The notes under the pieces were generated by a model that saw nothing but the letters and a program-made list of their open reading frames with translations, was not told the DNA's origin and did no database searches. DNA of 36,882 bases from Solidesulfovibrio fructosivorans JJ] (lineage in GTDB: Bacteria; Desulfobacterota; Desulfovibrionia; Desulfovibrionales; Desulfovibrionaceae), in the NCBI RefSeq assembly GCF_000179555.1, contig NZ_AECZ01000040.1:1-36882 (forward strand). The letters are read 5' to 3'. A program made the translations under genes and the position numbers. Position 1 is the stretch's first letter, and every line of letters starts with the position of its first letter. Positions 1-36,882 of this stretch are shown here, piece by piece.

Positions 1-14
1 GGGGAGGGAGGGGC

Positions 15-58
15 GCGGGGAGGGAACCCCTTTTTTCAAAAAGGGGTTCCCTCCCCGC
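15..58. terminator. Palindromic intergenic element, copy A (bidirectional terminator candidate)
   Basis: A perfect 21-bp inverted repeat (15-35 against 38-58) with a 2-base loop. Its GC-rich outer stem runs into a T5/A5 inner stem. The left half alone can fold as GGGG-AGGGAA-CCCC followed by six Ts, which is an intrinsic-terminator layout, and the palindrome makes the same true of the other strand. It lies directly upstream of the leuD ribosome binding site, probably between leuC (off the window) and leuD. Related copies are at 623-658, 4614-4659, 14459-14499 and 34238-34277. Confidence 0.6.
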
Positions 59-90
59 ACTCTCCGCCTTCTCCCCATAAGGAGCTACCT

Positions 91-588
91 ATGTACCATG
101 GCAAGGCGCACAAGGTCGGGGCGCATATCGACACCGACGCCATCATACCGGCCCGGTTCCTGGTCACCACGGATACGGCCGAGCTTGGGGCCAACTGCAT
201 GGAGGGCCTGGAGCCCGGCTGGATCAAGCGGGTCGAAAAGGGCGACATCATGGTCGCCGGCGAAAACTTCGGCTGCGGCTCCTCGCGCGAGCATGCCCCC
301 GTCGCCATCCTGGGCGCGGGCATCCCCGTCGTCATCGCCCACAGCTTCGCCCGCATCTTCTACCGCAACAGTTTCAACATGGGACTGATTCTGCTCGAGA
401 TCGGCGACGACGTGGCCAGGATCAGCGACGGCGACGAGCTCAAGGTCGACGCCGATACCGGCGTCATCGAAAATCTGACCACGGGCGAAAAGATCCAGTG
501 CAAGCCCGTGCCGCCCTTCATGAAGGGCATCCTCGACGCCGGCGGCCTCGTGCCCTACGTCAAGGAACGCCTCGCGGCGCGTGTTTAG
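91..588 (+). CDS. leuD: 3-isopropylmalate dehydratase small subunit
   Basis: Small (swivel) subunit of isopropylmalate isomerase. With LeuC it converts 2-isopropylmalate to 3-isopropylmalate in cytosolic leucine synthesis. The 165-residue length fits the short LeuD class found with stand-alone LeuC. Family motifs are visible: [13 protein letters not shown] at 12-24, the [10 protein letters not shown] loop at 61-70 and YRNSFN at 91-96. The ATG at 91 follows AAGGAG (79-84) at good spacing. LeuC, which carries the 4Fe-4S cluster, is not in the window and is expected just upstream. leuB follows after a structured 277-base gap. A homoaconitase or other aconitase-family small subunit has similar motifs, but the leuB neighbour settles the call. 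Confidence 0.93.
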
Positions 589-622
589 GGAATAAGAAGA
601 GGAAGGGGGATGCCTCCGGCGG

Positions 623-658
623 CCGGGGGAACCTTTTTTGAAAAAAAGGTTCCCCCGG
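623..658. terminator. Palindromic intergenic element, copy B
   Basis: Perfect 17-bp inverted repeat (623-639 against 642-658), with CCGGGGGAACC leading into T6 and a 2-base GA loop. It is immediately followed by a C-rich then A/T-rich flank (about 659-680) that recurs, inverted, beside copy 4614-4659, so the repeated unit is longer than the hairpin. It sits in the leuD-leuB gap and could end or attenuate leuD transcription. Confidence 0.55.
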
Positions 659-724
659 ACCCCCTCCAAAAAACTTTTATAAGTGTTGTGTGGTGAGCAT
701 GGTTCTTCTCGGTATCCCCTTTTC

Positions 725-774
725 CCGGCTGGCGCTGGCTTCGGCGGCAAGCCGCCGAAGCCAGCGCCAGCCGG
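725..774. repeat. 23-bp perfect GC-rich inverted repeat
   Basis: Arms 725-747 and 752-774 are perfectly complementary around the loop CAAG. No T-tract follows, so it is not an ordinary intrinsic terminator. It lies between leuD and leuB, just before a second group of palindromes. Confidence 0.8.
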
Positions 775-789
775 CGGAAGGGGGGACCG

Positions 790-834
790 GGGGGGCCATG
801 GCCCCCCGGCGGGGTCCAGGGGCGGAGCCCCTGG
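790..834. repeat. GC-rich intergenic repeat module (family 2)
   Basis: Two adjacent palindromes: an 18-base perfect one centred on CCATGG (790-807), and CCAGGGGC-GGA-GCCCCTGG (816-834). Related short hairpins with the same layout recur at about 7797-7815 (CAGGGGC-TCT-GCCCCTG) and about 8244-8262 (CCAGGGC-AGC-GCCCTGG). In each place the neighbouring text is C/G-rich with runs of five or more identical bases. It looks like a dispersed intergenic repeat; its function is unknown. Confidence 0.6.
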
Positions 835-865
835 CCGCCGGAGGCACACATTGTAAGGATACGTG

Positions 866-1942
866 ATGCGTTACAATATCTGTGTGATGCCGGGTGACGG
901 CATAGGTCCGGAGATCGTGGCCGAGGCCATGAAAGTGTTGGAAGCGGCGGGGAAGAAGCATGGCCTGGAGTTCGCCTTTAGCGAGGCGGTGATCGGCGGC
1001 GCGGCCATCGACGCCACGGGCGGCCCCTTGCCCGAGGCCACCGTTGCCGCCTGCAAGGCGGCCGATGCGGTGCTTTTGGGCGCGGTCGGCGGTTCCCAGT
1101 GGGACACGCTCGATCCGGCCATCCGCCCGGAGAAGGGCCTGCTTGGCATCCGCAAGGCCTTGGGGCTTTTCGCCAACCTGCGTCCGGCCAAGCTGTTCCC
1201 CGAGCTTGCCGCCGCCTGTTGCCTGCGCCCGGACATCGTCGGCAACGGCCTTGACGTCATGGTCGTGCGGGAGCTGACGGGCGGGGCCTATTTCGGCGAG
1301 CCGCGCGGCATCGAGGAGCGCGGCGGCGAGAAGGTGGGCTTTAACACCATGGTCTACGGCGAGCACGAAGTGCGCCGCATCGCCAAGGTCGGTTTCGAGA
1401 CGGCCCGGAAGCGGCGGGGCAAGCTGTGTTCCGTGGACAAGGCCAACGTGCTCGACGTCTCGCGCCTGTGGCGCGCCGTGGTCCTGGAAGTGGCCAAGGA
1501 CTATCCCGACGTGGAGCTGTCGCACATGTACGTGGACAACGCGGCCATGCAGCTCGTGCGCGATCCGTCCCAGTTCGACGTCATCGTGACCGAAAATCTG
1601 TTCGGCGACATCCTGTCCGACGAGGCGGCGGTCATCACCGGATCCATCGGCATGCTGCCCTCGGCCTCGCTCGGTGCGGGCAATCCGGGCCTCTACGAGC
1701 CCATCCACGGCTCGGCCCCTGACATCGCCGGCCAGGACAAGGCCAATCCGCTGGCCACCATCCTGTCCGTGGCCATGATGCTCAAGCACTCCTTCAACGA
1801 GGCCGCGGCGGCCGACGCCATCGAGGCGGCCTGCGCCAAGGTGCTGGCCGAGGGGTATCGCACGGGCGACATCATGGAACCCGGCAAGACGCTCGTTGGC
1901 TGCAAGGCCATGGGCGATCTGGTGGTGGAGCGGCTGGCCTAA
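866..1942 (+). CDS. leuB: 3-isopropylmalate dehydrogenase
   Basis: Oxidises and decarboxylates 3-isopropylmalate to 2-ketoisocaproate with NAD+, the third leucine-specific step. The 358-residue protein has the isocitrate/isopropylmalate dehydrogenase fold markers: PGDGIGPEI near residues 9-17, ELTGGAYFG near 135-145, and the [11 protein letters not shown] and [14 protein letters not shown] segments that bind metal and NAD. The start is either GTG at 863 or the adjacent ATG at 866. I chose ATG because TAAGGA (854-859) is well spaced and the family begins at this methionine. leuD lies upstream across a 277-base gap full of palindromes, so expression of the two genes may be uncoupled. Tartrate dehydrogenase is a less likely alternative. 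Confidence 0.95.
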
Positions 1943-1964
1943 CCGCCAAGCCTTTTTGAAGGGT

Positions 1965-2031
1965 CCGGGAGGGCCGGCCGTGGCCGCGCATGATTTTCAT
2001 CGCGGCGGGTCTGGTTCTCCCGGCCTTTTTT
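1965..2031 (+). terminator. Probable terminator after leuB
   Basis: CCGGGAG (1965-1971) pairs with CTCCCGG (2017-2023), followed by CC and six Ts (2026-2031). An inner stem-loop pairs GCCGCG-C-ATGA (1983-1993) with TCAT-CGCGGC (1997-2006). The long branched stem makes the call moderate. It also argues against translation of the ATPase starting at 1990. Confidence 0.45.
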
Positions 2032-2136
2032 GCGTATGCAGGGCGGCGCGTCTTGCGCGTCGCTGGCGACGTTTCCGGCGACGCGTCGCCTTCTTCGACC
2101 TTACGTGCCCCGATACCGGGCGTTTTGATGGAAGTC

Positions 2137-4130
<1,994 letters not shown>

Positions 4131-4134
<4 letters not shown>

Positions 4135-4547
4135 ACTGTGCGCCGAAAAACGTGACGGTCGTGGCTGCCATCATCTGGAAGGACGGACGCTATCTCGGGG
4201 TCAAGCGCCCCGAAGGCAAACCCATGGCCGGGCAGTACGAGTTTCCCGGCGGCAAGGTCGAGCCCGACGAGTCCGTCCAGGCCGCCCTGATGCGGGAACT
4301 GGGGGAGGAACTGGACATCACGCCGACCTCAATTGCCTTTTTCAAGGAAAAAGAGCACGCTTACGTGCACCTTGCGGTGCATCTGCATTTTTTTCATATC
4401 CGGGCCTACGAGGGTGAGATCAAGCCCCTGGAAGGCCAGGAAATGGAATGGCTGACGCCGCAGGAGGGCGCATCGAGGCCCTTTCTCGAAGCGGACAGGG
4501 AGATCGTGGAGCAGCTGGCGGTCCTCGGCGACGCCGTCTTGCAGTAG
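4131..4547 (+). CDS. mutT: MutT-like Nudix hydrolase (8-oxo-dGTP diphosphatase candidate)
   Basis: A 138-residue Nudix protein. The Nudix box spans residues 41-63 with G41, E47, R55-E56 and E59-E60 intact; Asp replaces the usual Gly at 62. MutT enzymes hydrolyse 8-oxo-dGTP to the monophosphate and so keep oxidised guanine out of DNA. Length and the N-terminal VVAAIIWKDGRYLGVKR strand fit MutT, but Nudix substrate range cannot be read from sequence alone. Its ATG overlaps the stop of the ABC-F gene by four bases (ATGA), so the two are probably translationally coupled. mutY, the partner enzyme of the oxidised-guanine pathway, lies at 19375-20472. The palindromic element at 4614-4659 follows. 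Confidence 0.8.
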
Positions 4548-4613
4548 CATATTTCCATAAGGGAATTGTCTCCCATAATTACCCCTTTAAAAGTTTTTGA
4601 GGGAAAGGGGGGG

Positions 4614-4659
4614 CCGGGGGGGAAACCCCCTTTTTTCAAAAAGGGGGTTTCCCTCCCGG
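4614..4659. terminator. Palindromic intergenic element, copy C
   Basis: A 22-bp stem (4614-4635 against 4638-4659) with one G-T pair and a 2-base loop. The left half contains GGGGG-GAAA-CCCCC followed by six Ts, a textbook intrinsic terminator with a GNRA loop; the right half gives much the same on the other strand. Upstream, CTTTAAAAGTTTTTGAGGG (about 4585-4603) matches, inverted, the flank of the copy at 623-658. It lies between mutT and metF. Confidence 0.65.
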
Positions 4660-4704
4660 TCTTCACTCTCTCCTTCTTCTCCCCCCACAGCCGAAGGAGA
4701 CTGC

Positions 4705-5577
4705 GTGCGCATCAAGGAGCTTATCCAGGCGAAGCGGCCGTTCGTGTCCCTGGAATTTTTCCCGCCCAAGCAGCGTGAGGCCTGGGCCGGCTTTTTCGAG
4801 GTGGTGGAGCGGCTCATTCCCGTCCACCCGCTGTTCGTGTCCGTGACTTACGGCGCGGGCGGCAGCACCCATGCCCATACGCTGGAGATCGTCTCCCGGC
4901 TCAAAACCGCCTACGGCCTCGAGCCCATGGCCCATCTGACCTGCGTCGGGGCCAGCCGGGAGAAAATCCGTGGATTCCTGGATGCCCTGGCCGCGGCCGG
5001 CGTCGACAACGTGCTGGCCCTGCGCGGCGATCCGCCCAAGGGACAGGAGGATTTCGTTCCCGATTCCGACGATTTCCAGCACGCGTCCGATCTGGTGTCG
5101 TTTATCAGCCAGGAGCGTCCCGGGCTCGGCATCGGTGTGGCCGGGTATCCAGAGTGCCATCCCGCGGCCATCTCGCCCGAGGCCGATCTGGAATTTTTGC
5201 GCCAAAAGATCTGTCTGGGCGGCGACTTCGTGGTCACCCAGCTTTTTTTCGACAACGACGCCTACTTCGGCTTCGTGGATAAGTGTCGGGCCGTGGGCAT
5301 CGACGCGCCGATCGTCCCGGGCGTGCTGCCGGTGATGAGCCTCGCCAGCGTCAAGCGGCTGGTCGGGATGTGCGGCGCGCATCTGCCGCCGGCCTATCTG
5401 GCCGAGCTCGAACGGGCCGACGCGGCCGGAGGCAATGCGGCCGTGGCCGAGGCGGGCATCGCCTATGCGCGCAAGCAGGCGCAAGACCTCATTGCCCGGG
5501 GCGCGCCGGGGGTGCATCTCTACACCCTCAACAAAGCCGAGGCCGTGCTGTCCATCGTGGCCGGTCTTGATTTGTAA
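4705..5577 (+). CDS. metF: Methylenetetrahydrofolate reductase
   Basis: Flavoprotein reducing 5,10-methylene-THF to 5-methyl-THF, the methyl donor for methionine synthesis. The TIM-barrel family motifs are in order: VSLEFFPPK near 14-22, VSVTYGAGGS near 45-54, MAHLTCVG near 75-82, LALRGDPPKG near 104-113, then GVAGYPECHP. The 290-residue length is normal. The open frame runs from 4597, but the extension crosses the palindromic element. GTG at 4705 follows AAGGAGA (4694-4700) and gives a family-like N-terminus (MRIKELIQ). No SAM or cobalamin riboswitch was recognised upstream. A terminator at 5678-5703 follows. In acetyl-CoA-pathway organisms MetF can also serve C1 metabolism; the context here does not decide. 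Confidence 0.92.
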   Translation: MRIKELIQAKRPFVSLEFFPPKQREAWAGFFEVVERLIPVHPLFVSVTYGAGGSTHAHTLEIVSRLKTAYGLEPMAHLTCVGASREKIRGFLDALAAAGVDNVLALRGDPPKGQEDFVPDSDDFQHASDLVSFISQERPGLGIGVAGYPECHPAAISPEADLEFLRQKICLGGDFVVTQLFFDNDAYFGFVDKCRAVGIDAPIVPGVLPVMSLASVKRLVGMCGAHLPPAYLAELERADAAGGNAAVAEAGIAYARKQAQDLIARGAPGVHLYTLNKAEAVLSIVAGLDL

Positions 5578-5677
5578 TACGATAATTTTATTCGATAAAA
5601 ATCTGGCGTTTCGTGAAGGAATCGCCTAGATAGGGATTTCCGTGATTTTCCCTCGCGGACGGCCCGGGATGGGCAGT

Positions 5678-5703
5678 GCCTCCCTGGCCGCCAGAGGCTT
5701 TTT
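5678..5703 (+). terminator. Intrinsic terminator between metF and asd
   Basis: GCCT (5678-5681) and CTGG (5684-5687) pair with CCAG (5691-5694) and AGGC (5695-5698) around a CCG loop, with two bulged Cs and five Ts following (5699-5703). It ends about a dozen bases before the asd ribosome binding site (TGGAGG, 5715-5720), so it may act either on metF readthrough or as a leader attenuator for asd. Confidence 0.55.
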
Positions 5704-5725
5704 ACAACCGACATTGGAGGACCGT

Positions 5726-6757
<1,032 letters not shown>

Positions 6758-6786
6758 ATTTCCCTGCCCAAAAGAGGCAAGGGAGC

Positions 6787-6823
6787 GGGGGAAACATCTT
6801 ACGGTGTTTCCCCCGTCTTTTTT
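6787..6823 (+). terminator. Intrinsic terminator after asd
   Basis: A perfect 10-bp stem, GGGGGAAACA (6787-6796) with TGTTTCCCCC (6805-6814), has an 8-base loop, then GTC and six Ts (6818-6823). It ends only two bases before the AAGGAG ribosome binding site of the following aminotransferase gene. Confidence 0.85.
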
Positions 6824-6838
6824 ATGAAGGAGTTTCCC

Positions 6839-7780
6839 ATGCCCGATATCGTCGACGTCGATGCCTACGTCTCCCGCCTGCTCGCCGCGCCGCGTCCCGG
6901 TGGCGAAAATGTCCTGGCCTACTACGACCACCGCCTGGGCGTCATCGGCACTGACCCGCGCCTGATGCTCATCCCCCTGGACGACCACCTCGTCCACCGG
7001 GGCGACGGCGTCTTCGAAACGCTCAAATACATCGATCGCAAGCTTTACCAGGTCGAGCCCCACTTCGCCCGCATGGAACGCTCGGCAAAGGCCATTTTCC
7101 TCGAACCGCCTTGCCCCTGGGACGAAGTCGCGAAACTTACCCTCGACGTGTGCCGGGCCGGCGGCTCGGATATCGGCATGGTGCGTGTCATCGTCGGACG
7201 CGGCCCCGGCAGTTTCGGCATCGATCCCGCCGACTGCCCGACCCCGAGCCTGACCATCGTGGCCTACAAATACCACCCCCGGTCTGATGCCTCCTTCGCC
7301 AAGGGCGTCACCGCCTTCCGTACCTCCATCCCGGCTAAACAGAATTACTTGGCCCGCATCAAATCCATCGACTACCTGCCCAACGTGCTCATGAAGCGCG
7401 AGGCCACCCAGCGCGGCGAGGATTACCCCGTCTGCTACGACGACAAGGGATTCCTGGCCGAAGGCGCCACCGAAAACATCTGCATCGTCGACGCCGCCGG
7501 ACGCCTCGTCGTGCCGGAACTCAACAACGCCCTGACCGGCACCACCCTCATGCGCGCCGTGGAACTCGTAAAAAACGAAATCGAAGTCGTCTTCGCCGGC
7601 ATCCGTGAAGAAGATATCGCCACCGCCAAGGAAATGTTCATCCTCGGCACCACCAACGATTGCCTGAGCATCATCCGCTACAACGGCGCCCCCATCGCCG
7701 ACGGCCGGCCCGGCCCCGTCTCCAAGCGCATTAGGGCGGACATCGTTGCCGACATCGCCGCCAACGGCACGCCGTTTTAG
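6839..7780 (+). CDS. Class IV PLP aminotransferase (branched-chain/D-amino-acid aminotransferase family)
   Basis: A 313-residue fold-type IV PLP enzyme. The family markers are HRGDGVFETLKY near 53-64, the PLP lysine K175 in ARIKSIDYLPNVL, and E208 in AEGATENI followed by the GTTLMRAV segment that holds the phosphate. This family contains branched-chain aminotransferase (IlvE), D-amino-acid transaminase and aminodeoxychorismate lyase, and sequence reading alone does not separate them. The leucine genes at the left edge make an IlvE-like role attractive, but the spacing rules out a simple shared operon. The ATG at 6839 follows AAGGAG (6828-6833). An in-frame ATG at 6824 would overlap the terminator tail. 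The gene converges on motB across a 540-base gap. Confidence 0.83.
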   Translation: MPDIVDVDAYVSRLLAAPRPGGENVLAYYDHRLGVIGTDPRLMLIPLDDHLVHRGDGVFETLKYIDRKLYQVEPHFARMERSAKAIFLEPPCPWDEVAKLTLDVCRAGGSDIGMVRVIVGRGPGSFGIDPADCPTPSLTIVAYKYHPRSDASFAKGVTAFRTSIPAKQNYLARIKSIDYLPNVLMKREATQRGEDYPVCYDDKGFLAEGATENICIVDAAGRLVVPELNNALTGTTLMRAVELVKNEIEVVFAGIREEDIATAKEMFILGTTNDCLSIIRYNGAPIADGRPGPVSKRIRADIVADIAANGTPF

Positions 7781-7933
7781 GCGAGCGGGCTCTTGCCCAG
7801 GGGCTCTGCCCCTGACCCCGCCGGGGGACTTGATGTCCCCCGGACCCCCTTTTACCGGGTTGGGCTGGTGGGGTGGGAGTGCGGATGGGTGGGGTTGGTT
7901 TGGTGTTGAGGGGCGGCGGGACGCCGTATGTTA

Positions 7934-7999
7934 GTTGCCGCAATCGGCCCGGCGACACGACGCGCGTTGCGCCTCGACGCCGGACGCGATTGCGGCAAC
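7934..7999. repeat. Long imperfect stem-loop 1
   Basis: Outer arms of 13 bases, 7934-7946 and 7987-7999, are perfectly complementary (GTTGCCGCAATCG and its reverse). An inner CCGGCG/CGCCGG pair (7949-7954 and 7978-7983) and a central GCGC-GTT-GCGC extend the same axis. Confidence 0.7.
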
Positions 8000-8078
8000 A
8001 ACCGCGCCAGCGGCGAAGCGCCGCATTTTAAGAAAAAGAGAGTTTTTCTGAATGTCGCCCCTTTGGGGCGAGCGTGGT

Positions 8079-8146
8079 GGAGTCGGAATTTGCTTGGGAC
8101 GAGCCTGCCGCGTAGCGGCGGCAGCGTCCCGACAAATTCCGACTCC
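8079..8146. repeat. Long imperfect stem-loop 2
   Basis: Outer arms of 14 bases, 8079-8092 and 8133-8146 (GGAGTCGGAATTTG and its reverse complement), are followed inward by GGGACG/CGTCCC (8096-8101 and 8125-8130) and CTGCCGC/GCGGCAG (8105-8111 and 8118-8124). It may end motB transcription on the minus strand or be a dispersed repeat. Confidence 0.7.
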
Positions 8147-8320
8147 ATCTTCTCCACACTCCACCTTCCCGCCAGCCAACGCCACCCTCGCCAAGCCAGA
8201 GGCGAGAAGGGGGGCCCCGGGGGGCCCGTGGCCTCCCGGCGTGTCCAGGGCAGCGCCCTGGCGGGGGCGTGGGGGCGGAGTCCCCGCTTCATCAGCGCCT
8301 TCCCGGCTCCCCGCTAGCCG

Positions 8321-9274
8321 CTACGACGGGCTGACGAGGATGACGACGCGGCGGTTCTTGGCCTGGTTTTCGGGGATGGGGCGGCCTGCTTCGTCGTCGT
8401 TGGGGGCGACGGGCTGGGTATCGGCCAGACCTTCCACGCGCAGGTGGTTGCGGGGCACGCCGCCGTCGATGAGGAACCGGGCCACGCGGCTGGCGCGGGC
8501 GGAGGACAGTTCCCAGTTGGAGGGGTAGAGCCAGGATTCGATGGGCAGGTTGTCGGTGTGTCCCTCGACGGTCACTTTGTAGGGCGTGCCGGACAGGGTC
8601 GCGGCGATGTCGCGCAAAAGCGGCAGGGCGGCGGGTTTGATTTCGGCGCTGGCCAGGTCGAAGAAGGCCGCGCCGCGCAGGTTGAGTTCCACGCCGTTTT
8701 CGCGGGGCACGATTTCCACGGCGCTGGTATCGAGGCCGAGTTTGGCGGTCAGTTCCTTACGGATATCTTCCAGGCTTTTGCGGGTCGGGCCGGTGCGTTC
8801 GGATTCGGGTGCGGGGGCTTTTGTTTCGGCCTTGACCGATTCGGCGGGCTTGGGTTGTTCGGTGGGCGCGGCCGGCTTGGCGGGAGTGGGCTCGGGTTTG
8901 GGCTTTTCCTGGGCCAGGGGCGCGACGGGCTCGCTGGTCAGGGTGGTGTGGCTGACCTTGGAGCGCACCATGGCCGGCTGTTCGACGGGTTTGGGCTGGG
9001 GCTTGGGGGGCGTGGTCTTTTTGACCACGGGTTTGGGTTCGGCTTTTTTGGGCTTGGGCGCGGGTTTTTCGGTCACCATGGCTTTTTGCATGGAGTCGGC
9101 CACCCGCTCGTAGCGGTTGAGGTCCACGTGGGACACGGCCACGATGAGCAGGAAGAAGCACAACAGCAGCGTCATCATGTCGGCCAGGGAAATGGGCCAG
9201 AGGTCCTCGTCGTCCTGACGCATCTTGTGCAGATCGGAGACGTTGAGCACGCCCGGTCGCTTGCGGATATTCAT
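8321..9274 (-). CDS. motB: Flagellar motor stator protein MotB
   Basis: Stator subunit that anchors the MotA ring to peptidoglycan and carries the ion-channel aspartate. The 317-residue protein has a short cytoplasmic N-terminus and one membrane segment at about 27-48 (PISLADMMTLLLCFFLLIVAV). D32 in LADMM matches the essential proton-carrying Asp of MotB. The OmpA-like peptidoglycan-binding domain (about 195-315) has VEGHTDNLPI, ELSSARASRV and KNRRVVI. Between them lies an unusually long Lys/Pro/Glu/Ala-rich linker (about 72-160) where MotB normally has its plug and a short linker. The ATG at 9274 has AAGGA upstream. motA ends 27 bases before it. No Tyr-rich PomB signature was seen, so a proton motor is likelier than sodium. 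Confidence 0.9.
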   Translation of the reverse strand: MNIRKRPGVLNVSDLHKMRQDDEDLWPISLADMMTLLLCFFLLIVAVSHVDLNRYERVADSMQKAMVTEKPAPKPKKAEPKPVVKKTTPPKPQPKPVEQPAMVRSKVSHTTLTSEPVAPLAQEKPKPEPTPAKPAAPTEQPKPAESVKAETKAPAPESERTGPTRKSLEDIRKELTAKLGLDTSAVEIVPRENGVELNLRGAAFFDLASAEIKPAALPLLRDIAATLSGTPYKVTVEGHTDNLPIESWLYPSNWELSSARASRVARFLIDGGVPRNHLRVEGLADTQPVAPNDDEAGRPIPENQAKNRRVVILVSPS

Positions 9275-9301
9275 GGCTGTTCCTTGCCTTGGGGGCGGAG
9301 C

Positions 9302-10081
9302 CTACGCCTCCTCGTGCTCGATGGCGGCCCAGCGCCTCGTCGGCAGGTAGGCCTTGAGCTTGTCGAGCACGATGGCGGCCGGGGTCTTGTCCTTGATGAA
9401 GAGCGTGCCGTCGCGGATGACGCACATGAGGATGACGCGCTCCTCGATGCGTTTTTCCACTTTGACGGCGATGGGCAGGAAAATGAGGTTCGCCAGCAGG
9501 ATGCCGTAGAGGGTGGTGGTCAGGGCCACGGCCATGTGCGCGCCGAGGTTCCCCAGGCCCACGCTCATGGACTGCATCATGCCGATAAGGCCGATGAGCG
9601 TGCCGATGATGCCGTAGGCCGGGGAGAGCTTGGCCATGGTGCGGTAGATGCCGGCCGAGGACAGTTCCTGCTGGTAGGTCTGTTCTATGCGGGTATCGAG
9701 GATTTCCTGTATTTCCTCGCGGGAGTAGCCATCCACGAGCATCTGGATGGCGCTTTGCAGAAATTCGTTTTCGATGCCGGGCAGGGCCATTTCGAGCTGG
9801 ATGCGGCCCCGGGCGGAGGCCTGTCTGGCGATGTGCACGATGGCGTCGATGTAGTGGTCCGTCGGGAGTTCCTCGCGTTTGAGCGCCACGAGGAAGGTGT
9901 TGAACACCCGCATGACTTCCTTGAGCGGAAAGCAGATGAAGGTGGAGGCCAGTGTGCCGCCGAGCACGATGGCCAGGCCCGGGAAGTTGACGAAAACCCC
10001 GGCGCTGTCCGTGGAGAGGACAGTGGCGAAGGTGAGGATGGCGATGCCGAAGACGATGCCGATGACGGTTGCGATATTCAC
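9302..10081 (-). CDS. motA: Flagellar motor stator protein MotA
   Basis: Ion-channel stator subunit that pushes on FliG to turn the flagellar rotor. The 259-residue protein has four membrane segments (about 4-25, 33-52, 150-173, 186-208) and a large cytoplasmic loop after the second. The conserved PAYGIIGTLIGLIGMM and TTLYGILLANLIFLPIA segments are present, and the cytoplasmic loop is rich in charged residues that contact FliG in known motors. Translation starts at GTG (10081-10079), which overlaps the stop of the upstream cNMP-binding gene as GTGA, so the two are translationally coupled. AAGGGA lies just upstream within that gene. Length and loop layout fit MotA/PomA rather than ExbB/TolQ. 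Confidence 0.92.
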   Translation of the reverse strand: MNIATVIGIVFGIAILTFATVLSTDSAGVFVNFPGLAIVLGGTLASTFICFPLKEVMRVFNTFLVALKREELPTDHYIDAIVHIARQASARGRIQLEMALPGIENEFLQSAIQMLVDGYSREEIQEILDTRIEQTYQQELSSAGIYRTMAKLSPAYGIIGTLIGLIGMMQSMSVGLGNLGAHMAVALTTTLYGILLANLIFLPIAVKVEKRIEERVILMCVIRDGTLFIKDKTPAAIVLDKLKAYLPTRRWAAIEHEEA

Positions 10082-11292
10082 GACGCCAGTCCCTTGATGG
10101 TCTTGATTCGATCGATCAGTTCCTTTTCCACATCGGCCGCTTCGTCCTCGTCTGGCTCGGTCATGGCCGCGGCTTCTTCGCGGACCACGGCGGCGATTTT
10201 CTTGGACAGGTTCTTGAGGATTTTTTCCCGGGCCGCCTCGCCGGCCATGGCCATGGCCACGGCCACCTTATGGAAACCCAGGGCGGAGAAGGCTTCCTGG
10301 AGGGTGGCGTTGTCCACGGCCGTGATGTCGTCGACGCGTTCGAGGTCGGCGGCGCAGAGGCGTGGGCGGCGGGCCTGTTTGAAAAACTCCGCCCCCATCC
10401 TCTCGATGTAGTCCCGGGCCTTGGCCGTGTGGAAGAAGAACAGGTCTTGGGGAATTTCTTGGTAGGCGAGCTTCTTATAAATGATGTCAGGCGTGGAGCC
10501 GGCTTCCCGGGCAAAGGCGTCCAGATCGCAAAATTCCAGGTCCACCATGGGCTTCGACGGGTCGCGTATGTCCCGGGCCACATTTTTGGCCACGCTTAAA
10601 AACGTGTCCGGGTCGGTCAGGCGCACGACCTTGTCCTTGACGAAGGCGGTGCCGGGCTTGGACGTTCCGAGCAGGGGGTCCTTGCGGGCGAAGCTGGCCT
10701 TGACGTCGGTTAAGGAAACCAGATGCAGCTTGGCCAGACGCTCGAACACCGCGTCGATCTCGATCTGGTTGAGCAGCACGATGTCCTTGAGTGTGGTCGA
10801 AAGCTCGGCGTAGCTGAGTTCCTTGGCCTTTCCGGTTCCCGGGGCGGACTGCCAGCAGAGCGCCGTCACCCGGCAGACGGAGAGAAAAGCGTTGCCCGAG
10901 GGGCGGTCGGTGACCTGGGCGGTGAGCGTTTTGACATGGTCGACCAGGTAGCCGGTGAGGAGTTGGACCGGGCGGGGGCTTTTATGCAGCATGGTGTGGA
11001 TGAGGTTGCTGTCGCACACCATGGCCTCGGTGAATTCCAAGGCCTCGGCCGCGCTGGAGCGGGGGGCGGCGGTGATGACGCCCATCTCGCCGACCATTTC
11101 GCCCGGGCCGCGTTCGCCGAGCACCACCCGCTTGTTGTTGACGACCCGGTAGATGGCCACCCGGCCTTTTTTGATGATGTAGGTCACATCGCTCGGCTGG
11201 CCTTCACGAAAAAGGACCGCCCCTTTGTGGAAGGTCCGTACGGTGCCGTCGTTGTGGTCGTCTTCGAGGTCGAGGTCTTGTCGCATGCCCAT
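10078..11292 (-). CDS. Cyclic-nucleotide-binding protein with C-terminal FliG-like domain
   Basis: A 404-residue protein of novel-looking architecture. Residues about 18-120 form a cNMP-binding jelly roll (FHKGAVLFREGQPSDVTYIIKKGRVAIY, then GERGPGEMVGEMGVI), as in Crp and kinase regulatory subunits. A middle part (about 135-200) looks like a winged helix (YAELSTTLKDIVLLNQIEIDAVFERL). The last 90 residues resemble the FliG middle/C-terminal motor-switch repeat: VDNATLQEAF, then AREKILKNLSKKIAAVVREE, then DVEKELIDRIKTIKGL. In FliG the matching text is LDDRxIQ..., EKI..NMSKRAAE.L.E.., VE.AQ..IV..... No membrane segment is seen. It is translationally coupled to motA. Inference: a nucleotide-gated regulator acting on the stator or rotor, though a transcription factor remains possible. 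The start could also be the ATG at 11286. Confidence 0.75.
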   Translation of the reverse strand: MGMRQDLDLEDDHNDGTVRTFHKGAVLFREGQPSDVTYIIKKGRVAIYRVVNNKRVVLGERGPGEMVGEMGVITAAPRSSAAEALEFTEAMVCDSNLIHTMLHKSPRPVQLLTGYLVDHVKTLTAQVTDRPSGNAFLSVCRVTALCWQSAPGTGKAKELSYAELSTTLKDIVLLNQIEIDAVFERLAKLHLVSLTDVKASFARKDPLLGTSKPGTAFVKDKVVRLTDPDTFLSVAKNVARDIRDPSKPMVDLEFCDLDAFAREAGSTPDIIYKKLAYQEIPQDLFFFHTAKARDYIERMGAEFFKQARRPRLCAADLERVDDITAVDNATLQEAFSALGFHKVAVAMAMAGEAAREKILKNLSKKIAAVVREEAAAMTEPDEDEAADVEKELIDRIKTIKGLAS

Positions 11293-11346
11293 CCCCGGTG
11301 TTGGCGCTCGTGGCTGGCCGCGTCCGGTCGGACGTCCGGCCGATCC

Positions 11347-11375
11347 ACACTACGGATAACCCCGGGCAAGTTCAA
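11347..11375 (-). promoter_or_regulatory. Possible sigma70-type promoter for the CNB-FliG/motA/motB operon
   Basis: On the minus strand TTGAAC (11375-11370), a 17-base spacer and TAGTGT (11352-11347). The -35 box is good, the -10 box weak. No sigma28 or sigma54 site was recognised here. Confidence 0.3.
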
Positions 11376-11423
11376 GGACTCCGGGCGGCGGCGGCGCGAT
11401 TCCTGTTCCCGGGGCCCGGTTGT

Positions 11424-11452
11424 TTTACAAGGCCGGGCAAAGGCGGTACAAG
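11424..11452 (+). promoter_or_regulatory. Sigma70-type promoter for pyrK-pyrD
   Basis: TTTACA (11424-11429), a 17-base spacer and TACAAG (11447-11452). Matches to consensus are 5/6 and 4/6. The predicted start near 11459 leaves a leader of only about 22 bases before the TTG start at 11481. Confidence 0.55.
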
Positions 11453-11480
11453 CCGCCCATCATTTCGCGCGAGGTGTTTC

Positions 11481-12275
11481 TTGGGCAATCACGACGCATG
11501 CCGCGACGTCTCCATTCTGTCCGTGGAGCCGGTCGGCCCTGAGGGCGCGGCCAAGGGCTGCTACATGCTGACCCTGGCCAATCCCGGGTTCCCGCCGGCC
11601 GTGGCCGGACAGTTCGTCATGGTCAGGCCCCATGCCTTCGGGCAAAATCCGGTCTGGCCCCGTCCCTTTTCCATCTGCCGGCTGACGGCCGAGGCGCTGA
11701 CCCTGTTTGTCCAGGTCTGCGGCCGGGGCACGGAGATTTTGTGCCGGCTGGTTCCGGGCGATACGGCCACGGTCTGGGGACCGCTCGGGCAGGGCTTTGC
11801 CCTGGAGCCGGAAATCCCGACGGTCATGCTGGCCGGCGGGGTGGGGCTGGCCCCGTTCGTGGAATACGCCGCCGGGCATCCTTCGCCGGAACGTCTTTCG
11901 CTTGTTTTCGGCCACCGCCAGCCGCTTTCCTGCTATCCTTTCGACGCCTTTGCCGGGCTCAAGAGCGCGGAAGCCTTTCAGGAAAAAGGGCCGGACGATC
12001 TGGCCGCCTTTGTCGCGCATCTGGAAACGACCATCGCCGGCCATGCCGACGGACTGGTCCTGGCCTGCGGCCCGCGCCCCTTTCTGGTGACTGTGGCGCG
12101 GCTTGCCCGCAAGTACAGCGTGCGGGCCCAGGTGTCGCTGGAAAACCGCATGGCTTGCGGCGTTGGCGGGTGTCTTGGCTGCGTGGAGAAAAACGTCCTG
12201 GGCACGTATGTGCAGACCTGCACCCAGGGGCCGGTTTTCTGGGTCGAGGAACTGGCGCTTTCGGAGGAGTCATGA
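11481..12275 (+). CDS. pyrK: Dihydroorotate dehydrogenase electron-transfer subunit
   Basis: FAD/[2Fe-2S] partner of class 1B dihydroorotate dehydrogenase; it passes electrons from PyrD to NAD+. The 264-residue protein has the FAD motif RPFSI (in VWPRPFSICRL) and the NAD-binding MLAGGVGLAPF. A C-terminal cluster motif C226-X4-C231-X2-C234-X12-C247 matches the PyrK spacing. No ATG fits the N-terminus. TTG at 11481 has GAGGTG (11471-11476) upstream and lies just after a well-placed promoter. Frames reaching 11298 would run through the promoter. The stop overlaps the pyrD start (ATGA), consistent with a 1:1 complex. Other ferredoxin-NADP reductase-like proteins share the fold, but the pyrD neighbour is decisive. 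Confidence 0.88.
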   Translation: MGNHDACRDVSILSVEPVGPEGAAKGCYMLTLANPGFPPAVAGQFVMVRPHAFGQNPVWPRPFSICRLTAEALTLFVQVCGRGTEILCRLVPGDTATVWGPLGQGFALEPEIPTVMLAGGVGLAPFVEYAAGHPSPERLSLVFGHRQPLSCYPFDAFAGLKSAEAFQEKGPDDLAAFVAHLETTIAGHADGLVLACGPRPFLVTVARLARKYSVRAQVSLENRMACGVGGCLGCVEKNVLGTYVQTCTQGPVFWVEELALSEES

Positions 12276-13192
12276 GCGTTGACGCAAGCGTGCGCCTGCC
12301 GGGCATGCACCTGAAAAACCCGGTCATGACCGCCTCGGGCACCTTTGGCTACGGCCTGGAATTCGCGCCTTACGGCGATCTGCGCGGGCTTGGCGGCATC
12401 GTGGTCAAGGGATTGTCCCTGAAGCCCCGCGCCGGCAACCCCATGCCGCGCATCGCCGAGACGCCGTGCGGCATGTTAAACGCCATCGGCCTGCAAAACT
12501 GCGGCGTGGAAGTCTTTTTGCGCGACAAGCTGCCGCGCCTGCCCTACGCGGAAACGCCGATCATCGCCAACCTCTACGCCTGCGACGCGGACGAGTTCGC
12601 TGAGCTGGCCGGGGTGCTGGCGGACGCCGAAGGCGTGGCCGCCCTCGAGGTCAATATTTCCTGTCCCAACGTCAAGGCCGGCGGCATCGCCTTTGGCCAG
12701 AACCCGTCCATGGCGGGCAAACTCGCCGAGGCCGTGAAAAAGCGGGCCAGGGACAAGCCGGTCTGGGTGAAGCTCTCGCCGAACGTCACGGACATCGTGG
12801 AGATCGCCCGGGCGGCGGTCCTCGGCGGGGCGGACGCGCTCACCTGCATCAATACGCTGACCGGCATGAGCGTGGACATCCGCACGCGAAAGCCGCGCCT
12901 GGCCAACGTCATCGGCGGCCTGTCCGGGCCGGCCATCAAACCCGTGGCCCTGCGCTGCGTGTGGCAGGTCTGCCGGGCGGTGTCCGCGCCGGTCATCGCT
13001 GTCGGCGGCGTAAGCTCCGCCGAGGACGTGCTGGAATTCATCCTGGCCGGGGCGCACGCGGTGCAGATCGGCACGGCCAATTTCATGCGGCCGGACATGG
13101 CCTTTCGCATAGCGGAAAGGTTGCCGGCGCTCATGGAAGAGCTTGGGATCGAGAGCCTGGACGCCTACCGGGGGACCCTCGCCGTCAGTTGA
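12272..13192 (+). CDS. pyrD: Dihydroorotate dehydrogenase, class 1B catalytic subunit
   Basis: Oxidises dihydroorotate to orotate, the redox step of pyrimidine synthesis, using FMN and handing electrons to PyrK. The 306-residue protein starts in family fashion (VRLPGMHLKNPVMTASGTFGYG). The catalytic-loop Cys lies in NISCPNVKAGG, the substrate and FMN motifs in KLSPNVTDI and INTLTGM, and GGLSGPAIKPVAL and AVGGVSSAEDVLE are close to class 1B enzymes. The open frame begins at 11741, but ATG at 12272, preceded by GGAGGAG, is clearly the start and overlaps the pyrK stop by four bases. Only 13 bases separate its stop from the convergent corA stop, with no room for a separate terminator. Confidence 0.95.
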   Translation: MSVDASVRLPGMHLKNPVMTASGTFGYGLEFAPYGDLRGLGGIVVKGLSLKPRAGNPMPRIAETPCGMLNAIGLQNCGVEVFLRDKLPRLPYAETPIIANLYACDADEFAELAGVLADAEGVAALEVNISCPNVKAGGIAFGQNPSMAGKLAEAVKKRARDKPVWVKLSPNVTDIVEIARAAVLGGADALTCINTLTGMSVDIRTRKPRLANVIGGLSGPAIKPVALRCVWQVCRAVSAPVIAVGGVSSAEDVLEFILAGAHAVQIGTANFMRPDMAFRIAERLPALMEELGIESLDAYRGTLAVS

Positions 13193-13205
13193 CGGCCAGC
13201 GCGCC

Positions 13206-14273
13206 TTAAAGCCACTTCTTCTTGCGGAACCAGGCAAGCATGCCAAGCGACAGGGCCAGCATGAGCACCAGCGTGATGTAGTAGCCGTAGTGCCACTTGA
13301 GCTCCGGCATGTATTCGAAGTTCATGCCGTAAAGACTTGTGATGAAGGTCAGGGGAATGAATATCGTGCCGACCACGGTCAAAACCTTCATCACCATGTT
13401 CATGCGCATGTCGGCCACGGACGAATAGACGTCGATCATGCTCGTGGCGATCTGGTTCAGCGTATCCACCGTTTCCACCACCGTCTTCACGTGATCCACG
13501 ATTTCGCGCAGGTATGACTTGGCGTAATCGCTGACTTTTTTCGAGTGCTTCTTGTGCGAGAGCGCCTGCAGCACTTCCCGAAGCGGCCAGATGTATTTGC
13601 GCAGGTAGGCCGTTTCGCGCTTTAAATTGTAGAAATTCGAGAGCGTCTCCTCGGTCTGGGCTTCGAACAGCAATTCCTCGAGCGTTTCCGCCTTGTCCCC
13701 CAGCTTTCCGAGGGTAATCATGTACCGGTCCACGATCACGTCGAGCAGGGCCAGCATCAGGTAGTGGGGGTCGGATTTGCCGAGATGGCGTCCCTTGCGC
13801 AGCCGGTCCAGGTAATTGTCCCAGACGTTGTGGGCGTTTTCCTGAAAGGTGAAGACCGCCGCGCCGTCCATGGCGATGCTCACCTGTTCGGCGGTCGGGG
13901 AGTCCTGGTCCCTGTCCATGTCGATGAGCTTGAGGACCATGAACATGGAGTCGCCGAACTCCTCGTATTTCGGCCGCTGGGTGGTGTCGGCCACGTCCTC
14001 CATGAGCATGGAAGGCATTTCGATGGCGTCGCCGACGGATTTGATCACGGAAATATCGTGGACCCCGACCACGCGCACCCAGATGACGCGGTCTTCGGAG
14101 GCGGGCGGAATGACGGGCGTTTCGCCGTGCTCGTAGCGGGTTTCGGTAAAGGAGCCGTCGCCGTACTGGATGACGTTGACGTAGGGGACGAAGGTCTTGG
14201 CCGAACCGACGTAGGAAACGGTGCCGAATTCCTGGTTCGCCTTGACGTGCTGGGGACGCATGTGCCTGAGCAT
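13206..14273 (-). CDS. corA: CorA-family magnesium/cobalt transporter
   Basis: Pentameric inner-membrane divalent-cation channel. The 355-residue protein has a large cytoplasmic N-terminal domain, a long helical region (LRETAYLRKYIWPLREVL and the stalk helix to about 290) and two C-terminal membrane segments. The family signature YGMNF (Y315, GMN 316-318) ends the first membrane segment, followed by an acidic periplasmic loop FEYMPELKWHYGYY. The C-terminal RKKKWL is the usual basic tail. The start may be M1 or M5 (MRPQHVK). The gene converges with pyrD. A likely -10 box sits at 14318-14323. Mg2+, Co2+ or Ni2+ preference cannot be read from sequence. Confidence 0.93.
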   Translation of the reverse strand: MLRHMRPQHVKANQEFGTVSYVGSAKTFVPYVNVIQYGDGSFTETRYEHGETPVIPPASEDRVIWVRVVGVHDISVIKSVGDAIEMPSMLMEDVADTTQRPKYEEFGDSMFMVLKLIDMDRDQDSPTAEQVSIAMDGAAVFTFQENAHNVWDNYLDRLRKGRHLGKSDPHYLMLALLDVIVDRYMITLGKLGDKAETLEELLFEAQTEETLSNFYNLKRETAYLRKYIWPLREVLQALSHKKHSKKVSDYAKSYLREIVDHVKTVVETVDTLNQIATSMIDVYSSVADMRMNMVMKVLTVVGTIFIPLTFITSLYGMNFEYMPELKWHYGYYITLVLMLALSLGMLAWFRKKKWL

Positions 14274-14317
14274 GGGGACTGCCTCGCGGGATGGTCTGGT
14301 GGATGGTACGAGCGGGC

Positions 14318-14323
14318 ATTATA
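14318..14323 (-). promoter_or_regulatory. Possible -10 box for corA
   Basis: A perfect TATAAT on the minus strand, about 45 bases upstream of the corA start. The -35 region at 16-18 bases is poor (TGGCGG/ATGGCG), so the call is moderate. Confidence 0.4.
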
Positions 14324-14458
14324 GCCGCAACGCCTCTTTCCGCCATGCCATGCCGTGTGACGTTTTGTCGACGATAGCCCGCCACGCGAGTCTTCTCCTC
14401 ACTCCATGCCCAGGTCCCTCTCCAGCAACCTCATTTTAAAATTTAGGAAGGGGAGAGC

Positions 14459-14499
14459 GCGAGAGGGGAGAACCCTTTTTAAAGGGTTTCCCCTCTCGC
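14459..14499. terminator. Palindromic intergenic element, copy D
   Basis: A 20-bp stem with one bulged A and one G-T pair (14459-14499) around a TT loop. The sequence is nearly the same as the copy at 34238-34277. An A/T-rich self-complementary flank (ATTTTAAAATTTAG, about 14433-14446) precedes it, as at 4614-4659. It ends the ABC-transporter operon on the minus strand, just before corA. Confidence 0.6.
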
Positions 14500-14525
14500 A
14501 TTCTCTTTTCCCTCTTCTCCTCCCC

Positions 14526-15692
14526 CTACCCTTCGCGCAGGGCGGTCACGATGTTCAGGCGCGACGCCCGCAGGGCCGGGAAGAAGCCGCCGATAATGCC
14601 CATGATCATCGAAAAGGCCAGGGCCAGGCCGGTGATCCACGGCGTCAGGGCGAATTTGAAGGACAGTTCGGAAAAGGTCTGGAAATTGGTGGTGGAGAAG
14701 GTGACGAAGGAGAGTCCCGCGGCAAGGCCCACGCCGATGACGCCTCCCAGAAGCCCCAGGAAGATCGATTCCATGAGAAACGCCGTGAGGATGCTCGAAC
14801 GGGAAAAACCGAGCGCCCGCAAGGTGCCGATCTCCGGCACGCGGTTGGCCACGGCCGAATACATGGTGATGGTGGCCCCGATCATGGCCCCGAGCGAAAA
14901 GATGGCGGTCAGCGCCACGCCGAGCACGGTCAGAAATTTGCGCATCATGTCCGACTGCTTTTCGTAGTAGCGCGTCTCGCGCCAGACCTCGGCCTGGAGT
15001 CGCGGGTCGGCCTCGATGGCTTCCTTGTAGGCGTTGAAAAGCCCGGGTTCGCGCAGTCCGGCCAGCACGATGGAATAGGCGTTGCGGCCGAAGGCCGGCA
15101 TGAGCTGGTCCGCGTCGCCCCAGATTTCCGAGGAAAAGCCCGTGGAGCCGGCGTCGAAAATGCCCACCACCGGCCACTGCCGCTTGCCGAAGTGCAGGCT
15201 CTGGCCAAGCCCGGCCCCCTCGAATCCCTGGGCCACGGCCTTGCCCACCATGATCTCCGGCGTGCCCGGCCGGGGCAGGCGTCCGGCCACGATGCGGATC
15301 TGGGGCCGCAGCGGCAGCGAGGCCGCCTCGGTGCCGCGGATCACCACATTGGAAATCTTGCCCGTGGATTTTTTGGTCAGGCCGATGAGCACCACGGATT
15401 CCCTGGCGGCAAGCGTGCGGCCGTCGCGGCCCACGGCGATTTCCGGCCGGGTGGTCATGGTTGTGGCGGCTTGTCTTTCGATGCCGCTTTGGATCTCCGT
15501 TTCCGAGCCCTTGCGCAGCACAATGGCGTTTCCGGGCGAGCCGGTGGAAACGAGGGTCTGGCGCAGCCCCTCGGCCAGCATGAGCGTGGCCGTAAAGACG
15601 AAGACCACGAGCGCCATGCCGCCGGCGGTCAAAACGGTCGTAAGCCGCCTCGTTCGCAGGTTGCGCCAGGAATAGGCCAGGGGGACGGCCAT
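14526..15692 (-). CDS. ABC transporter permease, MacB/FtsX type (second)
   Basis: A 388-residue FtsX-family permease. It has an N-terminal membrane segment (about 20-45), a large periplasmic domain of about 220 residues and three C-terminal membrane segments. The usual ISLGAMIGATITMYSAVANRVPEIGTLRALGFSRSSILTAF-type coupling region is present, including VPEIGTLRALGFSR, and the protein ends ALRASRLNIVTALREG. The ATG at 15692 overlaps the stop of the first permease (ATGA). The longer open frame upstream is a shadow of that gene. Two permeases plus one ATPase and a periplasmic adaptor suggest a tripartite-type or lipoprotein/lipid exporter. No TolC-like partner lies in the window. The cargo is unknown. 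Confidence 0.85.
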   Translation of the reverse strand: MAVPLAYSWRNLRTRRLTTVLTAGGMALVVFVFTATLMLAEGLRQTLVSTGSPGNAIVLRKGSETEIQSGIERQAATTMTTRPEIAVGRDGRTLAARESVVLIGLTKKSTGKISNVVIRGTEAASLPLRPQIRIVAGRLPRPGTPEIMVGKAVAQGFEGAGLGQSLHFGKRQWPVVGIFDAGSTGFSSEIWGDADQLMPAFGRNAYSIVLAGLREPGLFNAYKEAIEADPRLQAEVWRETRYYEKQSDMMRKFLTVLGVALTAIFSLGAMIGATITMYSAVANRVPEIGTLRALGFSRSSILTAFLMESIFLGLLGGVIGVGLAAGLSFVTFSTTNFQTFSELSFKFALTPWITGLALAFSMIMGIIGGFFPALRASRLNIVTALREG

Positions 15693-16835
15693 CAGCCGAT
15701 CCTCCGAAAGGCCGAAGCGATGCGCACCGAGGCCACGTGCACGGCCGGCACGATGGCCGCGCCCACGCCGACCAGAAGGCCGAAACCGAGGGACAGGAGG
15801 ATGGTCTGGCGCGAGACGAAAAAGATGGGGAAAAACTGGGCCAGATAGGTGCTGAATCCCTTGGCGATGGGCGGCATCAGGGCCACGGCCAAGAGCGCCC
15901 CGGAAAGCGAAAGAATGAGGGATTCGGCCAGAAGCATCATGGCCAAGGCCGGCGCGCCGAAACCCAGGGTCTTCATGACCGCGAATTCCCCCAGCCGCTC
16001 CCGGGCCGACATGGCCATGGTGTTGGCGGCAACGGCCAGGATGATGAGAATCACCACGTAGGAGACCATGGTGATGGCCATGAGGATGGCCTCGCTCATG
16101 GACACGAAGCCCATCTGGAAGGCCTTCTCGGTCTCGGTCAGGGTCTCGGCCTGGGAATTGACGAACAACTTGTCTATTTCCTTGGAGATCTCCGCCGCCC
16201 GGCTGGGGTCGTCGATGCCGATCATGAAAAAACCGATCTTGCCGGCCCGGCTGGGGGCGCGTTTTTTCATGGTTTCGTCGAGATAGGACCAGTGGAGGTA
16301 GAGCACGGTCTCGTCGGTGTCGGGCCGGGCCCCTTTGTAGATGGCGCGGATGGTCAGCGGCCATTCGCCGGGAAAAATGGTGCCGCGCAGGGTGATGGTG
16401 TCGCCGATGCGCCAGTTGAAGCGCGTGGCCAGCTTTCGGCCGATGATCGCGGCCTTGCGGTCGGCCAGAAAGGCCCGGCGCTGCTCGGGGCTGACGAGCA
16501 GTTCAGGGTAGAGTTTGAAAAACTCGTCGGCCTCGATGGCGAAGTTGGCGAAGAAATTCTTTTCGTCCAGATAGATGCCGCCGAACCAGTTGCCGGCGCC
16601 CACGATGTCCACCCCCGTCACCTGCCGGATGCGGCTTTTGTAGGCATAGGGCAGGGGCTGCGTGAGGGAGACGGCGTTTCGGGTGACGAGCCGGTTGGCC
16701 GATGAGGCCGACACCCCGGCGTTCCAGGCGTCGAGGACCGTGCGCAAGAGCCCGAAAGCGAGCAGGGCCACGGCCACGCCGATGATGGTGAGCAGCGAAC
16801 GCAGGCGGTGCCGGAAGGCGTTTTTTATGATCAGC

Positions 16836-16849
<14 letters not shown>
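15692..16849 (-). CDS. ABC transporter permease, MacB/FtsX type (first)
   Basis: A 385-residue FtsX-family permease paired with the gene downstream. The N-terminal membrane segment (about 15-38, [20 protein letters not shown]) is followed by a periplasmic domain, then three segments including [35 protein letters not shown]-type coupling text and a last helix ending [19 protein letters not shown]. It overlaps the ATPase gene by 14 bases and the second permease by four, so the three genes are tightly coupled. The periplasmic domains of the two permeases differ, which suggests a heterodimer as in LolC/LolE rather than a MacB-type homodimer. No ATPase domain is fused. Confidence 0.85.
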
Positions 16850-17522
<673 letters not shown>

Positions 17523-17535
17523 GAGGTCTCCCGTC

Positions 17536-18051
17536 TTATTTGGAAAAATCGGCCGTGCGTCCGCCGGTCAGGGCCAGCAGATCGGCCGGGGCGATCTCCA
17601 GCGTCCGGTCCGGCCGCCCCAGGCCGCAGTAGAGCGTGGGGTCGATGGCCAGCACATCCGCGTCCACAAGGACGATGGTGTCCGGATCGAGGGGCACGGG
17701 CGAGACGCTGCCCGGGGAAACGCCGAGGCGCGCCGGCACCTCGTCCGGGGACAGGGCGGCCAGGTCGCGACGGGTTTGGCCCAGGGCTCGAGCCAGGCCG
17801 GGATAGGCCACCCGGCGCGTGCCGCGAAGCGCGGCCAGGAGAAGGCCGCCGCCGCGAAGGCCGAAGGCGATGGTCTTGACGATGCGCGTCACATCGAAAT
17901 CGAGGCTCTTCCGGGCTTCGTCCACGGTACGCGTGGGGGCATGGGCATGGACCGTATGGGGCAGCCCGGCCTGGCGCACGCGCTCGAGCAGGCGGAGGTG
18001 GACGGCGTCTTCTCCTCCGGCAATGGCCGTGGACAGGGGCGGAAGGGTCAT
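17536..18051 (-). CDS. YbaK/ProX-type aminoacyl-tRNA deacylase domain protein
   Basis: A 171-residue stand-alone editing-domain protein. Members hydrolyse mischarged tRNA (Cys-tRNA-Pro for YbaK, Ala-tRNA-Pro for ProXp). The essential lysine is seen as K59 in DVTRIVKTIAF; GGGLLLAALRGTRRV and the C-terminal LVDADVLAIDPTLYCGLGRPDRTLEI follow the family pattern. It sits inside the export operon, six bases after the adaptor gene and 13 before the ATPase gene, an unusual place for a translation-quality enzyme. The placement may be chance or point to a cargo-linked role. Substrate cannot be assigned. Confidence 0.8.
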   Translation of the reverse strand: MTLPPLSTAIAGGEDAVHLRLLERVRQAGLPHTVHAHAPTRTVDEARKSLDFDVTRIVKTIAFGLRGGGLLLAALRGTRRVAYPGLARALGQTRRDLAALSPDEVPARLGVSPGSVSPVPLDPDTIVLVDADVLAIDPTLYCGLGRPDRTLEIAPADLLALTGGRTADFSK

Positions 18052-18057
18052 GTCGCG

Positions 18058-19278
18058 TTATCCTTCGGTCAGGGTAACGGCGTCGCCGTTTTGAAGCTTT
18101 TCCGGGGGAGAGACGATCACCTTTTCTCCAGGTTCGAGCCCCTTGGCGACGGTGCGCATGTCGCCGAGGGGTTCGCCTGGGACGATTTCCGTCAGCGCCG
18201 CCTTGCCGTCCTTGACGAGGAACACGGCCGGCTTGCCGCCGCGCTCGACGATGGCGGCGGGAGGCACGGCCACCCGGGGCGTGGTTTCGGCGGCAGTCAG
18301 CGGCCTGGAGAGAAAGGCCACCTTGGCGCTCATCTCCGGCAGCACCCTGGGGTCGAGCGTATCGAAGGCGACCTTGACCAGCACGGTGGCTTTGGTGCGG
18401 TCGGCGGTGGGCACGATCATGTGCACCTTGCCGGGAAAGCGTTCGCTGGGGATGGCGTCGAGCATGATTTCGCACGGTTCGCCCACGGTCACCAAGTGCA
18501 GGCTCGCTTCGGACACGTCGACCTCGGCCGCGAGGGACCCCATGTCGGCGATGGTGACCACGGCCGCCTTGGAGGTGGAGGACGCGCCGAGAGGCGAGAT
18601 GATATCGCCGACATCGGCGTTTTTGGTCAGCACCACGGCATTGAAGGGCGCTTCGAGGTCGGTGTATTCGAGCTGGGCCTGGGCTTCCTTGAGCGCCTCG
18701 CTGCGGGCGGCCAGGTTGGCCTTGGCCTGCTTGAGCGCCGCTTCGGCCTTGTCGAGCCGAGCCTTGGCCGCGTCGTGGTCTGAGCGGGCCACGTAGTCCC
18801 CGGCCACGAGCTTTTTCATGCGCCTGTAGTTGAGCTTCGCGTCGGTCAGTTCCGCTTCGGCCGAGGCGACCTGGAAGCGCGCCGCCTCTAGGTCGTGCCG
18901 CGCTTGATCCCGGGCCGCTTCCACATCCGCGCTTTCGAGCCGGGCCAGCACCTGTCCCTTTTTCACCCGGCTGCCTTCCTCCACGCCGAGCCAGACGAGC
19001 TGGGCCGTGGCCTTGGTGGCGAGCGCCGCCTTGCGCTGGGCCACGATATAACCGCTGGCGGTCAGCTTGGTGATGGCGCGCGAAGGGTAGACCAGGGCCA
19101 CTGTCGCGGCCTGGACGGTGAAGGTATGCGGTGAAAGCGCCCAGGCGGCGATGCCGGCCGCGATGAGCGCCAACAGGACAAACGGCCAGCGGGCGCGCTT
19201 GCGTCGTCGCGATGTGCCGGCTCCGGAGGCGGCCTTGTCGTCCTTGTCGATGCGAAGCGCGTTTAGGGTATCGCTCAT
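18058..19278 (-). CDS. MacA/HlyD-type periplasmic adaptor (membrane fusion protein)
   Basis: Adaptor of an ABC exporter, linking the inner-membrane permeases toward the outer membrane. The 406-residue protein has a basic cytoplasmic tail (RRRKRAR near 25-31) and one membrane anchor (about 32-48). It also has a lipoyl half (GYIVAQRKAALATKATAQLVWLGVEEGSRVKKGQVLARLES), a long coiled-coil hairpin (about 100-180), the returning lipoyl/beta-barrel region (LEAPFNAVVLTKNADVGDIISP) and a C-terminal membrane-proximal domain. ATG at 19278 has GGGAG upstream; an earlier in-frame ATG at 19311 has no such support. It is first in the operon, ahead of ybaK-like, ATPase and two permease genes. RND adaptors look alike, but the downstream ATPase indicates the MacA type. 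Confidence 0.85.
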   Translation of the reverse strand: MSDTLNALRIDKDDKAASGAGTSRRRKRARWPFVLLALIAAGIAAWALSPHTFTVQAATVALVYPSRAITKLTASGYIVAQRKAALATKATAQLVWLGVEEGSRVKKGQVLARLESADVEAARDQARHDLEAARFQVASAEAELTDAKLNYRRMKKLVAGDYVARSDHDAAKARLDKAEAALKQAKANLAARSEALKEAQAQLEYTDLEAPFNAVVLTKNADVGDIISPLGASSTSKAAVVTIADMGSLAAEVDVSEASLHLVTVGEPCEIMLDAIPSERFPGKVHMIVPTADRTKATVLVKVAFDTLDPRVLPEMSAKVAFLSRPLTAAETTPRVAVPPAAIVERGGKPAVFLVKDGKAALTEIVPGEPLGDMRTVAKGLEPGEKVIVSPPEKLQNGDAVTLTEG

Positions 19279-19374
19279 GCGGCTCCCGTGAAAGAGTTTT
19301 GCCGGGGTCATGGCAAGTCAGGAAGCCGGAGTCAAGCCGCAACAGATGAAAATCTGTTACGCTTTTTCGAGCGA

Positions 19375-20472
19375 TTACAACCAGAGGCTCCCGTCGAACT
19401 GGTCGATGAGCTTGCGGTGGCCGGCCGGGAAGGCATAGCCGGCCAGTTCGTCCGGGCGTACCCAACGGCTTTGCTGGGCGGCGGTCAGTTCCGGAGTGGG
19501 AAGAGCATTTCCGTTGCTTTCGCCGGCAAGGCGCAACAGGAAGCAATGCAGGGTCACGCGAAAGGTGGTGTAGCCGTGACGGATGACGGCCAATTTGGTC
19601 GCCACTTCCGTGGCAAAGGCCGTTTCCTCGCGAAATTCCCGCACCACGGCCGCTTGCGGCGTCTCGCCGGGCTCGATGCGCCCGCCCGGAAATTCCCACA
19701 GATTGCCCCAGGCCCCCTTGGCCAGCCGTTTCTGGATGAAGATGCGGTCGGCATGGAGCAGCACGCCCGTGGCCACGTTAAGTGGTGTGATGTCCTTGGC
19801 CTTGGTGAGCACCGGCCGGTCGCTAACGATGCCGAGGTGCTTCGCCTGGCAGGCCCCGGCGATGGGGCAGGCGGCGCAGTCGGGATTTTTGGGCCGGCAC
19901 ACCAGCGCCCCGAATTCCATGAGCGCCTCGTTGTATTCCCGGGCCCGGCTGGACGGCAAAAGCGCCCGGGCGATCTCCATGACCCTGGTCTTGCCGGCCG
20001 GTTCCTTGACCGGCACGTCGATGTCGCAGGCCCGGGCCAGGACGCGCTGCACGTTGGCGTCCACGGCCACGGCGTCGCGTCCGAAGGCGATGCTGGCGAC
20101 AGCCCCGGCCGTGTAGTCGCCGATGCCGGGCAGGGCGCGGATGGCCGCAAGCTCGCCCGGGAAAACACCGCCATGCGCGGTCATGATCCGCTTGGCCGCG
20201 GCGTGCAGGTTCCTGGCCCGGCTGTAGTAGCCGAGCCCTTCCCAGGCCTTGAGCACGGCGTCTTCGGGCGCGTCGGCCAGGGCGGCGATGTCCGGAAACA
20301 GCTCCATGAACCGGTTGAAGTAGGAAACCACGCGGTCCATCTGGGTCTGCTGGGCCATGATCTCGGAGACCCAGACGGCATAGGGATCGTAGGCGCGTCG
20401 CCAGGGCAGGTCGCGCTTATTGGCCGCGAACCAGTCCAGCAGCAGGGGAATAAAGGCGTTTTGTTCGGTCAT
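19375..20472 (-). CDS. mutY: A/G-specific adenine glycosylase
   Basis: Removes adenine mispaired with 8-oxoguanine. The 365-residue protein has the catalytic E37 (SEIMAQQTQ) and D138 (AVDANVQRVLAR), the helix-hairpin-helix LPGIGDYTAGA, and the 4Fe-4S ligands C192-X6-C199-X2-C202-X5-C208, all at the Escherichia coli positions. The C-terminal domain that normally recognises 8-oxoG by a degenerate Nudix fold here keeps an intact Nudix box core (G264, E270, R278-E279, E282-E283). ATG at 20472 has GAGGGA upstream; the longer frame is not supported. It is divergent from the large membrane-protein gene. No clear terminator follows it before the adaptor gene. Confidence 0.94.
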   Translation of the reverse strand: MTEQNAFIPLLLDWFAANKRDLPWRRAYDPYAVWVSEIMAQQTQMDRVVSYFNRFMELFPDIAALADAPEDAVLKAWEGLGYYSRARNLHAAAKRIMTAHGGVFPGELAAIRALPGIGDYTAGAVASIAFGRDAVAVDANVQRVLARACDIDVPVKEPAGKTRVMEIARALLPSSRAREYNEALMEFGALVCRPKNPDCAACPIAGACQAKHLGIVSDRPVLTKAKDITPLNVATGVLLHADRIFIQKRLAKGAWGNLWEFPGGRIEPGETPQAAVVREFREETAFATEVATKLAVIRHGYTTFRVTLHCFLLRLAGESNGNALPTPELTAAQQSRWVRPDELAGYAFPAGHRKLIDQFDGSLWL

Positions 20473-20550
20473 GTTTCCCTCGGTCGGGGCCAAGGACCCC
20501 GCACGCGCCCTGCCATATAACCGATCGGGCCGCGAGAAAAGCCCGGCGCA

Positions 20551-20579
20551 TTGCCAAGACTTGGACTTTCGGGGATAAC
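20551..20579 (+). promoter_or_regulatory. Possible promoter for the 1361-residue membrane protein gene
   Basis: TTGCCA (20551-20556), a 17-base spacer and GATAAC (20574-20579) in the 140-base divergent gap between mutY and the membrane-protein gene. Confidence 0.35.
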
Positions 20580-20612
20580 CGAAGGGAAAAGATATGGTGC
20601 GGGGAGGCGCGG

Positions 20613-23600
20613 ATGCGAAAGATCCTGGCCGGTTGCCTGGGGGTATGGCTGGTGTTGGTTCTGGTTGGGACGGCCTTGGCCGCAAGCGGCGATATTCCGC
20701 CGGCACTGGCGCCCTGGGAGGGATTCGCCCTGCACGGCGCGGCGGAAAAGCTGTGCCCGCCGCGCGGCAACGACGCCAAGGCGCGCATCTGCCTCTTTCC
20801 GGCCAGCTTGACCTTCGACGTGACCGAAGGCGGGGCGGATTTTTCCTTGCGGGCGCGGCTGTTCGACGAGAGCGCCGTGCCCTTGCCCTTCGCGCCGGGC
20901 GTGTGGATCGAGAAAGCCACGATCGGCGGCAAGAACGTTCCGGTGGTTACGGGCGAAGAAGGCCCCCAGGTTTGGCTTGCGGCCGGGGAATACGACATCA
21001 CCGGCCGTCTGGCCTGGAACAAGGAGCCCGAGGGCCTCGTCCTGCCGGCCGGCGTCGGGCTGGTGCGCCTGTCGCGCCGGGGCGTTGCCGTGCCGGTTGC
21101 CGTGTCCCCGGCCGGGGAGCTGCGCCTTGGCGGGCCGGATGCGGCCAAACCCGTGGCCAACAGCGAACATGTCCGGGTGTTTCGACTTCTGGCCGACGGC
21201 GTGCCCATGACCGTGACCACCCTTTTTCGCCTCGACGTTTCGGGGTTGGCCCGGTCCATAACCCTGGCCGGGGCCGTGCCGCCCGGGGCTTTCCCCCTGG
21301 CCGTGCGCGCGCCGGTCGCGGCGTCACTTGGCCCGGACGGTTCCCTGGTCCTCGATGCCGGGCCGGGGCGCTACGACGTTGAGGTTACGGCGCGCTATCC
21401 CGGGCCGGTCGGGAAAATAGGGCCGATCGCCACGCCTTACGGCCGGGAAATCTGGTCGTACAGGGCCGATCCGAACCTGCGCCAGACCCGGGCCGAGGGA
21501 CTGGCGGCCATCGATCCCAAGACCGCCGACGTCCCGGAGGATTGGAGAAGCGATCCCGCCTTTGCCGTCACCGCCGGCGCGCATCTCGCCATCCGCGAAC
21601 TCGGCCGGGGCGTGCCCACGGGCCGCGACGCCCTCAATTTGCGGCGCGAGATGTGGCTCGATTTTTCGGGTAAAGGGCTAAGCGTCCGCGACAACGTGAG
21701 CGGGGAAAACCGTTCGGCTTGGACGCTTTCCCTGCTGCCGCCCGGAGAGCTCGGCCGGGTGGTCATGGACGGGCGCGACCAGCCCGTGGTGCTTGTTGGC
21801 GGCAAGGACGCGCGCGGGGTGGAGCTGCGCACGGCGCATCTGTCCCTTGCGGCCCATTCCCGCTACCCCGACGCCGGGGCCGCCATCCCGGCCGGCGGCT
21901 TTGACCGTGAGTTCGAGCGCATAACGACCCGGCTCAACCTGTCTCCGGGCTGGGGACTTTTGGCGGCTTTTGGCCCGGACACGGTGCGCGGCGGCCTTTT
22001 GTCGCCGTGGTCGCTGCTCGACCTGTTTCTGGTTTTTTTGCTGGTCGTGGTCGCCGTGGGGCTGCGCGGGCCCCTTGCCGGCGCGACGCTCGGCGTCTTT
22101 CTGCTTCTTTCCTGGCATGAGCCGGACGCTCCGACCGCTGTCTGGCTGTTTGTCCTGGCCGGGGCCGGGTTGCTGCGGCTGGCCGGGGAGGGGGGGCGCT
22201 TTGCCGGCAGGCCGGGTTTTCACCGCTTCGCCGTGGTCTTTTTCGGATTTTCCCTGTTGACCCTGATCGTGACGTCCATTCCCTTTGCCGCCGACCAGTT
22301 GCGCCGGGCCGTGGCGCCGCAAATCGGTCAGCCCGTCTTCCCGGGCTCGCCGGAGCCGCGCCTTGCCGGGGGCAGGCCGCCCGCGCCGGCTCCCTCGGTC
22401 GCGCCCCGGACCTTTGCCCGCAAGAAATCTCTCGAAAACGCCCCGGCCCTGCTGGAGATGGCCGTGGCCCCTGAAGCGCGGGACGCGGCCGGGGGCGGGG
22501 GGCGCCTCGAATTCGACCCCAATGCCGTGATCCAGACCGGACCGGCCATGCCGGACTGGCATTTCGCCGCCGTGACCATGGAATGGAAAGGCCCCGTGGC
22601 CAAGGGGCAGATCATGCGCCTTGTTTTCGTGCCGCCTTTCGTGTCCTCGCTTCTGGGGTTCGCCCGGGTGGCGTTTCTGGGGCTGGCCCTGTTTTTCCTT
22701 TGCGACCGCGCCCGGCTGCGTCGCTCCCGCAACCTGGGCCGGTCAGCCGTGGCTGGCCTGGCGTTGCTCGTAGGGGTGGCGGGCATGTCGCAGCGCTGCC
22801 TCGCCGGGGATTTTCCGGACAAGGCGCTTTTGGACACGCTGCGCGACCGGTTGACCGAGCCGGCCCGGTGTTTGCCCCATTGCCTTGGCGGCTCCGGCCT
22901 TGACGTGCGCCTGGAGGATGGGCGGCTTAACATCGTAAGCCTTGTCGATGCCGCGGCCCGCGTCGCCGCGCCGCTTCCGGCCGTGTCCGAGAACTGGCGG
23001 CCGGATGCCGTGCGCGTCGACGGCGCACCCGGCGCGACGCTTGTTCGGGACGGGGATTCGCTGTTCGTGCTGCTCGAACCCGGCCGACACGAGGTGGCGC
23101 TCACCGGGCCGGCCCCGACGGCGGTGTCCTTTCGCATCACGCCCGGCTTGACGCCGCCAGGGCGGGTGCGGATACGCGCGCCGGGTTACCGGACACGGGG
23201 ACTCGACAGCCTGGGCGGACTTTCCGGGCCGCTGGAGCTGACCCGGGCCGAGCCGTCCGCCGCCGGTTCCGGAGGGGATACGCCGATCGCCGACATCCCT
23301 CCCTTTTTCGAGGTGACCCGGGCCCTTCGCTTTGGCCTGGCCTGGGAAGTGGAAACCGTGGTGCGCAGGCGTTCGCCGCATGGCGGCGCGGTGGTGGCCT
23401 CGGTGCCGCTTTTGCCGGGCGAGATGCCGGATACGGCCGGCGTGACGGTGAAAGACGGCCTGGCCGAAGCGCCCTTTGCCGCCGGCCAGGAGCGCGTCAG
23501 CTGGCGCTCGCACATAAGCCCGGCCGGCAAGCTTGTCCTGACCGCGCCCAACGGGGCGGATATGGTCACGACTTGGACCGTCGAGGCCGCGCCCTTTTAC

Positions 23601-24698
23601 GACGTGACCTTCCAGGGCCTGCCTCCCGTCGGCATCGTTGCCGCAAACGGCTCTTGGCGGCCGCGTTTCGCCCCTTGGCCGGGCGAAACCCTCACCTGCG
23701 ACATCCGCCGTCCCGAGGCCGCGCCCGGGGAAACGCTCACCATCGAGCGCGCCGCGCTCACCGTGCGACAGGGCCGGCAGATGCGCGACAGCGAATTGTT
23801 CCTGACCTTCCGTTCGGCCAAGGGCGCGCGCCATGCCGTGCGTCTGCCGACCGGGGCGGAAGTGACGCGCCTGGCCGTCGCCGGTCGCGAGACGCTGCCC
23901 ACAGGCAAGGACGGGGCGGTGGGCTTCGCCTTGCCGCCGGGCGTTACCGACGTGTCCCTGCGGTTTCGCGAGCCCGTTGGCACGGGCACGGTCCTGCGCA
24001 CCCCGGCCCCGGATCTGGGGCTTCCCGCCGCCTCGGCCCGCACGCGGCTCGTTTTGCCGTCGGATCGCTGGCTGGTCGGGGTCTTTGCCGATACCCGCCT
24101 CGGTCCGGCCGTGCTCTACTGGGGCTGGCTGGCCGTGGTTGTGGCGCTGGGCCTGCTGCTTGCCGCTATTCCCGGCACGCCGCTTTCGCGCTGGCAGTGG
24201 TTTGTCTATGCCCTGGGCCTGTCCCAGGCCACGCCGCTGGGGTTCGTTTTGGCCACGGGCTGGCTGGCGGCCCTTGCCTGGCGGCGGCGCGCTGTGTTTC
24301 CCGGGACGTTTTCCTTCGACGCCGTCCAGGTGCTGTTGGCGCTTCTGGTATTGGCCGGGTTGGCCGGGCTTTACGACATCCTCGACGCCGGCCTCCTCGG
24401 CCTGCCGCGCATGCAGGTGGCCGGGAACGGTTCCACGGCCACGGAACTGGTCTGGACCTGGGGCCGGGTGGCCGGCACGTTGCCGGCGGCGACCGTCGTA
24501 TCCGGGCCCATGGCCGTTTTCCGCGCCCTGATGCTGGCCTGGGCTTTGTGGCTGGCCTGGTTGCTGCCGCGCTGGCTGCGTTGGGGATTTGACAGTTTCA
24601 CCATGGACGGCGGCTGGCGGGCGCTGCGGTTTTCCTGGAAACGCTCCGGACGCAACCGTCAGGAAAAGGACGCTAAGCAAGAGGAAAATCTACCATAA
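20613..24698 (+). CDS. Large membrane protein of unknown function (1361 residues)
   Basis: I do not recognise a named family. A signal peptide (about 1-24, ending GTALA-ASG) leads to a beta-rich periplasmic region (about 25-440). A cluster of four or so membrane helices follows (about 455-560: LLDLFLVFLLVVVAVGL, TLGVFLLLSW, AVWLFVLAGAGLLRL, FAVVFFGFSLLTLIV), then a Pro/Ala-rich periplasmic loop and two helices near 690-740. A second beta-rich periplasmic region (about 745-1165) precedes a C-terminal cluster of about five helices (1170-1330) and a basic tail. The repeated layout suggests internal duplication. The ATG at 20613 has GGGGAGG upstream. It appears to be a single gene with its own promoter; the small zinc-ribbon gene starts 106 bases later. 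A cell-envelope role is inferred only from topology. Confidence 0.8.
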   Translation: MRKILAGCLGVWLVLVLVGTALAASGDIPPALAPWEGFALHGAAEKLCPPRGNDAKARICLFPASLTFDVTEGGADFSLRARLFDESAVPLPFAPGVWIEKATIGGKNVPVVTGEEGPQVWLAAGEYDITGRLAWNKEPEGLVLPAGVGLVRLSRRGVAVPVAVSPAGELRLGGPDAAKPVANSEHVRVFRLLADGVPMTVTTLFRLDVSGLARSITLAGAVPPGAFPLAVRAPVAASLGPDGSLVLDAGPGRYDVEVTARYPGPVGKIGPIATPYGREIWSYRADPNLRQTRAEGLAAIDPKTADVPEDWRSDPAFAVTAGAHLAIRELGRGVPTGRDALNLRREMWLDFSGKGLSVRDNVSGENRSAWTLSLLPPGELGRVVMDGRDQPVVLVGGKDARGVELRTAHLSLAAHSRYPDAGAAIPAGGFDREFERITTRLNLSPGWGLLAAFGPDTVRGGLLSPWSLLDLFLVFLLVVVAVGLRGPLAGATLGVFLLLSWHEPDAPTAVWLFVLAGAGLLRLAGEGGRFAGRPGFHRFAVVFFGFSLLTLIVTSIPFAADQLRRAVAPQIGQPVFPGSPEPRLAGGRPPAPAPSVAPRTFARKKSLENAPALLEMAVAPEARDAAGGGGRLEFDPNAVIQTGPAMPDWHFAAVTMEWKGPVAKGQIMRLVFVPPFVSSLLGFARVAFLGLALFFLCDRARLRRSRNLGRSAVAGLALLVGVAGMSQRCLAGDFPDKALLDTLRDRLTEPARCLPHCLGGSGLDVRLEDGRLNIVSLVDAAARVAAPLPAVSENWRPDAVRVDGAPGATLVRDGDSLFVLLEPGRHEVALTGPAPTAVSFRITPGLTPPGRVRIRAPGYRTRGLDSLGGLSGPLELTRAEPSAAGSGGDTPIADIPPFFEVTRALRFGLAWEVETVVRRRSPHGGAVVASVPLLPGEMPDTAGVTVKDGLAEAPFAAGQERVSWRSHISPAGKLVLTAPNGADMVTTWTVEAAPFYDVTFQGLPPVGIVAANGSWRPRFAPWPGETLTCDIRRPEAAPGETLTIERAALTVRQGRQMRDSELFLTFRSAKGARHAVRLPTGAEVTRLAVAGRETLPTGKDGAVGFALPPGVTDVSLRFREPVGTGTVLRTPAPDLGLPAASARTRLVLPSDRWLVGVFADTRLGPAVLYWGWLAVVVALGLLLAAIPGTPLSRWQWFVYALGLSQATPLGFVLATGWLAALAWRRRAVFPGTFSFDAVQVLLALLVLAGLAGLYDILDAGLLGLPRMQVAGNGSTATELVWTWGRVAGTLPAATVVSGPMAVFRALMLAWALWLAWLLPRWLRWGFDSFTMDGGWRALRFSWKRSGRNRQEKDAKQEENLP

Positions 24699-24772
24699 GG
24701 CGGGGTGGCCTTTTGGTGGGCAGGGGCGGGTGAAGATGCGCGGGTGTCGGCATGTTTCTTGGATGCTTACTT

Positions 24773-24799
24773 CCCGCCGCGTTTATCGCGGCGGGAGGA
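24773..24799 (+). promoter_or_regulatory. Hairpin masking the ribosome binding site of the zinc-ribbon gene
   Basis: CCCGCCGCG (24773-24781), loop TTTAT, CGCGGCGGG (24787-24795): a perfect 9-bp GC stem. Its last three Gs are the start of the Shine-Dalgarno GGGAGGA (24793-24799) for the ATG at 24805, so folding would hide part of it. Confidence 0.5.
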
Positions 24800-24804
24800 C
24801 GGCC

Positions 24805-25002
24805 ATGGATGCCAGACATTGCTGCTTGTGCGGCCGATTGATCGGCCACTGGGAATTTTACGCCAGACGGACGGAAGGAAAAATTTGCAGCCGGTGCGTC
24901 CTTGATCGGGGAATCCCGTTTTCGGGAAGGTTGTCCCGCAACGCCATGCGGCGGTCCAGAATTCACCAAGTACTTGCCGGGAAAGAATATTTTCTTCACT
25001 AG
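24805..25002 (+). CDS. Small zinc-ribbon-like protein
   Basis: A 65-residue basic protein with two Cys pairs, C-X2-C in HCCLCG (near 7-9) and C-X2-C in ICSRC (near 28-31), spaced as a treble-clef or zinc-ribbon knuckle. No catalytic motif or membrane segment is visible, and I do not recognise the family. The ATG at 24805 follows GGGAGGA (24793-24799). The longer open frame from 24589 overlaps the end of the upstream gene and is not favoured. The codon pattern is slightly less GC-rich than neighbours. It lies between the large membrane-protein gene and an Rrf2-type regulator gene that has its own promoter. Confidence 0.6.
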   Translation: MDARHCCLCGRLIGHWEFYARRTEGKICSRCVLDRGIPFSGRLSRNAMRRSRIHQVLAGKEYFLH

Positions 25003-25031
25003 CCGGGTTGGCAAGCTCCTCGATACCGGTT

Positions 25032-25060
25032 TTGCCATTGTCTACCGGATCTGCTAGAAA
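25032..25060 (+). promoter_or_regulatory. Sigma70-type promoter for the Rrf2-family gene
   Basis: TTGCCA (25032-25037), a 17-base spacer and TAGAAA (25055-25060). The predicted start near 25067 lies just before the palindrome at 25073-25086. Confidence 0.5.
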
Positions 25061-25072
25061 CCCACTTGTTCA

Positions 25073-25086
25073 GTTTTGCACAAAAC
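25073..25086. promoter_or_regulatory. Candidate operator palindrome
   Basis: GTTTTG-CA-CAAAAC, two perfect 6-base arms, placed just downstream of the predicted transcription start and upstream of the Rrf2 gene. The position suits autorepression. It is not a clear match to the E. coli IscR type 1 or type 2 sites. Confidence 0.45.
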
Positions 25087-25107
25087 GGAAGAAGGGGAAA
25101 GACGTCC

Positions 25108-25545
25108 ATGCAGCTCACCACGCGCAGTCGTTACGGCCTGCGCATGCTCCTCGATATCGCCCTGCACGGGGGCGAACGTCCGGTCCGAATCCAGGATATC
25201 GCCAAGCGCCGCAATATTTCCGTGAAGTATTTGGAGCAGTTGATACGTGCGCTCAAAAAAGCCGGTTTCATCAACAGCAAGCGCGGCCCGCGCGGCGGCC
25301 ACGTCCTGGCCATGCCGCCCGAGGAGATCCGGGTGGGGGATGTGGTCCGGGCCCTGGAAAGCCGGCCCGAGTTGACCGAGTGCGTGGGCAACCCCGAGAC
25401 TTGTTTGATCGCGGGGGATTGCGTCACCCGCCGGATTTGGGCCAGGGCCACGGAGAGCCTTTTCCGCGAGCTCGACGCCATACGGATTGCGGACATGCTG
25501 GATCAGGCCCAGAAAGCCGAAATTCTGGGCCTGCCCTGCTGCTGA
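25108..25545 (+). CDS. Rrf2/IscR-family transcriptional regulator
   Basis: A 145-residue winged-helix regulator. MQLTTRSRYGLRMLLDIALHGG at the N-terminus, the recognition helix region NISVKYLEQLIRALKKAGFI and the wing SKRGPRGGHVLA are typical. Three cysteines (C92, C99, C105) match the [2Fe-2S] cluster positions of IscR/RsrR-like proteins, and the protein ends in Cys-Cys. Such regulators sense iron-sulfur status, redox or NO. The start at 25108 gives the standard family N-terminus; a plausible promoter and palindrome lie just upstream. No isc, suf or cysteine genes are adjacent, so targets other than itself are unknown. Confidence 0.9.
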   Translation: MQLTTRSRYGLRMLLDIALHGGERPVRIQDIAKRRNISVKYLEQLIRALKKAGFINSKRGPRGGHVLAMPPEEIRVGDVVRALESRPELTECVGNPETCLIAGDCVTRRIWARATESLFRELDAIRIADMLDQAQKAEILGLPCC

Positions 25546-25632
25546 CCGCCGGCTGTGGGGCTTGACTGGCCGACGGGGAAGATATCCCGCCGACTTCCTT
25601 TTGTTATTTGATGATTCGTCCGGTCCGCGCCG

Positions 25633-26496
25633 TCACAGGGCGAAGCGCAAGCCGGGCACGGCCGGGATGAGCCCAAGCTCGCGGCAGTGCTCGGCGAAAT
25701 AGATAAGGCTCGCCCGGGCCGCCGCGTCGAAATCGTAATTGACCACCCGCAGATAGGCGAGCAAGGCCCCGGGGCCGATCCAATCCGGCCGCGAAGGCGC
25801 GCCCACCAGTTCCGCCAAGGTCCGGGGCAGGGCGGCATTTATGGCCAAAAGCCGCTCATGCATCCGGCGAAGGCCCGACAGGCCCTTGCCGGCCAGTCCC
25901 TCCCGCACGATCCACAAGGCGAAGACGAACGGCGTGCCGGCGTATTCGAGCCAGGCTTGGCCGAGGTCCGTCACGTGCCAGCCGTCCGGCGCGTCGAGAA
26001 AACGGGCCAGCGCCAGATCGCCGATCTCCACAAAGGGCTTCCCCGTGGCCAGCCCGGTTCCGGGCGGCACGGTCTCGAAACGGACCTCCGGGAACTTCCA
26101 GGCAAAGCGCCACAAGACCTTGAGCAGCGCGTTGGAACTGGCCGAGGCGCCGGACAGGAGCACCGGATCGCCGGTGCGGGCGAGATGCGTCGGGAGTTCG
26201 GCCAGGGGTACCGGCGAGAGCAGCAACACGCTTTGGATCGGGCCCGTGGCCGCCCGGATGCACAGATCCGGCAGCAGTGTGAAGGCTTCGGGTTTGGCCA
26301 GGTAGGCGAAGGCCGAGGCCGGGGCGGCGTCGATGTCCCCGGAAGCGAGGGCGGCGTTTAACGCCGAGGGATGCCCGGGCACGTAGCGGATGTCCGGGCC
26401 TTCGGGAAAGGCCGGAACGAGCGCTTCGTAAAGCGGCCAGACGTTCAGGTAAGCGATGCGGCCAAGGCGCAGGGGGCCGTTGTCCTCGTGCGGCAT
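25633..26496 (-). CDS. mqnA: Chorismate dehydratase (futalosine pathway)
   Basis: Dehydrates chorismate to 3-enolpyruvoyl-benzoate, the first step of the futalosine route to menaquinone. The 287-residue periplasmic-binding-protein-like fold has the family N-terminus LGRIAYLNVWPLYEAL. It also has the substrate segment ALASGDIDAAPASAFAYL and the LLSGASASSNALLKVL phosphate/carboxylate loop. The paralogue MqnD is close in fold, but RIAYLNVWP is the MqnA signature. ATG at 26496 has AAGGAG upstream. A strong terminator separates it from adk, so it may have its own control or depend on readthrough. Menaquinone serves the anaerobic respiratory chain. Confidence 0.87.
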   Translation of the reverse strand: MPHEDNGPLRLGRIAYLNVWPLYEALVPAFPEGPDIRYVPGHPSALNAALASGDIDAAPASAFAYLAKPEAFTLLPDLCIRAATGPIQSVLLLSPVPLAELPTHLARTGDPVLLSGASASSNALLKVLWRFAWKFPEVRFETVPPGTGLATGKPFVEIGDLALARFLDAPDGWHVTDLGQAWLEYAGTPFVFALWIVREGLAGKGLSGLRRMHERLLAINAALPRTLAELVGAPSRPDWIGPGALLAYLRVVNYDFDAAARASLIYFAEHCRELGLIPAVPGLRFAL

Positions 26497-26512
26497 GGGG
26501 GACTCCTTGGAT

Positions 26513-26547
26513 AAAAAACGGCCCCGAAGGTATTCCCCCCGGGGCCG
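26513..26547 (-). terminator. Intrinsic terminator after adk
   Basis: On the minus strand CGGCCCCG (26547-26540) pairs with CGGGGCCG (26526-26519), followed directly by six Ts (26518-26513). It lies between adk and mqnA. Confidence 0.8.
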
Positions 26548-26571
26548 ACAGGCAAGGCGAAATCCGGTGAA

Positions 26572-27243
26572 CTAGGCGAGCTGGGCGAGCAGGGTCTCTT
26601 TGATGGAGTCGATGGTGCCTTCGCCGTTGAGCTCGATGTACTTGGTTTTGCCCTTGGCGGCCAAATCCTTGTAGAAGTAGGCGGCGGCCAGGGTGCCGGT
26701 CTTGGTGTCGTAATAGATGTCGTGGCGCTTGCCGATGGCGCCCTCGTCCTGGTCGTCGGCGCGGGTCTTGAGGTCGCCGCCGCACACCCGGCACTTGTCG
26801 CCGTTGGGCTTGATGGCGTCGATGAAGATGTTGTTGGGATGGTTGTTGTCATTGACGCAAAGGCGGCGGCCCATGATGCGGTTCTTGGCGACCTCGCGGG
26901 GCAGCAGGATCTCGATGACGTAATCGAGCCCCATGCCTTCCTTCTGCAGGGCGTCCCAGAGCTTTTCGGCCTGGACCATGTTGCGGGGGAAGCCGTCGAG
27001 CAGCCAGCCGCCCGCGCCTTTGGCCTTGAGCGTCTCGAGAATCATGGGGATGGTGATCTCGTCCGGGACCAGCTCGCCCTTGTCGATGAAGCTCTTGGCT
27101 TTCTTGCCGAGTTCGGTGCCGCCGCCGATATGTTCGCGGAAGATCGCCCCGGACTCGATGTGGGCCAGATTATACTTCTTTTTCACCAGGGAACCCTGGG
27201 TGCCCTTGCCGCTGCCATTGGGACCGAAGATAAGGATATTCAC
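26572..27243 (-). CDS. adk: Adenylate kinase with metal-binding LID
   Basis: Interconverts ATP + AMP and 2 ADP. The 223-residue protein has P-loop GPNGSGKGT (7-15), AMP-site text and LLDGFPRN (81-88). The LID carries C129-X5-H135-X15-C151-X2-C154, the metal site reported for D. gigas adenylate kinase (Zn, Co or Fe). This is a useful taxonomic marker. I start it at GTG 27243: GGAGG lies about eight bases upstream and the protein then begins MNILIFGPNG. An in-frame ATG at 27258 would contain that ribosome binding site. It follows tilS by 62 bases and ends at a strong terminator, closing the tetrapyrrole-led run. Confidence 0.93.
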   Translation of the reverse strand: MNILIFGPNGSGKGTQGSLVKKKYNLAHIESGAIFREHIGGGTELGKKAKSFIDKGELVPDEITIPMILETLKAKGAGGWLLDGFPRNMVQAEKLWDALQKEGMGLDYVIEILLPREVAKNRIMGRRLCVNDNNHPNNIFIDAIKPNGDKCRVCGGDLKTRADDQDEGAIGKRHDIYYDTKTGTLAAAYFYKDLAAKGKTKYIELNGEGTIDSIKETLLAQLA

Positions 27244-27305
27244 CGGGACTGCCTCCATGTTTGATTTTTCACAATCGGCTTCACTACCCTCCGGGACAAG
27301 CCCTG

Positions 27306-28373
27306 TCAATGGCTCCGCCGGTTTTCCCTCGTCCCCGATCCGCCCGATTTCAGGCGGAAAACGAGTGCCCGGCGGCCGATCCGGGCCGTCTTGCCGCCGG
27401 GAAACTGGAACACCCGTCCGGTGGCGCGTTTGGCCACGGCCGCGTCCAGGCTGAAAAGCGTCTCGGCCAGGGCCTGCCCCGGGCCGCAGGCGCGAAGCGC
27501 CCGGCGGTAGAGCCGCAGGCGCAGGGCGGGATGCAGCCCGGCAAGCGTCTCCATGGGAAGCGCGGTCGGGTCCGGGAAGTCGGGCAGGGAGGCCTCGAGG
27601 AAGTCCTCGTCGATTCTCGCCTGTCGCCAGAGCCTGGCAACGGCTTCGCCATGGCGCGGGTTTTCGGCGGCGATACGCGGCAGGATGTCGTTGCGGACCC
27701 GGTTTCTCCGGTAGGCCGGATCGTTGTTGGACGGGTCGCGGACAACGGGAAGGGAGAGGGCGTCGGCGAAGGCCTCGATGTCGCTTCTGGGCGTCATAAG
27801 CAGCGGGCGCAGGATGCGCCGCGACGGATCGAGGGCCGCCATGCCGCCGAGCCCCGGCCAGCCCGTGCCCCGGATAAGCCGCATGATCTGGTCTTCGGCC
27901 AGGTCGTCGCGCTGGTGCCCGAGGGCCGTCCAGGCGTTGGGGCGCGCCCCGCGAAGTTCCTCGAAGAACGCGTAGCGGGCGAGACGGCCGGCGTCTTCCA
28001 GGCCGATGCCGCGCTCCCGGGCCAATCCGGCCACATCCGCGCGGCGTTCGTGAAAAGGGATGTTCCAGGCGGCGCAAAAGGCCTCGGCATCGGCCGCTTC
28101 GGCGGCGGATTCGGGGCGCAGGCCGTGGTCGACGTGGGCGGCTTCGAGATGGGCCCCCAAACGTGGGGCCAGAACCGTCAAAACGGCAAGAAGGACAACG
28201 GAATCCGGTCCCCCCGAAAAGCCGACGATCCAGGTCGCGCCGCAGGGATCGTGGCCGCACTCCCCCACGAGAAATTCCTCCACGCCAAGGCACAGCAAGG
28301 CTTGCCTTCGGGGAAGGGCGTCGAGGCGCGGCCGCGCGCCCCGCGGCGCGGACCGGTTCGAGGCGGGGGGCAT
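27306..28373 (-). CDS. tilS: tRNA(Ile)-lysidine synthase
   Basis: Modifies C34 of the CAU-anticodon tRNA-Ile to lysidine with ATP and lysine, so that it reads AUA. The 355-residue protein has the PP-loop SGGPDS (53-58), AAHVDHGLRPES, the ALGHQRDDLAEDQIMRLIRGTG segment and the NDPAYRRNRVRNDILPRI tRNA-contact stretch. It is shorter than the E. coli enzyme and has only a brief C-terminal part, like the small TilS class. The start at 28373 has no strong ribosome binding site. It begins ten bases after the orphan gene upstream, so translational coupling is possible. Confidence 0.9.
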   Translation of the reverse strand: MPPASNRSAPRGARPRLDALPRRQALLCLGVEEFLVGECGHDPCGATWIVGFSGGPDSVVLLAVLTVLAPRLGAHLEAAHVDHGLRPESAAEAADAEAFCAAWNIPFHERRADVAGLARERGIGLEDAGRLARYAFFEELRGARPNAWTALGHQRDDLAEDQIMRLIRGTGWPGLGGMAALDPSRRILRPLLMTPRSDIEAFADALSLPVVRDPSNNDPAYRRNRVRNDILPRIAAENPRHGEAVARLWRQARIDEDFLEASLPDFPDPTALPMETLAGLHPALRLRLYRRALRACGPGQALAETLFSLDAAVAKRATGRVFQFPGGKTARIGRRALVFRLKSGGSGTRENRRSH

Positions 28374-28383
28374 CCGGGCCGGA

Positions 28384-28719
28384 TCAGACCGGAATGTCGA
28401 GTTCCCGGATGAAGTTGTCCAGGAAGTCGATCATCTGTTGGCGCTGTTCGGTGGTGCAGTAGCTGATGCAGGAACAGCGCAGCTTGCCCCGGCCGCGCAC
28501 GAGCAGTTCGAGCTTGAGCCAGTTGCGGCCTGTCTCGAGGATGAGCATGTATGGGCCGCATTCGCCGTAATGCTGCTGCTGCTCGTCGTTTAACATCTCC
28601 TGGGGAAAGGGGATGTAGTAGATGTGGTCGAGAGGGCCTTTGAAGCCTTTCTCGGCCAACTGCCGCTCGATGATCTCCATGTTGTCGGCGGAGACTTCGT
28701 CTATCAGGTAGGATCGCAT
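28384..28719 (-). CDS. Conserved-looking Cys-rich orphan protein in the hemA operon
   Basis: A 111-residue soluble protein I cannot assign to a family. It has an acidic N-terminal helix (VSADNMEIIERQLAEKGF), a mid-region with IYYIPFPQEML and ECGPYMLILETG, and a Cys motif CSCISYC near residues 82-88, which with the upstream Cys could bind metal. A C-terminal helix (TTEQRQQMIDFLDNFIREL) ends it. It starts three bases after the hemA stop and ends ten bases before tilS, so it is surely co-transcribed. Placement after hemA hints at a tetrapyrrole or iron link, but nothing in the sequence proves it. Confidence 0.75.
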   Translation of the reverse strand: MRSYLIDEVSADNMEIIERQLAEKGFKGPLDHIYYIPFPQEMLNDEQQQHYGECGPYMLILETGRNWLKLELLVRGRGKLRCSCISYCTTEQRQQMIDFLDNFIRELDIPV

Positions 28720-28722
28720 GGG

Positions 28723-30084
28723 TTACTCGCTTGTATCCGTCGCATCGGGGTTGGGGGTCTTTTCCCCGCCCAGGGGCGGTTTCCGGTCCGCGTGGGCGTC
28801 GTCCGGCGTCTGTTCGCGGTCCAGGTTGTACATGCGGCGGGTGAGGTCGATGAACCTGTCCCCCTTTTCTTCCCTGGCCCGGCGTTTGAGAAAAACGATG
28901 GGTTCGTGGAGGAGCTTGTGGCTGATGGACAAAGACAGGGTCTCGATGGCCCGGCGGGTCTCGTCGGAAACGTCCGGACCCAGGCGGCGCAGGGTCTTGT
29001 GCAGTTCCCGGCGGGCGATATCCTCCCCGGTTTGCAGCAGGTCCACGATGGTCGGCTTGACGTCCAGGGACTTGAGCCATTCGCCGAAGCGTTCCACCTG
29101 GAGCCGGATGATGTCGCGGGCCCGGGCCGCTTCCTCGCGACGCTGGGCCAGGTTTTCCTCCACGACTTCCTGGAGGTCGTCGATGTCGTACAAATACACG
29201 TTGTCCAGACTGTTGACGTCGGGGTCTATATCGCGCGGCACGGCGATGTCTATAAAAAACATCGGCTTGTGCTTGCGGGCCTTGAGCACGCCCCGCATGT
29301 CCCTGGCCTTCAAAATGACATGGGGCGCGCCAGTGGAGCTGATGACGATGTCCACCTCGGGCAGGCGCGACGCGAACTCCTCGAAGGCCACCGGACGGCC
29401 CTTGAACCGCGCCGCCAACTCCTCGGCCCGGGCATAGGTCCGGTTGGCCACCAGGATCTCGGAGACGCCGGCGTTGAGAAGATGCAGCGCCGCCAGCTCC
29501 GCCATTTCGCCGGCTCCCACGAGCATGGCCTTCTTGCCGGCCATCTCCCCGAAAATGCGCTTGGCCAGCTCCACCGCCGCATAGCTGATGGAAACGGCGC
29601 TGGCGCCGATGCCCGTGGCCGTGCGCACCTTTTTGGCCACGGAAAAGGCTTTGTGGCACAGCCGGTTGGTGATCACTCCCGCCGTGTTGCAACTGACGGC
29701 GTGGCGGTAGGCCGCCTTGAGCTGCCCCAGGATCTGCGGCTCGCCGAGGACCAGTGAATCCAGGCCCGAGGCCACGCAGAAAAGGTGCTCCACGGCGTCA
29801 AGGCCCTGGTGCTCGTAGAGGTGCGGGGCGAGGGCGGCCTGATCCTGGCCGCAGTATTCGGCCCAGGCGTCGAGGACGACGGGCCTCACGTCGCGGCCGG
29901 GGGCGTCGGCAACGACCACCTCCACCCGGTTGCAGGTGGAGAGCACGAGGGCTTCGCGCAGGCGGGCGTCGCCGCGCACCAGAAGTTCGCCGAGTTTGGG
30001 GCGGTCGCCCAGGGCGAACGCCTCCCGGACATCAACGCCGGCGGTCTTATGGTTGAGTCCGAACAGGTATATTTGATGCTCCAT
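28723..30084 (-). CDS. hemA: Glutamyl-tRNA reductase
   Basis: Reduces glutamyl-tRNA to glutamate-1-semialdehyde with NADPH, the committed tetrapyrrole step. The 453-residue protein has GLNHKTAGVDVREAFA at the N-terminus, the catalytic C51 in LSTCNRVEV and LVLGEPQILGQLKAAY. It also has the NADPH site LVGAGEMAELAALHL and the C-terminal dimerisation helix. ATG at 30084 lies inside the end of the CcsA-like gene (38-base overlap), with no obvious ribosome binding site, which suggests translational coupling. In Desulfovibrio-type organisms the product feeds siroheme for dissimilatory sulfite reductase and, through siroheme, heme. Confidence 0.95.
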   Translation of the reverse strand: MEHQIYLFGLNHKTAGVDVREAFALGDRPKLGELLVRGDARLREALVLSTCNRVEVVVADAPGRDVRPVVLDAWAEYCGQDQAALAPHLYEHQGLDAVEHLFCVASGLDSLVLGEPQILGQLKAAYRHAVSCNTAGVITNRLCHKAFSVAKKVRTATGIGASAVSISYAAVELAKRIFGEMAGKKAMLVGAGEMAELAALHLLNAGVSEILVANRTYARAEELAARFKGRPVAFEEFASRLPEVDIVISSTGAPHVILKARDMRGVLKARKHKPMFFIDIAVPRDIDPDVNSLDNVYLYDIDDLQEVVEENLAQRREEAARARDIIRLQVERFGEWLKSLDVKPTIVDLLQTGEDIARRELHKTLRRLGPDVSDETRRAIETLSLSISHKLLHEPIVFLKRRAREEKGDRFIDLTRRMYNLDREQTPDDAHADRKPPLGGEKTPNPDATDTSE

Positions 30085-30916
30085 CGATATATCGCGCGAA
30101 ACTATGGTGTGTGGGCACAAAAAAGTTGATGACAAGCAACGACACGAGGGTCAGGCAGGATATCCAGATGGCCAGTTTCGCGGTCTTGCGCCCCCGCCAG
30201 CCGATAAACAGGCGCTGATGGAACAGGAAGGCGAAAAGCAGCCAGACGCAAATAGCGATGATCTCCTTGGGATCGTAGGAAAAAATACGGTTCCAGGTGA
30301 GTTTGGCCCAGATGAATCCCGACAACAGGCCGATGGTGTAGAGCGGAAAGCCGGCGGCCACGGCCCATCGGTTGACCGTGTCGCAGGTGGAAAGCGCGGG
30401 CAGGGCCTTGGAAAAGCCCGAAAGCTTTTCCTTGGTCTTGATCTTGCGCTCCAGGTACAGATAGGCCAGCCCCGCGCCGCAAGCCATGGCGAGGAGGCTT
30501 ATGGCCAGAAACAGCGCCCCGATATGTAGCCCGAAGAAGAGTCCGCCCAGGGCCTTGGGCAGCGGCATGCGCTGGGCCGTGACCGCCTGGGACGAGAGGA
30601 ACAGAAACAAGGCCAACGGCGCGGCCAAGAGCCCGAGCATCTCGAGCCGCAGCCGCCACCAGAGGAAAAGGCAGATGAGAAGCAGGCTCCAGGCGAGCAG
30701 GCTGAAGTAGAATTCGCCCAGGAGCAGGGCCGCGCCGCCTTCGGTGGCCAGCAGCGCGACAAGATCCACGGTGTGCAGGGCGAAGCCGGCCACGGTGAGG
30801 CTCTCGCCCGCGCGACGAAGCGGCCGCCTGCCCGAAACCACGCCTAGCAAGTGCAGGGTGGCTCCGAAAAAGTACGCGGCCAGGACCAGGACGAAAAGAA
30901 CGTTAAGCGCCGGCAT
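30047..30916 (-). CDS. CcsA/HemX-like cytochrome c assembly family membrane protein
   Basis: A 289-residue protein with about eight membrane helices, matching the CcsA/CcmC/HemX superfamily that moves or handles heme at the membrane. Several histidines sit at helix ends (LHTVDL, GLHIGALF, FHQRLF, PTHHSF), and WNRIFSYDPKEIIAICVWLLFAFL-type text matches the conserved W-x-x-DPKE region of this family. The full WWD heme motif is not evident, so HemX-like is safer than CcsA proper. ATG at 30916 has GGGAG upstream; a TTG at 30922 is also in frame. It overlaps the siroheme gene at its start and hemA at its end. HemX of Bacillus influences HemA level, which fits the order here. Confidence 0.83.
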   Translation of the reverse strand: MPALNVLFVLVLAAYFFGATLHLLGVVSGRRPLRRAGESLTVAGFALHTVDLVALLATEGGAALLLGEFYFSLLAWSLLLICLFLWWRLRLEMLGLLAAPLALFLFLSSQAVTAQRMPLPKALGGLFFGLHIGALFLAISLLAMACGAGLAYLYLERKIKTKEKLSGFSKALPALSTCDTVNRWAVAAGFPLYTIGLLSGFIWAKLTWNRIFSYDPKEIIAICVWLLFAFLFHQRLFIGWRGRKTAKLAIWISCLTLVSLLVINFFVPTHHSFARYIDGASNIPVRTQP

Positions 30917-31595
30917 GGGCAAGGGCTCCCGAGACCAGCCCGCTGGCCTCGCCGTGCAGGGACGCGGGCAGGAAGTCCCGCAGCACGGCCTCGGCGGCGG
31001 CCGCGTCGCCGCGCTTCAAGTCCTCGATCAGGCTCGAGTTGACCAGTTCACGAAAAATTCTGGAATTCTCGGTTGTTCCCAGGCCAAGCCCCAGCACCAT
31101 GGGCCGCAGGGTGCTCATGAGCACAAGCAAGGCGCCGTATTCCGAGCCGAGAAACTCCCCCAGTCCCTGTCGGATCTTGCGGGCCAGGGCCGGCGAGCCG
31201 CCGCCCGTGGAAATGGCCACGGTAAGGTCGCCCTGGGTATAGAGCGCCGGCACGATGAAGCTGCATTTCTCCGGCTGGTCCACGATGTTGCACAAGATGC
31301 CGCGTTTTTCGCATTCCCGGCTGATTTCCCAATTGAGCGCCTCGTCGTCGGTGGACGCGATGACCAGGAACCGGCCGTCGAGGTCGGCGGGGGCAAAGGG
31401 GCGACAGGCGAAAACCACGGCCGGGTGGGCGAGCGCCTCGGCACAGGATTCGTCCGGGGCGATCATGTCGAGAACCAGGATTTCCGCCGCGCCGCAGGCG
31501 GCAAGCGTGGCGATCTTGCGCCGGCCGACCTGGCCCGCGCCCACCACAAGGCACCGTTTACCCTGCAGATTGACGTAAATAGGATAATACCGCAT
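30903..31595 (-). CDS. Precorrin-2 dehydrogenase / siroheme synthase N-terminal type
   Basis: NAD-dependent oxidation of precorrin-2 to sirohydrochlorin (Met8/SirC/CysG-N family), some members also inserting iron. The 230-residue protein has the Rossmann motif VVGAGQVGRRK (17-27), STDDEALN, CNIVDQPEKCSFIVPAL and STGGGSPALARKIR, in family order. The methyltransferase half of CysG is absent, so uroporphyrinogen methylation must be done elsewhere. It is first in the run of overlapping genes leading to hemA. In sulfate reducers this enzyme serves siroheme for sulfite reductase. Confidence 0.9.
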   Translation of the reverse strand: MRYYPIYVNLQGKRCLVVGAGQVGRRKIATLAACGAAEILVLDMIAPDESCAEALAHPAVVFACRPFAPADLDGRFLVIASTDDEALNWEISRECEKRGILCNIVDQPEKCSFIVPALYTQGDLTVAISTGGGSPALARKIRQGLGEFLGSEYGALLVLMSTLRPMVLGLGLGTTENSRIFRELVNSSLIEDLKRGDAAAAEAVLRDFLPASLHGEASGLVSGALAHAGA

Positions 31596-31682
31596 GGATG
31601 ATTCCTATAACAGAAGAAGATTGGAACCGGAAAGGTATTTTTTTCACATGTATTTTCCAGTTCATTGAACGCGGTGCAAGGT

Positions 31683-32948
31683 ATGGCGCGTTTTCTCGTT
31701 TTGCAACTGGCCCGTCTGGGGGACCTCGTTCAGACCCGGCGGCTGCTGTCCGGGCTCGACCGCGCGGCCCGGCGCACCGGCGGCGAGGTGCATCTGGCCG
31801 TGGACCACTCCCTGGCCGCCCTGGCGGCGCGGCTTTATCCCTTTGCCGTGGTCCACGGGCTGCCGGCCCATGGGGCGGCGGGGCTTAATCCCCTGGCCGC
31901 GACCGGGCGGGTGCTGGCTAGCCGACGGGAGTTCGCCGCGCTGGCCGAGCTTGGCTTCGACAAGGTCTTTTGCCTCAATTTTTCGCCGCTCGGCATGGCG
32001 GTCGCCGCCATGTTTCCCCCCGAGGTCCAGCGCGGCTACCGGCAAAGCGCCGGCCAGGCCGACAAGGACCCGCTGTTGCGCCTCATCTTTCGGCTGGCCC
32101 GGGACCGGCGGGGCGGCGGCATCAATCTGGCCGACATATGGGCCCATCTCGACGACGATCCCGTGCCGTCGGAAACGGTCAACCCGCAAGCCGCGCCACG
32201 GGGCGGGGGGCTCGGCGTGGCCCTGGCCGGGCGCATGGCCCGCCGGTCGCTTCCCCCCGAGGTGCTGGCATCGGTCGTGCGCACCCTGTACCTGGCCTCG
32301 GGAGCCGGGCGGGTGCTTCTTTTCGGCACCGCCTCCCAGGCCGGCGAGGCCAGGGCGCTTTTGCGCAAGCTCGACCCCCACGTGCGGGACGCCTGCCGGG
32401 ATATGACCGGCAAAACCGATTTGCACGATCTTGTCGAGGCCGTATCCTCCCTCGACCGGCTGGTGACGCCCGATACCGGGGCCATGCATCTGGCCGCCTT
32501 TTACGGCGTGCCGGTGACGGCCTTTTTTCTGTCCTCGGCCTGGTGCCATGAAACCGGCCCGTACGGCGTCGGGCACACGGTCTGGCAGGCCGTGACCCCG
32601 TGCGCGCCCTGTCTGGAATCCGCGCCGTGCGGGCATGGACTTGCCTGCCTGCCGCCCTTTGCCGACCCGGGCTTTGCCCGGACGCTTGCCGGATCGACCA
32701 AAGCCGCGCCGCCGGCCGGTCTCGTCGGCATGGCCACGACCTGCGACGCCCTTGGGGCGCTGTGCCGGCCGGTATGCGGGGAAGACCCGACCGAGCGGGC
32801 GCGCGCCGCCTTTCGCGCTTTTCTCACGCGGCGGCTGACCCCGGTGGTGGCGGACGCGGAACTTGGCCACGAGTTGGCCCAATCCTCTTATCTGGAAACG
32901 GACTGGGTGTTGCCGCCCGTTGGACGGCCCCTGGCCGGGGAGTGGTGA
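31683..32948 (+). CDS. Glycosyltransferase family 9 (heptosyltransferase-like)
   Basis: A 421-residue GT-B enzyme. MARFLVLQLARLGDLVQTRRLL at the N-terminus and VTPDTGAMHLAAFYGVPVTAFF near 260-282 are the ADP-heptose transferase (WaaC/WaaF/RfaQ) signatures. The C-terminal third is longer than in WaaC, with a Cys-rich stretch (TPCAPCLESAPCGHGLACLP) seen in some family members. The start is uncertain: ATG 31683 gives the family N-terminus, while GTG 31674 and TTG 31665 are in frame. The next gene starts four bases after its stop. It may act on lipopolysaccharide core or, given the partner and nearby flgE, on flagellar glycans. Confidence 0.83.
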   Translation: MARFLVLQLARLGDLVQTRRLLSGLDRAARRTGGEVHLAVDHSLAALAARLYPFAVVHGLPAHGAAGLNPLAATGRVLASRREFAALAELGFDKVFCLNFSPLGMAVAAMFPPEVQRGYRQSAGQADKDPLLRLIFRLARDRRGGGINLADIWAHLDDDPVPSETVNPQAAPRGGGLGVALAGRMARRSLPPEVLASVVRTLYLASGAGRVLLFGTASQAGEARALLRKLDPHVRDACRDMTGKTDLHDLVEAVSSLDRLVTPDTGAMHLAAFYGVPVTAFFLSSAWCHETGPYGVGHTVWQAVTPCAPCLESAPCGHGLACLPPFADPGFARTLAGSTKAAPPAGLVGMATTCDALGALCRPVCGEDPTERARAAFRAFLTRRLTPVVADAELGHELAQSSYLETDWVLPPVGRPLAGEW

Positions 32949-32952
32949 TCGC

Positions 32953-34224
32953 ATGGATTTCGGGCGGGCGCTGCGCATCTTGATCGTGTTGCCCATGTAC
33001 GGGGGCTCGCTTCCCATCGGCCGGCATTGCGCCACGGCCTGCGCCGGGCTGGGGCACGTGGTCGAAACCTTCGAGGCGCCGGATTTCTACGGGGCTTTCT
33101 CTGCTCTCAAGAACTTGCGCGTGACGTCCGACCGCCTGGAATACCTGGAGAACAGCTTTCTCCAGGTGGTGTCCCAGGCCGTTTGCGCCAAGGTGGAAAC
33201 CTTCGGCCCGGATCTGGTCCTGGGGCTCGCCCAGGCCCCGCTGTCGCGACAGGCCTTGAAACGCCTGCGCCGCGACGGCGTGCGCACGGCCATGTGGTTT
33301 GTCGAGGACTTCCGGCTTTTCACCTATTGGGAGGCCTTCGCGCCTTTTTACGACGTCTTCGCCGTGATCCAGAAGGAGCCGTTTCCGGAAAAGCTCGCCG
33401 CCATCGGCCAGGAAAACGCGCTCTACCTGCCCCTGGCCGCCGATCCGGCCGTGCACCGGCCGCTGGAGCTTTCCCCCGTGGACAGGCGCATTTACGGGGC
33501 CGAGGTGTCGTTTATGGGCGCGGGCTATCCCAACCGCCGCCTCGCCTTTGCCGAACTGCTCGACTTCGACCTCGGCATCTTCGGCAATGAGTGGGACGGG
33601 GATACCCGCCTGGCCCCCCATGTGCGCCTTTCGGGACGGCGTTTGTCCACCGAGGAGACGGTCAAGGTTTTCAACGCCGCCACGATTAACCTCAATTTGC
33701 ACTCGAGCATCGGCGTGGAAAGGCTCGTGCCGGGGGGCGATTTCGTCAATCCCCGCACCTTCGAGCTGGCCATGTGCGGCGCGTTTCAGCTCGTCGACGA
33801 GCGCGCGCTGTTGCCGGAGCTTTTCGCGGACGACGAATTGGCCCGATTCGGGAGCCTCGACGAACTCAAGGAGCGCTTGAGCTATTACCTGGCCAGGCCC
33901 GAGGAACGGGCGGCCTTGGCCGGGCGCGCCAGACGCCGCGCCCTGGCCGACCATACCTACGCGGCCCGCATGGAAACGCTTTTCGCCTTTACGGCCGAGC
34001 GCTTCCCGGGCTGGCCGGCGCGCAAGCGGGAGGATGCGGCGCTTTCGGGACTGCCGCCGGAGCTCCGTGAGGAGCTCTCGACCCTGCTTGGGGAACTGTC
34101 CCTGCCAGCCGACGTGTCCTTCGACGATCTCATCTGGGCCGTGCGCGCCCGCCAGGGGCGGCTCTCGCCGCTCGAGACCTCCCTGCTGTTTCTCGACGAA
34201 TGGCGCAAGCAGTATAGTCATTAG
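32953..34224 (+). CDS. CgeB/DUF3880-type glycosyltransferase
   Basis: A 423-residue GT-B protein with two Rossmann-like halves. The N-terminal half (LRILIVLPMYGGSLPIGRHCATA) and WFVEDFRLFTYWEAFAPFYDVFAVIQKE match the spore-maturation CgeB/DUF3880 group. The C-terminal half (VSFMGAGYPNRRLAF, then NLHSSIGVERLVPGGDFVNPRTFELAMCGAFQLVDER) is the usual glycosyl-transferase group 1 nucleotide-sugar region. A helical tail follows. ATG 32953 starts four bases after the upstream stop, so the two transferases form one operon. Acceptor and sugar are unknown. Such proteins occur in surface and flagellin glycosylation clusters. Confidence 0.8.
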   Translation: MDFGRALRILIVLPMYGGSLPIGRHCATACAGLGHVVETFEAPDFYGAFSALKNLRVTSDRLEYLENSFLQVVSQAVCAKVETFGPDLVLGLAQAPLSRQALKRLRRDGVRTAMWFVEDFRLFTYWEAFAPFYDVFAVIQKEPFPEKLAAIGQENALYLPLAADPAVHRPLELSPVDRRIYGAEVSFMGAGYPNRRLAFAELLDFDLGIFGNEWDGDTRLAPHVRLSGRRLSTEETVKVFNAATINLNLHSSIGVERLVPGGDFVNPRTFELAMCGAFQLVDERALLPELFADDELARFGSLDELKERLSYYLARPEERAALAGRARRRALADHTYAARMETLFAFTAERFPGWPARKREDAALSGLPPELREELSTLLGELSLPADVSFDDLIWAVRARQGRLSPLETSLLFLDEWRKQYSH

Positions 34225-34237
34225 AAGGATGGGGAAT

Positions 34238-34277
34238 GCGAGAGGGGAAACCCTTTGAAAAGGGTTTCCCCTCTCGC
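34238..34277. terminator. Palindromic intergenic element, copy E
   Basis: Perfect 19-bp inverted repeat (34238-34256 against 34259-34277) with a GA loop. The half-site GGG-GAAA-CCC-TTT forms a mini-terminator on both strands. It lies between the convergent glycosyltransferase and flgE genes, the expected place for a bidirectional terminator. The remaining 100 bases to flgE hold nothing I recognise. Confidence 0.75.
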
Positions 34278-34379
34278 GCTCTCCCTTTCTGAAACTTTCA
34301 ACCGTGACGGATGTTGTGCGGACAGCATCCTGTTATTCGGAAAGCGAGGTTTTCCGCAGGCAACCTTTAACGGCTATGA

Positions 34380-35939
34380 CTACCGCTTAATCTCCAGGGC
34401 CTTTTGCATCATCTCGTCGGCTGTGGTCACCACTTTGGAGTTGGACTGGAAGGCGCGTTGCAGGGTGATGAGGTTGACCATTTCCGTGGCCATGTCGACG
34501 TTGGACGATTCGAGGGTGTAGCCCGAAACGCTGTCGAACACGCCGGAATTGGCCCGTCCGAGGCTCGCGTCACCCGATTCCTTGGTGGCGGAGAGCAGGT
34601 TGTTGCCTTCCCGGTACAGATCGGTGGGGTTGACGAAGTCCGCCAGGCCCACGACGAACAGCTCGATGGTCTGCCCGTTGGAAAATGTCCCCGAGATCAC
34701 GCCGTTTTCATCCACGCTGGTGCTGAGGAGCGTGCCCGAGGCATAACCGTCCTGTGTGGAGGAAGCGGTATAAGAAGAGGTGGAGTAGTTGGAGGTGCAG
34801 GTGGCGGCGTTTTTGGTATTGGCGCTGTTGAAGCCTGCGTTGGCGCTGGTCAGGGTGCCGATGTCGGCGGCGGTGGCGGGGGCGCTGGCGCTCCAGCTGG
34901 CATTGGAGGACGACAGGCCGTCTTTGTAAACAATGGGTTGGCTGGACAAGATGTTGGAAGAGTTGGAGGCCGAACGGAACGTGGCGTTCAGTTTCGGGTT
35001 TCCTGAACCGTCGAGGCTGGCCTGGGTCCAGGAGGCCAGATCGGTGGGATCGCTCCCGGACGGGGTGAAGGCGGTTTCATTCTCCAACTCGCCCTGGGCG
35101 GAGAAGGTAAGGGTGCCGATCATGAGAACGCCGGCCTTGCTCGTGCCGCTGGTGGTGGAGCTGCCGTCGTCCTCCGGCGGCATCGTCACCATGTATTCCC
35201 AATATTCCTTGCCGTTTTCATCCGACACCTTGGAGTAGTAGGTCGTGAGAGTGTGGGTGCCGCCCTCGGAATCGTAAACCTTGATGGGGGCCGAGTAGGC
35301 GGTGTTGGAGATGGGCGGGCTGTTGTCGGCGTTGTACCTTTTGAACATGCTGAAATAGGGATCGGTGGCGTCGAGGGTCCCGGGTTCGGTCTGGCCGTCG
35401 AGGTTGGTGATCATGGTGACGGCGCTCGTGGCCTGGGCCGCCGAAGTGTAATCCTTGATCTGGATGTCGGTCAGAGTTCCGGTGGTCGGGACCTGGGACA
35501 AGACGGTGCCTGTGCGCTTGGCCGCGGTGACCGCGGTCTGATCCACGGCCCAGCCCTGGACGTTCAACCCCGTTTCGGTCGTCAGGTAGCCGTTGACATC
35601 GAAGTTGAAAGCGCCGTCCCGGGTATAATAGGTCTTATCGGTGCCGGGCTTCTTGACCACGAAATAGCCGCGCTCCCCGTTGATGGCCATGTCCATGGAC
35701 TGGCTGGCGCTGATGGGGCTGCCAGTCGATGTGGTCATGGAGACGCTGCCGACCTGCACGCCGGTGCCGATCTGGCTGCCGTCGGAGGTCCCGCCGGCCA
35801 TCTCGCTGATCATGTCGGCGAAGAGAAGCCGTGAGGACTTGTATCCCGTGGTCCCGGTATTGGCGAGGTTGTTGCCCGTGTTGGCGATGCCCGTGCTGTA
35901 GCTCAAAAGGCCCGACACGCCTGTCCAGATCGCGCTCAT
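34380..35939 (-). CDS. flgE: Flagellar hook protein FlgE
   Basis: Polymerises into the curved hook joining basal body and filament. The 519-residue protein begins with the flagellar rod/hook N-terminus (SAIWTGVSGLLSYSTGIANTGNNLANTGTTGYKSSRLLFADM). It has the GVQVGSVSMTTSTGSPISAS segment and a Ser/Thr/Ala-rich variable domain (about 230-430). It ends with the FlgE/FlgF/FlgG C-terminus (SNVDMATEMVNLITLQRAFQSNSKVVTTADEMMQKAL). ATG 35939 has AAGGAAGGTGG upstream; the open frame to 36209 is non-coding-looking. Length favours FlgE over FlgF/FlgG. A possible sigma54 promoter is at 36032-36048. No other hook genes (flgD, fliK) are in the window, so flgE stands alone or heads an unlinked unit. Confidence 0.92.
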   Translation of the reverse strand: MSAIWTGVSGLLSYSTGIANTGNNLANTGTTGYKSSRLLFADMISEMAGGTSDGSQIGTGVQVGSVSMTTSTGSPISASQSMDMAINGERGYFVVKKPGTDKTYYTRDGAFNFDVNGYLTTETGLNVQGWAVDQTAVTAAKRTGTVLSQVPTTGTLTDIQIKDYTSAAQATSAVTMITNLDGQTEPGTLDATDPYFSMFKRYNADNSPPISNTAYSAPIKVYDSEGGTHTLTTYYSKVSDENGKEYWEYMVTMPPEDDGSSTTSGTSKAGVLMIGTLTFSAQGELENETAFTPSGSDPTDLASWTQASLDGSGNPKLNATFRSASNSSNILSSQPIVYKDGLSSSNASWSASAPATAADIGTLTSANAGFNSANTKNAATCTSNYSTSSYTASSTQDGYASGTLLSTSVDENGVISGTFSNGQTIELFVVGLADFVNPTDLYREGNNLLSATKESGDASLGRANSGVFDSVSGYTLESSNVDMATEMVNLITLQRAFQSNSKVVTTADEMMQKALEIKR

Positions 35940-36214
35940 GATCCACCTTCCTTCTCGAGCGGGCGGCAGAAATTTCCCGTTTCCAGGCGACGGCGGGGGA
36001 GAAGAACGCTCCGTCCGCGACGCCAGCCGACTGCGGGGCCCATGCCAAGGGGCCGCAACCAGGGCGGATTTCCGCGTCGGCCAGCCGGGCGAAACAGAAG
36101 ATTCGGGCTGGCGGCACGAGGGGAAATCCTTGCCGTCCGCCCAGGAGAATGCAGGAGCCGGGCCAGTCGGGCGCGCATGTCGACAGCAAGAAGGGCGTTT
36201 CGAGCGCAAAGTCC
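35940..36214. other. flgE upstream region without a gene
   Basis: Between the flgE start and the first tandem promoter I see only the possible sigma54 site and the flgE ribosome binding site. Open frames here are shadows with no protein-like features. Confidence 0.5.
36032..36048 (-). promoter_or_regulatory. Possible sigma54 promoter for flgE
   Basis: On the minus strand TTGGCATGGGCCCCGCA: GG and GC separated by exactly ten bases, with TTGGCA and GCA matching the -24/-12 consensus, though CC replaces TT before GC. It would give a leader of about 80 bases. Hook genes in related bacteria are commonly RpoN-dependent. Confidence 0.4.
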
Positions 36215-36243
36215 TTGACAGCCGGAGGGGGGAGTTTTAGATA
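36215..36243 (+). promoter_or_regulatory. Tandem promoter 1
   Basis: TTGACA (perfect -35), 17-base spacer, TAGATA. It lacks the upstream A-tract of the other six but keeps their phase. Confidence 0.6.
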
Positions 36244-36316
36244 TTCTTTCCCGCACGACGCAAAGAGTGACGCTTTGGCGTCGATCCGGTGTCGGGCGGA
36301 ATTTGAAAAAAAGGTG

Positions 36317-36345
36317 TTGACGGTTCCCGGAAGGGGACGTAGAAG
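36317..36345 (+). promoter_or_regulatory. Tandem promoter 2
   Basis: TTGACG, 17-base spacer, TAGAAG, with an A7 tract immediately upstream resembling the proximal UP-element subsite. Confidence 0.75.
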
Positions 36346-36380
36346 CACCCTCCCACGTCACGGGCAACCGGGGACGCGGG

Positions 36381-36403
36381 CCGGGGGACGGACGGTTCTC
36401 CGG
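36381..36403 (+). repeat. Inter-promoter hairpin H1
   Basis: CCGGGGGAC, loop GGACG, GTTCTCCGG; all nine positions pair if G-U is allowed. The centre is 29 bases before the -35 box of promoter 3. Confidence 0.6.
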
Positions 36404-36420
36404 GGAGTTGAAAAAAAGTG

Positions 36421-36449
36421 TTGACGGCCCTGGCGACGGGGCATAGAAG
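36421..36449 (+). promoter_or_regulatory. Tandem promoter 3
   Basis: TTGACG, 17-base spacer, TAGAAG, preceded by AAAAAAAGTG, which fits the proximal UP subsite pattern A6-R-N-R exactly. Confidence 0.78.
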
Positions 36450-36482
36450 CACTCCTCCGCGAGACGGGAAACCGGAACGCGG

Positions 36483-36507
36483 CCCGGGAAACGAACGGTT
36501 TCCCGGG
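36483..36507 (+). repeat. Inter-promoter hairpin H2
   Basis: CCCGGGAAAC, loop GAACG, GTTTCCCGGG; a perfect 10-bp stem centred 29 bases before the -35 box of promoter 4. Confidence 0.7.
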
Positions 36508-36523
36508 AAGTTGAAAAAAGGTG

Positions 36524-36552
36524 TTGACGGCCCCGGCGACGGGGCGTAGAAA
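36524..36552 (+). promoter_or_regulatory. Tandem promoter 4
   Basis: TTGACG, 17-base spacer, TAGAAA, preceded by AAAAAAGGTG. Confidence 0.78.
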
Positions 36553-36585
36553 CACCCCTCCGCGTGACGGGAAACCGGAACGCGG

Positions 36586-36610
36586 CCCGGAAGACAAACG
36601 GTTTTCCGGG
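36586..36610 (+). repeat. Inter-promoter hairpin H3
   Basis: CCCGGAAGAC, loop AAACG, GTTTTCCGGG; ten pairs with one G-U, centred 30 bases before the -35 box of promoter 5. Confidence 0.7.
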
Positions 36611-36627
36611 TGACTTGAAAAAAAGTG

Positions 36628-36656
36628 TTGACGGGCCGGGAGCGAGCGGGTAAAGA
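36628..36656 (+). promoter_or_regulatory. Tandem promoter 5
   Basis: TTGACG, 17-base spacer, TAAAGA, preceded by AAAAAAAGTG. The segment after the -10 box diverges from the other units. Confidence 0.72.
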
Positions 36657-36686
36657 ATCCGACTCTGCTTCGGGAAGCCGGGCACG

Positions 36687-36710
36687 GTTCGAAAGCGCAA
36701 GCGATCGAAC
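36687..36710 (+). repeat. Inter-promoter hairpin H4
   Basis: GTTCGA pairs with TCGAAC around an inner GC-GCAA-GC tetraloop. The sequence is unrelated to H1-H3, but the position is the same (29-30 bases before the next -35 box). Confidence 0.55.
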
Positions 36711-36727
36711 GAAGTTGAAAAAAAGTG

Positions 36728-36756
36728 TTGACGGGCCGCGCGGGGATGCGTAGAAG
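36728..36756 (+). promoter_or_regulatory. Tandem promoter 6
   Basis: TTGACG, 17-base spacer, TAGAAG, preceded by AAAAAAAGTG. Confidence 0.78.
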
Positions 36757-36790
36757 CACTCCTCCGCGACGGGAAGCCGGACACGGCCGG

Positions 36791-36802
36791 GCCGCAAACG
36801 GC
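36791..36802 (+). repeat. Inter-promoter hairpin H5
   Basis: GCCG, loop CAAA, CGGC, extendable by GCC/GGC across a two-base bulge; centred about 30 bases before the -35 box of promoter 7. Confidence 0.5.
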
Positions 36803-36826
36803 GGCACGGAAAGTTGAAAAAAGATG

Positions 36827-36855
36827 TTGACACGGTGAGCGGACGGGAGTAACTA
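36827..36855 (+). promoter_or_regulatory. Tandem promoter 7
   Basis: TTGACA (perfect -35), 17-base spacer, TAACTA, preceded by AAAAAAGATG. It is the unit nearest the presumed downstream RNA gene, and the window ends 27 bases after it. Confidence 0.75.
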
Positions 36856-36882
36856 CCCGGGGCTCACGACGGTTCGCCGAAT

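What the first reader, a model, noticed from the sequence alone, without database searches (positions are those of the whole stretch)
36215..36855. Seven phased tandem promoters, probably driving an rRNA operon just outside the window
Seen: seven TTGAC(A/G) boxes, each followed after exactly 17 bases by a TA-starting -10 hexamer (TAGATA, TAGAAG, TAGAAG, TAGAAA, TAAAGA, TAGAAG, TAACTA), at steps of 99-104 bases. Six have A6-A7 plus a purine-ended triplet right before the -35 box, the proximal UP-element pattern. Known: rRNA operons often use two to five stacked promoters (E. coli two, some actinobacteria more). Seven with this regularity is extreme. The step is close to ten helical turns, so all promoters face the same side of the DNA. 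The weak, shared TAGAAG -10 box and GC-rich discriminators would suit growth-rate and ppGpp control (inference).
Basis: partly seen in the sequence, partly recalled or inferred. Interest (0 to 1): 0.85.

Follow-up and report, generated by a model that had tools for sequence, protein, structure and literature searches.

The report
Seven-promoter array before ribosomal RNA operon
A sulfate-reducing bacterium appears to start its ribosomal RNA operon from seven similar promoters in a row, and most of them are followed by the same kind of folded two-hairpin RNA, so a whole start-plus-leader module seems to have been copied again and again.

Summary
In detail: seven TTGAC(A/G)-17-TA sites lie at 36215-36855, the only seven on the window's + strand (chance 0.006 per region). 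The window is a whole draft contig of a Solidesulfovibrio genome. It ends 27 bases after P7, and its assembly holds no 16S.

Relatives settle the target. In two (G003, G007) the neighbouring flgE gene faces 16S with a five-promoter array between. Window P5-P7 align collinearly with P3-P5 of G004, whose 16S starts 181 bases past its last -35. So 16S should begin about 125 bases beyond the window.

Helical phasing is not supported. The fold is shared by relatives, covaries, and favours G-U over A-C pairs. The same promoter stands singly before tRNA genes without the hairpins.

Against: an E. coli-type promoter scan finds none of the seven, and start sites and hairpin function are untested. Multi-promoter rrn operons are known (five in M. 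chelonae and H. cutirubrum). Seven, with a repeated structured leader, is a new variant.

The parts
34380..35939 (-). flgE-type flagellar hook protein gene, divergent from the array; syntenic marker
   Evidence: Pfam Flg_bbr_C, FlgE_D2, LlgE_F_G_D1; orthologues face 16S in G003 and G007
36215..36243 (+). P1: TTGACA-17-TAGATA, no A-tract; atypical first promoter
   Evidence: among the units compared, closest to the first units of G012 and G013 (64 and 63%)
36251..36299 (+). GC-rich foldable stretch after P1 (does not share the two-hairpin plan)
   Evidence: z -3.6
36306..36345 (+). A7 tract and P2 (TTGACG-17-TAGAAG)
36352..36403 (+). two abutting hairpins of unit 2 (HP1 36352-36380, HP2 36381-36403)
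   Evidence: model R1 49.3 bits; fold z -1.2
36411..36449 (+). A7 tract and P3 (TTGACG-17-TAGAAG)
36457..36507 (+). two abutting hairpins of unit 3 (HP1 36457-36482, HP2 36483-36507)
   Evidence: z -3.9; a seed sequence of model R1
36514..36552 (+). A6 tract and P4 (TTGACG-17-TAGAAA)
36560..36610 (+). two abutting hairpins of unit 4 (HP1 36560-36585, HP2 36586-36610); unit 4 is 88% identical to unit 3
   Evidence: z -4.4; a seed sequence of model R1
36618..36656 (+). A7 tract and P5 (TTGACG-17-TAAAGA)
   Evidence: unit 85% identical to G004 unit 3
36666..36710 (+). two hairpins of unit 5 (36666-36684 and 36687-36710, 2 nt apart)
   Evidence: weak z (-0.5); no model hit at E<=1
36718..36756 (+). 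A7 tract and P6 (TTGACG-17-TAGAAG)
36764..36809 (+). two abutting hairpins of unit 6 (HP1 36764-36786, HP2 36787-36809)
   Evidence: model R1 30.3 bits; weak z (-0.7)
36817..36855 (+). A6 tract and P7 (TTGACA-17-TAACTA); counterpart of the last promoter of G004, 181 bases before its 16S
36856..36882 (+). start of the 16S-proximal leader, cut by the contig end
   Evidence: aligns with the G004 leader; contig length 36882

Best explanation
The array is the promoter and leader region of an rRNA operon whose 16S gene starts about 125 bases beyond the contig end (shown by relatives, not in this assembly). It consists of seven promoters of a stable-RNA type, six with an A6-A7 proximal UP-like tract. 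Five of the six inter-promoter units (2-6) carry a similar transcribed leader: two GC-rich hairpins, HP1 starting 7-10 nt after the -10 box and HP2 ending 16-17 nt before the next -35. The array grew by tandem duplication of the roughly 103-base module. Inferred: all promoters fire in the same direction and their output adds, so one operon can be loaded heavily in fast growth. Inferred with less confidence (about 0.35): because polymerases from upstream starts must run through promoters that are themselves occupied, the hairpins fold behind each polymerase as it reaches the next promoter, hinder backtracking and R-loops, and so keep the convoy moving into the boxA-like antitermination site that relatives carry before 16S. 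The confidence below is for the rrn promoter-leader array; I lowered it from 0.90 after the consensus promoter scan found none of the seven.
For: rrn identity: 16S was found in 4 of 14 genus genomes. In two of them, G003 and G007, it lies next to flgE in divergent orientation with five promoters between; in the other two, G005 and G008, the 16S found is not beside flgE, but G005's has the same array (L013). G003's second operon has it too (L016). P5-P7 are collinear with G004 P3-P5, whose 16S starts 181 bases past its last -35; its 276 visible bases of 16S match G003 at 260 of 277 alignment columns. Of the 12 arrays, all 6 with at least 90 bases left after the last promoter have a boxA-like TCTTTGACAATTAAATAGCGAG 74-86 bases after its -35; the other 6, the window included, are cut off within 64 bases. 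Stable-RNA promoter: the same promoter stands singly before tRNA-Arg in the own genome, and a similar one before tRNA-Asn in G012. Hairpins: 40 of 40 units fold better than the mean of their shuffles (summed dG -1141 against -928, sd 20); 24 of 40 fold as two stems 0-1 nt apart with the junction at 25-37 nt against 3.3 expected. Covariation on the fitted alignment: 10 of 17 pairs change on both sides, 81 cells against at most 29 in slid controls and 16 in shuffles; G-U 28 cells against A-C 6. Specificity: 23 of 23 genus-wide model hits at E<=0.01 lie in tandem-promoter arrays, 8 of them model seeds. No terminator-like site in 35940-36882. Duplication: window units 3/4 88%, G002 C17 units 2/4 91%, 3/5 83%.
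Against: No 16S and no boxA-like sequence in the own assembly, so the link rests on relatives. No transcription start is mapped, and an E. coli-type sigma-70 scan finds none of the seven. Window units 5 and 6 fold only slightly better than shuffles (z -0.5, -0.7) and unit 1 does not share the plan. The - strand also folds better than shuffles (mean z -1.32 against -1.77 for +). 16 of 40 units miss the strict two-stem criterion; 11 of the 16 are predicted with an outer stem closing both hairpins. RNAalifold found no common structure on the plain 34-sequence alignment. The large covariation count comes from an alignment fitted to the model; on the unfitted one of 8 chosen units 3 pairs change on both sides, a number that 127 of 500 shuffles reach, though the 8 such cells are reached by none. 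Of 7 weaker model hits (E 0.01-0.5) in the genus, 3 lie outside known arrays. The anti-backtracking role is inference from geometry.
Confidence: 0.88

Rival explanations
1. The repeats are DNA elements: inverted repeats that bind a nucleoid or regulatory protein dimer between promoters, and their folding as RNA is incidental.
For: HP2 arms are inverted repeats of 9-10 bases in several units, the - strand also folds better than shuffles (mean z -1.32), and activator sites upstream of rrn promoters are common (recalled, Fis in E. coli).
Against: G-U pairs outnumber A-C 28 to 6 on the transcribed strand (fitted alignment), and units fold better as the + than the - strand beyond shuffles (difference -105.8 against -47.5, sd 17.2). 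The arm sequence varies between units while pairing is kept, unlike a binding site. The repeat finder lists no inverted repeat of 12 bases or more.
Confidence: 0.12
2. Only one or two promoters (probably the last) matter; the others are weak remnants kept alive by unequal crossing-over and gene conversion between rrn copies.
For: Near-identical neighbouring units show recent duplication. Relatives have five; in rrn loci of other genera I could recognise from none to four. The -10 boxes are weak by E. coli standards.
Against: Exact 17-base spacing and TTGAC in all seven. Units only about 70% identical, such as 5 and 6, keep the spacing, the A-tract and the -35, which suggests selection and not merely recent copying.
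Confidence: 0.2
3. The promoters fire on different signals (P1 and P7 differ in -35 or -10 box and leader from P2-P6), so the array is a growth-state selector and not a multiplier.
For: P1 lacks the A-tract and shared leader; P7 has TTGACA and TAACTA. Passages read report unequal promoter use in M. kumamotonense and H. cutirubrum (PMC10218544, PMC4983044).
Against: P2, P3, P4 and P6 are nearly identical in -35, spacing, -10 and A-tract, which gives no basis for separate control.
Confidence: 0.3

Closest known systems
Multi-promoter bacterial rRNA operons (E. coli rrn P1-P2; mycobacterial rrnA, five promoters in M. chelonae per PMC10218544)
   Same: Several promoters in one direction before 16S, UP-like A-tract, GC-rich discriminator, boxA-like site in the leader of relatives.
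   Different: Seven similar modules at a regular step of about 102 bases, most with a two-hairpin transcribed leader; no such repeated leader was named in the passages read.
Haloarchaeal rRNA promoter arrays (H. cutirubrum, as many as five promoters per PMC4983044)
   Same: Stacked rRNA promoters upstream of 16S.
   Different: Archaeal promoters; no relation by descent is implied; fewer promoters.
HK022 putRNA (PMC9378689, passages)
   Same: About 70 nt, two adjacent stem-loops; putL is transcribed directly downstream of its promoter; acts on the elongating polymerase.
   Different: Phage element. Here the two stems together are shorter (about 50 nt), are repeated with the promoters, and polymerase binding is untested. 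No Rfam family matched at its cut-off.
rrn nut-like leader (boxB-boxA; motif recalled)
   Same: In relatives the leader after the last promoter has hairpins followed by a boxA-like sequence.
   Different: Internal units have hairpins, but the window has no boxA-like sequence within two mismatches.

Membership tests
Tandem-promoter rRNA operon | 16S gene directly downstream | tested here: met
   By relatives only: G003, G007, G004; own assembly lacks 16S
Tandem-promoter rRNA operon | several sigma-70-type promoters in one direction | tested here: met
   Seven TTGACR-17-TA sites, chance 0.006; but a strict TTGACA/TATAAT scan finds 0
Tandem-promoter rRNA operon | promoters active, with mapped starts | not testable with these tools
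   No expression data; indirect support from single copies before tRNA-Arg and tRNA-Asn
Tandem-promoter rRNA operon | boxA antitermination site in the leader | tested here: inconclusive
   Present in 6 of 6 relatives' arrays long enough to show it (motif recalled); beyond the contig end in the window (0 of 1)
Growth-rate and ppGpp controlled stable-RNA promoter | response to ppGpp/DksA and initiating NTP | not testable with these tools
   GC-rich discriminator seen only
put-type antitermination RNA | two adjacent stem-loops right after the promoter | tested here: met
   24 of 40 units against 3.3 expected; in the window units 2, 3, 4 and 6 strictly, 5 with a 2-nt gap
put-type antitermination RNA | match to a known RNA family | tested here: not met
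   No Rfam match at gathering score; three sub-threshold hits at E 1.9-4. Whether Rfam holds put was not checked
put-type antitermination RNA | binds RNA polymerase and suppresses termination | not testable with these tools
   needs in vitro transcription
Intrinsic terminator | GC hairpin followed by a T-run | tested here: not met
   0 terminator-like sites in 35940-36882, shuffles mean 1.8; HP2 is followed by TTGAAAAAAA-type sequence

The most novel reading that the evidence does not exclude
Each module pairs a promoter with a put-like nascent RNA that binds the polymerase just started there and makes it resistant to pausing, backtracking and collision. That would let seven promoters in a row feed one rRNA operon without blocking one another: a chromosomal, rRNA-serving, factor-independent antitermination RNA copied with the promoters.
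Probability: 0.15. Interest if true: 0.85.

Novelty: new variant of a known kind. Interest (0 to 1): 0.6.

Why it matters
How many promoters one operon can use before they obstruct each other is a testable question, and Solidesulfovibrio supplies a natural series (five, at least six, seven) with one module design. If the hairpins solve the traffic problem, they would be a compact means of stacking promoters. The shared promoter (A-tract, TTGACG, 17, TAGA, pyrimidine-rich start), also seen at rrn loci of several other Desulfovibrionaceae genera, gives a stable-RNA promoter definition to test. In 8 of 11 genus genomes the contig ends close to flgE on this side, which may be why the arrays are easily missed.

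Tried and rejected
Helical phasing of the promoters: tested on the window and on 46 steps from 12 arrays, rejected. Intrinsic terminators between promoters: none. A known RNA family: none. Finding 16S or the boxA leader in the own assembly: none. RNAalifold on the plain MAFFT alignment of 34 of 40 units gave no pairs, I think because stems are misaligned; a second alignment of 13 units (A3) was made and not used. I then used 8 chosen units that MAFFT aligns well (A2, A4), built model R1 and let it align the rest. Dropped before the unit counts: 6 first units that lack the shared plan (win_1, G008_1, G012_1, G013_1, G001_1, G009_1); other first units were kept. The second array of G007 (L125) was left out because part of it reads N. 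The first shuffle test cut five units too short and was redone. One search failed on a script error and was rerun. The one model hit outside the genus (G026, L163) looks by eye like an unrelated hairpin. The window hit at 7820 on the - strand and the weak hits in G011 (two) and G013 C9 may be chance and were not followed. Limits: one search scored only 23 candidates per genome with stricter filters, 150, so weak matches can be missed. Paper searches listed no account of Desulfovibrionaceae rrn promoters or of seven tandem rrn promoters; I saw listings with abstract openings, and passages of three papers; the library lacks most subscription journals.

Full report
WHAT IS THERE. Seven TTGAC(A/G) boxes, each followed by exactly 17 bases and a TA-starting hexamer, lie at 36215, 36317, 36421, 36524, 36628, 36728 and 36827 on the + strand, at steps of 102, 104, 103, 104, 100 and 99 bases. 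They are the only seven TTGAC[AG]-N17-TA sites on that strand of the 36,882-base window; the other strand has one, elsewhere. Simulated sequence with the region's dinucleotide frequencies gives 0.0063 such sites on average and never more than one in 20,000 runs. Tandem Repeats Finder reports a 103-base period over 36303-36634. Six promoters (P2-P7) carry A6 or A7 shortly before the -35; P1 does not.

WHERE IT LIES. The window is a complete contig (C40, 36,882 bases) of a 75-contig draft assembly. The closest relatives of its flgE protein come from records named Solidesulfovibrio or Desulfovibrio sp.. The contig stops 27 bases after P7. The assembly holds no match to the 16S model (0 of 1) and none to the boxA-like leader of relatives with up to two mismatches (0 of 1). 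Contig ends near flgE are common: of the 11 genus genomes with a near full-length flgE match of 66-100% identity, 8, the own included, have the contig end within 1 kb upstream of flgE (positions; contig lengths).

WHAT IT DRIVES. 16S was found in 4 of 14 genus genomes. In G003 flgE (C1:3039652-3041205, +) and 16S (C1:3037306-3038854, -) diverge; in G007 flgE (C87:74741-76294, -) and 16S (from C87:77102, +) do too. Between them are five promoters: four of the same make and a first one with an 18-base spacing. In G005 and G008 the 16S found is not beside flgE; G005's has the same array, and so has the second operon of G003 (L013, L016). In G004 an array of five precedes 16S (L123), and its units 3-5 align collinearly with window units 5-7 to the end of the contig. 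The last promoters share TTGACA, TAACT(A/T) and GGCTCACGACGG. G004's 16S starts 181 bases after the last -35, and its 276 visible 16S bases match G003 at 260 of 277 alignment columns. P7 is therefore probably the last promoter and 16S should begin near position 37008. All 6 arrays with at least 90 bases after the last promoter have a boxA-like sequence 74-86 bases after its -35; the other 6 of 12, the window included, are cut off within 64 bases. A second sign: the same promoter (A-tract, TTGACG, 17 bases, TAGACA) stands alone just before a tRNA-Arg gene in the own genome (L004: -35 at 2095, tRNA 2138-2214), and a similar one before tRNA-Asn in G012 (L101). Model R1 finds no hairpin unit in either locus. 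Other tRNA genes were not surveyed.

Between one -10 box and the next A-tract the transcribed sequence folds into two GC-rich hairpins with little or no gap. HP1 starts typically 7 nt after the -10, often with a CGG-GAAA-CCG tip; HP2 often has an AACG loop and ends a median 17 nt (range 14-19, 29 units) before the next -35. I gathered 46 inter-promoter units from 12 arrays and set aside 6 atypical first units. Of the remaining 40, all fold better than the mean of their dinucleotide shuffles (summed energy -1141 against -928, sd 20, kcal/mol). The + strand exceeds the - strand beyond the shuffles (-105.8 against -47.5, sd 17.2), though the - strand also folds better than shuffles (mean z -1.32 against -1.77). 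In 24 of 40 the fold is two stems 0-1 nt apart with the junction at 25-37 nt; shuffles give 3.3. In another 11 the predicted fold has an outer stem closing a junction. Units are related, so these numbers are not independent trials.

COVARIATION. On a plain MAFFT alignment of 8 chosen units (A2) the structure pairs in 90.4% of cells against at most 53.7% when slid. Three HP2 pairs change on both sides, which 127 of 500 shuffles also reach; the 8 cells with such a change are reached by none. On the model-fitted alignment of 38 distinct matches, 10 of 17 pairs change on both sides, in 81 cells against at most 29 when slid and 16 in shuffles. That alignment leans towards the structure by construction and includes one probable chance match. 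G-U pairs number 28 and A-C mismatches 6; a DNA palindrome would not favour one, an RNA would. RNAalifold on the 34-sequence alignment found nothing. Within the window the case rests on units 2-4 (R1 scores 49-73 bits, two of them seeds); unit 6 scores 30 bits, unit 5 was not hit, and units 5 and 6 fold little better than shuffles.

DISTRIBUTION. Model R1, which contains neither A-tract nor promoter, was run on the 14 genus genomes. All 23 hits at E<=0.01 fall in tandem-promoter arrays, 8 of them its own seeds; of 7 hits at E 0.01-0.5, 4 do and 3 do not (arrays). Over 247 genomes of the class it hit 8 at E<=0.05: seven of the genus and one that looks like an unrelated hairpin. It hit none of 16 rrn loci of other genera at E<=1. 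Tandem promoters themselves are wider. A two-promoter pattern with steps of 88-113 bases occurs in 52 of 348 genomes of the class: 11 of the 14 in the genus (44 hits) and 41 others (88 hits). The reversed-pattern control gives 22 hits in 20 genomes, none in the genus, by my count of the table, so part of the non-genus hits is chance. The longest chains that I saw outside the genus have four promoters (G022, G057 and G068; L072 and L073), some cut by contig ends. In the genus I saw five (G003, G005, G007, G004, G008), at least six (G002 C17) and seven (window). Several other genera also have a hairpin soon after the -10, though not one that R1 recognises.

HOW IT GREW. Window units 3 and 4 are 88% identical; in G002 C17 units 2 and 4 are 91% and units 3 and 5 are 83% identical. 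This is what tandem duplication of one or two modules would leave. Window units 5 and 6, 70% identical, still keep the -35, spacing and A-tract, which speaks for selection. The two operons of G003 match at 467 of 481 columns from P2 to 16S but only 168 of 332 in the 300 bases upstream of P1, which fits gene conversion between operons.

HOW IT WORKS. Shown: sequence, synteny in relatives, paired structure conserved with RNA-type substitutions. Inferred: all seven fire into one operon and their output adds. The step of about 102 bases is just above the stretch one promoter-bound polymerase covers (recalled, about 80 bases), so neighbours could be occupied at once. A polymerase from upstream would have HP2 folding behind it as it enters the next promoter, which would oppose backtracking. 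That the hairpins are absent where the promoter stands alone before a tRNA (two cases) fits a role in elongation or leader processing better than one in initiation. Helical phasing plays no part that I could detect.

COMPARISON. Passages read state five promoters for M. chelonae (PMC10218544) and as many as five for H. cutirubrum (PMC4983044). HK022 putRNA is about 70 nt, has two stem-loops, and putL lies just downstream of its promoter (PMC9378689, passages); the resemblance is in plan only, and polymerase binding is untested. Ten paper searches listed no account of these arrays. I file it as a tandem-promoter rRNA operon, a new variant by number and by the repeated structured leader, and do not file the hairpins as put.

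Noticed in passing
L004:2095-3303 (G000 contig C6): The same promoter, single and without hairpins, just before tRNA-Arg(ACG) in the own genome; a phage-integrase-family gene (PF00589, E 5e-25) follows the tRNA, as if an element had inserted there.
   Followed up: partly
L101:1413-1543 (G012): A similar single promoter directly before tRNA-Asn(GTT).
   Followed up: partly
window 36882; L041-L046, L049: In 8 of 11 genus genomes with a near full-length flgE match the contig ends within 1 kb upstream of flgE, so the array is often lost in drafts.
   Followed up: yes
L012, L016 (G003): Two rrn operons of one genome match at 467 of 481 columns from P2 to 16S but 168 of 332 upstream of P1, as if gene conversion stops near P1.
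   Followed up: partly
units in L012, L013, L016, L015, L123, L124, L126, L128, L049: In 11 of 40 units the predicted fold has an outer stem that closes the hairpins into a junction.
   Followed up: no
L072; G156:C31: Other Desulfovibrionaceae have tandem promoters at steps near 90 bases, with a single hairpin such as CCTGCC-tgac-GGCAGG after each.
   Followed up: partly
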